DNA from: Halorussus marinus
GTDB taxonomy: Archaea > Halobacteriota > Halobacteria > Halobacteriales > Haladaptataceae
Direction of reading: 5' to 3'
Length of the DNA stretch: 64,000 nucleotides
Assembly (NCBI RefSeq): GCF_004765795.1
Contig: NZ_SBIV01000004.1
Coordinates: forward strand, 1-64,000
How positions within the stretch are numbered: position 1 is the first letter of the stretch; every line of letters begins with the position of its first letter. The notes under the pieces were generated by a model. It made no database searches. It was not told the origin of the DNA and worked only from the letters and a program-made list of their open reading frames with translations. The position numbers and the translations under genes were made by a program. Positions 1 to 64,000 of the stretch are shown here, in pieces.

Positions 1-74
1 GGTGTCGCTTCTCGCTCCATAAACTCTAACTCGATCGAGTCGCTAGCTCCGTTGAGGCGGTCGATTTCTGGCAT
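1..74 (-). CDS. IS6-family transposase, N-terminal 24 residues only
   Basis: An open reading frame starts with ATG at base 74 and continues without a stop to the window edge, giving 24 residues. The segment ending ELEFMEREATP matches the start of haloarchaeal IS6-type transposases, which typically carry a FVERE-TP motif just before the helix-turn-helix. The DDE catalytic region lies outside the window, so activity cannot be judged. The terminal inverted repeat just upstream supports the assignment. Confidence 0.7.
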   Translation of the reverse strand, partial: MPEIDRLNGASDSIELEFMEREAT

Positions 75-127
75 GGATCACTAGCAAATCGAACCGCCTC
101 ATCCTTCATCCTTATCTGAACAGTGCC
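1..127 (-). mobile_element. Right end of an IS6-family insertion sequence, truncated by the window edge
   Basis: The element runs off the left edge. Its outer end, read on the minus strand, starts GGCACTGTTCAGATAAGG at base 127; the first nine bases match the GGCACTGTT start that I recall for IS6-family (IS26-type) terminal repeats. The transposase start codon lies about 50 bases inside, which is the usual spacing. If this is the true end, bases 128-135 (ccgccgac) would be one copy of the 8-bp target duplication. The other end and the second copy are outside the window, so the boundary is inferred from one terminus. Confidence 0.7.
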
Positions 128-175
128 CCGCCGACCTGCCCCAACCGCTAAGTCCGCGCTCGGCGAACCGACCGT

Positions 176-466
176 ATGGGAATCCTCGAACTACACTTCC
201 ACGACGCGGAGTTCAACTGGACGTTCGACGCCGGCGAATCGGAGGGACGGTTGCTCTCGGTGGGTCGCCGAGACCCCGAGACCGTCTCGGACGGCGGCAC
301 GGCCCGACCGCCGTCGATGGGCCAGAAGCTCCGGCTCGTCGGGGCGCTCGCGGCGGTCGTCGGGCTCGGCGTCGCGTTCAACCGTCTCCAGCGCCGCCGC
401 GCGCGCAAGGCGGCAGAGGCCGAGGAATCGTCGAGCCGGCGGTTCTCGCTGTCGCGCTCGAAGTGA
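176..466 (+). CDS. Small single-span membrane protein, function unknown
   Basis: This 96-residue protein has an acidic N-terminal 50 residues beginning MGILELHFHD, one hydrophobic segment at about residues 52-69 (LVGALAAVVGLGVAF) and a strongly basic tail rich in Arg. The layout suggests a membrane-anchored protein with a short cytoplasmic basic tail. I recognise no catalytic motif. Its TGA stop abuts the stop codon of the convergent gene on the other strand with no gap. It lies only about 50 bases from the IS6-type element end, so its upstream signals may have been altered by that insertion. Coding is supported by codon-position G+C bias and a plausible membrane topology. Confidence 0.6.
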   Translation: MGILELHFHDAEFNWTFDAGESEGRLLSVGRRDPETVSDGGTARPPSMGQKLRLVGALAAVVGLGVAFNRLQRRRARKAAEAEESSSRRFSLSRSK

Positions 467-1132
467 TCAGGCCGTCTCGGTCCCCCACGGACAGGTGACG
501 AGCGCCGCGCCGCCGGCCGGTGTCGGCGGCCTCGCGGTCGCGTCGCTTCTCGTCGTCGCGCCTGCCGTCCCGGTCGCGTCCGTCCCCGGTGTCGGCGACG
601 AAGCAGTTCCGGTAGCGTCGCCCACGATACAGTCGGCGAGATCGCGTCGCTCCGGGCCCTGACGGATCGCCTGCGTCGCGCCGGTTCGGACGTTCACGAC
701 CATCGCCTGCCCGCCGTAGCCGTGGGTCTGGTCGCGGCCCCGGACGACCGCGAGCGTCTCGTCGTCGGGGATTTCGACGGTCGTCGAGCGCGTGAACGGC
801 TCGGTGCCGTGGGCGTGCGACAGCTCGCGCGCGCCGAGTTCGGTGCCGTTCAGCGTTTCGACCACCCACCGGTCGGCGTAGCCGTCCTCGCCGTCGTCGT
901 CGTGGTACAGCGTGACGGCGAAGTCGTACGCGCCCGACTCGCGCTCTTTCTCTTCGAGGGTCACGTTCACGACGTTGGCCTCCCCGAGGTCGAGCGACTC
1001 GCCCGGAGTGGTGGGTTGGCCGCGCGCGCCGGCGTCTCGACTCGCCGTCGGGTTCTGGACGAGCCCGGCGGCCGCGACGCCCGCGACGGCGACGAGCGCG
1101 ACCAGCGCCAGCGCCTCGGTCCGGCGATCCAT
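467..1132 (-). CDS. Membrane-anchored or secreted protein, function unknown
   Basis: The 221-residue product starts with a hydrophobic signal or anchor segment (about residues 7-24, ALALVALVAVAGVAAAGLV) after MDRRTE. A Ser/Thr/Asp-rich extracellular region follows, then a beta-rich middle part with NVTLEEKE and TTVEIPDDETLAVVRG, and a low-complexity Thr/Ala/Pro tail at about 170-205. There are two cysteines near the C-terminus (DCIVG and VTCPWG), which could form a disulfide outside the cell. No Tat motif or lipobox is visible. It is probably a surface or exported protein limited to haloarchaea. It converges on the upstream small membrane protein with abutting stop codons. No specific family is recognised. 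Confidence 0.6.
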   Translation of the reverse strand: MDRRTEALALVALVAVAGVAAAGLVQNPTASRDAGARGQPTTPGESLDLGEANVVNVTLEEKERESGAYDFAVTLYHDDDGEDGYADRWVVETLNGTELGARELSHAHGTEPFTRSTTVEIPDDETLAVVRGRDQTHGYGGQAMVVNVRTGATQAIRQGPERRDLADCIVGDATGTASSPTPGTDATGTAGATTRSDATARPPTPAGGAALVTCPWGTETA

Positions 1133-1223
1133 AGCTTGAGTCCGGTACGCCGGCGACTCGGATATAGATTGCCCGACCGACGCCGCCGGTAGGCTTTTCG
1201 CCCGGTGGGTCGACGGACCGCCT

Positions 1224-1538
1224 ATGCGCTACTCGGTGTATCTCGTCGAGCACCCCGGCTCGCAGGGCGGCGAGCGCCAGGTCACCTCGCCGGTCGACGG
1301 GACCGGCCTCGACTTCTACGAGTCCGGGGTGTGGCTGACCCGCGAGAGCGGCCGGAACTTCTTCCCGTACGAGCAGATCCGGACCATCCGCGAGCACCGC
1401 GACGACGGATCCGAGAGCGGGGACGCCGCGAGCGAGAGCGACGATGAGGCGGACGGCGACGACGAGCGGACCGACGGCCGCGGCGAGGACGACGAGTCCG
1501 TCCGCGACGACGGCGCGGAGGAAGAACTGGTCGAGTGA
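1224..1538 (+). CDS. Small acidic protein with disordered tail, function unknown
   Basis: The product has 104 residues. The first 58 (MRYSVYLVEHPGSQGG to IRTIREHRD) look like a compact beta-rich domain; the remaining half is almost entirely Asp, Glu, Ser and Gly and is probably disordered. Acidic tails are common in halophilic proteins. No catalytic motif is seen. A start at 1224 gives the natural N-terminus, and a pyrimidine-poor stretch with 'aggcttttcgcc' lies about 35 bases upstream. The stop codon directly abuts the stop of the convergent adenine-deaminase-like gene. Similar short proteins are widespread in haloarchaea, but I cannot name a function. Confidence 0.6.
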   Translation: MRYSVYLVEHPGSQGGERQVTSPVDGTGLDFYESGVWLTRESGRNFFPYEQIRTIREHRDDGSESGDAASESDDEADGDDERTDGRGEDDESVRDDGAEEELVE

Positions 1539-3269
1539 CTACGGCGCGAGTCCGACGACCTCGCGGTTCAGCACGTCGGCGTAGCCCGAGAACGAGAGTT
1601 TGAGCGCCGGGACGCCGGGGAACGTGAGCGTCTGGAGCGCGAGCATCGGCCGCTCGGGCGTCGCGCCGAGCCCCCGGACCGCGCTCTCGACCGCGTTGTA
1701 GAGCTTCGCGGTCTCCTCGACTTCGAGGTCCGAACAGACGCCGCCGACTCGGGTCGGGAGTTCCGCGACGACCTCGCCGTCGGCCACCACCGCCCAGCCG
1801 CCGCCCATCTCGGCGACGTGTTCGACCGCCGTCCGCATCGCGTCGTCGTGGGCCCCGACCGCGACCACGCCGGTCGTCTCCCAGGTGACGCTGGTGGCGA
1901 CCGCGCCGCGGTCGAGCCCGAAGCCGGTCAGAAAGCCCGTGAACGCCCGGCCGGGGGCGGCGTCGGGGTGGCGGTCGAACAGCGTCGCCTTCAGCACGTC
2001 GGCCGACGGATCCGCGAGGAGGCGGTCGCCATCGACCGGCGGGGAGACGGTGGTCTCGCTCGACAGCAACCCCCGCTCGTACTCGATAGCCCGGACCGCC
2101 CCGGCGTCGGCGACCTCGGCGGGCACCCGGAACTGCTCGGGGTCGGCCGAGACGTCGACGGCGTCGTAGAAGCGGTCGGGGTACTCGTGGGTCCGGGGCG
2201 CGACCTGCGACTCGCCTTTGTTGTAGACGATCTCGCCCCCGCTGAGGACCGTCGAGACGGTGACGGCTTCGAGGTCGTCGATGAGCACCACGTCCGCGAC
2301 GCTCCCCGGCGACAGCGACCCGACGCCGTCGAGCCCGAAGTGGCGCGCGGGGTTGAGCGTCGCCATCCGGAGCGCGTCGGCCGGTTCGACGCCCTCCTCG
2401 ATGGCGCGTCGGACCACCGCGTCCATGTATCCCTCGTCGATGAGGTCGCTGGGCCACATGCCGTCCGAGGACAGCGACAGCTCCGAGACGTCGACGTCGG
2501 AGGACGCCTCGCCGATCGCGCCGATGTCGTCGCGGATCGAGCCGTACCGCCCGATGGCGTGGACGCCGTTCTCGACGCGCTCGACGACGCCTTCGCCCGA
2601 GATCGCCTCGTGGTCGTCGTCGATGATCGAGGCGAACGCCGCGAGCTTCTCGTCCGAACAGCCTGCGGCGTGGCCAGAGACCGTCTTGCCCGCCTCGCGG
2701 GCGCGCTCGTAGAGCAGTTCGGCGGGCGTGTCCCGACCCACCGCGTGGATCCAGTCGGTCTCGCCGACCCCGACCACCCGATCGTCGTCGAGCAGGTCCG
2801 CCAGCGCCGCCGCGTCGGCGTCGTCGGCGCGCCGCGGCTCGAAGGTGTCGAGCAGGGGCTGGGGCGGGACGGTCACCCGGACCCGGACCGGGAGGTAGGC
2901 GGTAGCCGCGAGGAGCTGTTCGACCCCCTCGGCGCCGAACGCGGGCCCGTAGCCGGTGACCTCCGAGACCACCGTGGTCGTGCCGTGTTCGATCGCGTAG
3001 TGGTACGCGCTCTCGAACGTCTGGTGGAGGTCGAGGTGGGTGTGGGCGTCGACGAACCCGGGCGCGACCACGCGGCCGCTGGCGTTGATGCGGCGGGTCT
3101 CCTCGCCGACGACAGGGGCCGCGTCCTCGGGGAGGGCGGCGATCTTGTCGTCGACGATCGCCACGTCGCGGGCCTGGAACTCCCCGATCTCGGGCATGAA
3201 CACCCGACCGCCCGTGATGACCACGTCGGCGGTCCCGTCGCCGAGCGCGACCGGCTGGAGGTCGTTCAC
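1539..3269 (-). CDS. Adenine deaminase-like amidohydrolase (divergent)
   Basis: The 576-residue protein has the adenine deaminase (Ade) layout: composite beta domain, TIM-barrel amidohydrolase and C-terminal domain ending in a GFGLDRGAVA block and a GGGWAVV segment. Usual metal-binding positions are present: HTH at residues 76-78, E170 in GVGE, H200 in SGHAAG, H220 in DDDHE and D269 in SSDG. Two signatures differ. The segment after HGTTTVV normally reads DPHE-IANV but here reads SEVTGYGP, and the C-terminal HDSHN motif is replaced by TWETTG. Substrate may therefore differ from adenine. The GTG start at 3269 overlaps the upstream metallo-hydrolase stop by 4 bp (GTGA), implying coupled translation. 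Longer in-frame extensions only run antisense to that gene. Confidence 0.85.
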   Translation of the reverse strand: MNDLQPVALGDGTADVVITGGRVFMPEIGEFQARDVAIVDDKIAALPEDAAPVVGEETRRINASGRVVAPGFVDAHTHLDLHQTFESAYHYAIEHGTTTVVSEVTGYGPAFGAEGVEQLLAATAYLPVRVRVTVPPQPLLDTFEPRRADDADAAALADLLDDDRVVGVGETDWIHAVGRDTPAELLYERAREAGKTVSGHAAGCSDEKLAAFASIIDDDHEAISGEGVVERVENGVHAIGRYGSIRDDIGAIGEASSDVDVSELSLSSDGMWPSDLIDEGYMDAVVRRAIEEGVEPADALRMATLNPARHFGLDGVGSLSPGSVADVVLIDDLEAVTVSTVLSGGEIVYNKGESQVAPRTHEYPDRFYDAVDVSADPEQFRVPAEVADAGAVRAIEYERGLLSSETTVSPPVDGDRLLADPSADVLKATLFDRHPDAAPGRAFTGFLTGFGLDRGAVATSVTWETTGVVAVGAHDDAMRTAVEHVAEMGGGWAVVADGEVVAELPTRVGGVCSDLEVEETAKLYNAVESAVRGLGATPERPMLALQTLTFPGVPALKLSFSGYADVLNREVVGLAP

Positions 3270-4222
3270 GACGAGACCTCCCACACCGCGACCCCGCCCT
3301 GCTCGCGGGACGCGATCTCGTCGCGGACCTCCAGCACGTCGAGGTGGCCGACCGCCTCGCTCATCGCCGGGAAGTACTCGGTGGCGGGCAGATCGTCGAA
3401 CAGTTCGTCCATCACTTCGACCGCGGTGATCGGCCCGGCGGCCGCGACGATCTCCCGGACGTTCTCGGTCCGGTCCTCGTGGGCCGCGAGGACCTCCTCG
3501 ATCCGGTCGGTGGGGTTCGCGATCTCCTCGCGGTGGCCCGGCAGGAGCCGGTCGAACTCCCGGTCTCGGAGGCGTTCGAGCGATCGATTGAACGCCGGGA
3601 GGACCCGCGGGCGCTCGCCGCCGGGCTCGACCGGCGGCTGGAGCAGGGGGTTTGGCGTGATGTCGGGCAGGACGTGGTCGCCGACGATCGCGCGCTCGCC
3701 CGACTCGGCGTCGTAGGTGAAGATCGTCTCGCCCCGCGCGTGGCCGTCGACCAGTTCGGCGGTGATCGCGGCGTTCTCGACGGCGACGGTGTCGCCGTCC
3801 GCCAGCGTTCGGTCGGTCTCGACGTCGGGGGCCGCCGTGAGATACGACTCGGGGAGGTCGGTGACCAGTTCGGCGGTCGAGGCCGCCATCCCGTGGCGCT
3901 CGAAGAACTCGACGAAGAACGATCGCTCGTACTCGAACCGCGCCTCGAAGTCCGCGATGATCTCGGCCGTGGCGGCGCTGGCGAGGACCCGTGCGCCGCT
4001 CTCGCGCAGGCGATGGGCCAGTCCGAAGTGGTCCGGGTGCGGGTGGGTGACGACCACCCGTTCGATGTCGGTCGGGCCGAGCCCGCGGGCTTCGAGGGCG
4101 TCGAGCAGGCTCGCCCACGCCTCTTCGCTTCCCGGTCCGGGGTCGACCAGCGTCCGTCCCGCGAGGTAGGCGTTGACGGGGCCGACCTGGAACGGCGTCG
4201 GTATCGAGAGCCGCGTGAACAT
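3266..4222 (-). CDS. Metallo-beta-lactamase-fold hydrolase
   Basis: This 318-residue protein carries the MBL-fold metal motif THPHPDH at residues 59-65, a DPGPG loop at 27-31 and later ligand candidates in DGHARGETIF and VGDHVLPD, followed by an LLPGHRE segment. The order matches the LACTB2/RNase Z-related glyoxalase-II-like hydrolases, which end in a helical winged-helix-like region, here about residues 245-318. The substrate cannot be told from sequence. It is the first gene of a two-gene unit with the adenine deaminase-like gene, overlapping by 4 bp, so both are probably expressed together. The ATG at 4222 lies about 35 bases downstream of an AT-rich patch suitable as a promoter. Confidence 0.85.
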   Translation of the reverse strand: MFTRLSIPTPFQVGPVNAYLAGRTLVDPGPGSEEAWASLLDALEARGLGPTDIERVVVTHPHPDHFGLAHRLRESGARVLASAATAEIIADFEARFEYERSFFVEFFERHGMAASTAELVTDLPESYLTAAPDVETDRTLADGDTVAVENAAITAELVDGHARGETIFTYDAESGERAIVGDHVLPDITPNPLLQPPVEPGGERPRVLPAFNRSLERLRDREFDRLLPGHREEIANPTDRIEEVLAAHEDRTENVREIVAAAGPITAVEVMDELFDDLPATEYFPAMSEAVGHLDVLEVRDEIASREQGGVAVWEVSS

Positions 4223-4352
4223 ACGCCCACTGTGGCCGCCTGCCGATAAACCATTTTTGACACGGCGACGATCGACCGGCTCCGCCCGAAAGTCGACGCC
4301 GGGACAAAGTCGATATCTGTCCCTTACGTAAGAACAGAATTATGTGACACCG

Positions 4353-4586
4353 ATGAACAGGCACTTCCGAGACGCGCGATACTACGGGCGACCCACCGCC
4401 GAACACCTCTATCGGGGGCTACGGGCGGAACTCCGGCCGGTCGAGCGTCGACGTCGCGGCGCCACCGGCCGCGAACCGCGGGAACCGACCCGGGCCGGGC
4501 GGTGGCGCGCGAGGCTTCGAGCGACCGAATCGACGGCCGAACGCCGGGCCCGCCGCGCGGTCCGGCGGGTCCGCGAGCGCGTGTGA
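4353..4586 (+). CDS. Small basic haloarchaeal protein (MNRHFxDARYY type)
   Basis: The product has 77 residues when started at ATG 4353 (MNRHFRDARYYG), which matches the start of a haloarchaeal family of small helical proteins with MN-HF-DARYYLKRA; a GTG at 4344 would add only three residues. It is unusually rich in arginine (roughly a third of residues) where relatives I recall are acidic, so this copy looks diverged. A perfect 10-bp palindrome CTTACGTAAG sits at 4323-4332, 21 bases before the ATG, overlapping where a promoter or operator would lie. Function is unknown. The excess of Arg over Glu leaves some doubt about coding. Confidence 0.55.
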   Translation: MNRHFRDARYYGRPTAEHLYRGLRAELRPVERRRRGATGREPREPTRAGRWRARLRATESTAERRARRAVRRVRERV

Positions 4587-4668
4587 GTCCACGCCGTCGC
4601 GATCGGCGCCGATATTTCCGGCCGTAAAGTAAGCCTTAAGTCCGGGAAGGGGGAAAGGCTGAGTGCGC

Positions 4669-4743
4669 GGGTTGGTAGTCTAGTCCGGTTATGACAGCTC
4701 CTTCACACGGAGCAGGTCGGCGGTTCGAATCCGCCCCAACCCA
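4669..4743 (+). tRNA. tRNA-Val (anticodon CAC)
   Basis: A complete cloverleaf can be drawn. The acceptor stem pairs GGGTTGG at 4669-4675 with CCAACCC at 4736-4742, discriminator A at 4743. The anticodon stem GCTCC/GGAGC encloses loop TTCACAC, giving anticodon CAC for valine codon GUG. The T-arm is GGCGG-TTCGAAT-CCGCC. The CCA tail is not encoded. A TATA-like 'ccttaag' lies at about 4633-4639. Two gene remnants follow immediately, consistent with a recombination-prone spot beside a tRNA gene. Confidence 0.95.
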
Positions 4744-4786
4744 CTCCTGCTTTCTCGATTGCCGAGCGCTCCGAGCCGGCTCGAAA

Positions 4787-5384
4787 CTACAGTTGATCTG
4801 TGAGGAACGACTCCACGACCTCGTAGTGTGCGTCCGGTTCCTCCCAGTAAGGCATGTGGCTACTCTCTTCGAAGACGTGGAGCGTCGAATCCGAGAGCCG
4901 ATCGGCGATGTCGCGGGCGATCGACGGCTCGATCTCGTCGTACTCGCCCGAGAGCACGAGCGTCGGCGTCTCGATCGCGGGGAGTCGATCGCGGACGTCC
5001 CAGTCGCGGAGCCGGGCCGTGTCCAAGAGGACGTACTCGTTGGGGCCCCACATGAGGCCGTAGACGTCGAGGTTGATCCGTTCGAACGTCGAGCGGACGG
5101 GAGCGGGGTACTCGTCGGTCCGACACACATGCGCCCGGTAGGCGCCGTCGAGTGCGGCATCGTATTCCGGGGCGCCGTACGCACGCTCGGCCTCGTGTGC
5201 CTCGATGGTCTCCCGGTCGTCTTCGGGGAGGTCCTCTAACACGCTCCGCATCGACTCGTACGCGGTCCGGGTGTCGGCTAACGTGTTGGCGAGCACCAGC
5301 GCGTCGACGTGGTCGCCGTATTCGAGCACGTACTCCTGGGCGAGCATGCCGCCCCACGACTGGCCGTAGACCGAAAACGACCCT
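4787..5384 (-). pseudogene. Proline iminopeptidase-like alpha/beta hydrolase, 5'-truncated remnant
   Basis: The last about 198 codons of a proline iminopeptidase-type alpha/beta hydrolase are intact and in frame. They contain the nucleophile elbow GQSWGG, the acid position in SGEYDE and the catalytic histidine in SSHMPYWE, ending at the stop at 4787. Everything normally N-terminal to the nucleophile elbow, including the HGGPG oxyanion motif and the start codon, is absent. Upstream of about 5384 the same frame continues only into antisense of the neighbouring symporter remnant. No alternative start precedes GQSWGG. The gene is therefore broken by loss of its 5' part, although the catalytic triad residues themselves survive. 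Confidence 0.85.
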
Positions 5385-5728
5385 CCGGGGTCGTCTTCAC
5401 CGTCATCCTCGGCGGATGGGCGGGGATCGGAGCGTCGTTCGGCCCGCTTCTCATCGCGTCGCTGTACTGGGAGCGACTCAACAAGTGGGGCGCGTACGCC
5501 GGGATGATCGTCGGGATGTCGACGGTCGCCTTCTGACTGTTTTTCGACGTCGGGATCGTGTACGAACTCGTTCCCGGGTTCGTCTTCTCGGCGGTCGCCA
5601 TCGTCGTGGTGAGTTTGGCGACCGGGGAGCCCCCCGAAGAAGTCAAACAGGAGTTTCAGGACGCGACGGGCGCTTCGGGCCTCCGGGTCGACGAAACCGA
5701 GGCCGTGGGCGCGTCCGGCGACGATTGA
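5385..5728 (+). pseudogene. Sodium/proline symporter (SSS family), 5'-truncated remnant with a stop
   Basis: From about 5385 the plus strand encodes the C-terminal end of a sodium:solute symporter of the PutP type: VILGGWAGIGASFGPLL, then SLYWERLNKWGAYAG and MIVGMSTVAF. An in-frame TGA at 5535-5537 replaces what is usually a Trp codon, after which the same frame continues with LFFDVGIVYELVPGF and the typical charged tail (TGEPPEEVKQEFQD) to a stop at 5726-5728. The N-terminal dozen helices and start codon are missing. It is a non-functional remnant facing away from the peptidase remnant; the two share one breakpoint. Confidence 0.85.
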
Positions 5729-5826
5729 CGGCGACGCGAGCCTCGCTTCCGGGCGTCCGAAGCGCCGCCGACCCGTCTTCGAGCCTCGCGGAGCCAGAGC
5801 GCCGATGCCCCCGTCGTAGCCGGTGT

Positions 5827-6258
5827 TTACGACCGAGCGGTCGCCGATCGAGTGGTGAGCGCGCTCACTACCCAGCCCCCGAGTCGACCGCACGCGAGGC
5901 CGAAAGTCGAGGCGAGAGCGACCACGAGGCCGCCGAACGCGACGAAAGTCCCGACTCCGGACGGGGACGGTATCCCCGTGGCGCCGATGGCGGAACTGAC
6001 CGTCGCCCTGACCGGCGCGAGCACCGCGACGAGTCCGGCGAGCAAGCCGGCGCGGAGTCCGGCGCCGCCGGCGTCGTTCGAACTGAGCGCGGCCGCGGCG
6101 CCCGCGATGAACGCGCCGAGGACCATGATCCCGCCCGCGACGTTCGCCTCGGCGTCCGGGAGTCTGTCCAGAAGAACGGTGAGGGGGATCGAGGCGAGTG
6201 CGCCGACGAGCGCGAACCGCCACGCGGGTGGGACGGCCCGAAGACGAGCGAGCGACAT
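5827..6258 (-). CDS. DUF5518-like four-helix membrane protein
   Basis: The protein is almost entirely hydrophobic, with four predicted membrane segments. These fall about at residues 12-30 (FALVGALASIPLTVLL), 38-57 (GGIMVLGAFIAGAAAAL), 69-85 (GLLAGLVAVLAPV) and 103-122 (FVAFGGLVVALASTFGLA). This pattern and the Gly/Ala-rich helices match the haloarchaeal DUF5518 family of small membrane proteins; function unknown. An upstream ATG at 6288 would add ten residues, but a TATA-like TTTATG lies at 6288-6293, placing transcription near 6262, so I chose ATG 6258. The length of 143 residues is normal. It is a stand-alone gene between the pseudogene pair and the membrane protease. Confidence 0.7.
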   Translation of the reverse strand: MSLARLRAVPPAWRFALVGALASIPLTVLLDRLPDAEANVAGGIMVLGAFIAGAAAALSSNDAGGAGLRAGLLAGLVAVLAPVRATVSSAIGATGIPSPSGVGTFVAFGGLVVALASTFGLACGRLGGWVVSALTTRSATARS

Positions 6259-6417
6259 GCGTCTCCGAAGAGAGCCGAGATTCGGCATAAAGGCTTCGTC
6301 GACGTGAACCGGCCGCTCGTCGACCGACGCGGGTATCGCATCCCGGGGGTAGCTCCAGGAGTCGGTCGCGCGGGTCTCGAATGCGAGCGCGTGTTCGACG
6401 TGCGGTGAGACGATGAG

Positions 6418-7392
6418 CTACGAAGTCGTACTCGTCCTGTCGGCCGCCCACTCCGCGATATCCGCTTTCACCGTGAGTTCCCCACGAGTGAGGTACAGCC
6501 AGACCACCAGACAGACGCCCCCGACGAGTACTTTGCCGGCCGTCAGTTCGTACTGACTTACCGAATACGCGACCTGACCGAGAGCCGGTGTCCCCAGTGT
6601 CGCTTCGGTCGGTTGCAGTACGACCGCCGGCCAGAGGTTGTACCCGAGGTGGAGACCGAACGGGATCGCCAGCCGACCCGTCAGGACGTAGCCACCACCC
6701 CACAGGAGCCCCAACAGCGCACTCGTGATGACGAGTTGGAGGCTTCGTCCTTCGGTGCCACCGCCCCCTTGCACGATGACGTGGCTAACTCCGAACACCA
6801 GACTGCTGAACAGGAGAGCGAGCACGGCCGACCGATCTCGGGAGACGCCCCTAGCGCTCAGCCCTTCGGCGAAGTTCTTCAGCATCACACCGCGGAAAGC
6901 GAACTCCTCGAACGCGACCTGAAAGACAAAAGCCATCACGGTCACGGCGACCGCGAGCGCGATAACGCTGGGGGCGTCGGCCGGGAACGGAACGGGGGCG
7001 GTCAACTCGGCCTCTCCCAGTTGGAGGAGTAGGGCCGTCGGAACCGCGTACGTGAGTCCGCCGATACCGAGTCCGGCAACCCAGTCGGGGAAAGTGCCGA
7101 GGCCGTACGCCGAAATCGGCCGCTCGTCGAGTCGTGTCGCGAGCAGGACCACGAGAAGTAGTCCGAGGGCCGAGGCGACTCCGAAGAGCGCGCGGTCCGT
7201 TAACGAGATGGCAACGTCGCCGAGTTCAGAGAGGTCGAGTACACTCCGAATGGCCAACAGAATCGCGGTCAACACCAGCGGTTGCACTCCGAAACCAAGA
7301 CACCAAGGGGCGACTGCCCGCCACGTCGCTCTCACACGCGTATCCTCGTCACCGATCGTCACGCGGCGTAGCGCTCGGCTTAGGGATGACAT
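6418..7392 (-). CDS. CPBP-family intramembrane metalloprotease
   Basis: The 324-residue protein has about eight hydrophobic segments and the full CPBP (Rce1-like, CAAX protease/bacteriocin-processing) signature. It carries FEEFAFRG with E162, E163 and R167, then FGVSH with H204, then FGLHLGYN near residue 245. These residues form the glutamate/histidine active site in the membrane. Members process prenylated proteins or peptides, or act in protein secretion and immunity; the substrate here is unknown. ATG 7392 is preferred over GTG 7407, because an AT-rich promoter-like stretch (7411-7440) would put the transcript start between them. No partner genes are adjacent. Confidence 0.85.
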   Translation of the reverse strand: MSSLSRALRRVTIGDEDTRVRATWRAVAPWCLGFGVQPLVLTAILLAIRSVLDLSELGDVAISLTDRALFGVASALGLLLVVLLATRLDERPISAYGLGTFPDWVAGLGIGGLTYAVPTALLLQLGEAELTAPVPFPADAPSVIALAVAVTVMAFVFQVAFEEFAFRGVMLKNFAEGLSARGVSRDRSAVLALLFSSLVFGVSHVIVQGGGGTEGRSLQLVITSALLGLLWGGGYVLTGRLAIPFGLHLGYNLWPAVVLQPTEATLGTPALGQVAYSVSQYELTAGKVLVGGVCLVVWLYLTRGELTVKADIAEWAADRTSTTS

Positions 7393-7794
7393 AGCTAGTC
7401 GTGACACTGAGATCTAATATTATTTTATATATTTTTATTCTGGTATAGACTGGGATACAAACTGCCGGACGGTCGGACGCTCGCGACTCCCGGATCCCGA
7501 CGATCGAAATCGCGCCCCACCCAGATCAAGGGGCTGGCCCGAGTCCCGGAACGCCAGTCCCGACGGTCGTCTGGGCAGATCGGTTCCGATACTCGTCGTC
7601 TGGCCGCCGGACCCAAACGGCGGTACAAACGCCCGGAGTGGGCAATCGGCCCGTGTGTTCTACGTGGAAGTTAGATCGGACCGAACGATCGGATTTCAGG
7701 AAGCCGGTATACAGACGACCGGAAGCGGCTACATTTAAACCGCCGGATGAATCCGGGAACAGGTCCTCGCCGTCGGCGCGGCTACGATCGAGCA
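7393..7794. other. Intergenic region with AT-rich promoter block and three short repeats
   Basis: This 400-bp gap separates two divergent genes. It contains an AT-rich block at 7411-7440, likely the promoter of the leftward protease, and a TATA-like ATTTAAAC near 7733-7740 for the rightward hydrolase. Between them are three direct copies of TACARAC-NN-CCGGA at 7456-7469, 7624-7637 and 7710-7723. No convincing coding sequence is visible. The repeats may be operator sites, but nothing in the window identifies a binding protein. Confidence 0.5.
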
Positions 7795-8679
7795 ATGACA
7801 GTGTCCGAGCCGTCCCGACGCCGAGCGCCGCCGGACGAACCGCGGACCGAGACCGTGTCGCTGGGGCCCGATCGTCACCTCGCCTACGCCGAGTACGGCT
7901 CGCCGGACGGCGACCCCGTCGTCTTCCTCCACGGGACGCCCGGGTCGCGCCGACTGGGAGCGCTCTTCGAGTCGACCGCCCGGGACTGTGGGGTCCGACT
8001 GCTCGCCCCCGACCGGCCGGGATGTGGCCGCTCGTCGCCGCGACCGGACCGCTCGGTCGGCGACGCCGCCGAGTTCCTCGTGCCCGTCCTCGACGACGCC
8101 GACGTCGAGACCGCGGAGTTGATCGCGTTCTCCGGTGGCGCCCCGTGCGGGCTGGCGGCGACCGCGACCCGCCCGGACCGGATCGACGCCGTCGACGTCG
8201 TCGCGGGCGCGACACCGCCCGGGTTCGGCGACCGGCCGCCCGCGGTGACGCGACTACTCACCGGAACCGCGACGACTGCACCGACCGTCCTCCGTGGTCT
8301 GTTCCGGTGGCAGGCGTGGCTCGCCGAGCGCCTCGACCCGTCGTTCGTGGTCGGGCAGTACACGACCGACGACGCCGAGGCGATCGACGACGCGACCGCC
8401 GAGATCGTGGCGGCCGACTTCCTCGAAGCGTTCGCCCGCCATCGCACCGGCGCAGTCACCGAGTTCCGGCACGCGGCGACCGACTGGGGCGTCGACTTCG
8501 AGGCGGTCGACGCGCCGGTGAGTCTGTGGCACGGCGAGCGCGACGAGAACGTCCCGATCGACGGCGCTCGGCGCCTCGAATCCGCGCTCCCGAACGCCCG
8601 ACTCCGGGCGCTCGACGACGCCGACCACCTCCGGACGCTCCTCCACAGCGTCCCGGAAATTCTGCGCGACCGCGAGTGA
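7795..8679 (+). CDS. Alpha/beta hydrolase
   Basis: The 294-residue product has the alpha/beta hydrolase core: oxyanion loop HGTPGSR, the strand-turn APDRPGCGRS, nucleophile region IAFSGGAPCG, acid in HGERDENVP and histidine in DADHLRTLL. The nucleophile elbow is F-S-G-G rather than the common G-x-S-x-G, which occurs in this HGTPGSR subfamily. The substrate is not predictable. I chose ATG 7795, since the in-frame ATG at 7747 lies only about ten bases from the TATA-like box and translates into an Arg-rich non-homologous stretch. It sits alone ahead of a regulator gene 130 bases downstream on the same strand. Confidence 0.85.
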   Translation: MTVSEPSRRRAPPDEPRTETVSLGPDRHLAYAEYGSPDGDPVVFLHGTPGSRRLGALFESTARDCGVRLLAPDRPGCGRSSPRPDRSVGDAAEFLVPVLDDADVETAELIAFSGGAPCGLAATATRPDRIDAVDVVAGATPPGFGDRPPAVTRLLTGTATTAPTVLRGLFRWQAWLAERLDPSFVVGQYTTDDAEAIDDATAEIVAADFLEAFARHRTGAVTEFRHAATDWGVDFEAVDAPVSLWHGERDENVPIDGARRLESALPNARLRALDDADHLRTLLHSVPEILRDRE

Positions 8680-8812
8680 TCGACGCCGTCTCGGCCGGAC
8701 GAGTCGGCGGTCGGCGGCCGAAGGGCGGTCGGCCGTTCGGAGACGGACGCCGCGAGCCGCCCGTCGACCACGGTGGTTGATGTGTCCCCCGGACGAACGC
8801 GAGCCAACGGCG

Positions 8813-9457
8813 ATGAAACGCATTCAGGTCGCGGCCAGCTACCCCGAGGGGCTCGTCCACCCGCTCCATCGGCAGGTCGTCGACGACGACGCGATCACGC
8901 GGGCCGAACTGCTGACGTGGAGCCCGACCGCGGACGCGACGACCCTGCTGTGGTGTGACGGCGACCGCGCGGCGACCGAGCGCGCCGTCGGCCGGATCGA
9001 CTCGGTCGTCGACAGCGCCGTCGTGGCGGACGCCGACGGGACCTACGCGTTCGTCCGGCAGGACGCCTACGAGTTCCCGGCCGCGCTCCTCGACGCCATC
9101 GCCGGCGCGCGAGTGGTGTTTCTCCCGCCGGTCGCGTTCCTCGAAACGGGCGAGGTCCGGTTCGAGGCGGTCGGCGAGGCGGCGGCGCTCAGCGCGCTCC
9201 ACGCGGAGCTCGCCGAGCTCGGGGACCTCACCATCGAACGAGCCACGGAGTTCGAGCGGACACGATCGGCCTCGCGGCTCACCGACCGCCAGCGGGCGGC
9301 CCTCGACGCCGCTGTCGCGGTCGGGTACTACGAACTGCCCCGGGAGGGGACGATCGCCGACGTGGCGGCCGTCCTCGAGTGCTCGACGAGCACGGCCGGA
9401 GAGCTGGTTCGGAAAGCCGAGGCGGCCGTCCTGTGCGATTACGTCGAGCGGCGATGA
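8813..9457 (+). CDS. Bacterio-opsin-activator-type HTH regulator (HTH_10)
   Basis: The 214-residue protein starts MKRIQVAASYPEG and ends in the HTH_10 domain: LTDRQRAALDAAVAVGYYELPREGT, an IADVAAVLECST helix-turn-helix and an ELVRKAE recognition-helix region (residues about 160-214). The N-terminal part resembles the small sensor-like domains of haloarchaeal Bat-type regulators. It probably binds DNA to control a local or distant target; the signal is unknown. ATG 8813 fits the family start, whereas upstream in-frame ATGs at 8777 and 8780 translate to MMCPPDERE, unlike the family. A gap of 134 bases separates it from the hydrolase gene, so the two may or may not be co-transcribed. Confidence 0.85.
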   Translation: MKRIQVAASYPEGLVHPLHRQVVDDDAITRAELLTWSPTADATTLLWCDGDRAATERAVGRIDSVVDSAVVADADGTYAFVRQDAYEFPAALLDAIAGARVVFLPPVAFLETGEVRFEAVGEAAALSALHAELAELGDLTIERATEFERTRSASRLTDRQRAALDAAVAVGYYELPREGTIADVAAVLECSTSTAGELVRKAEAAVLCDYVERR

Positions 9458-9568
9458 CGAGAGCGACCGATCGCGGCCGGCCGCTCGGGCCCCAATCGTG
9501 TCCCGCGGGTCGGCTCGGACGCCCTGCAAACAGTTAAGGTACGTCGTGTGCTATCATACACCGAACAG

Positions 9569-10075
9569 ATGTACGACCGGATACTCGTACCCACCGACGG
9601 TTCGACCGACACCGAACGCGCGGTCGAACACGCCGCCGATCTGGCGGCCGCCCACGACGCGGAGCTACACGCGGTGTACGTCGTCAACGCCGCGACGTTC
9701 GCGGGGCTACCGATGGAGACCTCCTGGGAGGGGATCGACGACGTGCTCCGCGGAGAGGGCGAGTCCGCGCTCGACCGGGTCGAGACCATCGCCGACGAGC
9801 GCGACGTCCCGGTCTCGGCCCGACTGCTCGAGGGGTCGCCCAGCAGACGGATCGTGGAGTACGCCGAGGACGAGGGGTGTGATCTGGTCGTGATGGGGAC
9901 CCACGGCCGGGGCGGCATCGACCGCCTGCTCCTGGGAAGCGTCGCCGAGGGGGTCGTCCGGGCGTGCTCGGTCCCAGTGTTGACGGTTCAGGTCGGCGGC
10001 GCCGACGGCGAGCAGGCGGCCTCGGAGACCGAGACCGAGTCGTCGCCCGAAGCGGGCAACGCCACCGTCGAGTGA
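9569..10075 (+). CDS. Universal stress protein (UspA family)
   Basis: This 168-residue protein begins MYDRILVPTDGSTDTERAV and contains the ATP-binding UspA signature GTHGRGGIDRLLLGSVAEGVVR near residues 110-132, so it belongs to the nucleotide-binding class. The last 28 residues are an acidic, Glu/Ser-rich tail beyond the usual fold. Haloarchaea carry many such paralogues, generally linked to stress response or to regulation of transporters. ATG 9569 gives the standard family start; an upstream ATG at 9548 would add seven residues. 'acagttaagg' at about 9530-9539 resembles a TATA element. The gene is monocistronic as far as visible. Confidence 0.92.
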   Translation: MYDRILVPTDGSTDTERAVEHAADLAAAHDAELHAVYVVNAATFAGLPMETSWEGIDDVLRGEGESALDRVETIADERDVPVSARLLEGSPSRRIVEYAEDEGCDLVVMGTHGRGGIDRLLLGSVAEGVVRACSVPVLTVQVGGADGEQAASETETESSPEAGNATVE

Positions 10076-10148
10076 TCGCGCGGCGAACGTCGCCTGCCTC
10101 CCGAATCGAATTCGCGGTCGGGGCGGGGCGCGCCCAGTCCCGACCGGT

Positions 10149-11096
10149 TCAGACGGGCCGGAGGTGCTCGCAGTCGCCGGCGTGGACGCGGACCCGGCCG
10201 TCGTCGGTGTCGATCACGAGCGCGCCGGGGAACGCCACGTCGACCGCCTCGCCGACGATCTCGTCGTCGCCGCGCTCGACGCGCACCCGCTGGCCGAGCG
10301 TGGCGGCCCGCTCGCGCCACGCCTCGACCGCGGCCTCGGGGTCGCGCCGGAGGTCGTCGAACCGCTCCAACAGTCGCTGGACGAAGGCCCGGCGGTCGAC
10401 CGGCCCGGCCTCGGCCTCGATGCTCGTCGCGCCCTCCGGGAGCGTCTCGACCGGGACGTTGGCGTTCACGCCGACCCCGACCACGACCCACGAGACGCTG
10501 TCGGCCTCGCCCTCCATCTCGGTCAGGATGCCCGCGAGCTTCCGACCGCCGCGCTCGCCGTCGCCGTCTCCGTCGCCGACCAGCACGTCGTTCGGCCACT
10601 TGATCTCGGCCGGCACGCCCGCCTCACGGGCGGCGTCGGTCGTCGCGACCGCGGCCGCCAGCGTGAGCGCGGGGGCGTGGGCCGCCGGCAGGTCGGGGCC
10701 GAGCACCAGACTCACCCAGACGCCGCCGCTCGGGGCCGACCACTCCCGGTCGAGCCGGCCGCGCCCGCCCGTCTGCTCGTCGGCCAGCACCGCCACGTCG
10801 ACCGCCCCGTCGGTGGCGAGCTCGCGGGCGCGGTCGTTCGTGCTCCCGATGGCGTCGTGGTACTCCACGGAGAAGGGCGCGTCGAGCCCGAACTCGACGG
10901 CGGGACCGCCGAACTCCGGGACGCCGTCGAGGTCGTAGCCGGCGCCCCCGCCGGTGATCTCGAAGCCCGCCTCCCGGAGCGCCTCGACGTGCTTCCAGAC
11001 CGCGTTCCGCGAGACACCGAGGTCGTCGGCGAGCGCGGGGCCCGTGACTGGGCCGCCGGCGATCCGTTCGAGGACGGCGCGACGGGTGTCGTTCAT
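10149..11096 (-). CDS. birA: Bifunctional biotin--protein ligase / repressor-like BirA
   Basis: The 315-residue enzyme attaches biotin to the lysine of biotin carboxyl carrier domains through biotinyl-AMP. An N-terminal winged helix (residues 1-60, SRNAVWKHVEALREAGF) precedes the ligase core with STNDRA, the GGRGRLDREW biotin/ATP loop and KWPNDV. The C-terminal domain ends RVHAGDCEHLRPV. The DNA-binding domain suggests that, as in E. coli BirA, it may also regulate genes. Its obvious client in this window is the carboxylase biotin subunit encoded at 12659-14488 on the same strand. ATG 11096 (MNDTRRAVLE) is preferred over an 18-residue longer start. Confidence 0.93.
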   Translation of the reverse strand: MNDTRRAVLERIAGGPVTGPALADDLGVSRNAVWKHVEALREAGFEITGGGAGYDLDGVPEFGGPAVEFGLDAPFSVEYHDAIGSTNDRARELATDGAVDVAVLADEQTGGRGRLDREWSAPSGGVWVSLVLGPDLPAAHAPALTLAAAVATTDAAREAGVPAEIKWPNDVLVGDGDGDGERGGRKLAGILTEMEGEADSVSWVVVGVGVNANVPVETLPEGATSIEAEAGPVDRRAFVQRLLERFDDLRRDPEAAVEAWRERAATLGQRVRVERGDDEIVGEAVDVAFPGALVIDTDDGRVRVHAGDCEHLRPV

Positions 11097-11272
11097 GACG
11101 GGTCGTTCGGGCGAACCCACCATGAAGGGTTGGTTTCTCGGTCCGGCCAACCAGAATCGGTACGGCGACTCCGCTGGTCCGTCTCAGTGTCGAGTCCGAC
11201 CGAACGGAGCTGGTACGCGGAGACGCGAATCTAACAACCACCTATTTGTGGGACGGACGGTACGTCTCCGAT

Positions 11273-11377
11273 ATGAATACGGTCTTTCTCGGTATCGCCG
11301 TGGCGTTCGCTATCGGGCTACTCTACTCGCTGGTTCGCATCTCGGTGTACGATGACGTTCCGAACTGGCTCGGGTGA
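11273..11377 (+). CDS. 34-residue single-span membrane peptide
   Basis: A short frame starts ATG at 11273 (MNTVFLGIAVAFAIGLLYS) and ends TGA at 11375-11377. It encodes one membrane span at about residues 4-21 followed by a short tail ending DDVPNWLG. The upstream 'cctatttgtg' and 'gtctccgat' give only weak promoter evidence. Very short one-helix proteins of this kind are common in haloarchaeal genomes but are often not annotated. Function is unknown, and coding status rests on the clean hydrophobic helix and G+C-rich third positions. Confidence 0.45.
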   Translation: MNTVFLGIAVAFAIGLLYSLVRISVYDDVPNWLG

Positions 11378-11499
11378 AAGCGACGAGGGGGTGCCCGGCC
11401 TCGAAAGCTATAGTCGCGACTCGTGGGGCGGGACGAGAGCTGTGACTCACGAGGCGATCCTACGGACGCGGGCGCGTACGGACGGTCAGTGCAGGGCCG

Positions 11500-11784
11500 T
11501 CAGTCGATGTGGCCTTCCTGGCGGAGCTGGTCGGCGTCCTGGTCGGTGTACCGCCACTCGATGTTCGCCTTCTCGTCCTGCCAGTCCCACGGCTCGACGA
11601 CGACGACGTCGCCCTCGCTGATCCAGGTCCGGTACTTCATTCGGCCGGGGATGCGCCCCATCCGGTTCTCGCCGTCCTCGCATCTGACGCGGACGTGGTT
11701 GCCGCCGTTGTGTTCGGTAACCACCGCGAACAGCTCGTCCGAGGAGGGCATACGCAGATTTCGACGTCCAGATTCGTTGCTCAC
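11500..11784 (-). CDS. eif1a: Translation initiation factor aIF-1A
   Basis: This 94-residue protein is the archaeal homologue of eIF1A, which occupies the A site of the small ribosomal subunit during initiation. The OB-fold covers residues about 20-75, with the signature [16 protein letters not shown] followed by [15 protein letters not shown] and the family C-terminus [11 protein letters not shown]. Length is normal. The start is GTG at 11784, giving [13 protein letters not shown], the conserved N-terminus; the internal ATG at 11751 would delete it. A TATA-like CTTAAC lies about 26 bases upstream of the GTG, so the transcript is probably leaderless. Confidence 0.95.
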
Positions 11785-12001
11785 ACTTCCACTAAGAACG
11801 GCGCACGGTTAAGTCGTTGGCGTCTCTCGGTAGCTCGTGACACGATCCCGAACTGTGGGCCGTCTGAGAGCCGCGGCCGAGCGCGAACGCCGCTTCTCGC
11901 GGGGGGTTCTACACACCTTAACGCCGATCGCGGACGGGGACTCGCCTCCCGACAGACGGTAGCAGCCGGGTAACAATACGGGCGGCGTCCGTCCGTCCGG
12001 C

Positions 12002-12646
12002 ATGGCTACGCACGAACACCGCCGCCCGAACACCGTCCGCGGGATCGCCGCGGCGCTCGGTCGCATCGTCCTCGTCGTCGCGTTCACCGCGGTCCAGGCC
12101 GCCGCGCTCGCGGTCTGGCTCGGGACGGTCCGGGACGCCCCGGTCGGCTCGGGCTCGCTGGTCGTCGGAATCGCGATCCTGCTCGGGGGACTGGTGGTCG
12201 AACACGCCCTGACCGATCTCGCGGTCAACGGCCGGGCGGCGACCCTCCCCGACGCCGCGTCGGTCGCGGTCGGCGCGGCCGAGGGCGCACTCTGGGCGCT
12301 CTGGCTCGCGGTCGCCGGGCGGGTCGGCGGCGTCGAGGGCGTCCTGTTCGCCGGCGTCGCGCTGGGGGCGACGCTCGTCGTCCACCACACCGTCGAGATC
12401 AACGACCTCCGGGGACGGACCCCCTTCGCGGGCGTGCTCAACCTCGGGACGATCGGCATCAGCGCGGTCGAAGCCGCCGGCGCCACCGCCTGGCTACTCG
12501 TCGTCACGCGACGCGAGGCGGTGGGTCGACTCCTCGAAGCGGTCGGAATCGGGGGCGTCGAGCCCGCGACCGTCGGAGTCGGACTGCTCGCGGTCGCGCT
12601 GTTCGTCGAGCACACCGCCGGCGTCGCGCTCGCGCGCCGGGCGTAG
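12002..12646 (+). CDS. Six-helix integral membrane protein, function unknown
   Basis: The 214-residue protein is hydrophobic throughout, with about six spans. Approximate positions are 22-42, 50-70 (GSLVVGIAILLGGLVVEH), 85-105, 112-130, 145-165 and 185-205. Conserved-looking polar residues inside or near helices include VVEHALTDL, VVHHTVEIND and FVEHTAGVA; the recurring EH or HH pairs could be metal or haem ligands, but this is conjecture. No known transporter signature is seen. It is transcribed towards pccA and ends 12 bases before that convergent gene's stop codon. Confidence 0.7.
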   Translation: MATHEHRRPNTVRGIAAALGRIVLVVAFTAVQAAALAVWLGTVRDAPVGSGSLVVGIAILLGGLVVEHALTDLAVNGRAATLPDAASVAVGAAEGALWALWLAVAGRVGGVEGVLFAGVALGATLVVHHTVEINDLRGRTPFAGVLNLGTIGISAVEAAGATAWLLVVTRREAVGRLLEAVGIGGVEPATVGVGLLAVALFVEHTAGVALARRA

Positions 12647-12658
12647 CCCCGACGCGAG

Positions 12659-14488
12659 CTACTCGATGACGACCAGCACGTCGCCCATGTCGACGCTGTC
12701 GCCCTCGCCGACCGCGACCTGCGTGACGGTGCCGCCCCGCGAGGCCACCACGTCGTTCTCCATCTTCATCGCCTCCAGCACGCAGACCACGTCGCCAGAC
12801 GCGACCTCGTCGCCCTCGGCAACGGTCACGTCGAGGATCGTGCCCTGCATCTCGGCGGTGACGCTCTCGCCCTCGGCGTCGGCGGCCGCGCCGCCGCTCG
12901 CTTCGTCGTCGCCGCCGGCGGGCTCGGGCTTCTGGCCGCCGCCGGCGTCGGCGGTGGGGATCGCCGCGGCGCCGCGCTCTTCGAGGTCGACCTCGAAGCG
13001 CTTGCCGTTGACCTCGACCGTGAACTCGCGCTCGAGGACCTCCTCGTCGTCGGCCGTCGACTCGGTGTCGGTGCCCCACCGCTCCTGGGCGGCCGCGATC
13101 CGGTCCTGATCGAGGTGGTGGTCGAGGTACTTGGTGGTGTGGGTGCCAGCGACGAACGCCTCGTCGTCGAGCATCAGCCGGTGGAACGGGATGATCGTCG
13201 GGATCCCCTCGACCTCGTACTCCGCGAGCGCGCGCTCCGAGCGGGCCAGACACTCCTCGCGGTCCGCGCCGTGGACGATTAGCTTGGCGACCATCGAGTC
13301 GTAGTCGGTCACCAAGTCGTCGCCCTGCCGGAGCGCGTCGTCGAGGCGCACGCCGATGCCGCCCGGGGGGTCGTAGGTCTCCAGCCGGCCGCCGGTGGCG
13401 GGCGCGAAGTCGTCGGCGGCGTGCTCGGCGTTGATACGGAACTCCATCGCGTGGCCCTCCAGTTCGACCTCGTCCTGAGAGAACTGAAGCTCCTCGCCGG
13501 CCGCGACCCGGAGCTGGGCCTTCACGATGTCGATCCCGGTCAGCTCCTCGGTCACGGTGTGTTCGACCTGAATCCGGGTGTTGACTTCGAGGAAGTAGAA
13601 GTCGGTGTCGGCGCCCAGCAGTTCGCCCGCCTCCCGGTCGGGGTCCTCCTCGACGAGGAACTCGAAGGTGCCGGCGTTGTAGTAGCCCGCGGCGTCGGCG
13701 CCCCGCCGGGCCGCCTCGGCGATCCGCTCGCGGAGTTCGTCGGTCAGCGCGGGCGAGGGCCCCTCCTCGATCACCTTCTGGTGGCGCCGCTGGAGCGAGC
13801 AGTCCCGCTCGCCGAGATGCCGGACGTTGCCGTGTTTGTCGGCGACGATCTGAACCTCGATGTGGCGGGGGTTCTCGAGGTAGCGTTCGAGATAGACGTT
13901 GTCGTTGTCGAAGTACGCCTCGCCCTCGCGCTCGGCCGATTCGAGTTGCTCGTCGGCCTCCTCGGGGCCTCGGACGACCTTCATCCCGCGTCCGCCCCCG
14001 CCGCCCTCGGCCTTGATCGCGATGGGGTAGCCGTGCTCGTCGCCGAACTCGGTGACCTCCGCCGGGTCCTCGACGGGGTCGGTGGTGCCGGGCACGATGG
14101 GGACGTCGGCGTCCCGCATCGTCTTGCGAGCGTGGGTCTTCTCGCCGAGTTGCTCCATCGAGTCGGCCGAGGGGCCGACCCACGTCACGCCCTCGGTCGC
14201 CTCGACTTTCGCGGCGAACTCGGCGTTCTCCGCGAGGAAGCCGTAGCCGGGGTGGACGGCGTCGGCGCCCGCTTTCTCTGCGGCCTCGACGACCGCGTCG
14301 TGGTCGAGATACGAGTCGGCCGCCCGGGCGGGACCCACGTTGTACGCCTCGTCGGCGTACCGGACGTGACCGGCGTCCTTGTCGGCCTCGCTGTAGACGG
14401 CGACCGTCTCGACTCCCAACTCCTCGCACGCTCGCATCACGCGGACGGCGATTTCGCCGCGATTGGCGACGAGCACCTTGTCGAACAT
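12659..14488 (-). CDS. pccA: Acyl-CoA carboxylase biotin carboxylase/BCCP subunit
   Basis: The 609-residue protein fuses biotin carboxylase (residues 1 to about 450, [21 protein letters not shown]-grasp loop [25 protein letters not shown]) with a C-terminal biotinyl domain whose attachment lysine lies in EAMKMEN at about residue 575. It carboxylates enzyme-bound biotin using ATP and bicarbonate. The transferase and small subunit (pccB, pccX) lie 2.3-4.2 kb away on the same strand, and a biotin ligase lies at 10149-11096. This set corresponds to the haloarchaeal propionyl-CoA carboxylase characterised in Haloferax mediterranei. A linker rich in Glu, Ala and Gly separates the domains. An ATG at 14500 would add four residues. 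Confidence 0.93.
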
Positions 14489-14626
14489 TGTTGCCGGCAA
14501 ATATTCGGGAGGGATACCTCATTCTGTCGGTTCCCGACGGCGCCGACGCGATCGCTCGCCCGATTGGTCGCCGATCTCACACCACGCGAACGCTTATCTG
14601 TCGCTCGCCAGTCAGTCCCGGTGAGG

Positions 14627-15454
14627 ATGACCGACGAGGATCTGGACCCCGAACGGTACTACGACGAGTTCGCCGAGAGCGAGTGGGATCGTCTCGACCG
14701 GGACCCCGTGACCCGGATGGAGTTCGACAACACCACCGACTACCTCGCCGACCGGCTCCCCGAGTCGGGACGGGTCCTCGACGCCGGCGGCGGCCCCGGC
14801 CGGTACGCCTGCTGGCTGGCCGAGCGAGGCTACGAGGTCGAACACTGCGATCTGAGCCACGAACAGGTCGCCATCGCCCGCGAGAAGCTCGCCGACCGCG
14901 GCCTCGGGGACGCGGTGACCTGCCGGCAGGCCGACCTCCGCACGCTCCCGTTCGAAACCGATTCGTTCGACGCCGTCTGCTGTCTCGGCGGCCCGCTGAG
15001 CCACGTCGTCGACGGCGACGAGCGCGCCCGAGCGACCAGAGAACTCCGTCGGGTCGCCCGCCCGGACGCCCCCGCCTTCGTCTCGGTGATCGGCCGGCTG
15101 GCGATGCTCCGAGACATTTTGACCTTCTCGGTCGAGGAGGCCCACGGCCTGCTCGCGCCCGTCGCGGCCGACGGCGACTACACCGCCGAACGGGTCCGGG
15201 AGTTCGCCGACGGCGAGGGGTGGGCCGAGTGCCACGGCTTCCGCGTCGACGAGTTCGAGGCGGAACTGGTCGACGCCGACTTCGAGGTCGAGACGCTGGT
15301 CGGACTCGAGAACGTCGCCGCCCGGACCAAACGCGAGCTGTCGGCGGCCGACGACGAGGCGGTCGCGGACGTCCGGGCCGTCGTCCGACGGCTCCGGGAA
15401 GACCGGACCGCGGTCGACGTCTCCGAGCACATGCTCGCGGTCTGTCGGGCGTGA
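14627..15454 (+). CDS. Class I SAM-dependent methyltransferase
   Basis: The 275-residue protein has the SAM-binding signature VLDAGGGPGRYACWLAERG near residues 45-64, an acidic ribose-binding position in EHCDLS, DLRTLPF and the motif-IV region FDAVCCLGGPLSH. It belongs to the class I Methyltransf_11-type family, whose substrates range from small molecules to proteins. The first residues MTDEDLDPERYYDEF are typical for haloarchaeal members. The ATG at 14627 is used, since a much longer in-frame extension runs antisense to pccA. It is divergent from pccA with about 140 bases between, sharing a promoter region, which says little about its substrate. Confidence 0.85.
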   Translation: MTDEDLDPERYYDEFAESEWDRLDRDPVTRMEFDNTTDYLADRLPESGRVLDAGGGPGRYACWLAERGYEVEHCDLSHEQVAIAREKLADRGLGDAVTCRQADLRTLPFETDSFDAVCCLGGPLSHVVDGDERARATRELRRVARPDAPAFVSVIGRLAMLRDILTFSVEEAHGLLAPVAADGDYTAERVREFADGEGWAECHGFRVDEFEAELVDADFEVETLVGLENVAARTKRELSAADDEAVADVRAVVRRLREDRTAVDVSEHMLAVCRA

Positions 15455-15521
15455 CCGGCGCCTCGCCGGGACCTGCCCAGCGAGCCGAACGTATTAGTCG
15501 GTGGCTCCGAGTAGACCGGAC

Positions 15522-15680
15522 ATGGTCTCGCGCGAGAACAAGATCATCGCGGCGTGCGTCCTGCTCACGATTCCGCTCTACTTCGGGGTCGCCGCCGTCG
15601 AGGCGCTGCCAGACTGGAGCGGGTACGCCGTGCTGTTCGTCTTCGGCGTCCTCCTGCCGACCGTACTGACCAATCGGTAG
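15522..15680 (+). CDS. 52-residue two-span membrane protein
   Basis: The frame opens with ATG 15522 (MVSRENKIIAACVLL) and stops with TAG at 15678-15680. It encodes two membrane helices, about residues 8-26 and 34-49 (YAVLFVFGVLLPTVL), joined by a short loop with ALPDWSG. A TATA-like 'gtattagt' lies about 25 bases before the start, supporting a leaderless transcript. Small proteins of this length and pattern recur in haloarchaea. The function is unknown. It is convergent with the HtrA-type protease gene, with a 15-base gap between the two ends. Confidence 0.65.
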   Translation: MVSRENKIIAACVLLTIPLYFGVAAVEALPDWSGYAVLFVFGVLLPTVLTNR

Positions 15681-15695
15681 CCTCGGCCGAGGCGG

Positions 15696-16772
15696 TCACG
15701 CGCCCTCGCGGTCCGGACGGGACCCGAGTTCGAGGTCGACGGTGCGCTCGCGCCCGTCCCGGAGGACGGCGAGTTCGACGGTCTCGCCCGGCGACGCCCG
15801 GAGCGCGAGGTAGCTCCCGAGGTCCTCGGCGGTCGAGAGGTCGGCGTCGCCGATCGCGAGCATCACGTCGCCGCCGACCGGGACCCGGACGCCGTCGATC
15901 GTCTCCAGGTCGCTCTCTCGGAGCGTGCCGTCGCTGGGGCCGTCCTCGAGGACGTCGACCGCGATCAGCCCCTCGGAGTCCTCGAGGTCGTTCGCCCGGG
16001 CGACCGACGGGGTGACCGGGCTGAACGACACCCCCATGTAGGCGTGGTCGTACTCGCCGCGCTCGATCAGTTCGGGGACGACCCGCTGGGTCAGCGCCGC
16101 CGAGATACCGAACGCGATGTTGTCCCCGCCCCCGGAGTTGATCACGCCGACGACCCGGCCGTCGAGCGACACCAGCGGCCCGCCGCTGTTGCCCGGGTTG
16201 ACCGCCGCGTCGGTCTGGACCGCGTCGGGGATGCGGTAGCCGGTCGGGGCCGGGATCGAGCGATCGGTCCCGCTGACGACTCCCGTCGTGAGCGACCCGT
16301 TCAGGTTGTACGGGTTGCCGATGGCGACGACCTCCTGACCGATGGTGGGTTCGCCCTCGATAAAGGGGAGCGGCGAGGCGCTCTCGGGCGTCTCCGCGAC
16401 CGCGACGGCGGCCAGATCGCTGTGTCGGTCCCGACCGACGACCTCGCCCCGACTCCACTCGTCGCTGGCGAACCGGACCTCCGCGGTCGACGCGCGGCCG
16501 ACGACGTGGGCGTTCGTGACGACGTGCGAGTCGTCGAACACGAACCCGGTCCCCTGTCCCCCGCCGGTCCTGACGAGAACGACCGAGTCGACGACCTCCC
16601 GGTACACCCGGGTGTAGGGGCTCTCGGACGACGCCGAATCGGTCGTCGGGTCGGGACTCGACTGGGTCGCCTCCTGGCCCGGTGCGGAGGCGTTACACCC
16701 TGCGAGTCCGGTCCCCAGCGCGGTGGCGCCGAGCGCGAGGAATCGGCGGCGGCTGAACGTCGGATCAGGCAT
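15696..16772 (-). CDS. HtrA/DegP-type serine protease, Tat lipoprotein
   Basis: The 358-residue protein begins with a twin-arginine signal (FSRRRFLAL, residues 6-14) and a lipobox LAGC with C26 as the likely lipidated residue, so it should sit on the outer face of the membrane. The trypsin-like domain holds the catalytic triad H89 (VVTNAHVV), D119 (RHSDLAAV) and S196 (VNPGNSGGPL). One PDZ domain follows at about 265-350 (MGVSFSPV...GDVMLAIGD). It probably degrades or refolds damaged exported proteins. It lies between the convergent 52-residue gene and pccX, on the same strand as pccX but with its own upstream gap of about 55 bases. Confidence 0.93.
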   Translation of the reverse strand: MPDPTFSRRRFLALGATALGTGLAGCNASAPGQEATQSSPDPTTDSASSESPYTRVYREVVDSVVLVRTGGGQGTGFVFDDSHVVTNAHVVGRASTAEVRFASDEWSRGEVVGRDRHSDLAAVAVAETPESASPLPFIEGEPTIGQEVVAIGNPYNLNGSLTTGVVSGTDRSIPAPTGYRIPDAVQTDAAVNPGNSGGPLVSLDGRVVGVINSGGGDNIAFGISAALTQRVVPELIERGEYDHAYMGVSFSPVTPSVARANDLEDSEGLIAVDVLEDGPSDGTLRESDLETIDGVRVPVGGDVMLAIGDADLSTAEDLGSYLALRASPGETVELAVLRDGRERTVDLELGSRPDREGA

Positions 16773-16827
16773 TTCCGTCCGGCCGTTAGGGCTCGCGACT
16801 CGTATACTTTGTCGGACGCGCGGAGAG

Positions 16828-17157
16828 TCAGAACCGATCGGACCGCCCCGAGGCGGTCCACGCGTCGGTCGGCGCGCTCCGGGGGACGCGCCCGTCTCGG
16901 CCCGTCAGACTCCGGAGTCGGCCCGCGAACGACCACCGCTTGCCCTCCCACGACTCCTCGTCGGCGTCGGCGGCCGCGGCGGCCGCCTCCCGGGCTCGGA
17001 GGTGGGCGCCGATGGCGGCCGCGATGGCCGCGGCCTCCTCGTCGGTCGCGTCGTCGGGGACGGTCAGGGCGCCGTCGAGCGCCGCGGCCTCGTCGGTCGG
17101 CGCCCGCCCGTCGTCGCCGGACTCCTCGGCGGGGTCCTCAGAGCGGGATGTTGCCAT
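16828..17157 (-). CDS. pccX: Acyl-CoA carboxylase small (epsilon-like) subunit
   Basis: The 109-residue protein is acidic and Ala-rich over its first 75 residues. It ends in the block [16 protein letters not shown] followed by [20 protein letters not shown], the arrangement of PccX in Haloferax mediterranei and of the epsilon subunit of actinobacterial acyl-CoA carboxylases. The middle ([19 protein letters not shown]) is the helix that these subunits use to contact the transferase. PccX is required there for full propionyl-CoA carboxylase activity. Its start overlaps the 3' end of pccB by 20 bases, so the two are co-translated. Small size and low complexity make it easy to overlook. Confidence 0.88.
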
Positions 17158-18688
17158 GTTTCTTGTCGGGCTGGGCGTCGCGCTTGCTCGCGAGCAGTTC
17201 GAGGTCCTCGATCAGCCGCGGGCGGGTCTCGGTCGGTTCGAGCACGTCGTCGACGAACCCGCGGTCGGCCGCGGTGTAGGGGTTGGCGAACTCCTCGCGA
17301 TACTCCTCGATGAGCTCCTCGCGGCGGGCCTCGGTGTCGTCGGCCGCGTCGAGTTCGTCGCTGTAGAGGACGTTGACCGCGCCCTTCGGCCCCATCACCG
17401 CGATCTCGGCGGTCGGCCACGCGTAGTTGACGTCCGCCCCGATGTGCTTGGAAGCCATCACGTCGTAGGCGCCGCCGTAGGCCTTCCGGGTGATGACCGT
17501 CAACAGCGGCACGGTGGCCTCCGAGTAGGCGTACAGGAGCTTCGCGCCGTGGCGGATGATGCCGCCGTGCTCCTGATCGGTGCCGGGCATGAAGCCGGGC
17601 ACGTCGACGAAGGTGACGATCGGGATGTTGAACGAGTCGCAAAACCGCACGAACCGGGCGGCCTTCTCGCTGGCCTCGATGTCGAGGGTGCCGGCGTTGA
17701 CGCGGGGCTGGTTCGCCACGACGCCGACCGACCGGCCGTCGAGCCGCGAGAATCCGATCACCATGTTCTTGGCGTACCCCTCCTGGACCTCGAAAAAGGA
17801 GTCCTCGTCGACGACGCCCTCGATCACCCGCTTCATGTCGTAGGGCTTCTTGGGCTGGTCGGGGACCACGCTGGTGAGCGCCTCGTCGCGGCGCTCGGGG
17901 TCGTCCCACGGCTCGACCCGCGGCGGGTCCTCGACGTTGTTCTGAGGGACGTACGACAGCAGACGGCGGATGTCATCGAGCGCCTGCTTCTCGTCGGCTT
18001 CCGAGAAGTGCGAGACCCCGCTGGTCGACTCGTGGGTCTTCGCGCCCCCGAGTTCCTCGAAGGAGACCTGCTCGCCCGTCACCGTCTCGATGACGTCCGG
18101 GCCGGTGATGAACATGTGGCTGGTGTCCTCGACCATGAAGATGAAGTCGGTGATGGCGGGCGAGTAGACCGCGCCGCCGGCACACGGCCCCATGATCGCC
18201 GAGATCTGGGGGATGACGCCCGACGCCTCGGTGTTGCGCCGGAAGATCTCGGCGTAGCCCGCGAGCGAGGCGACCCCCTCCTGAATCCGGGCGCCGGCCG
18301 AGTCGTTGAGCCCGATGACGGGCGCGCCCACCTCCATCGCCTTGTCCATCACCTTACAGACCTTCTCGGCGAACACCTCGCCGAGCGAGCCTCCGAAGAC
18401 GGTGAAGTCGTGGGCGAACACGAACGTCTTTCGCCCGTTGACCTCGCCGTAGCCGGTGATCACGCCGTCGCCTTTGATCTGTTTTTCCTCCATCCCGAAG
18501 TTGTGGCTCCGGTGGGTCCGGAGCTGGTCGAACTCGTTGAACGTGCCGTCGTCGAGGAAGTAGTCGATGCGCTCGCGCGCGGTCATCTTACCCTTCTCGT
18601 GTTGGGACTCGATGCGGTCTTCCCCGCCGCCGAGAAGCGCCTCCTCGCGGAGCTGTCGCAGCTCGTCGAGCTTGTCCTCCATCGTCAC
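17138..18688 (-). CDS. pccB: Acyl-CoA (propionyl-CoA) carboxylase, carboxyltransferase subunit
   Basis: The 516-residue protein is the carboxyltransferase that moves the carboxyl group from biotin to the acyl-CoA. It shows both crotonase-like halves: the N-terminal acyl-CoA region with [19 protein letters not shown] and [32 protein letters not shown], and the C-terminal biotin-binding half with [13 protein letters not shown] and [14 protein letters not shown]. Length is normal for PccB. It precedes and overlaps pccX; pccA is a separate unit further left. The start could be ATG 18688 or ATG 18682 (MEDKLDEL). Substrate preference, propionyl- versus acetyl-CoA, cannot be read with certainty. Confidence 0.93.
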
Positions 18689-18805
18689 GGTCGATCCCTC
18701 CGATGGCTACTCATCGGCCGAGTGGAGGACCACGGCGCGGAAAAGCGTTGCTAAAAGGAGGTTCGACGCGGACGGCCGACGGTCTCGCCCGCGCGTTCGG
18801 CCCGA

Positions 18806-19192
18806 TCAGGCCGACGTTTCCGTCTCGGCGAGCACGCTCCGGAGCGCCGAGCCAAGCTCCTTGAACAGGTCCATCTCCATCTCGTCGGTGGTCACGAACG
18901 CGCCGTGGTCGCCGACGATGACGCGGGTGAGAAACCCCCGGTCGAACACGCGCATCGTGAACTGGTAGTCGCCGAGCTCGGTGTCCTGATACAGCGACTG
19001 GGAGTGAAACCCCAGCCGCTCGTTGTCGGCGAACCCCACGAGGTCGGCGTCGGACTCGAGGTCGCTCCGGAGGTAGAGCTGTTGCTCGGCGTCTTCGGTG
19101 AAGTACGTCACGCTCCTGAGCTCGTCGCCGACGGCCGTCCGGCACGCGCTCACGAGCTGGTCTTCGAGGTCGGCAGGTGGTGTGTCCGCCAT
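18806..19192 (-). CDS. Small haloarchaeal protein (DUF7522-like)
   Basis: From ATG 19192 the product has 128 residues, MADTPPADLEDQLVSACR onward. It contains the block VGDELRSVTYFTEDAEQQLYLRSDL and LGFADN-like and FHSQSL segments, ending in an amphipathic helix. These features resemble the DUF7522 family of haloarchaeal proteins, for which no function is known. A longer in-frame start at 19243 would add 17 residues with no resemblance to the family. It stands 117 bases upstream of nothing obviously related; pccB begins about 120 bases further along, so co-transcription is possible but not shown. Confidence 0.7.
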   Translation of the reverse strand: MADTPPADLEDQLVSACRTAVGDELRSVTYFTEDAEQQLYLRSDLESDADLVGFADNERLGFHSQSLYQDTELGDYQFTMRVFDRGFLTRVIVGDHGAFVTTDEMEMDLFKELGSALRSVLAETETSA

Positions 19193-19289
19193 GTTTGTAC
19201 GTTTCTCCCACAGTCTCAAAAGTGCTTGTGGCGTCGCCGACACGTAGGAATCGGCGCCGGGAGTTTTGATTCGGCCGGGCCGACCGCGT

Positions 19290-20258
19290 TCAGGTCCAGT
19301 GGGCCTCGCCGGGCTGGTCGCGGAACACCGCCCGCTGGAGCAGGGCGACCGCCTTTTCGAGCCCCTCGTTCGAGCTGGTCAGCGAATCCTCGTGTTCGAT
19401 CGAGAGCGCGCCGTCGTAGCCGATCATCCGCAGGGTGCTCACCACGTCCTTCCAGTGGTCCTCGCCGTGGCCGTAGCCGACCGACCGGAACAGCCACGAC
19501 CGGTCGGCCTCCTCGTCGTACGGCGCGGTGTCGAGCACGCCCTTGTACCGCGAATTGGCCTCGTAGATCTTCGTGTCCTTGGCGTGGACGTGGTGGACGG
19601 CGTCGTGTTCGCCGAGGACGCGGATCGCGTCGGTCACGTCGATCCCCTGCCAGTAGAGGTGGCTCGGATCGAAGTTCGCGCCGACCCGGTCGTTGGTCGC
19701 CGCCCGCAATCTGAGCAGGCCGGTCGGCTCGTACACCAGCATGTTGGGGTGCATCTCGATCGCGAGGTCGACGCCCCTGTCGGCGGCGTATTCGGCGACC
19801 TCCGACCAGTAGGGGATCGCGACCTCCTCCCACTGGTACTCGTGGGCGTCGGCGTGCTCGGGGGGCCACGGCGCAGTGATCCAGTTGGGCACCTCGTCGT
19901 TCGGGCCGCCGGCGGGCAGTCCCGAGAAGCAGGTGACGGTTCCGACGTCGAGCTGGTCGGCGAGCCCGATCGCCTCCCGGAGCTCGGTGTCGGCCGCCGC
20001 GGCGGTCTCCTCGTCGGGGTGGAGCGGGTTGTTGTGGGTCGCGAGCGCGGAGATCCGCATCTCGTACTCGTCGAGGCGGTCGGCCAGCTCCCGCTGGGCC
20101 GCCTCGTCGTCGAGGTACTCCTCGCGGGGGAGGTGGTCGTCGCCCGGGTGGCCGCCGACGCCGGGCTCGACGGCGTCGACGCCGATGCCGTGGAGGTACG
20201 CCAGCGCGTCGTCGAGCGACTCGCCGTACAGCGGTGGTGTGTGAACGCCGATGTCCAT
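19290..20258 (-). CDS. Sugar phosphate isomerase/epimerase-like TIM barrel
   Basis: The 322-residue protein belongs to the xylose isomerase-like (AP endonuclease family 2) TIM-barrel group. Expected metal ligands appear as E in DLAIEMHPN, D and H in NFDPSHLYWQG, H in HVHAKDTK and E in LSIEHEDS. Such enzymes isomerise or epimerise sugars or inositols using a divalent metal. The exact substrate cannot be told, and no sugar transporter or kinase lies nearby. The N-terminus MDIGVHTPPLYGESLDD is a natural start. The gene is on its own, 44 bases downstream of the mbf1 gene on the same strand, so they might share a transcript. Confidence 0.85.
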   Translation of the reverse strand: MDIGVHTPPLYGESLDDALAYLHGIGVDAVEPGVGGHPGDDHLPREEYLDDEAAQRELADRLDEYEMRISALATHNNPLHPDEETAAAADTELREAIGLADQLDVGTVTCFSGLPAGGPNDEVPNWITAPWPPEHADAHEYQWEEVAIPYWSEVAEYAADRGVDLAIEMHPNMLVYEPTGLLRLRAATNDRVGANFDPSHLYWQGIDVTDAIRVLGEHDAVHHVHAKDTKIYEANSRYKGVLDTAPYDEEADRSWLFRSVGYGHGEDHWKDVVSTLRMIGYDGALSIEHEDSLTSSNEGLEKAVALLQRAVFRDQPGEAHWT

Positions 20259-20301
20259 ACGCCCACTCCACCACGGACGGCGTGAATAAGATTACGGGGC
20301 G

Positions 20302-20802
20302 TCAGGTCTCCTCGACCAGCGTCACGTCGAGGCGCTGTTCGAGCGCCCGCACGACCGATCCGCCGACGTTCGCCTGATTCGCCCGCCCCTGCTCGACAGC
20401 GAGCAGGTCGTTTTCCGCGAGGTCGAGTTCCTCGGCTAACTCCTCGCGCTGGAGGCCCTCGTCCTGTCGGGCGCTCTCGACTGCCTCGCCGTAGTCGGCG
20501 ACCAGATACGGGAGCGGGTCGTCGTCGTAGTTGGTGCCTTTCTCCTCCCAGTGAGTCGAATCGTCGTTGTAGACGCCGCTTGCCTTCGCGGTGTTCCGAG
20601 CCGCCCGGCGCTTGCGGTCGCCGTCGGTCTCGCGGCCGGTCGTCTTCGCGTTGTCGTTGTGCGAGTCCGCACACTCCGAGCAGACCCGGAGCTGGGCGCC
20701 CGCCACGTTGGCCTCGGTCAGCGAGTCGCTCGACGTGCCACAGAGTTCGCACGCGCCGCTGTCGCCACCGCCGGACGATCCGCCCGTGGAGTACTTCGCC
20801 AT
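20302..20802 (-). CDS. Multiprotein bridging factor 1 (MBF1)-like HTH protein
   Basis: This 166-residue protein combines an N-terminal zinc ribbon (CELCG at residues 18-22 and CSECAD near 44) with a central Lys/Arg-rich linker and a C-terminal XRE-type helix-turn-helix (GEAVESARQDEGLQREELAEEL onward). That order is typical of archaeal MBF1, which binds the ribosome small subunit and transcription machinery. The ATG at 20802 (MAKYSTGGSSGGG) is supported by a TATA-like element at 20827-20834, about 26 bases upstream, so the transcript is probably leaderless. A longer same-frame reading upstream is antisense to the next gene and is not coding. Confidence 0.9.
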   Translation of the reverse strand: MAKYSTGGSSGGGDSGACELCGTSSDSLTEANVAGAQLRVCSECADSHNDNAKTTGRETDGDRKRRAARNTAKASGVYNDDSTHWEEKGTNYDDDPLPYLVADYGEAVESARQDEGLQREELAEELDLAENDLLAVEQGRANQANVGGSVVRALEQRLDVTLVEET

Positions 20803-20907
20803 GAGGGCTATTACGCAGACGACGCATTTGAATACCGGGATTGTGATCGGGTCCCCGCCGCCGGAGTAAGATTCATACCGGTCCCGTTCGTAGTTAGATC
20901 GATACGC

Positions 20908-21327
20908 ATGGAACCGGAGGGTTCGACCGACGCCGACGAAGCGGCGAACGAACCGGCGGTGAGCGTCGACGCCGGGTTCGACGCCATCGCGGACGCCAGA
21001 CGCCGCTACGCGCTCTACTACCTCAGAGAGCGCGAGTCGGCGACGCTCGACGAGCTCGCGACCGTGGTGACCGGCTGGCTCGCCGCGCGGAACGACCCCG
21101 ACGGTGCCGGGAGTCGGGCCGACCGCGACCGGACGCGGATCGACCTCCACCACGTCCAGTTGCCGACCCTCGCGTCGGCGGGCGTGATCAGCTACGACGA
21201 CCAGACCGGCGGGGTCGAACTCGAATCCCTGCCGGCGTTCCTCGACGGCGTGCTCGACCAGTCGCTGGCCGACGAGCGGGCCGCCGCAGAGCGCGAACGA
21301 CGCGAATCGACCGACGAACGGGGGTAA
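20908..21327 (+). CDS. DUF7344-type winged-helix protein
   Basis: The 139-residue protein contains FDAIADARRRYALYYLRERESATLDELAT, the mark of the haloarchaeal DUF7344 winged-helix domain. It is followed by IDLHHVQLPTLASAGVISYD, in which the H-LP-L-GLI segment completes the fold. Members are predicted transcription regulators. The start at ATG 20908 follows a run of promoter-like AT bases at 20868-20890. It ends 12 bases before a DICT-domain gene and probably forms an operon with it. Partner, signal and targets are unknown. Confidence 0.8.
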   Translation: MEPEGSTDADEAANEPAVSVDAGFDAIADARRRYALYYLRERESATLDELATVVTGWLAARNDPDGAGSRADRDRTRIDLHHVQLPTLASAGVISYDDQTGGVELESLPAFLDGVLDQSLADERAAAERERRESTDERG

Positions 21328-21339
21328 GCCACCGAGACC

Positions 21340-22071
21340 ATGACACTGGAGGCGTTTCTCGACGACATCGCGGCGCGCGAGAAGACGATCACCGTGTACG
21401 CGCCCGAGCCCTACGAGCCCCTCGAAGCCCAGTTCGAGACGCGGAACGTCGCGATCGAACACGAACCGCTCCCCGACGACGGCTCGGGCGGGTTCGTCGT
21501 GGTGACCGAGGGGGGCGAGTTCGCCGGCTCGGTCGGGATCAACGCGGTCCGGGACCTGTTCGAAGTGCCGAACGGCAACGCGATCGTGGCGACCGACGCC
21601 ACGCGGGCGCTGATGGATCTGCTCGCGGAGACGACGTTCGTGTCGTTCGACAAGCGCCGGATGCTGGGGGCCACCCGAGAGATCGAAGACCGGGCGTACC
21701 GGACCGGGACGGGGACGCTCCGGACGGGGTTTCAACGGTTCGACGCCCTCGCCGCCCAGCGGGAGGTCTACGAGTCGCTGGCCGCCAACTCCAGTCTCGA
21801 CGTCCACGTCTACGCCCTCCGCGACTGGAGCGCCGAGGTCCCCGTGGCCGAGGGACTCACGATCCACACGCCCCACGCGGCCGAGGTCGGCGCGTTCTGG
21901 TTCGTGGTGTTCGACGGGGGCGACGACCCCGAGCAGGCGTGTGCGCTCCTCGCGGCCGAGCGCGACGACGACCCCGGACGATTCCGGGGGTTCTGGACCT
22001 ACGACTCCGAAGCGGTCGCGGACCTCGACGCCTACCTGTCGGCGGCGTACGGGAGCCCCCGAAAGCGATAG
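21340..22071 (+). CDS. DICT sensory-domain protein
   Basis: The 243-residue protein begins MTLEAFLDDIAAREKTITVYAP and includes ALMDLLAETTFVSFDKRRMLGATREIEDRA, the core of the DICT (diguanylate cyclase and two-component) sensory domain; LTIHTPHAAEVGAFWFVVFDG is the usual second half. In haloarchaea the domain stands alone or precedes output modules; here there is none. It lies 12 bases downstream of the DUF7344 regulator, so a sensor-regulator pair is a reasonable inference. A thioesterase gene follows 32 bases downstream on the same strand. Confidence 0.85.
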   Translation: MTLEAFLDDIAAREKTITVYAPEPYEPLEAQFETRNVAIEHEPLPDDGSGGFVVVTEGGEFAGSVGINAVRDLFEVPNGNAIVATDATRALMDLLAETTFVSFDKRRMLGATREIEDRAYRTGTGTLRTGFQRFDALAAQREVYESLAANSSLDVHVYALRDWSAEVPVAEGLTIHTPHAAEVGAFWFVVFDGGDDPEQACALLAAERDDDPGRFRGFWTYDSEAVADLDAYLSAAYGSPRKR

Positions 22072-22103
22072 ACCGAACTATCGGCGGCGACGAGTGGCGA
22101 GCG

Positions 22104-22505
22104 ATGACCGACTACTCGTTCGAGACGCAGATCGACGTCCGGTTCAGAGACCTCGACGCGATGGGACACGTCAACAACGCCGTGTACGCGACCTACATGG
22201 AGGAGGCCCGCACCGCCTACTTCGCGGCGGTGGTCGACAGGAATCTCTCGGAGACCCCTTCGGTGCTGGCGAACCTCGAACTCCAGTTTCGCCAGTCGGT
22301 CACGCTCGGCGACGACCTCACCGTCGCGGTCCGGGTGCCCGAACTCGGCGAGTCGTCGATCCCGATGGAGTACGAGATGCGGGTCGACGGCGAGGTGGCG
22401 GCGACCGGCGAGGCCGTCCAAGTGGTGATCGACCCCGACACGGAGTCGTCGCGACCGATCCCCGAGGAGTGGCGCGAGAAGATCGAAGCCTACGAGGGGC
22501 TGTAG
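22104..22505 (+). CDS. Hotdog-fold acyl-CoA thioesterase
   Basis: This 133-residue protein has the 4-hydroxybenzoyl-CoA-thioesterase-like hotdog fold: VRFRDLDAMGHVNNAVYATYMEEAR at residues about 11-35, with the catalytic Asp in RDLDAMGHVNN. It hydrolyses acyl-CoA or related thioesters; chain-length preference is unknown. The start ATG 22104 (MTDYSFETQI) matches family length; the longer upstream reading lies in the DICT gene. It is the third gene of a probable operon (DUF7344, DICT, thioesterase). Confidence 0.9.
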   Translation: MTDYSFETQIDVRFRDLDAMGHVNNAVYATYMEEARTAYFAAVVDRNLSETPSVLANLELQFRQSVTLGDDLTVAVRVPELGESSIPMEYEMRVDGEVAATGEAVQVVIDPDTESSRPIPEEWREKIEAYEGL

Positions 22506-22668
22506 CTCGCGGTCGCCGGCCTCGACAGCGGCCGCTCGGCGTTCTGGGCCCTCGACCGAACGTAGCGCTATCGCTCGATACGTAACGTCCGAAGGAATTG
22601 TGCGTGGGTGCAGTCCCAAGGGACTCCACCTGCATCGTCCTCGGCGGCGACGCCGCCTCAGTATGCGA
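22506..22668. other. Intergenic region between convergent genes with two hairpins
   Basis: This segment lies between the 3' ends of the thioesterase gene and the leftward tRNA-Leu gene. It has a hairpin at 22607-22630 (GGTG-C-AGTCCC, loop AA, GGGACT-C-CACC, one mismatch) and one at 22643-22657 (GGCGGC, loop GAC, GCCGCC). They could mark termination or processing points of the convergent transcripts. No gene is visible. Confidence 0.4.
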
Positions 22669-22753
<85 letters not shown>

Positions 22754-22893
22754 TCGCTGTGTCTTACTGCACTCAATCGTAGACGCTACCCGAATAAAAG
22801 GCCTTTCGTTTCAACTCCGGGACGGCACGGCTACACACGCCGGCGCGAGCCGACACGGCAAGGCGTATTTGGAACCGGTTCCAACGCCCGACT

Positions 22894-23448
22894 ATGCAAC
22901 GATTCGTCGAGCGCAACGTCCCCGCCGTCGCCGGGGTGCTGTCGGTGGTCTCGCTCGCGCTGGTGTTCGCCGCCGCGCTTCAGGTCGTCCCCGCGGGCGT
23001 GTTGCCGCGGGCGCCCGAGTCCGTGCTCGCGGCCATCCCGCACGTCAACGCCGCGATCAACGCCGTCGCGTTCGTCGTCGTCGCGGCGGCGTGGCGCGCG
23101 ATCCGACGCGGGAACGTCGAGCGCCACCGGAAGGGGATGGCCGCGGGCGTCGCGCTGTTCGCGGCGTTCCTCGCGCTGTACCTCTACCGGGTCGCGCTTC
23201 TCGGACCGACGTCGTTCGAGGGACCGGCGATGATCGAGCAGTTCGTCTACTACCCGATCCTGGCGATTCACGTCGTGCTGGCGGTCGTCTGCGTCCCGCT
23301 TTTGTACTACGTCCTGCTACTTGCACTGACTCGCTCGACCGCCGAACTGTCGACGACGAACCACCCGCGCGTCGGCCGGGTCGCGGCGTCGCTGTGGCTG
23401 ATCTCGTTCGGCCTCGGGGTCGTGGTCTACCTGCTGCTCTACCTCTAG
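22894..23448 (+). CDS. DUF420 membrane protein
   Basis: The 184-residue protein has five predicted membrane spans and the DUF420 layout. HVNAAINAVAFVVVAAAWRAI lies in helix 2, followed by the charged ERHRKGM loop, and conserved histidines lie in HVNA, RHRKG and HVVLAVVCVPL. DUF420 proteins include bacterial CtaM, needed for assembly of haem-copper cytochrome oxidases, so a role in respiratory haem-protein maturation is plausible here, but no oxidase gene is in the window. The start MQRFVERNVPAVAGV is natural. It stands alone downstream of the tRNA-Leu. Confidence 0.85.
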   Translation: MQRFVERNVPAVAGVLSVVSLALVFAAALQVVPAGVLPRAPESVLAAIPHVNAAINAVAFVVVAAAWRAIRRGNVERHRKGMAAGVALFAAFLALYLYRVALLGPTSFEGPAMIEQFVYYPILAIHVVLAVVCVPLLYYVLLLALTRSTAELSTTNHPRVGRVAASLWLISFGLGVVVYLLLYL

Positions 23449-23465
23449 GGGTCGTCTCCGTAGGT

Positions 23466-23490
23466 CACCACCACCACCACCACCACCACC
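23466..23490. repeat. (CAC)8 trinucleotide repeat
   Basis: Eight perfect copies of CAC plus one C lie in the gap between the DUF420 gene and purF, 17 bases after the former's stop codon. It is not in a gene in the chosen annotation; a frame across it would give poly-His. Short perfect triplet runs change length easily by slippage, so copy number may vary between isolates. Confidence 0.85.
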
Positions 23491-23585
23491 TCCCGCGCGT
23501 CAGCCCCCTCGCGGAAGTGTCGGCCCAACGACGAGGCCCGCGGTAACGATTGGGGCCGGTAGTCCGGGCGGGATTCGGGACGGAA

Positions 23586-25058
23586 CTAATCGTCGGCGCC
23601 CGCGACGCCCCCGATCTCGGGCCGGGTGACCTCGCGGTCGGTCTCCTCGCCCTCGACGTCGTAGGGGTACTCGCCGGTGACACAGCCCAGACAGAGATCC
23701 GCCTGCGAGCGCCCGAGCGCCTCGGCGACCGCCTCCGTCGAGAGGTACGAGAGGCTGTCGGCCGCGATCGCCTCCCGGATCTCCTCGACCGACTTGTCGG
23801 CGGCGATGAGCTCCTCGCGGGTCGCCATGTCGATGCCCATGTAGCAGGGCGCGACGATCGGCGGCGCGCCGATCCGCATGTGGACCTCCTCGGCGCCGCA
23901 GTCCTTGAGCAGATCGACGAGCTGTGTCGAGGTCGTCCCGCGGACGATCGAGTCGTCGATCAGCGTGACCGTCTTGCCCTCGACGGTCGACTTGATGGGA
24001 TTGAGCTTGAGCCGGACCGCCCGCTCGCGCTCGTCCTGCGTCGGCATGATGAACGTGCGACCGACGTAGCGGTTTTTCATCAGCCCCTCGGCGAACTCGA
24101 CGCCCGACCCCTCTTCCTGTGCGGCCTCGGCGTAGCCGCTCGCGAACGCACGACCCGAGTCGGGGACCGGCATCACCACGTCGGTCTCGATGCCGCCCTC
24201 CTCCCAGAGCTGGCGGCCGAGCTCCCGGCGGACCTCGTAGACCAGCTCGTCGTCGATGACGCTGTCGGGCCGGGCGAAGTAGACGTGCTCGAAAAAGCAG
24301 TGTGCGGTGTTCTCACGCTCGAACAGCTGATAGGAGTCGAACCCCTCGCCGCCGGGGTGGAGGACGACGAGTTCGCCGGGTCTCACGTCCCGGACGAGTT
24401 CGCCGTCGAGGGTGTCGATGGCGGCCGACTCGCTGGCGAGGACGTAGCCGTCTTCGAGTTCGCCGATACAGAGCGGTCGGTTGCCCTCGGGGTCCCGGAC
24501 GCCGAGGACGGTGTCGTCGTGGGTGATCGTCAGCGAGTACGAGCCGTGGATGCGACCCATGGTCCGCTTGACCGCGCGGACGAGGTCGGATTCGAGGAGG
24601 TTGCGCGCGAGGTCGTGGGCGATGACTTCGGTGTCGCCGTCGCTGGTGAACGCGTGGCCCTGCGCGGCGAGTTCCTCGCGGACCTCGTCGGCGTTGACGA
24701 GGTTGCCGTTGTGACTCAGGCCGAGCGCGCCGCTCTTGAACGAGACGGTGAACGGCTGGGCGCAGGACTTGTTGACGCTCCCGGCGGTCGGATACCGGAC
24801 GTGACCGATGCCGGCGCTCCCCCGGAGGTCCGCGATGTCGTCCTCGCCGAAGGCGTCGCCGACCAGCCCCATCTCGACGTGGCTGTGCTGTTGGAACCCG
24901 TCGTGGGTGACGATGCCCGCCGACTCCTGCCCGCGGTGCTGGAGGGCGTACAGCGAGTAGTAGAGCGGGCGTGCGGCGTCGCGCTCTTCGAGCGAGACCC
25001 CGACGACGCCGCATTTCTCGGTCGGACCCGAATGGGTCGCGTCCCGGCCGTTTGGCAT
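23586..25058 (-). CDS. purF: Amidophosphoribosyltransferase (purine step 1)
   Basis: The 490-residue enzyme converts PRPP and glutamine to phosphoribosylamine. C16 in EKCGVVGV is the amidase nucleophile after a 15-residue propeptide, followed by LQHRGQESAGI and GHVRYPTAG. The PRPP site is VTLIDDSIVRGTTS. Cysteines at C254 (TAHCFFEH), PIVAPCYMG and DLCLGCVTG match the four Fe-S ligands of the Bacillus-type enzyme, implying a [4Fe-4S] cluster and propeptide processing. A TATA-like TAGTAAAAAC lies about 26 bases before ATG 25058, so the transcript is probably leaderless. The C-terminal 25 residues are an acidic addition. Confidence 0.95.
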   Translation of the reverse strand: MPNGRDATHSGPTEKCGVVGVSLEERDAARPLYYSLYALQHRGQESAGIVTHDGFQQHSHVEMGLVGDAFGEDDIADLRGSAGIGHVRYPTAGSVNKSCAQPFTVSFKSGALGLSHNGNLVNADEVREELAAQGHAFTSDGDTEVIAHDLARNLLESDLVRAVKRTMGRIHGSYSLTITHDDTVLGVRDPEGNRPLCIGELEDGYVLASESAAIDTLDGELVRDVRPGELVVLHPGGEGFDSYQLFERENTAHCFFEHVYFARPDSVIDDELVYEVRRELGRQLWEEGGIETDVVMPVPDSGRAFASGYAEAAQEEGSGVEFAEGLMKNRYVGRTFIMPTQDERERAVRLKLNPIKSTVEGKTVTLIDDSIVRGTTSTQLVDLLKDCGAEEVHMRIGAPPIVAPCYMGIDMATREELIAADKSVEEIREAIAADSLSYLSTEAVAEALGRSQADLCLGCVTGEYPYDVEGEETDREVTRPEIGGVAGADD

Positions 25059-25248
25059 GGACGATTGTAAGGGAGTCCGGTAGTAAAAACCCTCGCTATC
25101 GTGTCGAAATCGCTCCTTCTCGGCCGGAATGTGCCCACGTTCGTGGATAGTCCGCCGCGGCGACCGCGTCCCCGAGACCGCGCCCCGGACGACGGAGCCG
25201 CGGCTGGCCGATCGATTCACCGAGAAGATGCGCCCGATCCGGCGGCGT

Positions 25249-25422
25249 CTACTCGCCAGCCTTGCTCTGCCACTCGTAGTCGCGGCGCTTGCTCGACTTG
25301 CCGAAGCCGCACGACGAGCACTCTTTCTTCTTGACGTGATACGACTTTTCGCCACAGCGACGACACTTGACGTGGGTCGTCGTGTTCTTCTTCCCCTGGC
25401 TCGGGGTGCCTGCACCAGTCAT
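25249..25422 (-). CDS. rpl37e: Large ribosomal subunit protein eL37
   Basis: This 57-residue protein ([20 protein letters not shown] to KAGE) has the eL37 zinc ribbon CRRC (20-23) and CSSC (35-38) between KSYHVKKKE and the [13 protein letters not shown] block. It binds 23S rRNA in the 50S subunit. It is the second gene of an lsm-rpl37e unit: its ATG overlaps the lsm stop codon (ATGA, 4 bp), the standard arrangement in haloarchaea, linking ribosome and RNA-processing proteins. It is short enough to be missed by simple frame filters. Confidence 0.96.
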
Positions 25423-25610
25423 GGGTTAATCGACACGAGGTTGTCGCCGCGTATAATCGTTGTGTCTTCCTCCGCGGTGTCTTCCAGCACGAGATTCATG
25501 TGCTGGTCGTAGCCGGTCAGCGTCCCCACGAACTCCTCGCCGCCTTTCAGGCGCACCGTGACCTCCTCGTCGAGGGAGGCCTCCAGTACGTCGAGCGGTC
25601 GTCCACTCAT
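25419..25610 (-). CDS. lsm: Sm-like archaeal protein (Lsm)
   Basis: The 63-residue Lsm has Sm motif 1 ([30 protein letters not shown]) and motif 2 ([12 protein letters not shown]). It forms heptameric rings that bind U-rich RNA in RNA processing and decay. ATG 25610 gives the family start MSGRPLDVL; the upstream in-frame start at 25715 adds 35 residues with no homology. A TATA-like TTTAAGAG at 25634-25641 supports a leaderless transcript from 25610. It is coupled to rpl37e by a 4-base overlap. Confidence 0.96.
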
Positions 25611-25763
25611 ACCATTAGCGGCACCCGTCGAACTCTTAAACGTACCGGTAGATGGCTCCCTAAAGTAAGTTTCAGTGGTCAGATTTTTGATGTAATCGGG
25701 CGTCGGACGGCTCACCCCGAGGGGACCGTCGGGGTTTTTTACCGGCGGGCATTACGAACGGTC

Positions 25764-28523
25764 GTGAACGTACGCGGGACGGTCGTAGAGGCCGGCGAGG
25801 TCCGGAGCGTCAGCACGCAGTACGGCGAGCGCGACCTCGCGGAGGTGACCGTGCGGACCGACGAGGGACCGGAGTCGGTGACGCTGTGGGGCAAGTGGAC
25901 CGAGTCGGCCGAGTTGCTCGACGCCGGGATGGAACTGCTCGTCACGGATGTCGAGGAAAGCGAGTACCGGGGCGAGACCACCTACGCGACCGGCTCGGAG
26001 TCGTACGTCGTCGTCGAGCCCGCCTTCCTCGTCGACGTGACCGACGTGCGCTCGTGGGTCCAGTGTCCCCGGATGTACTACCTCAACAAGCTCTCGGGGA
26101 TCCCGCTGGCGTACCCGGTGGTCAAGGGGACCATCGTCCACGAGGTGTTCGGCGACCTGCTTCGGGGCCGGGACCTCGACGAGAGCATCGACGAGCGGGT
26201 CGCGGACGCGGGGCTCGAACTCGGCCTGCTGGGTCGGGACCGCGAGGCGGTCGTCGATGAGGTCCGCCAGAACGCCGCCGCGATCGAGGGGTGGCTCGCG
26301 CAGGGCGCGCTGACCGAGAGCGACGACTGGCGGAGCGAACAACTGCTGGTCAGCGAGCGGTTCGGTATCAAGGGTCGGGCCGACGCGCTCCGGCGCGGGA
26401 TGCCCGTCGAGCTCAAGACCGGCAAGAACCTCAAACGCGACCCGCGGTTTCAGGACAAGATTCAGGCCGCCTGTTACGCGCTCTTGCTCCGCGAAAAGGG
26501 CGTGCCGGTCGACACCGGGACGCTACTCTACACCAAAAACTCCGCGCTCGACCGGGGCGAGGAGTCGGGGGATCTCTCGCCCGCCAAGGAGTTCTCGGTC
26601 GGCGACGGCCTGCTCGACTTCGTGGTCCGGACCCGCAACGAGATCGCGGCGATGGAACACGACTTCGGGGTCCCGACCGGGTACGAAGCCGACGCTGTCT
26701 GTGAGTACTGCTTCGAACAGGACACCTGCATGGTGGTATCCGGACGGCTCGATCAGGAGTCGAAGGCGGGACGGATCGGCGACCCGATCCCGGAGGACGA
26801 ACGCGAGTACTTCGACCGGATGTACCGGCTCATCGAGGCCGAGCGCCGGGCGACCCACGCCGAGTACGCCAAGCTCTGGGAGCAGACCGCGGCCGAGCGC
26901 GCCGACGACGACCGGGCGCTCGTCGACCTCGACCCCGCCGGTCGCCGCCAGCTCGAGGGCGGTCGGTGGGAACTGCGCGCGAGCCGAACCGACGGCGCGG
27001 TGTCGAAGATCCGGGAGGGCGACGTGGTGCTCGCCAGCGACGGCGACCCCGTCGACGGCCACGCCGAGCTCGGTCGCGTGGAGCGGTTGGACGAGGAGAT
27101 CGTGGTCACCGCCGACGAGCCGGTCGAGCTCCGGCGCCTCGACGTCTACCCCTCGGAGCTGTCGGCCGACCGGATGCTCACGGCGCTCCACGACTTCCTG
27201 CTGAAGGGCGACCCTCGCCGGAAGGACGTGCTGTTCGGGCGGGCCGACCCGGAGTTCGCGGACGGCGAGGCGCGACGCGCCTCGGGGCAGTCGAGCGGGC
27301 AACGCCCGCGAGACAACCGGTCCGAGACCTACATCGACAACAACGACGCCCAGAACGACGCGGTCGCCCTCGCGGTCGGCGCCGAGGACTTCGCGCTGGT
27401 CCACGGGCCGCCCGGCACGGGCAAGACCTACACCATCGCGCGGACGATTCGCGCGCTGGTCGAGGACGGCGAGCGGGTGCTCCTCTCGGCGTTTACCAAC
27501 CGCGCGGTCGACAACGCGCTCGAAGCGCTCCGCGATCAGGGCTTCGAGGACATCGTGCGAGTCGGCACCGAGAGCGGCGTCCGCGCGGACATGCAGGACG
27601 TGCGCTTAGAGCAGGCCGGCGACCCGGGCGAGCGCGTCGCCGAGCTCCGGGACGCGAGCGTGGTCGCCGCGACGACCGCGACCTGCGGCTCGCGGGTCAT
27701 GCGCGAACAGCAGTTCGACGTGGCGCTGGTCGACGAGGCCTCCCAGCTCACCGAGCCCAACACGCTCGCGGCGACGAACCTCGCCGATCGGTTCGTGCTG
27801 GTCGGCGACCACGAGCAGTTGCCGCCGGTCGTCCGAACCGAGGACGAACCGCCGGACGGTTCGGACCGTCCGAGCGAGGAGGTGCCCAGCGACGCCCCGG
27901 GAGCGTCCGGGCTCTCGCGGTCGCTGTTCGAGCGACTCATCGAGCGCTACCCCGAGGCGGGCGTGATGCTCGACCGCCAGTACCGGATGGCCCAGCGGAT
28001 CCAGGCGTTCTCCTCCCGGGAGTTCTACGACGGCGACCTCCGGCCGGCCTCCGGCGAGGTCGCGGCCCAGACGCTCGCAGACCTGCCGGGCGTCGACGAA
28101 ACCGCCCTCCCGTCCGAACTCCGGGGCGTCTCGTTCGTCGATCCGGACGGTCGGGCCGACGGCAACACCAACCCCGTCGAGGCCGACCGCATCGCGGAGG
28201 CGGTCGAGACGTACCTCGCGGCGGGGGTCGACCCCGACCAGATCGGGGTCATCGCGCCGTTCCGGGCGCAGGTCGCCGAGATCGGCCGGCGCGTGCCCGA
28301 GTCGGTGACCGTCGACACCGTCGATCGGTTTCAGGGGTCGAGCAAGGAGGTCGTCGTGGTCTCGTTCGTGGCGACCGGCGATCTCGGGAGTCCGATCTTC
28401 GAGGACCACCGCCGGGTGAACGTGGCGCTCTCGCGGGCGAAGAAGGCCCTGGTGCTTGTGGGCGACGAGTCGGCGCTCCGGAGCACGGACCTCTACGCCC
28501 GGATGGTCGAGTGGGCCTCCTGA
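25764..28523 (+). CDS. Dna2-type nuclease-helicase
   Basis: The 919-residue protein joins three parts. An N-terminal OB-fold-like region (1-85) leads into a RecB/Cas4-type nuclease (90-325) and an SF1 helicase (500-919). The nuclease has H126 in IVHEVFGDL, D207 in KGRADALR, the E216-x-K218 motif and four cysteines (C101 in VQCPRMYYL, then C313, C316 and C322) expected to hold a 4Fe-4S cluster. The helicase has Walker A GPPGTGKT near 548, DEASQ near 655 and VDTVDRFQG. It probably trims flaps or resects DNA ends. The GTG start at 25764 follows a T-rich run; an upstream frame extension has no homology. Confidence 0.92.
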   Translation: MNVRGTVVEAGEVRSVSTQYGERDLAEVTVRTDEGPESVTLWGKWTESAELLDAGMELLVTDVEESEYRGETTYATGSESYVVVEPAFLVDVTDVRSWVQCPRMYYLNKLSGIPLAYPVVKGTIVHEVFGDLLRGRDLDESIDERVADAGLELGLLGRDREAVVDEVRQNAAAIEGWLAQGALTESDDWRSEQLLVSERFGIKGRADALRRGMPVELKTGKNLKRDPRFQDKIQAACYALLLREKGVPVDTGTLLYTKNSALDRGEESGDLSPAKEFSVGDGLLDFVVRTRNEIAAMEHDFGVPTGYEADAVCEYCFEQDTCMVVSGRLDQESKAGRIGDPIPEDEREYFDRMYRLIEAERRATHAEYAKLWEQTAAERADDDRALVDLDPAGRRQLEGGRWELRASRTDGAVSKIREGDVVLASDGDPVDGHAELGRVERLDEEIVVTADEPVELRRLDVYPSELSADRMLTALHDFLLKGDPRRKDVLFGRADPEFADGEARRASGQSSGQRPRDNRSETYIDNNDAQNDAVALAVGAEDFALVHGPPGTGKTYTIARTIRALVEDGERVLLSAFTNRAVDNALEALRDQGFEDIVRVGTESGVRADMQDVRLEQAGDPGERVAELRDASVVAATTATCGSRVMREQQFDVALVDEASQLTEPNTLAATNLADRFVLVGDHEQLPPVVRTEDEPPDGSDRPSEEVPSDAPGASGLSRSLFERLIERYPEAGVMLDRQYRMAQRIQAFSSREFYDGDLRPASGEVAAQTLADLPGVDETALPSELRGVSFVDPDGRADGNTNPVEADRIAEAVETYLAAGVDPDQIGVIAPFRAQVAEIGRRVPESVTVDTVDRFQGSSKEVVVVSFVATGDLGSPIFEDHRRVNVALSRAKKALVLVGDESALRSTDLYARMVEWAS

Positions 28524-28627
28524 CCGGAGCGTCGGCCGACGTACCGACGGGCCCGTTCACGAGGCCGGCGGCCCACGAGGTCCGAGACTCCACCGAACTC
28601 ATTACCCGCGACCTCCTACGACCGGCC

Positions 28628-28774
28628 ATGAGAGACGAAGACGAGATCCGCGAGCAGTACGAGTTCCTGCAAGAACACCTCGACGACGAGGACATGCGCC
28701 ACGAGGGAGTCCGAGAAATGTTCACGTACTACAAGCGGGCGCTCGGCTGGGTGCTCGAAGAAGAGCACATTTAG
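28628..28774 (+). CDS. 48-residue acidic helical protein
   Basis: The frame begins ATG 28628 (MRDEDEIREQYEFLQEHL) and stops TAG at 28772-28774. It encodes a highly charged, probably all-helical peptide containing DDEDMRHEGVREMFTYYK and ending LGWVLEEEHI. This sequence pattern appears in small conserved haloarchaeal proteins of unknown role. The gene begins 105 bases after the Dna2-type gene on the same strand. Charge and spacing resemble a small regulator or subunit, but no function is shown. Confidence 0.7.
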   Translation: MRDEDEIREQYEFLQEHLDDEDMRHEGVREMFTYYKRALGWVLEEEHI

Positions 28775-29142
28775 GGAACCGAAATCTCCGCCGGAGATGC
28801 CTCGAAAACGTAGGTCAGCCGCGGAACCGGTACGGTTGACCGTGGTCGGTAGTCTTAAGTGGTTACGGGGTTTTGTTGCAAGTGACGCTTCGCTTGGAGG
28901 GCCGAAGCGTCAGCGGGGACCAATTCAGGGCGGCAAGCGGTTCGCGGGGCTTTTTCACCCCCGCGCTATCCGCTTTCCTTTCCGTATTCGATTTTCGAGA
29001 GCGGACGCGCCGTCGTGATCGCCGCCGACCGTCGTCCGAAGGCTTCGATCGTCAGTCGTAACTGAGTCGGCCGATGCGCCGGGCCGCGATCGCGGGGGCC
29101 GTCACCTACTTTTCGCTCGCAGACCTACCTCGGACGTTACCG
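28775..29142. other. Intergenic region containing the candidate RNA
   Basis: About 370 bases separate the 48-residue gene from the PadR gene. The left part holds the candidate structured RNA and its possible promoter. The right part (28990-29142) has no clear gene, and the sequence GTCGGCCGATGCGCCGG includes only an out-of-family start for the PadR gene. A TATA-like 'cttttc' and 'acgttacc' lie just before the PadR ATG at 29143. Confidence 0.5.
28883..28975 (+). ncRNA. Candidate structured RNA of two strong hairpins
   Basis: A gene-free interval holds two long inverted repeats. Hairpin A (28883-28912) pairs TGACGCTTCG with CGAAGCGTCA, a perfect 10-bp stem with a 10-base loop. Hairpin B (28935-28975) is compound: outer AAGCGG/CCGCTT, bulges TT and CTAT, and inner CGCGGGG (28943-28949) with CCCCGCG (28959-28965) closed by a U-rich loop. 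A TATA-like CTTAAG lies at about 28854-28859, 25 bases before hairpin A, and pyrimidine-rich 'tttcctttcc' follows hairpin B. Orientation is inferred from that box. Resemblance to a known RNA class was not recognised. Confidence 0.45.
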
Positions 29143-29430
29143 ATGCACGACCTGACGGGATTCCAACGAGACCTGCTGTACGTCATCGCCGGGCGCGACG
29201 AACCGCACGGACTCGCGATCAAAGACGAACTCGAATCGTACTACGAGAAAGAAATTCACCACGGCCGGCTCTACCCCAACCTCGACACGCTGGTCGACAA
29301 AGGGCTGGTCGAGAAGGGCCAGCGCGACCGTCGCACCAACTACTACACGCTCACCCGTCGGGGAACGCGGGAGATCGAGGCCCGCCGCGAGTGGGAAGCC
29401 CAGTACGTCGAGCCGAACGTCGAAGCCTGA
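29143..29430 (+). CDS. PadR-family transcription regulator
   Basis: The 95-residue protein begins MHDLTGFQRDLLYVIAG and contains HGLAIKDELESYYEKEIHHGRLYPNLDTLVDKGLVEKGQ, the PadR-type winged helix with its wing at RDRRTNYYTLTRRG. Small haloarchaeal members of this type are DNA-binding repressors or activators. It is short, lacking the second dimerisation domain of classical PadR, as is common for PadR-s1 forms. The signal and targets are unknown. ATG 29143 is chosen, since the 23-residue upstream extension lacks homology. It is convergent with the AI-2E transporter gene, and a structured-RNA candidate lies upstream. Confidence 0.88.
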   Translation: MHDLTGFQRDLLYVIAGRDEPHGLAIKDELESYYEKEIHHGRLYPNLDTLVDKGLVEKGQRDRRTNYYTLTRRGTREIEARREWEAQYVEPNVEA

Positions 29431-29472
29431 GGGCGGGCGCCGCATCTGGCGCGTTCGGCGAGCGAGTCCCGA

Positions 29473-30741
29473 TCACCGATCGTCGGTCGCGTCCGAGGGG
29501 GTTTCGGCGTCGCCGTCGCCGGCCTCGGCTCCGTCGTCGCCCTCGTCGGCGGAGGCCGCGTCGGGCGCGTCGGCGGTCGAGACGACGTCGGCGCCCCCGG
29601 CCGTCGCCGTCGGATCGGCGGGCTCGAAGAGGTACGTCGGGTCGACCGCCCACGGCCGGATCGGCTCGCCCGCGATGAGTTCGGGCAACACGATCCGGAC
29701 GAAGTGGATGACAAGCACCAAGATCAGCGGGCCGAGGAAGATGCCGTACCACCCGAACAATAGCGGGCCGAGGATGTACGCCAGCATGACCAGACCGACG
29801 TGGAGGTCTCGGCCCGAGACGTACGGTCGGAGCACGAGGTCAGGGATCGAGTCGACGACGACGAACGAGACCGCGAAAAACAGCGCCGGGAACCAGAGGA
29901 ACTCGGGGGCGCCGACCCCGGTCTCGACGCCGAGGTACCCCGCGACCGGGAAGTAGACGAGTTTCATCCCGACGACCGGAATCAGGCTGGCCGCGCCCGT
30001 CAGGAGTCCGATCAGCGTGGGGTACGGCACGCCGAGCCCCGCCGGCGCGAACAGGTTCAGGACGTTGTACGCCGCCGCCCCGATGGTGCCCGTGAACAGC
30101 GCGTTCAGGATGTTGCCGAAGAAGATGCTGTTGAAATCGCGGTCGACCGCGGTGGCGTACGCGGCGAACACGCCGCCGTCGTCGGCGAACTGCCGTCGGA
30201 CGTACCGCGAGAGCCTGTGGTCGTCTCGGAGCAGGTAGAACGCGATGGCGATCATCACGAACAGGTGGAGCAGTCCGATGCCGACGACGCCGACGTACTG
30301 GAGCGCCGACAGCCCCACGTCCCGAATGAGTTCGGTGTTCGGGTCCGCGAGGATGTCCTCGGGACGTAGCGCCACCGTCGAGGCGTTGACGTACGGCTGG
30401 ACCTGCGTCCAGACCCCCGAGATGTCGGCCGGGACCGCCTCGATTTCCCGGAGGCGATCGTACGCGCGAGCGAACTCCTGAAGCCCGATCGCGACGGTGT
30501 AGACCACCAACAGCAACACCGGGAGCGCGAGCGCGAACAGCGAGATGGCGGTCGCGACGCTCGGCGGGCCGATCCGCCGGCGGATCCGCCGGTACACCGG
30601 CCGGGTGGCGTAGTAGATGAAGATGCCGAACACGAAGGTGCCGACGAACGAGTAGACCACGTAGAAGACCGCCGCCAAGAGCGCGAGGCCGACGATCCAC
30701 CACGCGGTCCGGGCCCGGTCGATGTCGAGATCGACGTCCAT
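29473..30741 (-). CDS. AI-2E family transporter-like membrane protein
   Basis: The 422-residue protein has about eight membrane spans and the AI-2E (TqsA/PerM) pattern: an N-terminal hydrophobic pair, a large extracytoplasmic loop (residues about 90-160), GLLTGAASLIPVVGMKLVYFPVAG, and PLLFGWYGIFLGPLILVL at the end of the membrane part. The C-terminal 60 residues are a disordered acidic tail. Members export or take up small molecules or ions; the substrate here is unknown. ATG 30741 (MDVDLDIDRARTAWW) is used; upstream in-frame sequence is antisense to the MgtC-type gene. Confidence 0.88.
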   Translation of the reverse strand: MDVDLDIDRARTAWWIVGLALLAAVFYVVYSFVGTFVFGIFIYYATRPVYRRIRRRIGPPSVATAISLFALALPVLLLVVYTVAIGLQEFARAYDRLREIEAVPADISGVWTQVQPYVNASTVALRPEDILADPNTELIRDVGLSALQYVGVVGIGLLHLFVMIAIAFYLLRDDHRLSRYVRRQFADDGGVFAAYATAVDRDFNSIFFGNILNALFTGTIGAAAYNVLNLFAPAGLGVPYPTLIGLLTGAASLIPVVGMKLVYFPVAGYLGVETGVGAPEFLWFPALFFAVSFVVVDSIPDLVLRPYVSGRDLHVGLVMLAYILGPLLFGWYGIFLGPLILVLVIHFVRIVLPELIAGEPIRPWAVDPTYLFEPADPTATAGGADVVSTADAPDAASADEGDDGAEAGDGDAETPSDATDDR

Positions 30742-30837
30742 ACCACCCAGAGGGTGTCGCCGGGACAAAAATGTTCGCCGAGAGTGAACTATCGCCGGCA
30801 GTGAGTTTTTAACCGACCGCGTACTTAGCTTTCCGAA

Positions 30838-32097
30838 GTGCAGGGTGTCGCAGAAACCGTCGCGTCGGCTCCGCTCGACGACGAAGTCGTGCGTATCGCG
30901 ATCGCGGGAGCGCTGGGGCTGTTTCTGGGACTGGAGCGAGAGTGGTCCCACAAGCCCGCCGGAATCCGGACGTTCACGCTCATCACCCTGCTCGGGGCGG
31001 TGTTCACGCTGCTCGACCGGGACGTGTTGCTCTTGCTCGGGGGCCTGCTGGTCATCGTTCAGGGCGTCCTGCTCGCGGTCAAGGGCCTGACCGGCGAGGA
31101 AGAGGAGGGGCTGGCGCTGACGACCTCCGTGTCGATGCTGGTGGGGTTCGGCGTCGGTGCGCTCGTGATGGACGGATACATCATCGTCGGCGTCACGGTG
31201 GCCGTGCTGTCGTCGCTGCTGCTCGTGCTCAAGCGCGAACTCCACAGCCTCGCGTGGGGGCTCTCGCGCGAGGAACTCCGGTCGGCGGTCGAGTTCGCGA
31301 TCCTCGCGTTCGTCATCTACCCGCTGTTGCCCGACCGGGAGTTCGCCTTTGGGGTCCAGCCCCGGGTCGTGTGGCTGATGGTGGTGACAGTCGCGGCCAT
31401 CGGCATCGTCAACTACGCGGTAGTCGAGACCTACGGCGGCCGGGGCATCGCGGTCACCGGCTTCTTCGGCGGGCTCGCGTCCTCGACCGCGGTGGTCGGG
31501 ACGATGCTCGATCACGTCAGCCAGCGCCCCGAGGCCGCCTCCTACGGGGTGGCGGCCATCCTGCTGGCCGACGCCGCGATGGCGGTCCGGAACCTCGCGA
31601 TCGCGCTCGCGTTCACCGTCGGTCGGGACGCTCCGGTGCTGTACGGTGCGGTGTTGCCCCTCGGGGCGGTGATTCTGGGGAGCGTCGCCATCGCGGCCTA
31701 CACCGCCGAGTGGTCCGAGCAGGTCGACATCGACCTCGAGAGCCCGTTCTCGCTCCGGAACTCCCTGAGCTTCGGCGCCATCTTCCTGCTGGTCATCGTC
31801 GCCGGCGCGGTGGCCCAACAGCAGTTTGGCTCCGCCGGGTTCTACGTCACCGCGCTGCTGTCGGGGCTGGTCTCCAGCGCGGGTGTGACCTCCTCGGCGG
31901 TGTTGCTCTACATCGGCGGGAACCTCGACTCCCAGACCGCGGTGCTCGGCATCCTGCTGGCGACCGCCTCCTCGATCACGGTCAAGGCCGCGCTCACCCT
32001 GACGGCGCCCAATCGGTCGTTCGCCTACCGGGTCACGGCGTGGAGCGGGGTGTTGCTCGCGGGGTCGGCCGTGGCCGCGGTGTTGGCCGTGATGTGA
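30838..32097 (+). CDS. MgtC/SapB-type membrane protein with DUF4010
   Basis: The 419-residue protein has an N-terminal MgtC-like region (ALGLFLGLEREWSHKPAGIRTFTLITLLGA) and a DUF4010 C-terminal half (FFGGLASSTAVVGTMLDHV; SGLVSSAGVTSSAVLLYIGG). It is entirely membrane-embedded with about twelve spans. MgtC proteins adjust Mg2+ homeostasis or ATP synthase activity in bacteria; the role of the long archaeal form is unknown. The start is GTG 30838, and a 'ttaaccgacc' TATA-like element lies about 27 bases upstream. It is divergent from the AI-2E-like gene across a 96-base gap, so promoters overlap. Confidence 0.88.
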   Translation: MQGVAETVASAPLDDEVVRIAIAGALGLFLGLEREWSHKPAGIRTFTLITLLGAVFTLLDRDVLLLLGGLLVIVQGVLLAVKGLTGEEEEGLALTTSVSMLVGFGVGALVMDGYIIVGVTVAVLSSLLLVLKRELHSLAWGLSREELRSAVEFAILAFVIYPLLPDREFAFGVQPRVVWLMVVTVAAIGIVNYAVVETYGGRGIAVTGFFGGLASSTAVVGTMLDHVSQRPEAASYGVAAILLADAAMAVRNLAIALAFTVGRDAPVLYGAVLPLGAVILGSVAIAAYTAEWSEQVDIDLESPFSLRNSLSFGAIFLLVIVAGAVAQQQFGSAGFYVTALLSGLVSSAGVTSSAVLLYIGGNLDSQTAVLGILLATASSITVKAALTLTAPNRSFAYRVTAWSGVLLAGSAVAAVLAVM

Positions 32098-32187
32098 AGT
32101 TCGCATCGTCGCTCGGATCTGTTGCAAGTATCACCGGTATCGCAACGAACCAATTCAATTAAAAGGCACCTCTGCAAAGACCACGTC

Positions 32188-33519
32188 ATGGATAGGCACA
32201 CCGCCGAACCCACGGTCGAGCAGATGCCCGGAGAACGAGCCAAAGCGTGGTCCGAGCACCACCACCAGTTCTCCGCGCCGAGCACGTACGTCTACGACTT
32301 CGTCTGGGACATGACAGCGGACGCAGAGGGGCCGTTCTGCACCGACGTAGACGGCAACGTCCTGTTGGACTTCACGAGCCACGTCGCGGCCGCGCCGCTG
32401 GGGTACAACAACCCCAAGATCATGGACGAAATCCGCGAGTTCGGCGCGCTCGATCCGCTCAAGATCGCGGGACAGGACTTCTACGCCGCCGGCGGCTGGC
32501 CGCCCGAGGACCCCGAGTTCCCCGGTCCGACCCAGCTGATGGACCGGCTGACCGACCTGACGAGCCACTACGACATGGACACCGTCTTCCTGTCGAACTC
32601 CGGCGCGGAGGCGGTCGAGAACGCGATCAAGATCTGTTACGCGCAGGGGGGCCACCGCGCGTTCAACTTCGACGGCGCGTTCCACGGCCGCACCCTCGGT
32701 GCGCTCTCGCTGAACCGGTCCAAGCGCGCCCACCGGAAGGGCTACCCCGAGATCGGCGGCGTCGTCTCGGTACCGTACCCCTCGACCGACGAGGAGTACG
32801 AGCGCAAGTGGCTGACCGACGGCCCGGGCGGCAACGTGGTCGCGGACAAACTCGAACCCTCGCAGGGCGTCATCGACCCCGAGGAGGTCGCCTACCTCAT
32901 CATGGAGCCGGTTCAGGGCGAGGGCGGCTACCGGGTTCCCCACGATGGCTTCGTCGAGGACCTCGCCGAGATCCGGGCGGAGTACGACGTGAACGTCATC
33001 GCCGACGAGATTCAGGCGGGGCTCGGACGGACCGGCGAGATGTGGGGGGTCGACCACCTCGACCTCGAACCCGACGTCATCACGTCCGCGAAGGGCCTGC
33101 GCGTGGGCGCGACCGTCGCGAACAAGGACATGTTCCCCGAAGAGACGGGTCGGATCTCCTCGACCTGGGGCGCGGGCGACGTGATGAGCGCGCTTCAGGG
33201 CGTGCTCACTCTCGACGCCATCGAGGAGTACGACCTGCTCGACAACGTGGTCACTCGGGGCGCGCAGTTCCGCGAACTGCTCGAAGACGCCGACATGCCC
33301 AACGTGGTCGACGTGCGCGGCCGCGGGCTGATGCTGGCGGTGGAGTTCGACACCAAGGATCGGCGTGAGGCGGTCGTCGAAGCCGCGCTCAAGCGCGGTC
33401 TGCTCACACTCGGCTGTGGCTACAAGACGCTGCGACTGCTTCCGCCGCTCGACGTGACCGAGCGCGAGATCGAACTCGGCTTCGATCTGTTCGAGTCGGC
33501 GGTCCACGACGCCGCGTAG
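32188..33519 (+). CDS. Class III aminotransferase (PLP)
   Basis: The 443-residue enzyme is a class-III (ornithine/GABA-type) aminotransferase. It has FLSNSGAEAVENAIKI (PLP phosphate), FDGAFHGRTLGALSL, DEIQAGLGRTGEMW and the Schiff-base lysine in TSAKGLRVGA. The N-terminal YVYDFVWDMTADAEGP and FTSHVAAAPLGYNNP segments recall lysine-6-aminotransferase-like enzymes, but the substrate cannot be fixed. ATG 32188 is preferred because a TATA-like AATTAAAAGG lies at 32157-32166, about 25 bases upstream, implying a leaderless transcript. A 22-residue longer start would fall before that box. No linked pathway genes are visible. Confidence 0.9.
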   Translation: MDRHTAEPTVEQMPGERAKAWSEHHHQFSAPSTYVYDFVWDMTADAEGPFCTDVDGNVLLDFTSHVAAAPLGYNNPKIMDEIREFGALDPLKIAGQDFYAAGGWPPEDPEFPGPTQLMDRLTDLTSHYDMDTVFLSNSGAEAVENAIKICYAQGGHRAFNFDGAFHGRTLGALSLNRSKRAHRKGYPEIGGVVSVPYPSTDEEYERKWLTDGPGGNVVADKLEPSQGVIDPEEVAYLIMEPVQGEGGYRVPHDGFVEDLAEIRAEYDVNVIADEIQAGLGRTGEMWGVDHLDLEPDVITSAKGLRVGATVANKDMFPEETGRISSTWGAGDVMSALQGVLTLDAIEEYDLLDNVVTRGAQFRELLEDADMPNVVDVRGRGLMLAVEFDTKDRREAVVEAALKRGLLTLGCGYKTLRLLPPLDVTEREIELGFDLFESAVHDAA

Positions 33520-33540
33520 TCGCTGAAACTCGGCCCGTAG

Positions 33541-33640
33541 TCCGCACCGTTCGCCCGCGGACTGTGGTCCGTGCCGTTCGTTCGCGGACTGTGGTCCACA
33601 CCGTTCGCTCGCGGACTGTAGTCCGCGCCCTCCGTCGCGG
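33541..33640. repeat. 27-bp tandem repeat, three copies plus a partial
   Basis: Just downstream of the aminotransferase gene, units at 33541-33567, 33568-33594 and 33595-33621 share the pattern TCCRYRCCGTTCGYYCGCGGACTGTRG, followed by a degenerate partial copy to about 33640. Each unit contains GTCCG-N-CGGAC, so single units can form a hairpin. There are no unique spacers, so it is not a CRISPR. On the opposite strand the 27-base period would give a 9-residue repeat, but no supported gene uses it. Confidence 0.8.
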
Positions 33641-33755
33641 TTGAGATAGGGTCTATCGGCAGTTAACGGACCGCCTCGTCGCTCGTTGGTATAGCGGCCG
33701 CATATCTCGAAAGTGGTAGAAATATTGATACGGCCCGAAATTGTCACTCGTTCGC

Positions 33756-35486
33756 ATGCCGGGAAGAGAAATAAACGAGAATCGACGCGATTTCCTGATG
33801 AAAGCCGGCGCCGCGACCGGGATCGTGGGACTGACCTCGTTCGCGACCGCGGGCGGGGCGGGGGCACAGGAGACGACGACTCAGGACGGCGACGCCGAGA
33901 CGACACAGGCGGCCGAACCGGGCGAGCCGCTCCCGACGTACACGTATCTGAACAACGCACAGAGCTACAATCCGCCGCGACACGACGCGATCAACCTCAC
34001 CGCCAACCAGCTCAACGAGCTCGGACTCGACGTCGAGGTCGAGGTGCTCGAATGGGGGACGCTGTTCAACAGGGTCGACCAGGAGTACGACTACAGCCTC
34101 TCGACGTGGCACACGTTCTTCACGGTCGATCCGGTGCTGGAGCTGAGCTCGACCATGGACTCGTCGAACACCGACCCCGGGGAGGGGAATTTCGCCGGCT
34201 ACACCAACGAGGAGGTCGACGAGCTGATGGACAGCTACCTCGCCGAGCCCGACCCCGACACCCGGGTCGATCTGGTCCACGACCTCCAACAGATACTGAT
34301 GGACGAGGTGCCCCAGATGCCGATCACCCAGATGCCGGCGGCGGCCATCTGGAACAACAACCAGGTCGACAACTGGCAGCGCAACCTCTCGCTCGGGTTC
34401 AACTCCTACTGGACGATGGTCAACCTCGAGATGCAGGACGGGGCGACCGAGCTCAAGGGGTACTGGCCCGAGACGCTCTCGACGATGAACGTGCTGGGTC
34501 ACAACGACGAGAACAAGCACGTCTACCAGTTCACGGTGATGTACGACACGTTGTTGCGCCTCGACAACAACGGCGAGCTGAACTCCGACGTGAGCCTCGC
34601 GACCGACTGGAACCGGGTCGACGAGACCACCATGGAGTACACCGTCCGGACCGGCCACTCGTGGCACGACGGCGAGGACCTCACCGCCGAGGACATCGCG
34701 TTCAGCTACAACTACATCACCGAAAACGAGGTGCCGATCTACTCGGTCCAGTCGAACTACATCGACAACGCCGAGGTCGTCGACGAGGAGACGGTTCGGG
34801 TCAACATGAGCCAGCCCCTCGGACCGTTCAACACGCTCGTGGCGACCCAGCTCCCGATCATCCCCGAACACAAGTGGGCCGACCGGGACAACCCGAGCCA
34901 GCAGAACATCCAGGAGCCGGTCGGTAGCGGCCCGCTCCAGTTCGATTACTGGGAGCAGGGCAGTGAGTTCGGCATGGCGCGGTTCGACGACCACTTCGCG
35001 CCCGTCGACTTCGAGCGGCGGTTCTGGCGGATCATCCCGGAGGCCTCGACCGTCTGGGAGAACCTCATCAACGGCGACCTCAACTACGAGCCGTTCGGCC
35101 GGATCGACCGCAGTCTCAACGAGAACCAGGAGAACGAGAACATCAGCACGAAGTTCGAAGTGGCGACCTCGTTCTGGCACTTCACGCCGAACGAGCGCGA
35201 GCCCGGGTTCGACGACGTCGCCCTCCGGAAGGCGATGGTGAACACGATTCCGCGAACGCCGATCGTCGACCAGATCCTGTTCGGTTTCCCCGAGCCCGGT
35301 TCGAACGTCGTCTCGGGGGCGTTCGGCCCGCTCCACACCGACGACGTGACCTCCTACGAGGAGAGTCGCGAGCGAGCGCGGGCCCGGCTCGAAGAGGCCG
35401 GCTACACCTGGAACGACGACGACCGACTCCAGTTCCCCGAGGACGGCGGGGACGGGGGCGGCGGAACCACGACCGAGTCGGGCTGA
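33756..35486 (+). CDS. Circularly permuted peptide-type ABC substrate-binding protein
   Basis: The 576-residue protein starts with a Tat signal (NRRDFLMKAG, residues 9-18) and belongs to the SBP_bac_5 (oligopeptide/dipeptide) family, but its segments are in swapped order. Residues about 58-225 contain LNELGLDVEVEVLEWGTLF, FAGYTNEEVDELMDSYL and DPDTRVDLVHDLQQILMDE, normally near the C-terminus. Residues 255-560 contain YDTLLRLDNNGELN, VRTGHSWHDGEDLTAEDIAF and GSGPLQFDYW, normally near the N-terminus, and end in ARLEEAGYTWNDDDRLQF, which usually leads directly into the first block. No permease or ATPase gene is adjacent. No lipobox Cys follows the signal. A TATA-like AAATATT lies about 33 bases upstream. 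Confidence 0.82.
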   Translation: MPGREINENRRDFLMKAGAATGIVGLTSFATAGGAGAQETTTQDGDAETTQAAEPGEPLPTYTYLNNAQSYNPPRHDAINLTANQLNELGLDVEVEVLEWGTLFNRVDQEYDYSLSTWHTFFTVDPVLELSSTMDSSNTDPGEGNFAGYTNEEVDELMDSYLAEPDPDTRVDLVHDLQQILMDEVPQMPITQMPAAAIWNNNQVDNWQRNLSLGFNSYWTMVNLEMQDGATELKGYWPETLSTMNVLGHNDENKHVYQFTVMYDTLLRLDNNGELNSDVSLATDWNRVDETTMEYTVRTGHSWHDGEDLTAEDIAFSYNYITENEVPIYSVQSNYIDNAEVVDEETVRVNMSQPLGPFNTLVATQLPIIPEHKWADRDNPSQQNIQEPVGSGPLQFDYWEQGSEFGMARFDDHFAPVDFERRFWRIIPEASTVWENLINGDLNYEPFGRIDRSLNENQENENISTKFEVATSFWHFTPNEREPGFDDVALRKAMVNTIPRTPIVDQILFGFPEPGSNVVSGAFGPLHTDDVTSYEESRERARARLEEAGYTWNDDDRLQFPEDGGDGGGGTTTESG

Positions 35487-35520
35487 TCGAGGACCGCACT
35501 GACGGCGCGCGATCTCATTT

Positions 35521-35576
35521 TTCGGAATCGCGATTCGAGAGACGCTGTTTTCGGCATCGCGATTCGAGAGACGCTG
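35521..35576. repeat. Two 27-bp direct repeats with a palindromic core
   Basis: Copies at 35521-35547 and 35550-35576 differ at one base (TTCGG[A/C]ATCGCGATTCG then AGAGACGCTG). The first contains the perfect 12-bp palindrome GAATCGCGATTC. They lie 35 bases after the binding-protein stop codon and before the next gene's promoter region. They could be a terminator-like element, a protein-binding site or a scattered repeat family; copies elsewhere were not searched. Confidence 0.75.
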
Positions 35577-35651
35577 GATTCGCCCGAGCGGCCGGACGCC
35601 AGCCGGCCGGTCCGAAGAAGATTGATAACGCCGAGCGTGCACGGTTCGGGC

Positions 35652-36104
35652 ATGCACCACCGGTCAGACACGTCGCTTCGCGCGAGCGCCTCGGGATGGG
35701 CCCGTCTGCTCGGTCTGCTCCGGACCCGGACCGCGGGCGCGCTCGGGATCGTCGTCGTGATCGCGGTCGTCGCGCTCCCGCACCCGCTTCCCGAGTACCC
35801 GGCGAGCGCGTACGCGCTCGTCGGGACCGCACAGGGCGTCGGGCTCGCGGTCGCGGCCGAGAACCTGCTCCGGCGACCCGCGCGGGGGTTCGACCGGACG
35901 CGGGCGAGCCGGAGGGTCGCGAGCGTGGCCGGCGCGGCCGCGCTGTTCGTCGTCGCCATGGCCGCGCTCGGCGTCGACCTCTCGGCGCGCGACCGCACCC
36001 TGCTTGCGGCGTTCTGTCTCTCGGGACCGGCGGCCATCGCGGCCCTCGACTACCTGAAAGCCCGCGTTCGGACCGATCTGCGCCGGGAGGGCGCGTCGGG
36101 GTGA
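35652..36104 (+). CDS. Four-span membrane protein, function unknown
   Basis: The 150-residue protein begins MHHRSDTSLRASASGW and has about four membrane spans: 31-50 (ALGIVVVIAVVALPHPL), 58-75 (AYALVGTAQGVGLAVAAE), 95-112 (VASVAGAAALFVVAMAAL) and 120-136. The ends are Arg-rich and probably cytoplasmic. No motif beyond this is recognised. It lies 87 bases ahead of the alanyl-tRNA editing gene on the same strand, with a separate promoter possible in between. ATG 35652 gives a better start than one at 35622. Confidence 0.6.
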   Translation: MHHRSDTSLRASASGWARLLGLLRTRTAGALGIVVVIAVVALPHPLPEYPASAYALVGTAQGVGLAVAAENLLRRPARGFDRTRASRRVASVAGAAALFVVAMAALGVDLSARDRTLLAAFCLSGPAAIAALDYLKARVRTDLRREGASG

Positions 36105-36191
36105 CCGGCCCGGGTGGGTCCGCGAGACGCGAGCGCACGCTGACTGTTCCAACAGTGACGTTTTAGTCGCGCCCGCACCTTCGGCCACGGT

Positions 36192-37445
36192 ATGAGCCAA
36201 CTCGCGGCACGGGAACCGTACACGACGAGCTTCGAGGCGACGGTCGTCGACCGCGACGGCCGGGCGGTCGTCCTCGACGAGACGTACTTCTACGCCGAGA
36301 GCGGCGGCCAGCCGGCGGACCGCGGGACGCTCGCCGGCGCGCCGGTCGCGCACGTCCGGACGCGCGAGGACGGCGACATCGTCCACCGATTGGCCGAGGA
36401 CACCGACCTCGACGCCGTCCCCGAAGTCGGCCAGCCCGTCCGCGGACAGGTCGACGAGTCGTTTCGCACCTACTGCATGCGAGCCCACACCGCAAGCCAC
36501 GCCATCTACGGGGCGGGCCGGGAACTGCTCGCGGACCTCGGCTACGGCGGCTTCGACATCGGCGAGCGCAAGGTCCGGGTCGATTTCACCACCGCGACCG
36601 ACATCGACGACGAGGTACTGGCGGACCTAGAACGGCTCACCAACCGGGCGGTGTGGGATTCACGACCCGTGACGTGGGCAGAGGTTCCCGAGGCGGAGGC
36701 CCGGAGTCGCGAGGAGATCGCGTTCAACACCAAGACCGAGGAGGGCGTGATGAGCGAGGCCGACACCGTCCGCGTGGTCGAGATCGAGGGGTTCGACTGG
36801 GCGGCCTGCGGCGGGACCCACGTCGAGAACACCCGCGAGATCGGCCCGGTCACCGTGCTCGACCGGTCGAACCCCGGCGAGGGACTCACTCGCGTGGAGT
36901 TCGCGGTCGGACCGACCGCCATCCGACGGCGGGCCGAGGACGTGCGGGCGGCGCGGGCGGCCGCCCGCGAACTCGACGTGAGCGTCCCCGATCTGCCGGA
37001 CGCCGCACGGCAGGCCGGCGAGGAGATCGAGCGACTGACGGCCGAGCTGAACGACGCCAGAGACGAACTGCTGGCGGCGCGGCTCGCGGATCTCGGGGAC
37101 GAGCCGGTCGAGCGCGACGGTGGCGAGTGGCTGGTCGGCACCGTCTCGCGGTTCGGTCCGAACGAGGTGGCCGACCGCGCGAAGGCGCTGGCGGGCGACG
37201 GTGGAGACGCCGGCGGACCCGACGCGTCGGGGGATGCCGAGACGGGCTACGACGCGGTCGTCCTGGCCGGCGAGGACGGCTCGACGTTCGTCGTCGCCGC
37301 GACCGCGGGCGATCCCGCGGCCGGCGACGTCGTCGGGGAGGTGACCGACGCCTTCGGCGGCGGCGGGGGCGGACGCCCGACGTTCGCGCAGGGCGGCGGC
37401 CTCGACGCGACGCCCGAGGAAGTCGTGGCGTTCCTCCGGGAGTAG
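36192..37445 (+). CDS. Alanyl-tRNA editing protein, AlaX-L type
   Basis: The 417-residue protein has a free-standing alanyl-tRNA synthetase editing domain. It carries the zinc motif H99-x3-H103 (RAHTASHAIYG) and C206-x3-H210 (WAACGGTHV) with YAESGGQPADRG at the front. A C-terminal part has an amphipathic helix (IERLTAELNDARDELL) and a DHHA1-like Gly-rich tail, GGGGGGRPTFAQGGG. AlaX-L removes Ser or Gly mischarged on tRNA-Ala. It stands alone upstream of the orc1 gene, convergent with it; the gap is 76 bases. Confidence 0.93.
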   Translation: MSQLAAREPYTTSFEATVVDRDGRAVVLDETYFYAESGGQPADRGTLAGAPVAHVRTREDGDIVHRLAEDTDLDAVPEVGQPVRGQVDESFRTYCMRAHTASHAIYGAGRELLADLGYGGFDIGERKVRVDFTTATDIDDEVLADLERLTNRAVWDSRPVTWAEVPEAEARSREEIAFNTKTEEGVMSEADTVRVVEIEGFDWAACGGTHVENTREIGPVTVLDRSNPGEGLTRVEFAVGPTAIRRRAEDVRAARAAARELDVSVPDLPDAARQAGEEIERLTAELNDARDELLAARLADLGDEPVERDGGEWLVGTVSRFGPNEVADRAKALAGDGGDAGGPDASGDAETGYDAVVLAGEDGSTFVVAATAGDPAAGDVVGEVTDAFGGGGGGRPTFAQGGGLDATPEEVVAFLRE

Positions 37446-37521
37446 CCGGGCGTCCGCGAGCCGGTCGGATCGCGTGATTTCGATGGGCTCACCGCTCGGG
37501 CGGTCCGCGAGCGCGCCGGGC

Positions 37522-38751
37522 TCAGATCCCGAGGTCGGCGATGCGGTCGTCGCGGTGGAGCACCTTCTTGACGATGTCGGGGTCTTCGAGCAGGCGGTGC
37601 ATCGTGTGGACGCCCCGGCCCCGACCCCGGCCCTTGGTTTCGGAGTCGATCACGTTGAGGAAGTCCTGCTCCTGGAGTATCTCCTGAACCCGGCGCTCCG
37701 AGAGGGCGTCGACGTCGAGTTCCGAGGCGATCGACTGGTACTGGCGGTAGATCTGCTGGGTCGGGAACTGCTCTTGGTGGCGGTTCTCGGTCAGGACGGT
37801 GAGCGCGAGCAGGATGGCCTTCGCCTGCGTGGGCGCGCCGTCGATCAGCTCCGCGAACCGGTCGGCCTCGGTCTTCTCCTTGGCGGCGTAGACGTGGCTC
37901 TCTGTGACCTCGGGGTCGTCTTGCTTGGTCGCGATCCGGCCGGCATTCCGGAGGATGTCGATGGCCTTCCGGGCGTCGCCGTGTTCTTGGGCGGCCAGCG
38001 CCGCGGTGAGCGGGATGGCGTCGTCGCTGAGCACGTCGTCCCGGAACGCGTCGGCGCGGTTCTGGAGGATGTCGATGAGCTGGTGGGCGTCGTACGGCGG
38101 GAAGACGAGTTCGTCGTGAGCGAAACTCGATTTGACGCGCTCGTTGAGTTCGTCGGGGAAGTCGATCTTGTTCGAGATGCCGATGATGCCGACCGTCGAG
38201 TCGGTGATCCGACGGTTCTCGCCCGCCCGCGAGAGTTTCCTGAGCACCTCGTCGTCCTCCAGCATGTCGATCTCGTCGAGGATGACCAGCGTCACGTCGC
38301 TGACGGTGTCGATGATGCGCCACAGCCGGTCGTAGTAGTCGCCGGTGCCGAGCCCGCGCTGTGGGACGGTGATGCCAGTCTCGGCCGGATCGTTGAGTTC
38401 GCGCCCGATGGTCTTGATGACCGACGCCTCGGTTGTCTGCTCGCCGCAGTCGATGAACGCGGTCTCGACCCCCACGCTCTCGTTGCTGGCCTCGTTTTCG
38501 ACGCGCTTGGAGACGCTCCGGGAGATGAGCGACTTTCCCGTCCCTGTCTTCCCGAAGATGAAGAGGTGGGTCGGCTCCTGACCGAAGATAGCTGGATTGA
38601 GCGCCTCGGCGACCTTCTGCATGTGCTCGTCGCGGCCCACGATCCGGTTCGGGCCGGGGAGGTGAGAGATTCGAAGCAGGTCCTCGTCGGCGAATATCGG
38701 TTCGTCGTAGCGAAAGAGGGGATCGCGTTCGGCCGTCTCGTCGGGAACCAT
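37522..38751 (-). CDS. orc1: Orc1/Cdc6 replication initiator
   Basis: The 409-residue initiator has a AAA+ ATPase core with Walker A GKTGTGKS (67-74) and Walker B LVILDEIDM (155-163), sensor-like GIIGISNKIDF, and a C-terminal winged helix (about 320-409, QTIYRQYQSI-type helix then SERRVQEILQEQDFL). It binds origin recognition boxes and loads the MCM helicase. The gene points away from an 880-base gene-free region with repeated boxes, the classical layout of a haloarchaeal cdc6-linked origin. Haloarchaea carry many paralogues and I cannot tell which numbered Orc this is. Confidence 0.95.
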   Translation of the reverse strand: MVPDETAERDPLFRYDEPIFADEDLLRISHLPGPNRIVGRDEHMQKVAEALNPAIFGQEPTHLFIFGKTGTGKSLISRSVSKRVENEASNESVGVETAFIDCGEQTTEASVIKTIGRELNDPAETGITVPQRGLGTGDYYDRLWRIIDTVSDVTLVILDEIDMLEDDEVLRKLSRAGENRRITDSTVGIIGISNKIDFPDELNERVKSSFAHDELVFPPYDAHQLIDILQNRADAFRDDVLSDDAIPLTAALAAQEHGDARKAIDILRNAGRIATKQDDPEVTESHVYAAKEKTEADRFAELIDGAPTQAKAILLALTVLTENRHQEQFPTQQIYRQYQSIASELDVDALSERRVQEILQEQDFLNVIDSETKGRGRGRGVHTMHRLLEDPDIVKKVLHRDDRIADLGI

Positions 38752-39354
38752 CTGTCGGGGCGTTCCTTCGCACCCCGCGACATAAAGGTGGGGGGTAACG
38801 TCGCGGATGTATTTCCGGGAGAGAGCCCGGTCTGTCGCCGTCGCGCCAGATATGCCGGCCGGACGCCGACGGCGACTACCCTCGCGGATGTTCTCGTCGG
38901 GTCACATTACGGGGCTGTGTCGGCTCCGGCCCGGAACGAGCCCCACAGACTCGGGGTGTCGCGATTCTATTTGTGGGGGTCGACTCTGACTCACGAGGTC
39001 GCGATCCCAGTCCGATTCTACGTCCGGTTTCGGAATCGGTGTCGTGGCGGACCGACCGGCCCAGACCGATGGGACGGGTCGGGCGGACACCAGCATCGCG
39101 GATGTAAGCCGCGGGGAGCGGGGGACTGAAACCGAGGACGACCACCGAACGGATTCGGCTCGGGGTCCGTCTCGGGCCGAACGGTCGGGGCGACCGGACG
39201 CCCACCTCGGTCGCGTTTGTAACCGTCGGACGGTTGGACCGCGAGCCTCTGACGGAAGGTAGCCGGAGACGAAACGTGAGTGTGTCACTCTCTTGCATGC
39301 CCCACACACACCACCATCTCGTTTGTAAGAGGATACGACGAGACTAGAGAGAGA

Positions 39355-39380
39355 ACACACACCAGTGTCGCGGATGTAAA
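39355..39380 (+). repeat. ORB-like repeat, rightward, left of the AT-rich core
   Basis: The sequence ACACACACCAGTGTCGCG followed by GATGTAAA is the most complete rightward copy. It borders the AT-rich core directly. Compared with the leftward copy at 39555-39579 it shares 17 consecutive bases, then differs at GA versus TT. Confidence 0.8.
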
Positions 39381-39457
39381 TATGGCGTGATAGCAAATTT
39401 TAGAGCATCTACTCCGAGTATCCGATTCAGAACGGATTCGTCTCGAATTGCCTACAG
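39376..39457. other. AT-rich core of the origin (candidate unwinding element)
   Basis: This segment is the least G+C-rich part of the 880-base region, containing TGTAAATATGG and AGCAAATTTTAGAGC. It lies between a rightward repeat (39355-39380) and a leftward repeat (39458-39480), the usual position of the duplex-unwinding element. Unwinding itself is inferred. Confidence 0.6.
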
Positions 39458-39554
39458 TTACATCCGCGAGCGAGGTGTCCCCCGAAAGAGCGACCGCACG
39501 CTCGATCGGGCGTCGCTTTCCCGCGTCGAGGGACGACCCCCTCGGGCCGAACCG

Positions 39555-39579
39555 CTTACAAACGCGACACTGGTGTGTG
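39555..39579 (-). repeat. ORB-like repeat, leftward, right of the AT-rich core
   Basis: Read on the minus strand it is CACACACCAGTGTCGCG followed by TTTGTAAG, the mirror of the copy at 39355-39380. It lies about 50 bases before the metalloprotease gene start. Confidence 0.8.
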
Positions 39580-39629
39580 CGTTCGCCCCGTCGGAAACAT
39601 TTTGACCGCAGAGACCCAACAGTACCGTC

Positions 39630-40583
39630 GTGAGTCTCTATCGCTCCGTCCGGGCCATCGCCGAGTCGACCGGCGAGGGACCGATCGACTGGGACGCCGT
39701 CGCCGAAGCCGCCAAGGCCTCGACCGATCCCGGTTCCATCGAGCTGACCGCGGACGAGCGCGCCGGCTACGCCGCCGACGTTCGCGACGCCCGCGCCCGC
39801 GTCCGAGAGGTATCGACCATGGCGTTCGACGTGCCGGACGTAGTCGAAGTCCAGAACCGCCACCATTGGATCGACGCCAACATCGAGACGTTCCGGCGCG
39901 TGATGACGCCGATCGAAGAGCACGGCCCCGTGCTGTTCCCCGGCGTCACCCGGACGATCAACACGGGCACGATGTCGGTACTCCTGTCGGTGCTCGCGCG
40001 CAACGTGTTGGGGCAGTTCGACCCCCTGTTACTTGCGGAGGGCGACGACCACGCCCTCTACTTCGTCCGGCCGAACATCCGGCAAATCGCCGGGCAACTC
40101 GACGTCGAGTACGACCGATTCCGACGCTGGATCGCGTTCCACGAGGTGACACACGCCGCCGAGTTCGGCGCGACTCCGTGGCTCTCGGGGCATCTCGAAT
40201 CCCGGATGGAGTCGGGCATCGAGGCGCTGGCCAGCGGCGACCTCGACCGGGAGGCGTTTCGGGACCTCGACGCCGCCATGACCGCGGTCGAGGGGTACGC
40301 CGAACTCCTGATGGACGAGGCGTTCGACGACGAGTACGCCGACCTCCGCGAGAAGATCGAGGCCCGCCGGCGGGGTCGAGATCCCGTCTCGAAACTGCTC
40401 CGCCAACTGCTCGGACTCGGGCTCAAGCGCCGCCAGTACGAGCGCGGAAAGCGATTCTTCGAATCGGTCGCGGCCCAGCGCGGCATCGCGGGCGCGAGCG
40501 CGGTGTGGGACCGCCCGGAGAACCTGCCGACCGACGCCGAACTCGACGACCCCGCGAGGTGGCTCGCGCGAGTCGACGCCTAA
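39630..40583 (+). CDS. Zinc-dependent metalloprotease (DUF2342/F420-associated type)
   Basis: The 317-residue protein has the zinc motif HEVTHAAEFGATPWLSGHLE (HEVTH near residue 170) characteristic of the DUF2342 family, often annotated as coenzyme F420 biosynthesis-associated or zinc-dependent metalloprotease. NRHHWIDANIETFRRVM, YFVRPNIRQIAGQL and FDEYADLREKIEARRRG-type segments follow the family order. The substrate is unknown. The start is GTG 39630, which gives MSLYRSVRAIAEST. It is the first gene right of the replication origin and points away from it. Its stop overlaps the stop of the next, convergent gene by 4 bases. Confidence 0.85.
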   Translation: MSLYRSVRAIAESTGEGPIDWDAVAEAAKASTDPGSIELTADERAGYAADVRDARARVREVSTMAFDVPDVVEVQNRHHWIDANIETFRRVMTPIEEHGPVLFPGVTRTINTGTMSVLLSVLARNVLGQFDPLLLAEGDDHALYFVRPNIRQIAGQLDVEYDRFRRWIAFHEVTHAAEFGATPWLSGHLESRMESGIEALASGDLDREAFRDLDAAMTAVEGYAELLMDEAFDDEYADLREKIEARRRGRDPVSKLLRQLLGLGLKRRQYERGKRFFESVAAQRGIAGASAVWDRPENLPTDAELDDPARWLARVDA

Positions 40584-40783
40584 ACCGAGATCCGGACCAG
40601 ATACGCCAACAGCGCCGCCCCGACCGCGAGCCCGCCCGCGATCGCGGTCGCGATCTCGACGATCGAACCGCCCCCGGAGAGCGTGACCAGCCCCGCCGAC
40701 ACGCCAACCAGCAACACGATCCCGGCCTTCAGTTTGGTCCGCCCGGCTCGGTTCGGATCCTCGTTTCGCGATGGTCCGACCAT
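40580..40783 (-). CDS. 67-residue two-span membrane protein
   Basis: The protein MVGPSRNEDPNRAGRTK... has two membrane helices, about residues 19-36 (AGIVLLVGVSAGLVTL) and 44-64 (IATAIAGGLAVGAALLAYLV). The N-terminal 18 residues are hydrophilic. ATG 40783 lies just two bases before the stop of the NTF2-like gene (40786), so the two are probably one operon. A longer reading to 40984 is antisense to that upstream gene's frame and is rejected. Function unknown. Confidence 0.6.
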   Translation of the reverse strand: MVGPSRNEDPNRAGRTKLKAGIVLLVGVSAGLVTLSGGGSIVEIATAIAGGLAVGAALLAYLVRISV

Positions 40784-40785
40784 GC

Positions 40786-41157
40786 TCAGAGGTCGTGGGC
40801 CGCGCTTACGTGCATCTGCGCGAACCGCCACTCGTCGGCGCCGCGTTCGAGCACCCCGCTCCACCGCGTGTCGAAAGACAGGCGCTCGCCGTCGGTCGGC
40901 GTCCACGACAGTCCCACCTCGTCGGTGAACCACGCCACCGACTCCCGGTCGGTCGTCCGGAGCCGCCGGCTCTCGACGCGCCACTCGCCGGTCGTCCGAG
41001 TCTGCTCGCGCAGTCCGGCCGCGATCGACTCGTAGCCCGCCAGCCGCTCCGAGACGCCGAACTTCACGACGTCCTCGCGCTCGGCGAAGTACGGTTCGAG
41101 CGGGTCGCCACGCCTGAGCGCCCGGTAGTACGCCCTCACGGTTTCGGTCGGCGTCAT
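40786..41157 (-). CDS. NTF2-like (SnoaL-type) protein
   Basis: The 123-residue protein has the cone-shaped NTF2 fold pattern: TPTETVRAYYRALRRGDPLEPYF, then LAGYESIAAGLREQTRT, and strands ending DTRWSGVLERGADEWRFAQMHVS. Such proteins bind or act on small ligands, and a haloarchaeal group of this SnoaL_3 type is common. No catalytic residue can be assigned. It is followed directly by a two-span membrane protein, with a 2-base gap. The start MTPTETVRAYY is natural. Confidence 0.82.
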   Translation of the reverse strand: MTPTETVRAYYRALRRGDPLEPYFAEREDVVKFGVSERLAGYESIAAGLREQTRTTGEWRVESRRLRTTDRESVAWFTDEVGLSWTPTDGERLSFDTRWSGVLERGADEWRFAQMHVSAAHDL

Positions 41158-41232
41158 GGAAAGTCGGTTACCGCGGATCCGCTTAAGCCTACTCTTCGCC
41201 CCCGGCGGGTCGCCCGGCGTGGTCGGCGCGGG

Positions 41233-41784
41233 CTACTGGAATCCGCGCCCGACCGAATCGTCGTCGATGAGGTCGTCGAGTTCGGCGTTCAACAGCTCTT
41301 CGGCCTCCTCGAAGCGCTCGGAGAGCTCCTCGGCCGAGTCCGGTCGACCGTACTGGTCGTACTCCATCGGTCCGAACGCCGGGCTCTCGAGGGCCTCCAT
41401 CACGTCGTCGAAGAAGTCGTTGGGCGTGGTCGGCGCGTCGGCGTGGGCCTTGACGACCTCTTCGAGGTGGCGGGCCTTCGACTCGGCGTCGTCCTCGTCT
41501 TCGGGGGCGCGCTGGACCGCAAAGCGGCCGCCCGACTCGTGTTCGGGGAGGTACGAGCCGATCTCTTCGTCGAGCTTTCGCGCGACCTTCGCGCCCACGC
41601 CCTTGACCTCGTAGGGGTTTTTCGCGTAGGTCTTGAGGTGATAGACGCCCGCACGCGGGTGGCCCAGATACAGATCCTCGCCCACGCCCCCGGCTCTGGT
41701 GCCGCCGACCGCGCGCCAGTCGTCGGGGTCGGTGTCGTTTTTCACCACGTCCTCGACGATGTCCTGCCACTCGCGTATCCGCAT
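41233..41784 (-). CDS. DUF5820-type haloarchaeal protein
   Basis: The 183-residue protein contains DDWRAVGGTRAGGVGEDLYLGHPRAGVYHLKTYAKNPYEVKG, the core of the haloarchaeal DUF5820 family, followed by an acidic C-terminal half (HLEEVVKAHADAP, SAEELSERFEEAEELL). Function is unknown. ATG 41784 (MRIREWQDIVED) fits the family start; five extra residues arise from GTG 41799. It lies 89 bases from the adenosyltransferase gene on the same strand, so shared transcription is possible. Confidence 0.8.
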   Translation of the reverse strand: MRIREWQDIVEDVVKNDTDPDDWRAVGGTRAGGVGEDLYLGHPRAGVYHLKTYAKNPYEVKGVGAKVARKLDEEIGSYLPEHESGGRFAVQRAPEDEDDAESKARHLEEVVKAHADAPTTPNDFFDDVMEALESPAFGPMEYDQYGRPDSAEELSERFEEAEELLNAELDDLIDDDSVGRGFQ

Positions 41785-41873
41785 GCTTGGGCGTGACAAG
41801 CCACCGAACGGGGATTAACGTATCGGTCCGAACGGCCGGTCTCGGCTCCCGACGCCCGGACGCCGGCTCGGAG

Positions 41874-42407
41874 TCAGTACGTCGGCGACTCTTCGGGGAC
41901 GCCCTCGCGCTGATTGACCGCGCGCGCGAACACGAACAGCGCGTCCGAGAGCCGATTGAGGAACGTCACCGCGGTGGCGTTGACGTCCTCGGCGCTCTCC
42001 AGTGCGACGGCCCGGCGCTCGGCGCGCCGGCAGACGGTCCGGGCGTGGTGGAGGTCGGCGCCCGGCTTGCTTCCGGTCGGGAGGATGAACGATTCGAGGG
42101 GTTCGAGCTCCTCGTCGAAAGAATCGATCCACTCCTCGACGGTCGAGACGTGTTCGTCCCGAACCGCCGGATCGCCCTCGTCGGGGTCGGGGTTCGCGAA
42201 GTCCGCCTGCACGACGTGGAGGACGTTCTGGACCTCCCGGAGGTACTCGTCGACGTCGCCGTGACCGCACGGTCGGATCCGACCGACGAGGGCGTTGAGC
42301 TCGTCGACCGTTCCGTACGCCTCGATCCGGGGGCTGGCCTTCGAGACACGGGACATGTCCCGGAGGTCGGTCTGGCCCTCGTCGCCGCGACCCGTGTAGA
42401 TCTTCAT
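41874..42407 (-). CDS. Cob(I)alamin adenosyltransferase (PduO type)
   Basis: The 177-residue enzyme attaches the adenosyl group from ATP to cob(I)alamin, making coenzyme B12. It shows MKIYTGRGDEGQTDLRD at the ATP-binding N-terminus, SKASPRIEAYGTVDELNALVG, and the C-terminal RRAERRAVALES and NRLSDALFVFARAVN helices of the PduO family. Adenosylcobalamin serves methylmalonyl-CoA mutase, linking this gene to the propionyl-CoA carboxylase set at 12.6-18.7 kb. The arrangement is distant, so the link is functional inference. Confidence 0.9.
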   Translation of the reverse strand: MKIYTGRGDEGQTDLRDMSRVSKASPRIEAYGTVDELNALVGRIRPCGHGDVDEYLREVQNVLHVVQADFANPDPDEGDPAVRDEHVSTVEEWIDSFDEELEPLESFILPTGSKPGADLHHARTVCRRAERRAVALESAEDVNATAVTFLNRLSDALFVFARAVNQREGVPEESPTY

Positions 42408-42465
42408 GAGGGGACCTACCGGCCGGCCGCACTTAATTCCGCCCCCGAACGAGCGGCTCTCCGAG

Positions 42466-42708
42466 TCACTCCGCGAGCGTCGTCTCGACGTACTCCAGAA
42501 TGCGGTCGCTCTCGCCCATGGTCACGCCGTGCTCCTCGTCGACGAGCACCGGGACGCTCCGTTGGTTGCTGACGCGCTTTACCTCGTCGCGTTCGGAGTG
42601 GAGGCCCTCGACCCACTCGGTCTCGTAGTCGACGCCGTTCTCGTCGAGCGCGTCGTGGACCTTCTCGCAGTACGGACAGCCGTCGAGCGAGTACAGTGTG
42701 ACGGACAT
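42466..42708 (-). CDS. Glutaredoxin-like thiol protein (CPYC)
   Basis: The 80-residue protein MSVTLYSLDGCPYCEKVH has the classic C11-P-Y-C14 active site and the SVPVLVDEEHGVTMGESDRIL segment with the cis-Pro and ligand-binding turn. It should be a glutaredoxin or glutathione-S-transferase-N-terminal-like disulfide reductase; in haloarchaea the electron donor is probably gamma-glutamylcysteine or thioredoxin reductase. Length is typical of single-domain glutaredoxin. It is a single gene. Confidence 0.9.
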   Translation of the reverse strand: MSVTLYSLDGCPYCEKVHDALDENGVDYETEWVEGLHSERDEVKRVSNQRSVPVLVDEEHGVTMGESDRILEYVETTLAE

Positions 42709-43019
42709 ACGCGTCCGTTAGGCCCCCCGAGACAAGTAGCTGGCGTCGGACCGCCGAAGACGACCGGCCTGTCGGTCGATTCGACCCCGAACGGCTCCCT
42801 TCGCGGAGCCGATCGCTCCCGACGAAATTTATATAGCGATAATAAATTTATCAGAGGAATCGCCACGTCGAGCGAGCCCGTTCACGTACCGCCCGACCCT
42901 CGACAGCGGAGCCCGAACGGATTCTAACACCACGGCCCCGGAGAGGCGACGGCCTGTCGTCGCTGACGTCGACGGTCCAAACCAGTATCCTCAAATGCCG
43001 CGCGGTTCGACGTTGACCC
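42709..43019. other. Intergenic region with an AT-rich inverted repeat
   Basis: A 310-base gap between divergent genes has a hairpin GGCTCC-CTTCGC-GGAGCC at about 42794-42811 and an AT-rich inverted repeat at 42825-42849 (AAATTTAT, 9-base loop, ATAAATTT). The latter contains TTTATATA and can serve as a promoter or operator. No coding sequence is supported. Confidence 0.5.
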
Positions 43020-43187
43020 ATGAGTCAGGAACTCGAGTACGAGTGCCCCGAGTGCGGGACCGAACGGACGTTCTATCGGACCGCGAGCACCACCCTCCAC
43101 CTCGGGGAGAAGACCAAGTGGAGCTGTCCGGAGTGTGACTACCGGTTCGTCCGGATCGACGGCGACATCAACTCTGCCGAAGCCTGA
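43020..43187 (+). CDS. Small zinc-ribbon protein
   Basis: The 55-residue protein starts ATG 43020 (MSQELEYECPECGTER) and stops TGA 43185-43187. CPEC at residues 9-12 and 36-39 form a single zinc ribbon with spacing of about 23 residues, typical of small haloarchaeal zinc proteins. It may bind nucleic acid or protein, but its role is unknown. It stands alone, with 'tatcctcaaatg' about 30 bases upstream. Confidence 0.8.
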   Translation: MSQELEYECPECGTERTFYRTASTTLHLGEKTKWSCPECDYRFVRIDGDINSAEA

Positions 43188-43496
43188 ATCCGGCGTCCGC
43201 CATCACTGGATCCGAACGAACCGTGTCCGCGAGCGGCGAGCACGCCCCGACTCACGTTTCTCCTCCACGACTCTGTCTCCTGTTTTGGCTCGGCCTGCCA
43301 GCGCGTCGCGGGACCGTCGACTGCCCATCGAGGGTCCATCGACGACGATCGGGGCCCGGCACACTGGACTGGATGACGAACAAGTCCGGTCGAATCGCCG
43401 GTCGTCGAGCCAGCGTTCGACCCGAACGGCTCTGTTGAAACCTTTCAGATCTGGCTGTGGGTGACGTGCGCACTTCGTGGCGCCAACCAATCACCG
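43188..43496. other. Intergenic region with no recognised gene
   Basis: Frames here are Arg/Ser-rich and antisense-like in composition and give no recognised domain. I see no tRNA, hairpin array or promoter cluster beyond scattered AT-rich bases. Confidence 0.5.
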
Positions 43497-43841
43497 CTAC
43501 GGCTGTTCTGGATTGTCCAAGTGATACAGGAAGTCGTAGTCCCCGACGTTGTCTCCGTTTTCGAGCACGTCCAACATCACCTGTTCGTGTTCTTCGTCGA
43601 TGGCATGCGAGGATTCCTCGTATGCTTCGTAGACTCGCTCCACGTCCTCTGCTTTCATGTAGTAGATCAGGAAGTCGCCCCCATCCGTGTGTTCGATAAA
43701 GGCCGTTTCTTCGTACATTCCCTCGTTTTTCAGCGTTTCAATCGCCTCGGCTTCGCGGTCGCGGACCTCCCGTGCCCACTCCTCGAGCCGTTGGGTCTTG
43801 CCCGCCTCTATTTTCTGCTTCGAGAGGACTACATCTACCAT
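43497..43841 (-). CDS. DUF6176-type protein
   Basis: The 114-residue protein MVDVVLSKQKIEAGKTQRLEEWAREV continues with TAFIEHTDGGDFLIYYMKAEDVERV and ends YHLDNPEQP. This is the pattern of the small dimeric DUF6176 family in haloarchaea, whose function is unknown. Codons here are more A+T-rich than in neighbours, suggesting recent acquisition. ATG 43841 is chosen over an upstream start at 43868. The gene is isolated, with gaps of roughly 300-400 bases on both sides. Confidence 0.75.
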   Translation of the reverse strand: MVDVVLSKQKIEAGKTQRLEEWAREVRDREAEAIETLKNEGMYEETAFIEHTDGGDFLIYYMKAEDVERVYEAYEESSHAIDEEHEQVMLDVLENGDNVGDYDFLYHLDNPEQP

Positions 43842-44238
43842 ACCATCTCTGTAGAATTGACACAACATAGTTCTTATCTAACCGACACGGACGCGCCCTA
43901 CATCGCGTATATTCGCCCTATAATATCAGAGGGTCGATGTTTCACCGAGGCCGTCCGAACGAATGTCCGATCACGACGCCCGGGGTTCGGGACCCGAGAC
44001 GGCGGGGACGGTGGACACGACCGACCGCGATTCGATCGCCTGATTACGGAGCAACGGGCTCGGAGCGTGGGACACTCCCAACGAATAAATTATATTTAGA
44101 TATATAGAATCCGTCGCGTCAAGTTGTTAGACGACATCGGCGTGGCGAGCCCGCGAGCCGACTCGCCTCGGAGACCGCCCCGCGTCGAAAGCTCACGCTT
44201 AGAAAGCGTTATCCGTCTGCCCGGACGGAAAAAGAAGT
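43842..44238. other. Upstream region of thrS and the DUF6176-type gene
   Basis: The 400-base gap includes an AT-rich block at 44082-44110 (AATAAATTATATTTAG) and a TATA-like CTTAGAAAG at about 44198-44206, 32 bases before the thrS start. The purine-rich 'ggacggaaaaagaagt' just before ATG 44239 could include a ribosome-binding element. No gene is visible. Confidence 0.5.
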
Positions 44239-46167
44239 ATGAGCGAGATCACTATCTCCCTTCCCGACGGCTCCGAACTGGAGCTTTCGGAGGGGGCGAC
44301 GGTCGAGGACGCCGCGTACGAGATCGGGCCGGGACTCGGCCGGGACACCGTCGCGGGCGTCGTCGACGGCGACCTCGTGGACAAGGCCAGCGAGCTCCCC
44401 GACGGCGCGAACCTCGAAATAGTCACGCCCTCCAGCGACGAGTACGTGGACGTGCTCCGCCACTCGGCGGCCCACGTTTTCGCCCAGGCGCTCGAGCGAC
44501 TCTACCCCGACGCCAAGCTGACCATCGGCCCGTGGACCGACGACGGCTTCTACTACGACATCTACGGCGTCGACCTCGACGAGGAGGACCTCGAAGCGAT
44601 CGAGGCCGAGGCCTACGAGATCATCGAGGAGGACCTCGACATCGAACGCTTCGAGCGCTCGCGCGAGGAGGCCTTCGAGGTCTACGACGACAACCGATTC
44701 AAGCGCGAGATCCTGGAGACCGAGGCGGCCGACGAGGAGTCGATCTCGTTCTACGAACAGGGCGAGTTCGAGGACCTCTGCAAGGGGCCCCACGTCGAGT
44801 CGACCGGCGAGATCGGCGGGTTCGCCCTGCTCTCGATCTCGGGCGCGTACTGGCGCGGCGACGAGGAAAACGAGATGCTGACCCGCGTCTACGGCACCGC
44901 CTTCGAGACCGAGGACGAACTGGAGTCGTTCTTGGAGCGCAGACAGGAAGCCGAGGAGCGCGACCACCGCAAGATCGGCCGCGAGATGGACCTGTTTTCG
45001 ATCCCCGACCACTCGCCGGGTGCGCCCCACTACCACCCCAACGGGATGACCATCCGGCGTGAACTGGAAGACTACATCCGATCCAAGAACGACGAACTGG
45101 GCTACGACGAGGTCTGGACGCCCGAACTCAACAAGGCCGAACTCTGGAAGCCGACGGGCCACTACGACACGTTCAAGGAAGCGGGCGAGATGTTCGCGTG
45201 GGAGCAAGACGACACCGAGTACGGTCTGAAACCGATGAACTGCGCGAACCACGCCCACATCTACGACGACCAGCAGTACTCGTATCGGGACCTGCCGGTC
45301 CGGTTCTCGGAGTTCGGCACCTGCTACCGTAACGAGCAGTCCGGTGAACTCTCCGGACTGCTCCGAGTTCGAGGGTTCACGCAGGACGACGGCCACGCGT
45401 TCATCCGGAAAGACCAGATTCGCGGCGAGATCCTTTCGGTCCTCGACGTCATCGACGACATCTACGGTCACTTCGACCTCGACGTCCAGTACAAACTGGA
45501 GACGAAAGGCGACGACGCGGTCGGGAGCGACGAAATCTGGGAGCAGGCGACCGACGCGCTCAAAGACGCCCTCTCCTCGGAGGGCCTCGACTACGACGTC
45601 GAGTCGGGCGAGGCGGCGTTCTACGGGCCGAAAATCGGCATCAACGCCGTGGACGCGATCGGGCGAGAGTGGACCATCGGCACGGTCCAACTCGACTTCA
45701 ACATCCCCGAACGTCTCGACCTATCCTACACCGGAAAGGACAACGAGGAACACCGGCCGGTGATGGTCCACCGCGCGCTCCTCGGGACGTTCGAGCGCTT
45801 CATGGGGATCATCATCGAACACTTCAAGGGCAACTTCCCGACGTGGCTCGCGCCCGAACAGGTCCGCATCCTGCCGGTGAGCGACGACAACCTCGGGTAC
45901 GCCAAACAGCTTCAGAACCGGTATCTCGGCGACTTCCGAGTCGAGATCGAGGACCGGTCGTGGACGGTCGGCAAGAAGATCCAGCAGGCACACGACGACA
46001 ACGTCCCCTACATGCTGATCGTCGGCGACAACGAGGAGGAAGCCGGGACGATCTCGGTCCGCGACCGACAGGAGCGCGAACGCGACGACGTGGACGTGGA
46101 GGCGTTCGGCGACCACCTCGCCGAGGAGATCGACGGAAAGGCGACGGACCCGACCTTCCTCGAGTAG
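44239..46167 (+). CDS. thrS: Threonyl-tRNA synthetase
   Basis: The 642-residue enzyme has a TGS domain (1-62), an editing domain with H75-x3-H79 ([10 protein letters not shown]) and [13 protein letters not shown], the class II core (motif 2 [17 protein letters not shown], motif 3 region [14 protein letters not shown]) and an anticodon-binding domain ending TWTVGKK-like and DRQERERDD. The HxxxH editing domain makes it bacterial-type, unlike the D-aminoacyl-tRNA-deacylase-like domain of many archaeal ThrRS enzymes. The start [19 protein letters not shown] is natural. The neighbouring response regulator is unrelated. Confidence 0.95.
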
Positions 46168-46187
46168 CGCGCCCGAACGGGAAATAC

Positions 46188-46195
46188 TTATATTT
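46188..46195 (+). promoter_or_regulatory. TATA-like box of the response-regulator gene
   Basis: CTTATATT lies about 30 bases before ATG 46222, the spacing expected for an archaeal TATA element driving a nearly leaderless transcript. It is assigned by position and composition only. Confidence 0.5.
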
Positions 46196-46221
46196 CGATA
46201 GATGAGCGGTTAGGACGACAG

Positions 46222-46578
46222 ATGGCACCGGATCTACTGATCGTCGACGACAGCGACTTTCAGCGCACGATGGTCCAGAAGGCGCTCGAATCCGACTTCG
46301 ACGTGGTGGGCGAAGCCGCGAACGGTCGCGAGGCGGTCGAGCAGTACGACCGCCATCGACCCGCGGCGGTCACGATGGACATCATGATGCCCGAGATGGA
46401 CGGCGTCGCGGCCACCGCCGAGATCAAGTCCCGAGACGATCCGCCCGCGGTCGTGATGGTGACCAGCGTCGATCAGCAGAGCAAGATGAAACAGGCCGTC
46501 GAGGCCGGCGCGGACGGCTACGTCACCAAGCCCTTCGAGCCCGAAGACGTCCAGTCGGAGCTGGCGTCGGTCCTCTGA
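46222..46578 (+). CDS. Single-domain response regulator (CheY-like)
   Basis: The 118-residue receiver domain has the acidic pair D9-D10, the phosphorylation site D53 in VTMDIMMPEMDG, T81 in VMVTS and K103 in VTKPFEP. No output domain is present, so it signals by protein contact as CheY or HoxA-type receivers do. No histidine kinase or chemotaxis gene is nearby, so its partner is elsewhere. The gene is alone between thrS and the convergent gcvPB. Confidence 0.93.
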   Translation: MAPDLLIVDDSDFQRTMVQKALESDFDVVGEAANGREAVEQYDRHRPAAVTMDIMMPEMDGVAATAEIKSRDDPPAVVMVTSVDQQSKMKQAVEAGADGYVTKPFEPEDVQSELASVL

Positions 46579-46590
46579 ACCAATCGCGAC

Positions 46591-48045
46591 TCACTCCTCG
46601 TCGATCGCCTGCCACGACAGCCGGAGGTTCCGGGCCGCGTCGGTCTGGTCGATGCGGCGGGCGGTGGTGCGTTCGGGAGCCGCTTCGAGGGTCTCGTCGT
46701 CCTCGCCGGCGACCGCGTCGAAGGCGTCGGCGAGCTGATCGAGCGTCTCTTTACTCTCGATCTCGGTCGGCTCGGTCATCAGCGCCTCCGAGACGATCTC
46801 GGGCCACTTCGTGGTCGGCGGGTGGACGCCGTAGTCGAGCATCCGTTTCGCCACGTCGGCGGCGTCCTGATCGCCGGCGCTCGCGACGAACTCGTGGTGG
46901 AACGGCTCGAACGGGACGTCGTAGTCGATCTGGGAGGCGAGGTAGTTGGCGTTCAACACCGCCTTCGCGGAGGCGTCGTCGAGGCCCTCGTCGCCGAGCC
47001 GGGCGATGTAGGCGTAGGTCTTCACGAGCACGAGCCAGTTGCCCTCGAAGCCGTGGACCTTCCCGATCGTGTGTTCGGGCTCGAACCGCTCGTAACGGGC
47101 GTCGTCGCCGCTGGCCTCGCGCTCGCGCACCCGGGGCGCGGGCAGGAATTCGGCGAGCTCGTCGGTCACGCCCACCGGTCCCGCGCCGGGGCCGCCCCCG
47201 CCGTGGGGCGTCGCGAACGTCTTGTGGACGTTGTAGTGCATGATGTCGAACCCCATGTCGCCCGGTCGGGCGCGCCCGAGCAACGCGTTGAGGTTCGCGC
47301 CGTCGTAGTAGAGCAGTCCGCCCGCGTCGTGGACGATGTCGGCGATCTCCTCGATGTCGCGCTCGAAGAGTCCGAGCGTGTTGGGGTTGGTGAGCATGAA
47401 CAGCGCGGTCCGGTCGCCGGCGGCGGCTTCGAGCGCCTCCAGGTCGACCCGACCGTCCTCGCCCGACGGGAGTTCGACCACGTCGTAGCCCGCCAGCGCG
47501 GCGCTCGCGAAGTTGGTGCCGTGGGCCGAGTCCGGGACGATGATCTCGTCGCGCTGCTCGCCCTCGCCGTTCTGCTCGTGGAACGCCTTCGCGACCAGAA
47601 TGCCGGTGAACTCACCGGCCGCGCCGGCCGGCGGCTGGAGGCTGACCGCGTCCATCCCGCCGATGCGCGCAAGGTAGTCCTGGAGCCCGGCCATCAACCC
47701 GAGCGTCCCCTGGAGGCTCTCGTCCGAGCGGTCGTGGTGGACCGCGGCGTCGCCCAGCGCCGCCACGTCCTCGGTGAACTTGGGGTTGTACTTCATCGTA
47801 CAGCTCCCCAGCGGGTACGGCCCGGAGTCGACGCCGTAGTTCATCTGGGAGAGCCGAGTGTAGTGGCGCGCGAGTTGGGGCTCCGAGAGGGCGGGGAGCT
47901 CGAGGTCCTCGCGGGTGAGGTCGTCGGGAAGCGGCGAGTCGACCGCGACTTCCTCGGTGTTCTTCTCGGCGAGGAGCGGCTCGTAGCGGTCGTCGTCCGA
48001 TTCGGCGTCCGCGTCGTGGGTCCAGCGGGCCTGATCGTATCTCAT
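46591..48045 (-). CDS. gcvPB: Glycine dehydrogenase (P-protein), subunit 2
   Basis: This 484-residue protein is the PLP-binding half of the split P-protein of the glycine cleavage system, which decarboxylates glycine. The Schiff-base lysine is K275 in YNVHKTFATPHGGGGPG; SGPYPLGSCTMKYNPK and QPPAGAAGEFTGIL are typical. It works with gcvPA, the lipoyl H-protein and T-protein encoded upstream on the same strand. ATG 48045 is chosen; the upstream in-frame extension covers the hairpin cluster and has no homology. Separation from gcvPA is 114 bases. Confidence 0.94.
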   Translation of the reverse strand: MRYDQARWTHDADAESDDDRYEPLLAEKNTEEVAVDSPLPDDLTREDLELPALSEPQLARHYTRLSQMNYGVDSGPYPLGSCTMKYNPKFTEDVAALGDAAVHHDRSDESLQGTLGLMAGLQDYLARIGGMDAVSLQPPAGAAGEFTGILVAKAFHEQNGEGEQRDEIIVPDSAHGTNFASAALAGYDVVELPSGEDGRVDLEALEAAAGDRTALFMLTNPNTLGLFERDIEEIADIVHDAGGLLYYDGANLNALLGRARPGDMGFDIMHYNVHKTFATPHGGGGPGAGPVGVTDELAEFLPAPRVREREASGDDARYERFEPEHTIGKVHGFEGNWLVLVKTYAYIARLGDEGLDDASAKAVLNANYLASQIDYDVPFEPFHHEFVASAGDQDAADVAKRMLDYGVHPPTTKWPEIVSEALMTEPTEIESKETLDQLADAFDAVAGEDDETLEAAPERTTARRIDQTDAARNLRLSWQAIDEE

Positions 48046-48074
48046 TTGAGACACCTCGTGTCGAAAATGAGGCT

Positions 48075-48152
48075 CGAAAGGCGAGCGGAGCGAGCCTTTC
48101 GGTGGTTCGGCGAGCGGAGCGAGCCGAAGTTCGACGAGCAACGCGAGTCGAA
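48075..48152. repeat. Three tandem hairpins with near-identical loops
   Basis: Between gcvPA and gcvPB lie three hairpins of one design. Hairpin 1 (48075-48101) is CGAAAGGC/GCCTTTCG, hairpin 2 (48106-48128) TTCGGC/GCCGAA, hairpin 3 (48130-48152) TTCGAC/GTCGAA. Each has an 11-base loop: GAGCGGAGCGA in the first two, GAGCAACGCGA in the third. Stems change together on both sides while the loop stays alike, so pairing looks maintained. They may be RNA signals of the gcv transcript. Confidence 0.75.
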
Positions 48153-48159
48153 CCGCATG

Positions 48160-49494
48160 TCAGGCGACCTCCTCGAACGCCGCGACCAGTCGGTCGGCGG
48201 CGTGCTCGTTCGCGTCGGTGATACACACCTGCACCCGGTGGTCGTCCACCGCGTGGACCCCGAAGCCCTCGGCTTCGAGGTCGTCGGCGACGGCGGCGGC
48301 GGGTCGGTCGGTCCGCGCGACGAACTCCCGGAAGTGGTGGCGGTCGTGGACCGGCGCGCGGACGCCCTCGACCTCGTCGAGGCGGCCCGCGAGGTCGGCG
48401 GCGAGCCGGACGCAGTCGTTGGCGAGGTCGACCAGCCCGCCGGGACCCAGAGACGCCGCGTGGATCGCGGTCCGGAGCGCGACCCACGCCTGATTGGTGC
48501 AGATGTTGCTCGTCGCGCGCTCGCGGCGGATGTGCTGTTCGCGGGTCTGGAGCGTCAGCGTGTAGCTCCGTCGCCCGGACTCGTCTTCGCTCGCGCCGAC
48601 GAGTCGGCCGGGGACCTGCCGGACGAACTCCTCGCGACAGGCAAAGAGCCCCAGCCCCATCCCGTAGGCGGTCGGGAGCCCGAGCGCGGCGGCGTCGCCG
48701 ACCACCACGTCGGCGCCGACCGAGGCGGGCTCCTCGAGGACCGACAGCGCCACGGGGTCCGAGCCGAGACAGAACATCGCGTCGTGGTCGGCCGCGAGGT
48801 CGCCGACCGCGTCGAGGCGCTCTTCGACGGTGCCCAACGCGGTCGGGTTCTCGGCGTACACCATCACCGCGTCGCTGTCGATCGCGTCGGCGAGCGCGTC
48901 GACGTCGACGTTGCCGTCGTCGGTGTCGAACGTCTCGACCGAGAGGCCGGCGCCGTCGGTGTAGCTTTCGAGGACGTCGCGGCGCGATTCGAGGAGGTAG
49001 TCGGGCACCAGCACCCGGTCGCCGTCGGTCGACCGGACGCGCGCCGCGAGTAGCGCCGCCTCGGCCAGCGCGGTCGCGTGGTCGTACATCGAGGCGTTGA
49101 CGATTTCGAGCCCGGTGAGTTCGACCAGCATCGACTGGTACTCGAACAGCGCCTGGAGGAACCCCTGCGTGACCTCGGGCTGGTACTGGGTGTAGGAGGT
49201 CAGAAACTCCGAGCGCTGGGAGATGTGATCGACCAGCGAGGGCACGTAGTGCTCGTAGTGGCCCCGGCCGAGGAACTCGGTCAGATCGTCGTTGCGCGCG
49301 AGCAGTCCCCGAACGTGGCGTTCGGCCTCGCGTTCGCTTCTGGACTCGATACCGAACTCGCCGTCGAACGCGACCGACGCGGGAATGTCGAAGAGGTCGT
49401 CGACGCCCTCTACCCCGACCGCCGAGAGCATCGCCTCGGTCTCGGCGTCGGTGTGTGAGGCGTACGGCGTTCCCCTCTCGTTTCGTCCGCTCAT
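48160..49494 (-). CDS. gcvPA: Glycine dehydrogenase (P-protein), subunit 1
   Basis: The 444-residue protein is the other half of the archaeal split P-protein: [60 protein letters not shown] and [19 protein letters not shown] match GcvPA. It forms the alpha2beta2 complex with GcvPB and has no PLP-binding lysine of its own. It is downstream of gcvH with a 127-base gap and upstream of gcvPB. The start [13 protein letters not shown] is natural. Confidence 0.94.
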
Positions 49495-49621
49495 GTACTC
49501 GGGTGTTAGGAGCGTACCGTTTTAAGAGGGTGGTATTCGGTTACGTTCTCCGGTGTTGGCGCCCCAGCGGGCGACGCGAGCGACTCTCGGGGACGGCGAG
49601 GACCCCCCGCGAGCCCGGGCG

Positions 49622-49999
49622 TTATTCGATCTGGTCGCGGTACTCGTCGGCGCTCAGCAGGTCGTCGCTCTCCTCGTCGACCTCGACTTCGAGCATCCAG
49701 CCCTCGCCGAACGGGTCCTCGTTGACCAGTTCGGGCTGGTCGTGGAGCGCGTCGTTGATCCCGACGACGGTGCCGCTCACCGGCGAGTAGAGGTCCGAGA
49801 CCGCCTTGATCGACTCGACGACGCCGAACTCCTCGCCGGCGGTCACGTCGTCGCCCTCGTCGGGGAGTTCGACGAACACCACGTCGCCGAGTTCGTCCTG
49901 CGCGAAGTCGGTGATGCCGACCGTCGCGGTTGCGTCTCCGTGGTCGACCCACTCGTGCGATTCGAGGTAGTTCCGGTCGTCGGGTACGTCGAAGCTCAT
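49622..49999 (-). CDS. gcvH: Glycine cleavage system H protein
   Basis: The 125-residue lipoyl carrier has its lipoate attachment lysine K65 in [19 protein letters not shown] and the family start [19 protein letters not shown]. It shuttles the aminomethyl group from P- to T-protein. Its ATG overlaps the gcvT stop by 4 bases, so translation is coupled to gcvT. Charge and length are normal for haloarchaea. Confidence 0.95.
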
Positions 50000-51093
50000 C
50001 GGTTCTCACCCAAGAATGGGACCGTGGCTATCTTTGCCTTTTTGGAGTCGCCCCGAACCACCACGCGGACGTTCGTGTCGGGGTCTGCGTGCTCGGTCGC
50101 GACGTATCCGAGCGCGATGGGCTCGTTCAGCGTGGGGCTCATCGTGCCGCTCGTCACCTCGCCGATCGACTCGCCGTCGGCGTCGGTGATCTCGTAGCCG
50201 TGGCGCGCGACCCCGCGGTCGACGAGCCGAACGCCGACGAACGTCTCGTCGACGCCCTCCGCGTCGACGCGTTCGAGGGCGTCTCGGCCCACGAACTCCG
50301 TGTCGAGTTTCACCGTCCAGCCGACGCCGGCCTCGTAGGGGGTGTGCGGGTTCTCCTCTGGGTCGAAATCCTGGCCCGAGAGCAGAAAGCCCATCTCCAT
50401 CCGGAGGGTGTCTCTGGCGCCGAGCCCGCAGGGCTGACACTCCAGCGCCGACCAGACCGTCTCGGACGCCTCGGCCGGGACGATCAGCTCGAACCCGTCC
50501 TCGCCGGTGTAGCCCGTCCGGGCGACCCAGCACCGCGCGCCCGCGACCGTCGCGTACCGCCCCTCGAACTTCGAGAGGTCGGTGACCGACTCGTCGGCGA
50601 GGTCGGCCACGAGCCCCGGGGCGTCGGGGCCCTGCACCGCGAACATGCCGTAGTCGTCGGTGACGTTCTCGACGTCGGCGTCGAGGTCCCACTCGTCGCG
50701 GTGGGCGGTCCACCGCTCTTCCATCTGCTCGTCGTGGCCCGCGTTCGGGACGAAGAGGAACTCGGCGGACTCGCCCTCGGGGAGGCGGTAGACGACGGTG
50801 TCGTCCAGAATCGTCCCCTCGTCGTCGGTGATCATCGAGTACTGGGAGTCGCCCCGGTCGAGCGCGGTCACGTCGTTGGTGGTGAGCCGCTGGAGCAACT
50901 CGGCGGCGTCGGGCCCCGAGACCTCGATCTCGCCCATGTGGGAGACGTCGAAGACGCCGGCCTCCTCGCGGACCGCGCGGTGTTCGTCCTGTATCGAGTC
51001 GAACTCGACGGGCATCTCCCACCCGCCGAACTCCGTGAACGACGCCCCGCGCTCGGCGTGTACCTCGCGCAACGGCGGCTTTCGAAGGCTCAT
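49996..51093 (-). CDS. gcvT: Aminomethyltransferase (glycine cleavage T protein)
   Basis: The 365-residue protein transfers the methylene group to a folate (or pterin in haloarchaea) and releases ammonia. It shows [47 protein letters not shown] and [19 protein letters not shown]. It is the first gene of the gcvT-gcvH-gcvPA-gcvPB set and overlaps gcvH by 4 bases. The C-terminal barrel domain ends in [10 protein letters not shown]. The upstream gap has only a short promoter region. Confidence 0.95.
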
Positions 51094-51156
51094 GCTCCAG
51101 CGTTCGGACGCCCGTCACGTAATGGTTTGTCTTCCGGGCGTTCGTCGCCGATCCGG

Positions 51157-51333
51157 TCAGGCGGGCTCGACGACGATCTGGCCGTCCCGGAGCTTGTAGA
51201 CGAGCCTATCGCCCTCCTCGACTGTCTCGCCCGCGGCCTCGAACTCCTCGCGGACCGCCTTGATGAGGCTGATTCGCCACCGCTGGGTGACTGTCGTCGT
51301 CCCGAGTATCTTCTCGTCTGGGTCGTCGCTCAT
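51157..51333 (-). CDS. AbrB/MazE-like DNA-binding protein
   Basis: The 58-residue protein (ATG 51333, MSDDPDEKILGTTTVTQRWR) has the swapped-hairpin AbrB fold pattern: TTVTQRWRISLIKAVREEF, then VEEGDRLVYKLRDGQIVVEPA. Such proteins are transcription regulators or antitoxins. No toxin gene is adjacent, so a regulator role is more likely. It lies 63 bases upstream of gcvT on the same strand, so it might influence or share the gcv transcript. Confidence 0.75.
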   Translation of the reverse strand: MSDDPDEKILGTTTVTQRWRISLIKAVREEFEAAGETVEEGDRLVYKLRDGQIVVEPA

Positions 51334-51497
51334 CTACTCGCGTCTTACCGGACGGTGCGGTTATGGATTTTTAGCTATTTCGACTATAACGACTACTCGC
51401 GTCCCGGACCGAACAGTTCGCCCCTCTGATGCAGGCGAGTCCCGCGAAGGGGCCGAGCACGTCGGTCCGGGGGACGACATCCGGAAGTCGACGACGC

Positions 51498-51734
51498 TTA
51501 CGGCGAGGCGGGGGTCGCGTGGCGCACGAGCAGGTCGGCGGCGGTTCCGTCGACGTCGGTGCTCGCACAGTCAGGACACTGCACCGCCACCGACCAGTCG
51601 CCGCGGGTCGAGAACGCGGGCCCCTCGGCGTCGCGGTCGGCGACGCCCCCGGTCGAGTCACCGAGAACCGCGAGCGCGAACTGAGCGAGCAGAACGAACG
51701 TGCCGTCGTGGCCGCAGTTGTGACAGGTCGGCAT
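51498..51734 (-). CDS. 78-residue zinc-ribbon protein
   Basis: MPTCHNCGHDGTFVLLAQFALA has C4-x2-C7 and a second pair QCPDCAST near residues 53-56, forming one zinc ribbon. The middle is low-complexity and acidic (STGGVADRDAEGPAF). Many small haloarchaeal zinc proteins have this form; their roles are unknown. ATG 51734 is used, since the longer reading upstream is antisense to the protease tail. It lies on the same strand as the halolysin-like gene, 122 bases downstream of that gene's stop. Confidence 0.7.
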   Translation of the reverse strand: MPTCHNCGHDGTFVLLAQFALAVLGDSTGGVADRDAEGPAFSTRGDWSVAVQCPDCASTDVDGTAADLLVRHATPASP

Positions 51735-51856
51735 GGTCAGACCCGGCGGCCGAGTTCGGGGCGCCGGGGCTCGGAGGTGGTCGCGCGCTCGTACTTGAAC
51801 GTTCGGCGCGACATCGCACCGTCTCGGGGTCGCCGACGGCGCGTGCGCGTCGAGCG

Positions 51857-53446
51857 TTACTGGAACTCGGTGATCGTCAGGGTGTACTCGCCCGCCCCGG
51901 TGTAGGAGTCGACGTCGATCTGCATCTCCGTCGAGTCGTCGGGGGCGTCGATGGTGATCGACTCCTGACTGTCGGTGCTGGTCGAGGCGTAGTCGTAGTC
52001 GCCCGACGAGGCGTTCTCGGTCGTCCCGGTGTTGACGTAGAGGTCGAAGTCGGCGTTCGACGGCCCGTCGAGGACGACCTCCACCGTGGTCGGGTCGCTG
52101 TACTCCCACGCGTAGCTGTAGTCGTCGTCGTCCCAGAAGCCGCTGAGGCTCGCGTCGACCGACTCGGTCGTCGAGTCGCCGCTCTCACCGCCGTCACCGC
52201 CGTCGCCACCGCCAGCATTTGCAGGGTCGGTCGTGACCGCGGCGTAGGCGTCGACCTGTCCGCTACCTTGCTGGTCGGCCGAGAGGCCGACGTCGGCGGC
52301 CGTGTTCTTGAGGTGGGTGCGGAGTTCGGTGGGCGTCAGGTCCCACTTCGCGAGGGTCAGCCCCGCGACCCCGGAGGTGACCGGCGTCGCCATCGAGGTG
52401 CCCGAGAGCGTCTCGTAGGACCCCCGGGTCTCGGTGGTCGTCGAGAGCACGTCCACGCCGGGGGCACAGAGCTCGACGCTGTCGCCGTACTGGGAGAACG
52501 ACGCGAGGTTCTCCTCGGAGTCGACCGCCGACACCGCGACGCACCCGCTGTAGGCGGCGGGGTAGCTCACGCCGCGCGAGCCGTCGTTGCCCGCGGCCGC
52601 GACGACGAGGCTACCGTTGGAAGTCGCGTACGACACCGCGTTTTTCATCGTGTCGGTGTAGCCGCCCCCGCCCAGCGAGAGGTTGATCACGTCGGCGCCC
52701 TGGTCGGCCGCCCACTCGACGGCGTCGGCGATGTCGGCGGTCGACCCCGAGCCGTTCTCGTCAAGCGCGCGGCCGTTGATGAGCGCGGAGTTACCCTGAC
52801 CGGCGACGCCGGTGTCGTTGTCGACGGTCGCCGCGGCACAGCCCGAGACGTGGGTCCCGTGGTACTCGTCTCCGGGCGCGTCGGGGTACGGATCCGAGTC
52901 GGCGTCGACGAAGTCCGAACCCGGGTCCGAGGCGTAGTTGTCCGCCAGATCGGGGTGGTCGTACTGCGCGCCGGTGTCGACCACCGCGATGGTGACGTTC
53001 GAGTCCCCGAACGTGGTGTCCCACGCCTCGTCCGACCGGACCTGCTGGGGCGCGTACTGGTCGCCGAACTGCGGGTCGCTGGGCGCGGCGAGCGCCTCGT
53101 GGGTCGCGTTCGGTTCGGCGTACTTGATCCCGTCTTTCTTGGTGATGGCCTCGATGAAGTTCTCGCGGGCCACGTCCGCGGCGTTGCTCGGGAACTTCAC
53201 CGCGACGTACCGGAGCGTCTCGTTCTTGTGGACGACCTCCGCGTTGCCCGGGACGTAGGAGGTGACTTTCTGCTCTATGTCGCCGGCGCCGGCCGAGACG
53301 CCCACGAGGATCTCCTCTTTTTTCGGGCCGGGATCGCGGCCGGGGGTCGCGGCCGTGACGCCGCCGAGCGCGGCGGTCGCGCCGGCTACGCCGGCCGCCT
53401 TCACGAACGAACGCCGATCGAGTCGAGGTGTGCTGTCGTCTGTCAT
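51857..53446 (-). CDS. Halolysin-like subtilisin protease (S8)
   Basis: The 529-residue protein is an exported serine protease. A Tat signal (LDRRSFVKAAG, residues 9-19) leads into an inhibitor-like propeptide (about 44-118), a catalytic domain with D157 (VVDTGAQYDHPD), H196 (EYHGTHVSGC), N287 and S351 (LSGTSMATP), and a C-terminal PPC-type beta domain (about 420-529) after a GGGDGGDGG linker. This is the halolysin plan; C-terminal domains aid activity in high salt. Several cysteines lie in the catalytic domain. An AT-rich block at 53460-53515 is the likely promoter. Confidence 0.94.
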   Translation of the reverse strand: MTDDSTPRLDRRSFVKAAGVAGATAALGGVTAATPGRDPGPKKEEILVGVSAGAGDIEQKVTSYVPGNAEVVHKNETLRYVAVKFPSNAADVARENFIEAITKKDGIKYAEPNATHEALAAPSDPQFGDQYAPQQVRSDEAWDTTFGDSNVTIAVVDTGAQYDHPDLADNYASDPGSDFVDADSDPYPDAPGDEYHGTHVSGCAAATVDNDTGVAGQGNSALINGRALDENGSGSTADIADAVEWAADQGADVINLSLGGGGYTDTMKNAVSYATSNGSLVVAAAGNDGSRGVSYPAAYSGCVAVSAVDSEENLASFSQYGDSVELCAPGVDVLSTTTETRGSYETLSGTSMATPVTSGVAGLTLAKWDLTPTELRTHLKNTAADVGLSADQQGSGQVDAYAAVTTDPANAGGGDGGDGGESGDSTTESVDASLSGFWDDDDYSYAWEYSDPTTVEVVLDGPSNADFDLYVNTGTTENASSGDYDYASTSTDSQESITIDAPDDSTEMQIDVDSYTGAGEYTLTITEFQ

Positions 53447-53610
53447 GCTACAAAATTCACGACACAGAGATATTATTTAAATTTTATTGTATAGAAATTT
53501 TCTATAATTTTTTCTAGATAAGGTGTGAGTGTATGTCTCGGGCGCTTCCGTAGCGCGCCCGTCGGCGCCGGACCGCCACCGCTATGGCGGGAGGCGAGCT
53601 ATCGGGGGGT

Positions 53611-54054
53611 ATGCAACCGTTGCGTTCGCTCCTCTCGGGGGAGGCCTCCGTCGCGCTGTTCGTGGACGGGCCCAACGTCCTCCGCGACGAGTTCGACGTG
53701 GATCTGGACGACGTGCGTGCGGCCGCCGAGGAACTCGGCCAGCTTGCGGTCGCGCGGCTCTACCTCGACGAGCACGCTACCCCGGGGCTGATTCAGGCGG
53801 CCGAAGCCCGCGGCTTCGAGGTGACGATTACCAGCGGCGACGTCGACGTGAAACTCGCGGTCGACGCGACGGAGTTCGCGCTGACCGAGGGGCTCGACGC
53901 GCTCGCCATCGCTTCGCGGGACACCGATTTCAAGCCCGTCTTAGAGAAGGCCGCCCGCAACGGGGTCCGCACCGTCGCGATCGCGCCGGGCGAGCACGGC
54001 CGATCCGACGCCCTCCGGAACGCCGCCCACGAGGCTCACGTCATCGAGGAGTAG
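53611..54054 (+). CDS. NYN-domain (PIN-like) protein, TIGR00288 type
   Basis: The 147-residue protein has the NYN nuclease acidic positions: ALFVDGPNVLRDEFDVD, TSGDVDVKLAVDATEF and LAIASRDTDFKPVLEKA. Such proteins resemble PIN-domain RNases and may process RNA. ATG 53611 gives MQPLRSLLSGEASVALFVDG; nine residues more from 53584 are unlikely. Its stop abuts the convergent gene's stop with no gap. No regulatory sequence is obvious. Confidence 0.85.
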   Translation: MQPLRSLLSGEASVALFVDGPNVLRDEFDVDLDDVRAAAEELGQLAVARLYLDEHATPGLIQAAEARGFEVTITSGDVDVKLAVDATEFALTEGLDALAIASRDTDFKPVLEKAARNGVRTVAIAPGEHGRSDALRNAAHEAHVIEE

Positions 54055-54483
54055 CTATCCCAGCGGTTTGACCGCGACCGCGTGCGTCCCGTCGTCGACC
54101 CGGAGTTCGACCGACTCGACCACCGCGTCCGCGACCGTCGCGCGCCACGCCTCGACCGCCTCGACGTGGCGCTCGCGGTGGCGCTCGACCGAGAACTCGG
54201 CGTCGGGGTCGGTCCGGAGCTCGTCTTCGGTGTCGTCGGGCGTGGGGTAGTCGGGAATCCGTTCTTCCTCGATCAGTCGGGCGGGATCGATGTGGAACGC
54301 GTCGGCCCCGCCGTCGGGCTCGGGGGCGTCGGCGACGTGGAGTCGCGCGCGCATCCGGCCCGAAAACGGCGGGGTCACCCGGAGGACGGTCGGGCGGTCG
54401 CTCCGCCGTCGGGCCTCGTAGGCCGACACCACGTCGTCGATCGTGACCGCGAGCGAGCGGACGTTCCGCGGGTCGGTGCTCAT
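54055..54483 (-). CDS. Haloarchaeal hypothetical protein
   Basis: The 142-residue protein MSTDPRNVRSLAVTIDDVVSAYEARRR is acidic, with VLRVTPPFSGRMRARLHV and RHRERHVEAVEAWRATVADAV helical segments. This order recurs in small haloarchaeal proteins with no assigned function. No metal or nucleotide motif is seen. Its promoter region overlaps that of the divergent TatD-like gene about 100 bases away. Confidence 0.7.
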   Translation of the reverse strand: MSTDPRNVRSLAVTIDDVVSAYEARRRSDRPTVLRVTPPFSGRMRARLHVADAPEPDGGADAFHIDPARLIEEERIPDYPTPDDTEDELRTDPDAEFSVERHRERHVEAVEAWRATVADAVVESVELRVDDGTHAVAVKPLG

Positions 54484-54584
54484 GTGGGCCCGTGAGTGTT
54501 GCTTGCCCTTGAGTGTCGCGCCGGTCGTCGACCGGGCGCCCCGAACCGTCGGCGTTTTTCCCGCTCGGTCCCGGAGACGACACC

Positions 54585-55436
54585 ATGGACGAGGACCTCG
54601 GCACGCCGGTGGTCGACAACCACCTCCACCTCGACCCCGAACACGGCCGCGGGCTGGAGGCGGTCCGGGAGTTCGCGCGCAGCGGCGGCACCCACCTGCT
54701 GGTGGTGAACAAGCCCTCGTGGCTCCTCGGCGTCGAGCCCGACGCCGGCGAGGACTTTCGACCGGTGTTCGAGACCACGCTCGACGCGGTCGCGAGCGCG
54801 AGCGAGATACTCGACGGCCGGGCGTGGCCCGTGCTCGGCGTCCACCCCGGGCTCGTCTCGAAGCTGGTCGAAGACCGGGGGTTCGCGCCGGCCGAAGCCC
54901 GCGACCTGATGCGGGCGGGTCTGGAGTGTGCGGCAGAGTACGTCGCCGACGGTTCGGCGCTGGCGCTCAAGACCGGCCGCCCGCACTACGACACCACCGA
55001 GGCGGTGTGGGAGGCCTCGAACGCCGTGCTCCGTCGCGGACTCGAACTCGGGGCGGCCAACGACTGCGCGGTCCAGCTCCACACCGAGGCCAGCGAGGAC
55101 CTGACCGAGATCGCGGCGTGGGCCGAGGAGGCGGGGCTCGCGCCCGAGCGCGTCGTCAAGCACTACGCCGCCGGCCGGCTCGCCGGGCCGACGCCGAGCG
55201 TGATGAGCGAGAAAGACCGGCTCGAACGCGCGGCCGACCGCGGCGAGCCGTTCCTGATGGAGACCGACTTCGTCGACGACCCCGACCGGCCCGGCGCGGT
55301 GCTGGGGCCAAAGACGGTGCCCCGGCGGGTCCGGTGGCTCCTCGACGCGGGCGAGGGCGAGGCGGTCCGAAACGCCCACGTCGAGACGCCTCGACGGGTG
55401 TACGGCGTCGACACCGAGGCGACCCTCGATCGGTAG
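54585..55436 (+). CDS. TatD-like metal-dependent hydrolase (TIM barrel)
   Basis: The 283-residue protein starts MDEDLGTPVVDNHLHLD, in which H-x-H is the first metal site. It continues with VLGVHPG, CAVQLHTEAS, VVKHYAAG and FLMETDFVDD, the metal ligands of TatD-related hydrolases in archaea (COG1099-like). Members are DNases or other phosphodiesterases; the reaction here is uncertain. It precedes a DUF2150 gene by 50 bases on the same strand. ATG 54585 is preferred over 54513, whose extension is Ser/Arg-rich. Confidence 0.87.
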   Translation: MDEDLGTPVVDNHLHLDPEHGRGLEAVREFARSGGTHLLVVNKPSWLLGVEPDAGEDFRPVFETTLDAVASASEILDGRAWPVLGVHPGLVSKLVEDRGFAPAEARDLMRAGLECAAEYVADGSALALKTGRPHYDTTEAVWEASNAVLRRGLELGAANDCAVQLHTEASEDLTEIAAWAEEAGLAPERVVKHYAAGRLAGPTPSVMSEKDRLERAADRGEPFLMETDFVDDPDRPGAVLGPKTVPRRVRWLLDAGEGEAVRNAHVETPRRVYGVDTEATLDR

Positions 55437-55485
55437 GGCGAGCCGAGCAGAAAGGCATATGGGTCGGGCAGCACTCGGAGTTGAT

Positions 55486-56070
55486 ATGAGCGCGCCTCCG
55501 GAGGAGTTTTACTCCGACGAACGCTGGCAGAACTGGCTCGACCGCATCCGGGACGAGGAGATCGATCCCGAGAACGAGGACTCGGCCCGGCTCCTGTTGA
55601 ACCTCCAGGACGACGTGGCCATCGCGGTCGCCAAGATCGTGACCGCGTACGACGACGACGCGGTCGGCGAGGAGGAGGCCCTCGAGGAGCTGACCGACAT
55701 CCGCGAGATCGTCCTCGCCGAAGTCGACTTCGAGGACGACGAGAAGGCGATGCTGATCGACGGCGTCCAGACGAGTCTGGTCTGTGTCTTCTATGCCGCC
55801 GAGGAGTACGTCGCACAGGGGCCGGCCGACGAAGCCGGCGTCGAGGAGTACGTCCTCGAAGCCGGCCGGGCCGAGGAAGCCGAGGACATCGACTCGGCGC
55901 TCGGGCTGGTGGCGGCCGCCGGGACGCGCATCATCGACGGCGACGAACTCGACATGTCGGTGACCGAGGACCTCGAGTACGGGCTGGTGACCGAGTGGGT
56001 CAACGGACTCGACAGCCTCCAGAGCGCGATGAGCGACCCGGAAGTCGTCGAAGAAGAAGACGACGACTGA
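55486..56070 (+). CDS. DUF2150-family protein
   Basis: The 194-residue protein MSAPPEEFYSDERWQNWLDRI contains ENEDSARLLLNLQDDVAIAVAKIV, DIREIVLAEVDFEDDEKAMLIDGVQTSLVCVFYA and ends in acidic residues. It matches the archaeal DUF2150 family, mostly helical, of unknown function. ATG 55486 fits the family; the GTG-like reading nine residues longer begins in the spacer. It follows the TatD-like gene by 50 bases and may be in its operon. Confidence 0.85.
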   Translation: MSAPPEEFYSDERWQNWLDRIRDEEIDPENEDSARLLLNLQDDVAIAVAKIVTAYDDDAVGEEEALEELTDIREIVLAEVDFEDDEKAMLIDGVQTSLVCVFYAAEEYVAQGPADEAGVEEYVLEAGRAEEAEDIDSALGLVAAAGTRIIDGDELDMSVTEDLEYGLVTEWVNGLDSLQSAMSDPEVVEEEDDD

Positions 56071-56106
56071 CGGCCAGCGTTTTCGCCGCGCGATCCGATC
56101 GGACGG

Positions 56107-56814
56107 TCACGCTTTCTCCAGCCGCACCACCCACTGGACCGGCCGGTCCGATCGGGGGTATCGCACCTCCGCGACCGTCCACGGCGTTCCGACCGCGGCC
56201 GCACGGAGCCGGTCCGGGCTGAACAGCCTGAACAGCAACGTCTCGCCGACCTCGTCCTCGTAGACGCAGTGGTAGACGCGGTAGGCCAGCCCCGGTGCGG
56301 GGTCCTCGCGGTAGCCGAACGTGTCTGCGGTCGCGTCGCGTTCGGGCGCGTAGCCGTCGATCACTGCGGTCGCGTCGGGCGCGGTCACGACCGCCAGATC
56401 GCTCAGGAACCGCTCGACCCCCGCCATCGACCCCGCGAGTTGCACCTGGGTCCCCCTGGCGTACGCCGACCGGAACCGGTCGCGCTCGAACTGCTCGGGG
56501 AGCGAGAACATGTCGGCCCGCCGGGCGTCGACGACCCCGCGGTCGCGCATCGTCGCCACGAGGCGGTCGCTGACCTCGATGGCCACCGTCTCGAACCGGT
56601 CTTGGAAGTACAGCGCGTCGCGGCCCGCGCCGGCGCCCATGTCGATCAGCGGCCCGTCGAGGTGCGATTCGAGCCACTCGTCGCCCTCGAACTCGCCGAA
56701 GTACCACCGCTCGATCGGGTGCTCGCGGGTTCGTTCGCCGTCGCGGTCGACCAGCGGTGCCTCGCGCTCGCCGCGGTAGTGGTCTCGAATCGCGCGACCG
56801 AAGGGATCGGACAT
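56107..56814 (-). CDS. SAM-dependent methyltransferase
   Basis: The 235-residue protein has the class I SAM motif LIDMGAGAGRDALYFQDR near residues 55-72, with acidic residue E77 in VAIEVSDRL, and motif-IV-like ARGTQVQLAG. C-terminal strands end SDRPVQWVVRLEKA. The substrate is unknown. The start is ATG 56814 (MSDPFGRAIRDHYRGE). It converges on the DUF2150 gene 36 bases away, and its promoter faces the pilin-like gene across a 130-base AT-rich gap. Confidence 0.85.
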   Translation of the reverse strand: MSDPFGRAIRDHYRGEREAPLVDRDGERTREHPIERWYFGEFEGDEWLESHLDGPLIDMGAGAGRDALYFQDRFETVAIEVSDRLVATMRDRGVVDARRADMFSLPEQFERDRFRSAYARGTQVQLAGSMAGVERFLSDLAVVTAPDATAVIDGYAPERDATADTFGYREDPAPGLAYRVYHCVYEDEVGETLLFRLFSPDRLRAAAVGTPWTVAEVRYPRSDRPVQWVVRLEKA

Positions 56815-56946
56815 GCGATCGTGGTATCGGATCGCAATTGTAATAAGATTGTAACGAGTGTGCGTATCATTCGCGTCCGACGCCCGCGAACCGTCGCGGC
56901 CGTCGCAGACGCTATTTTTAACTACCTCGCCTGAAAGGGGCCGGTA

Positions 56947-59703
56947 GTGCGATTCCGAGCCGACGACCGCGGGGTGACGGTTCAGATCGGGGCGGTGTTG
57001 CTGTTCGCCATCCTGATCGTGCTCGTCTCGACCTATCAGGCCACGGTCGTGCCCCAGCAGAACGAACAGGTGGAGTACAACCACAACCAGCGGGTCCACG
57101 GCGAGCTTCAGGAGCTTCGCGACGAGGTCTACCGGGCCGCCGCGACCGGAACCGGCGGCTCGGCGACGGTCTCGCTGGGGACGCGGTACCCCGAGCGCGC
57201 GCTGTTCGTCAACCCCGAGCCGCCGTCGGGGCGGCTCGCGACGAGCGCCGACGCGAGCCTCCGGATTCGAAACGCGGCCGCGACCGGCGAGGTCGGCGAC
57301 TACTGGGACGGGACGGCCCGGCCGTACCCGACGCGGGGACTGACGTACGAACCCCGGTACAGCGTCTATCAGGACCCGCCGACGACGGTGTACCGCAACG
57401 GCGTCCTCTACAATCGGTTCGCGGACGCGACCGTCACGCTCGCGGGCCAGCGGCTCGTGCAGGGCGACCGCATCTCGGTCGTGACCCTCGACGGGACCGT
57501 CTCCGAGTCCACCAACGGCGTCGCGAGCGTGAACGTCCGGCCGGTCAGCGCCACGACGCGGACGGTATCGGTCCAGAACAGCGCCCCGGACGAGGACCTC
57601 ACGATCGTCGTCCCGACGCAACTCGACACCGGCGAGTGGGAGGGGCTCTTGGAGGGCGAACTCGACGAGGACGGGACCGACCCGGACAAACACGTCTCGG
57701 CGGTCGAACCGGTCGCGGGCGAGGACGCGGTCCGCGTCGTCCTCGAACCGGGGACCTACGATCTCCAGATGGCCGAGGTCGGCGTCGGCTCGGACGCGTC
57801 CGAGACGTCCCCGACGTACGCCGTCGACGTGGACGGGGACGGCGCCGTGGTACGCGAAGACGGGACCCGACGCGTCGTGGTGGAAGTCCGCGACGAGTAC
57901 AACAACCACGTCAGCGGCGTCGACGTGACGGTGACGACCGATCCCTCGAAAGGGAGACTCTACGACGCCGAGACCGGCGACGAGTCCGACCAGACGGTCC
58001 GGACCGACAGCGACGGCCGGGCGACGTTCGTCTACGAGCCGACGGCGGCAGTCACCGGGACCGAGACCGACTCGTTCGCGCTCGGCTTCGACGGCCCGGA
58101 CGACGACGACGTCGCCGGGTCGAAAGACACCGAAGAAGCGACCTACGAGGTCGAGGTGTCCGGCTCAGGCGGCGGTGGCGGTGGAGGCGGCGGACTGTCG
58201 GGGCGACTCACGTACAACGAGGACGCGGTGGCCGACGACGGGCCCGACGACGGAACTACGCCCGGCGGGATCAACTTCAGCGTCACGAACGAGTACAATC
58301 AGTCGGTCGCGATAACCGACATCAGAATCGAACCCGCCGACGCCGACATCGACGTGCTCGCCGACCGAACCACGGGCGAGGGCAAGTTGATAAGCGAGGT
58401 GTTCGTCGACGGGACCGAACGCGACGGCTACGTCGACTTCAGCAGTCTGGGGTTCCCCGGCGGGCAGGACGGCACCGCAGTTCCGGACGCCATCGACCTC
58501 GACCTCGACGGGCGCGCGAACGACGGCAATCCCGTCGTGTCGTCCGACGATGAGGCGTCGATATATCTCTACGAGTTCTTCACGGATTCGAACGACGCGT
58601 CCAACGTCGACATGAACGGCGAGGCGGTCTCGATCACGATCCGCTACCGACTCGAAGACCGAGCCCCCGGCGACAGTCAGGCGGTCGGGGAGACCGAGTT
58701 CACCGTCACGCCCGGCAGTGACGGCGGCGACGGCGGCGACGGCGGTAGCGGGAACCTCACGTACGCCGGCACGTATCGAACGGTAGAAGGCACCGAGGCG
58801 GGCGTCAGCTCGGTCCTACAGGTCGACATCCGGAACGAGCTCGCTGACGCGGTCGACGTGACCGCGGTGAAGGTGAACGACACGACGGGCCCCGCCCAGC
58901 AGATCTGGGAGAGACGAGCAGGCCTTGCCGAAGTTGAGATAGACACGAACGGTGATGGCTCTCCCGAAGGCTCCGCGGACAGCGCCGAAGGCTACGCAAT
59001 TGGCGATCGGATCGATCTCACCACATCGGCATCGATGGATGGCGGCAGTGTCGCGGAGGTGAAGTTTGATGAATTCCAAAAAGACAATTCCCCCTCGATA
59101 TTCGGAGGCGACCCGGTGGACATGACCAACAGGGAAATCACGATGACGGTCTACTACGAGACGGCGGGCGGCGAGACGAGGACGACGACCTTCACGGTCG
59201 CACGCGACGGCGGCGGAGGGGGAACGTCGGATAGTGACCAACTCTCCGCAGTCTCCAGTTCGACACCGACCGGAGAAAGCGATACCCTCCAGTTCGACAT
59301 CGAGAACACCGGTGAATCAGATGTGACCGTTAGCGCGTTCAGCATTAATATCCCCGCCCGCCAGAACAGCAACGTCGAACAGGTCGACAATATCGATCGC
59401 TCTCCTGGAAACAACGAGGTCGAAATAACGGGTGGTGGTACGGACGGTCAAGCGAACCCGGATGATCCACCGAACCAAGCCGGATTCGCTACAGACGGGA
59501 CGACGTACAGTCTCGATACTGATGCAGTGCTTAACGGTGGAAACACGGCGAAGGTTGAGATGGGCGCGTTCAACGACGGCAATGTACAACTCACGTACGA
59601 GATCACAGATAATTCGGACAACGCAGACATCACAGCTTCGTTCGTTCTCTCGGACGGGTCCACGAAGCGCGTTCATTTCCGGGTTACCAACGTGAACTCG
59701 TGA
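56947..59703 (+). CDS. Large pilin-like surface protein with Ig-like modules
   Basis: The 918-residue protein starts at GTG 56947 with RADDRGVTVQIGAVLLFAILIVLVSTYQ, a pilin-type N-terminal helix after a short charged leader. A Big_1-like Ig domain (about 290-400, VEVRDEYNNHVSGVDVTV, TDSDGRATFVYEP) follows. Three related modules then come after Gly-rich linkers near 408, 595 and 755; each begins S-G/D-x-L and contains F-V-NE or DIEN followed by VTVSAFSI-like strands. Codons from about 58900 onward are clearly more A+T-rich. It is probably a cell-surface adhesin or pilus-associated protein. Confidence 0.82.
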   Translation: MRFRADDRGVTVQIGAVLLFAILIVLVSTYQATVVPQQNEQVEYNHNQRVHGELQELRDEVYRAAATGTGGSATVSLGTRYPERALFVNPEPPSGRLATSADASLRIRNAAATGEVGDYWDGTARPYPTRGLTYEPRYSVYQDPPTTVYRNGVLYNRFADATVTLAGQRLVQGDRISVVTLDGTVSESTNGVASVNVRPVSATTRTVSVQNSAPDEDLTIVVPTQLDTGEWEGLLEGELDEDGTDPDKHVSAVEPVAGEDAVRVVLEPGTYDLQMAEVGVGSDASETSPTYAVDVDGDGAVVREDGTRRVVVEVRDEYNNHVSGVDVTVTTDPSKGRLYDAETGDESDQTVRTDSDGRATFVYEPTAAVTGTETDSFALGFDGPDDDDVAGSKDTEEATYEVEVSGSGGGGGGGGGLSGRLTYNEDAVADDGPDDGTTPGGINFSVTNEYNQSVAITDIRIEPADADIDVLADRTTGEGKLISEVFVDGTERDGYVDFSSLGFPGGQDGTAVPDAIDLDLDGRANDGNPVVSSDDEASIYLYEFFTDSNDASNVDMNGEAVSITIRYRLEDRAPGDSQAVGETEFTVTPGSDGGDGGDGGSGNLTYAGTYRTVEGTEAGVSSVLQVDIRNELADAVDVTAVKVNDTTGPAQQIWERRAGLAEVEIDTNGDGSPEGSADSAEGYAIGDRIDLTTSASMDGGSVAEVKFDEFQKDNSPSIFGGDPVDMTNREITMTVYYETAGGETRTTTFTVARDGGGGGTSDSDQLSAVSSSTPTGESDTLQFDIENTGESDVTVSAFSINIPARQNSNVEQVDNIDRSPGNNEVEITGGGTDGQANPDDPPNQAGFATDGTTYSLDTDAVLNGGNTAKVEMGAFNDGNVQLTYEITDNSDNADITASFVLSDGSTKRVHFRVTNVNS

Positions 59704-59765
59704 ATTCGACGACCGTCGAACACGCTATCGACAAAATCTTATAGCGCCTTCCCGCAGAGACGTGT

Positions 59766-61103
59766 ATGACAGCCGTCGGTATCGACGCACTCGAAATCTG
59801 GACCGGGAAGCTCAAGCTCGACTTGCCGGGGACGTTCGCGCCCCAGAAGGGCGAGGACCCCGAGAAGTACACGAAGGGACTGGGGCTCAACGCGAGTTCG
59901 TTCCCCGACGCCCACGAGGACATCGTCACGATGGGTGCGAACGCCGCAAAGCGCCTGATGGAGCGCAAGGGGCTGGCCCCCGACGACATCGGTCGCATCG
60001 ACGTGGCGACCGAATCGGCGTTCGACAACTCCAAGCCCGTCTCGACGTACATCGCGGGCTGTCTCGAGCAGGTGTACGACGGCGACTTCCACCACGCCAA
60101 CAAGGGCGAGCGCAAGTTCGCCTGCATCGCGGGCACCCAGAGCCTCGACGACGCGTACAACTGGATCAAGGCCGGCCGGAACCGGGACCGCGCGGCGCTC
60201 GTGATCGCGACCGACACTGCCCTCTACGCCCGGGGCGACCCCGGCGAGGCCACGCAGGGCGCGGGCGCGGTCGCGATGCTCGTCGACGAGGACCCGGACC
60301 TCGTGGAGCTCTCGACCGAGCAGGGGTACGGGAGCGCCGACGAGACCGACTTCCTCAAGCCGAACCAGCAGTTCCCGAGCGTCGACGGCAAGCGCTCGAT
60401 GCAGGTGTACCTCGCGCGGATGCGCGAGGCGGTCGAGGACTTCGAGTCGATCTCGGACCCGACCCACCCCGAGGACTTCGCGTACATCCCGTTCCACACG
60501 CCGTTCCCCGGCATGGTCCGGAAGGCCGGACTGCTCGGCTACCGCCACATGATCCGGAACACGCCGATCGAGGAGTCTCTCGCCGAGGAGATCGGGCTCC
60601 AGCCCCGCGAGGACGACTACGCCGACCGCGAGGCCTACGAGGAGGCCATCCGCGAGCACATGGACGAGCTCAAATCCACCGACGAGTACCGCGAGTGGTA
60701 CGGCGAGGTCATCGAACCCACCCTCGCCATCTCCCGGGAGGTCGGCAACTGGTACACCGGCTCGGTCCACATCGCCCGGGCGGCCGCGCTCAAGAGCGCC
60801 GCCGAGTCGGGGCGGGACCTCGCGGGCGAGCGCCTGCTCGTCGGCTCGTACGGGAGCGGCGCGCAGGCCGAGATCCACGCCGAGACGGTCGCCGACGACT
60901 GGGCCGAGGAGATCGACGAGCTGAACGTCGACGAGCAGATCGACGAGCGATACGACCTCTCGTTCGCTGAGTACGAGAAGGTCCACGATCGGCACAACCA
61001 CGACAAGACGATCGACATCGAGGACTTCACGGTCCCCGAGGAGGAGTTCGTGTTCACCGGCTGGGGCCGGATGAACGAGCGGACCTACGAGTACGTCGAG
61101 TAA
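59766..61103 (+). CDS. hmgB: Hydroxymethylglutaryl-CoA synthase
   Basis: The 445-residue enzyme condenses acetyl-CoA with acetoacetyl-CoA for the mevalonate pathway to archaeal lipids. Catalytic residues are E83 (VATESAFDNSKP), C120 (RKFACIAGTQS) and H244 (YIPFHTPFPGMVRK). Length is typical of haloarchaeal HmgB. A TATA-like CTTATA at 59738-59743 lies about 25 bases upstream of ATG 59766, so the transcript is leaderless. A COG1709-type regulator faces it from the right with a 43-base gap. Confidence 0.95.
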   Translation: MTAVGIDALEIWTGKLKLDLPGTFAPQKGEDPEKYTKGLGLNASSFPDAHEDIVTMGANAAKRLMERKGLAPDDIGRIDVATESAFDNSKPVSTYIAGCLEQVYDGDFHHANKGERKFACIAGTQSLDDAYNWIKAGRNRDRAALVIATDTALYARGDPGEATQGAGAVAMLVDEDPDLVELSTEQGYGSADETDFLKPNQQFPSVDGKRSMQVYLARMREAVEDFESISDPTHPEDFAYIPFHTPFPGMVRKAGLLGYRHMIRNTPIEESLAEEIGLQPREDDYADREAYEEAIREHMDELKSTDEYREWYGEVIEPTLAISREVGNWYTGSVHIARAAALKSAAESGRDLAGERLLVGSYGSGAQAEIHAETVADDWAEEIDELNVDEQIDERYDLSFAEYEKVHDRHNHDKTIDIEDFTVPEEEFVFTGWGRMNERTYEYVE

Positions 61104-61146
61104 AGCGTCCGAACCGCTATTTTCCCATCAGTGGGTCGTCGACGGA

Positions 61147-61860
61147 TCAGGGGATCTCGCGGAGCGCGTTTAGCACGTCGTCGATCGGCTCGTCGGTGAC
61201 CGCCAGCGCGAAGCCGTCGAGTCGAGCCATCTTCGGGGCGTGCTCCCAGAGGTCCTCGCGGTCGAGGCCGTGGAGCACCACGGCGTGGGGCGTGGGGTTG
61301 ACCACGCGCATCGCGACCAGCGGCGACTCCCCGCGGGTGACGTTGGTGAACACGAGCGCTCGGCTCGTGCTCTGGCCGTAGAGCCGGTAGAACTCCTCGC
61401 TGGAGAGGCGCGTGATCGCCTCGATGCTGTCGATGACGGTGTGGCCGGTGACGTGGTCGTGATCGCCGTCGGTGAGCGGGGTCGCGCCCACCGCGTCGTA
61501 GAACCGATCCAGCGAGACCGCGGTGGGGTACTCCCGGAGGTCGCTCACGATGTCGCTCTCGAAGCCCGCCGAGAGCACCCGGGCGTGCTGGCGGATGCGG
61601 TCGCCGCCCCGGCGCTCGTCGATGTCGAGCAGGCCGGAGACGATCCGGGCGACCACGCCGATGCCGGGGCTCTCGCGGCGACCGCTCTCGTAGTCGCTGA
61701 CGACCGACGACGAGACGTCGAGGTGGTCGGCGAGGTCGGTCTGGGAGACCCCGAAGTCGGTCCGCCACTTCCGGAGGGTCGCGCCGGGGTCGTCGCTGAG
61801 GGTTATCTCGCCCGCGATGCGCTCGGCGAGCTGTCCGCGGGGGTCGTCGGGATCCGACAT
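61147..61860 (-). CDS. XRE-type transcription regulator (COG1709-like)
   Basis: The 237-residue protein has an N-terminal helix-turn-helix (LRKWRTDFGVSQTDLADHLDVSSSVVSDYESGRRESPG, residues about 30-68). A larger C-terminal domain (RLYGQSTSRALVFTNVTRGESPLVAMRVVNPTPHAVV) probably senses a ligand. This arrangement is the archaeal COG1709 group. Its position facing hmgB suggests a link to lipid or mevalonate metabolism, but that is inference. ATG 61860 is used; the longer frame upstream is antisense to the next gene. Confidence 0.87.
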   Translation of the reverse strand: MSDPDDPRGQLAERIAGEITLSDDPGATLRKWRTDFGVSQTDLADHLDVSSSVVSDYESGRRESPGIGVVARIVSGLLDIDERRGGDRIRQHARVLSAGFESDIVSDLREYPTAVSLDRFYDAVGATPLTDGDHDHVTGHTVIDSIEAITRLSSEEFYRLYGQSTSRALVFTNVTRGESPLVAMRVVNPTPHAVVLHGLDREDLWEHAPKMARLDGFALAVTDEPIDDVLNALREIP

Positions 61861-61966
61861 GCTCCCGACTCCGGGGGTGAGCCGCAAAAGCGTATCGAAA
61901 CCGGGGTTCGACGTTCGCCGAACACGCCGGGAAACTGATATTGGGCCTCGGGGACAACCGACACGC

Positions 61967-62626
61967 ATGCCATCGACGCTGGTGCACGTCGCGCTGGCGG
62001 GGCTGGTCGGCACCGCCCTGCTCGCCGAGGAGTTCGACGCCCGCGCGATCGCAGTCGTGATGGCGGCCACCGCGTTCGTCGACCTCGACGTGTTCGTCGG
62101 CCTCGTCGTGGCGGGCACCCATCGGGCGGCGTTTCACACCCTGCTGGTGCCGCTCGCGCTCGGCGCGGTGCTGTACTACGACGTCCGACTCCGCGAGCGC
62201 TCGCGGCTCGCGGCCCGGTGGGAGACCCGGGGCGTCCGCGTCGCGTGGGTGAGCGTCTTCGCGGTGGCGGTCGCCGGCATCGGGCCGGACCTGTTTCTCA
62301 ACGGCGTGAACCTCTTTTACCCGGTCCACGACCAGTTCTACGAGCTCACCGGGCGGGTGATCTACTCCGACCAGCGCGGGGTGGTCCAGACGTTCGTGGA
62401 CCTCGACTTCGACTTCCTGACCGAACCCGCGGCCCGGGCGACCGACCAGACGGTGCGGACGACCGACAACACCCACTACCGGACCGGGGTCGATCCGTCC
62501 CGGGGCGAGACCACCGAGGACGTCGAGCGCATCTTCTACATCGTCACCTCCGGCGAGCGACTCCTGCTCGCGCTGACGGGCTACGCGGTGGTCGGCCTGC
62601 GCCTGCGCGAGGAGCGGCGGAACTAA
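61967..62626 (+). CDS. Membrane-bound metal-dependent hydrolase-like protein
   Basis: The 219-residue protein MPSTLVHVALAGLVGTALLA has early TLVHVALAG, FVDLDVFVGL and HRAAFHTLLVPLALGA segments, the His and Asp pattern of the YdjM/DUF457-type membrane hydrolases. About five membrane spans are predicted. The C-terminal half includes an exported loop (YSDQRGVVQTFVDLDFD). Its substrate is unknown. It lies upstream of a GNAT gene with a 25-base gap, probably in one operon. Confidence 0.75.
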   Translation: MPSTLVHVALAGLVGTALLAEEFDARAIAVVMAATAFVDLDVFVGLVVAGTHRAAFHTLLVPLALGAVLYYDVRLRERSRLAARWETRGVRVAWVSVFAVAVAGIGPDLFLNGVNLFYPVHDQFYELTGRVIYSDQRGVVQTFVDLDFDFLTEPAARATDQTVRTTDNTHYRTGVDPSRGETTEDVERIFYIVTSGERLLLALTGYAVVGLRLREERRN

Positions 62627-62651
62627 CACCGAGCGCCGTCAACCCCGGAGC

Positions 62652-63191
62652 ATGGCCGACACAGACGTGACCGTCCGACCGTACGATCCCGACCGCGACG
62701 CCCGCGACCTGTGGGACCTCAAGCGCGGGTTCGAACTCGGGCTCGGGTCGGGAACCGGCGGCGACGACAAGCGCGCGAAGTACGAAGGGAAGCTCACCGA
62801 CGAGTACGGCGAGCGGTACCTCGACTGGGCGTTCTGGTGCGTGAAACACGAGCCCCGGTGCGTGACGGTGGCCGACGCGGGCGACGCCGGAGGGGGCGAC
62901 GCGGACGCCGACGCCGACGCGCTCGCGGGCTACGTCTTCGTCCTGCCCCAACAGCTCGCGATGATCTGGGACGCCGCGGTGCTCAACGAGATCTACGTCC
63001 GGCCCGAGTTCCGCGGGACCGGCGTCGCGGACGACCTGATGGACGCCGCCGTGGGGCTGGCCCGCGATCAGGACCTCCCGCTGGAGAGGCTCGTGCTCGA
63101 CGTCGACCGGGAGAACGACCGCGCGAAGGCGTTCTACGATCGCCACGGCTTCGACCACTGGGGCGAGATGGTCGCGAAGGACCTGTCGTAG
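62652..63191 (+). CDS. GNAT-family acetyltransferase
   Basis: The 179-residue protein shows the GNAT fold: DVTVRPYDPDRDARDLWDLKRGF at the start, LNEIYVRPEFRGTGVADDLMDAAVGLARD (acetyl-CoA binding, R-x-x-G-x-G/A) near 110-140 and LVLDVDRENDRAKAFYDRHGF at the end. It transfers an acetyl group from acetyl-CoA to an unknown amine. It follows the membrane hydrolase gene by 25 bases. A Gly/Asp-rich loop (DAGGGDADADADA) is a haloarchaeal insertion. Confidence 0.88.
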   Translation: MADTDVTVRPYDPDRDARDLWDLKRGFELGLGSGTGGDDKRAKYEGKLTDEYGERYLDWAFWCVKHEPRCVTVADAGDAGGGDADADADALAGYVFVLPQQLAMIWDAAVLNEIYVRPEFRGTGVADDLMDAAVGLARDQDLPLERLVLDVDRENDRAKAFYDRHGFDHWGEMVAKDLS

Positions 63192-63365
63192 CCGGTCGCC
63201 GAGCCGCCCCGAGAACGGCTACGAACCGCTCTGAGAGCTACGCGCCGTTCCGTAGCACTATTTATATTCGGAAAGAAACCTTGAAGTCACGCTTGTGCCA
63301 ACCTCCGGACGAGGGTGGCGACGACGCCGGGTCGGCGACGGCTCGGGCGTCGCACCGATCACACA

Positions 63366-64000
63366 ATGTCTGGCACGACCGGCACGACGGACCGACGAGC
63401 ACCGAACCGACCGACTCCCGACCTCATCGCCCACCGCGGCTTCGCCGGCGTCTGCCCCGAGAACACGGTGGCGGCCGCCGAGCGCGCCGCGACCGGCCTC
63501 GGCCGCGGCGAGCCGCCCGCGATGGTCGAGATCGACGTGATGGCGAGCGCCGACGGCGAGCTCGTGGTGTTTCACGACGAGCGCCTCGGCCGGGTGACCG
63601 ACGCTCCCGACCGGCTCGCGGGCCAGTACGTCTGGGAGACTCCCTACGAGACGCTCGCCGAGCTCGAGGTGCTGGGAACCGGCGAGCCCGTCCCCCAGCT
63701 CGACGCGGTCCTCGACGCGATCCCCCCGGAGGTCGGCGTGAACGTCGAGTTCAAGAACCCCGGGACGGCCGCGATCCGCCCCCGCGAGAACCTCCCGCCG
63801 GGCGACCGCGAGGCCGAGACCGACCGCTGGCGCGCGTTCGCCGAGCGAGTGGTCTCGACGCTCGACGACCACGACAACGACGCGTTGATCTCGTCGTTCT
63901 CGGAGGGCGCGCTCGCGGCGACCCGGGCGGCCGACCCCTCGGTGGCGATCGCCGCGGTGTTCGCCGAATCGGTCGCCGACGGAATGGAGGTCGCCCGCCG
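63366..64000 (+). CDS. Glycerophosphodiester phosphodiesterase, N-terminal part
   Basis: The gene begins ATG 63366 (MSGTTGTTDRRAPNRPTPDLI) and runs off the window end after 211 codons. It contains LIAHRGFAGVCPENTV, MVEIDVMASADGELVVFHDERL and VNVEFKNPG, the HR-G, E-x-D and ligand positions of the GDPD family. These enzymes cleave glycerophosphodiesters to glycerol-3-phosphate and an alcohol. No signal peptide is seen, so it is cytoplasmic. The AT-rich 'ctatttatattcgg' at 63259-63272 is about 95 bases upstream and may hold its promoter. Confidence 0.9.
   Translation, partial: MSGTTGTTDRRAPNRPTPDLIAHRGFAGVCPENTVAAAERAATGLGRGEPPAMVEIDVMASADGELVVFHDERLGRVTDAPDRLAGQYVWETPYETLAELEVLGTGEPVPQLDAVLDAIPPEVGVNVEFKNPGTAAIRPRENLPPGDREAETDRWRAFAERVVSTLDDHDNDALISSFSEGALAATRAADPSVAIAAVFAESVADGMEVAR

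Follow-up and report, generated by a model that had tools for sequence, protein, structure and literature searches.

Few circular permutations of proteins are natural, and most of these date from single old events. Engineered, circularly permuted periplasmic binding proteins serve as biosensors, and permuted flytraps can fold and bind. Among substrate-binding proteins (SBPs), natural circularly permuted forms have been described in TpMglB-2 (Tp0684) and its "Type Ic / Cluster Bc" relatives (PMC4990184). For the SBP_bac_5 family, no description of a permuted member was found in the openly accessible literature, with most subscription journals outside reach, and no PDB chain with a permuted SBP_bac_5 order was found. 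The initial annotation likewise knew of no description of such a permutation in this family; TpMglB-2 is a precedent in another SBP class. The gene analyzed here lies in a window comprising the first 64,000 nucleotides of a Halorussus marinus contig (NZ_SBIV01000004.1). It is an open frame with zero internal stops, and its product was confirmed to be a solute-binding protein of the SBP_bac_5 family that is complete but circularly permuted (Table 1).

Table 1. Features of the permuted SBP_bac_5 gene, in window coordinates
Feature	Position	Strand	Basis
Permuted SBP_bac_5 protein CDS, 576 aa + stop	33756..35486	+	Pfam, conventional-SBP profile, purifying selection
Tat-type leader, residues 1-39 (RRDFLMK...; ends GGAGAQE, lipobox cysteine absent)	33756..33872	+	Sequence; weak TAT and UCR_Fe-S_N matches
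Thr/Gly/Glu-rich linker, residues 40-57; the lipobox-to-domain spacer of relatives lies at the same place	33873..33926	+	Alignment
Normally C-terminal block, residues 58-202, profile positions about 376-516	33927..34361	+	Conventional-SBP profile
New linker from old C-terminus to old N-terminus, residues 203-229	34362..34442	+	Profile; junction common to 60 relatives
Normally N-terminal and middle block, residues 230-551, profile positions 56-375	34443..35408	+	Conventional-SBP profile
New C-terminus, equal to the cut site, residues 552-576 (WNDDDRLQFPEDGGDGGGGTTTESG)	35409..35483	+	Ends of relatives coincide

Gene neighbourhood and putative role

Of the 45 loci inspected, 43 carry an ABC ATPase gene, recognized by sequence motifs, no more than 6.5 kb downstream and on the same strand. 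Pfam identifies two BPD_transp_1 permeases and two oligo_HPY ATPases at locus L039, in the order permease-permease-ATPase-ATPase, and the same permease and ATPase domains at a Halomonas locus (L054); annotated records agree with this ABC-transporter gene context of permuted SBPs. The two loci lacking a downstream ATPase are L048 and L032, the latter being the locus in Halorussus amylolyticus of the window gene's closest orthologue (81%). Likewise, no ABC permease or ATPase genes were seen beside the window gene in the window, and the lipobox cysteine present in most haloarchaeal relatives (in many as LAGC) is absent from both the window protein and its L032 orthologue. The window genome and H. 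amylolyticus hence each harbor a solo permuted SBP without lipobox cysteine, unlike their operonic relatives, and the roles of both solo copies could differ from theirs as a result.

The window protein is very probably a functional, exported, circularly permuted SBP of cluster C (SBP_bac_5). It would fold as a normal two-lobed Venus flytrap, bind a peptide-like or other solute and hand this solute to a Dpp/Opp-type ABC importer. Since it has neither adjacent transporter genes nor a lipobox, the window copy would most likely be secreted or loosely held and supply a transporter encoded at another locus, possibly the one associated with the 72% paralogue on contig 5 (L197), a gene with two ABC ATPases downstream. 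The shared lack of transporter neighbors and lipobox in the window gene and the L032 orthologue also fits a non-transport role, in which this solo, non-lipidated paralogue would act as a secreted scavenger or partner a sensor instead of serving as an importer subunit; we consider this rather unlikely, given that close relatives (L014/L200, 74%; L030/L197, 72%) have ABC ATPases downstream and that SBPs serving transporters encoded elsewhere are common.

Permease ORFs of 529-578 aa in the OppC position adjoin permuted SBPs (L054:10707-12443, L182:8625-10298 and L201:9440-11026), and in the L054 permease some 300 aa separate the N-terminal OppC_N domain from the transport domain. Long ATP-binding ORFs occur in bacterial permuted operons (L054:12329-14758; L182:10295-12598, about 767 aa), that of L054 being a single 809-aa frame with a pair of ABC_tran domains.

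Block order and predicted fold

The window protein matches Pfam SBP_bac_5 (PF00496) with an E-value of 1.3e-53 and a score of 182.9 bits, well above the gathering cut-off of 32.4. Residues 281-557 of the window protein correspond to profile positions 6-285 and DNA 33942-34133 (about residues 63-126) to positions 289-353, the later part of the domain thus being encoded first. A phmmer search against PDB chains returned the same arrangement with AppA (1xoc), query residues 261-556 aligning with chain positions 51-350 and query residues 69-161 with positions 367-457. Against a 538-position reference profile derived from 31 conventional SBPs, the window protein in native order again aligned in two stretches, residues 73-202 with profile positions 389-516 (86.5 bits) and residues 230-551 with positions 56-375 (207.6 bits). 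The two stretches are complementary and do not overlap, with only about 13 positions of the cut loop left unaligned. The motifs quoted in the initial annotation, and the positions at which it placed both blocks, were correct, as was its expectation that joining the end of the chain to its start would recreate the usual order: with the halves swapped back, a single continuous alignment spanning profile positions 62-516 was obtained (297 bits), with no part duplicated. A conventional paralogue (L003) served as control; when cut artificially it yielded the two-piece pattern, and when left uncut it behaved like the rearranged window protein.

All parts of the SBP_bac_5 domain are hence present in the window protein and the canonical N-to-C order is absent; with the C-terminal block preceding the N-terminal block, the protein is a permuted variant and not an ordinary member of the family. 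The sequence comparisons show a complete domain with a single cut, in the loop after the LEEAGY helix, and old termini bridged by a short linker. As the initial annotation had noted, the Tat-type leader is retained ahead of the permuted domain. The leader of many relatives weakly matches the conventional leader (profile positions about 12-56) and likewise still stands in front, indicating that the permutation is confined to the mature domain.

The AlphaFold2 model of window residues 50-576, computed with 60 permuted relatives, has a mean pLDDT of 92.6 and a pTM of 0.89, with disorder predicted from model residue 516 on (about residue 565). Foldseek comparison of this model with the PDB gave NikZ, AppA, NikA and DppA as top matches, with about 355 aligned columns and a TM-score of about 0.5. 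All listed matches are of SBP_bac_5 type and span about two thirds of the chain; both the partial coverage and the TM-score are in line with what a sequential aligner should yield on a permuted chain, and do not amount to proof of a swapped superposition. In conventional structures (OppA, DppA), the old termini presumably lie in lobe 1 and the loop cut here in lobe 2, so that the permutation would move the attachment point of the tether from one lobe to the other, a change that may be neutral in its consequences.

The separate matching of the C- and N-terminal parts by Pfam and HMMER would also be expected if the two blocks came from different SBP genes or domains and represented fused halves instead of one permuted domain. 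This is very improbable, since the two stretches complement each other exactly, meet at the cut almost without a gap and together form a single collinear alignment, the model is predicted as one confident unit, and both halves of a permuted Asgard protein match one conventional orthologue (see below). The two blocks complement each other within a single domain, and the circular permutation of a single SBP_bac_5 domain proposed in the initial annotation was borne out by block order, collinearity, the exact cut, the fold prediction and conservation.

Distribution and origins of the permuted order

Three of the 10 SBP_bac_5 genes in the window's own genome are permuted. Across the Halobacteria, at least 100 of 292 genomes harbor a match in permuted order (best match below about 1e-89), a lower bound because four candidates were scored per genome. 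Nearly all listed matches below about 1e-89 align over the full length of the permuted model; conventional proteins are matched in the second part of the model alone. Haloarchaeal carriers include Halorussus, Halogeometricum, Haloprofundus, Halorubrum, Halobellus, Haladaptatus, Haloarcula and Natrialba, so that the homologues sought in other haloarchaeal genomes do have the permuted order. The same order was identified in another family of the window's phylum (L167-L170), in Asgard archaea (L133, L134, L144-L148, L154 and others), in two Halomonas genomes and one Rhodobacteraceae bin, and in Nitratireductor OM-1, Neorhizobium galegae and plasmids of Maritalea and Roseomonas. One Azospirillum match (H33) had a permuted look in a BLAST listing, but its order proved conventional. 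In nearly all type-I sequences the cut falls in one shared loop, at profile positions about 375/376-391. An intact frame and the ratio obtained against the 81% orthologue (dN 0.125, dS 0.565, dN/dS about 0.22) indicate that the window gene is evolving under purifying selection; together with identical order and cut across scores of independent genomes, this leaves a negligible probability that a decaying gene or an assembly artefact scrambled the order in the window genome only, even though the gene is solo and has neither lipobox nor transporter neighbors.

Permuted proteins carry the plain annotation "ABC transporter substrate-binding protein". Permuted SBPs are broken into pieces or cut short by linear profile models and sequential aligners, and annotation and family counts consequently miss the permutation. 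On the matches assembled here, the permuted order is widespread and recurrent in SBP_bac_5, well beyond the window gene.

In a tree of 93 proteins inferred on profile coordinates, the window protein falls inside a clade of 24 permuted rows (SH-aLRT 96), and the remaining permuted proteins are placed outside it. The window protein was thus shown to belong to a supported clade of permuted SBPs, most members of which adjoin Dpp/Opp-type permease and ATPase genes. The clade combines haloarchaea with Halomonas, Neorhizobium, Roseomonas and Maritalea, a mixture that makes gene transfer between archaea and proteobacteria likely. A single origin of all type-I proteins was rejected, with forced grouping costing 493 lnL units (p-AU 4e-64) on a quick tree with long branches. 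In a small, careful Asgard tree, three changes of order (gains or reversals) are needed, each falling on a starred branch, and a single change does not suffice in any of 200 bootstrap trees. The trees thus indicate that the permutation arose more than once.

The strongest evidence for a real evolutionary change of order in an orthologous gene comes from an Asgard sequence pair, the permuted L146 and the conventional L149, whose two segments, aligning in swapped order, show identities of 65.6% (349 aa) and 52.6% (171 aa). Both carry a C-terminal membrane anchor in the same place (59% over 32 aa), and their flanking genes are syntenic, with one adjacent ORF at 76%, two further ORFs at about 60% and a permease at 53%. 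Such syntenic Asgard orthologues, permuted and conventional respectively and with the same C-terminal membrane anchor, lie at L201 (6575-8344) and L202 (774-2564).

A second cut site, at profile positions about 240-243, was identified in 17 Asgard sequences (members are L176, L177, L180, L181, L187-L188 and L190-L196), which run from profile positions about 240-520 to about 55-243 and continue into a membrane anchor or further domains; this second type is common in Asgard archaea. The 17 sequences form one clade in the 93-protein tree (SH-aLRT 97), and the AlphaFold2 model of this type has a pLDDT of 87.9 and a pTM of 0.83. Giant Asgard proteins combine SBP_bac_5 with a subtilase (Peptidase_S8) in L188:3-3935, L190:2-4720 and L189:2-6340, the SBP_bac_5 order being permuted in L188 and L190 and normal in L189; judging from their domain content, these are proteases fused to a peptide-binding protein.

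The permutation could have originated when a tandem duplicate fused in frame and then lost its outer halves. This route, proposed in the initial annotation, remains plausible, but no intermediate was found: no tandem fusions were seen in the long Asgard ORFs, each of which holds a single SBP domain, accompanied in two cases by a subtilase. One Asgard contig (L187) carries three permuted SBP genes in tandem, an arrangement that would favor duplication-fusion events. More broadly, permutation might be a recurrent, tolerated move in cluster C SBPs, with at least two cut sites and several independent events, one of them in situ in syntenic Asgard orthologues, and kept because the tether shifts from lobe 1 to lobe 2; we regard this account, taken as a whole, as possible but tentative.

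Comparison with known systems

One very common family here provides many genomes with permuted members, two cut sites and orthologues that differ in order at about 60% identity, making the mechanism, direction, tolerance and consequence of permutation directly testable. It constitutes a rare natural experiment in the re-cutting of proteins with folding retained, widespread in archaea and present in some bacteria, among them Halomonas and several Alphaproteobacteria. The window protein shares its domain and Pfam family with AppA, DppA, OppA, NikA and NikZ, and its relatives share their operon partners. Compared with these conventional cluster C SBPs, its blocks are swapped and its C-terminus falls within a loop that conventional proteins carry internally. 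Engineered permuted binding proteins are man-made, whereas the SBP_bac_5 permutation occurs in nature, has recurred and is ancient in one clade. TpMglB-2 is likewise a natural SBP permutation in which export and a probable ABC-import function are kept, but it differs from the window protein in having a Type I, cluster B glucose/galactose-binding fold and another cut site, and its group is found in treponemes and Gram-positive bacteria, with a permuted portion that is poorly conserved in sequence (PMC4990184). Membership of the window protein in Type Ic / Cluster Bc was rejected, as its sequence and fold matches are to SBP_bac_5, cluster C.
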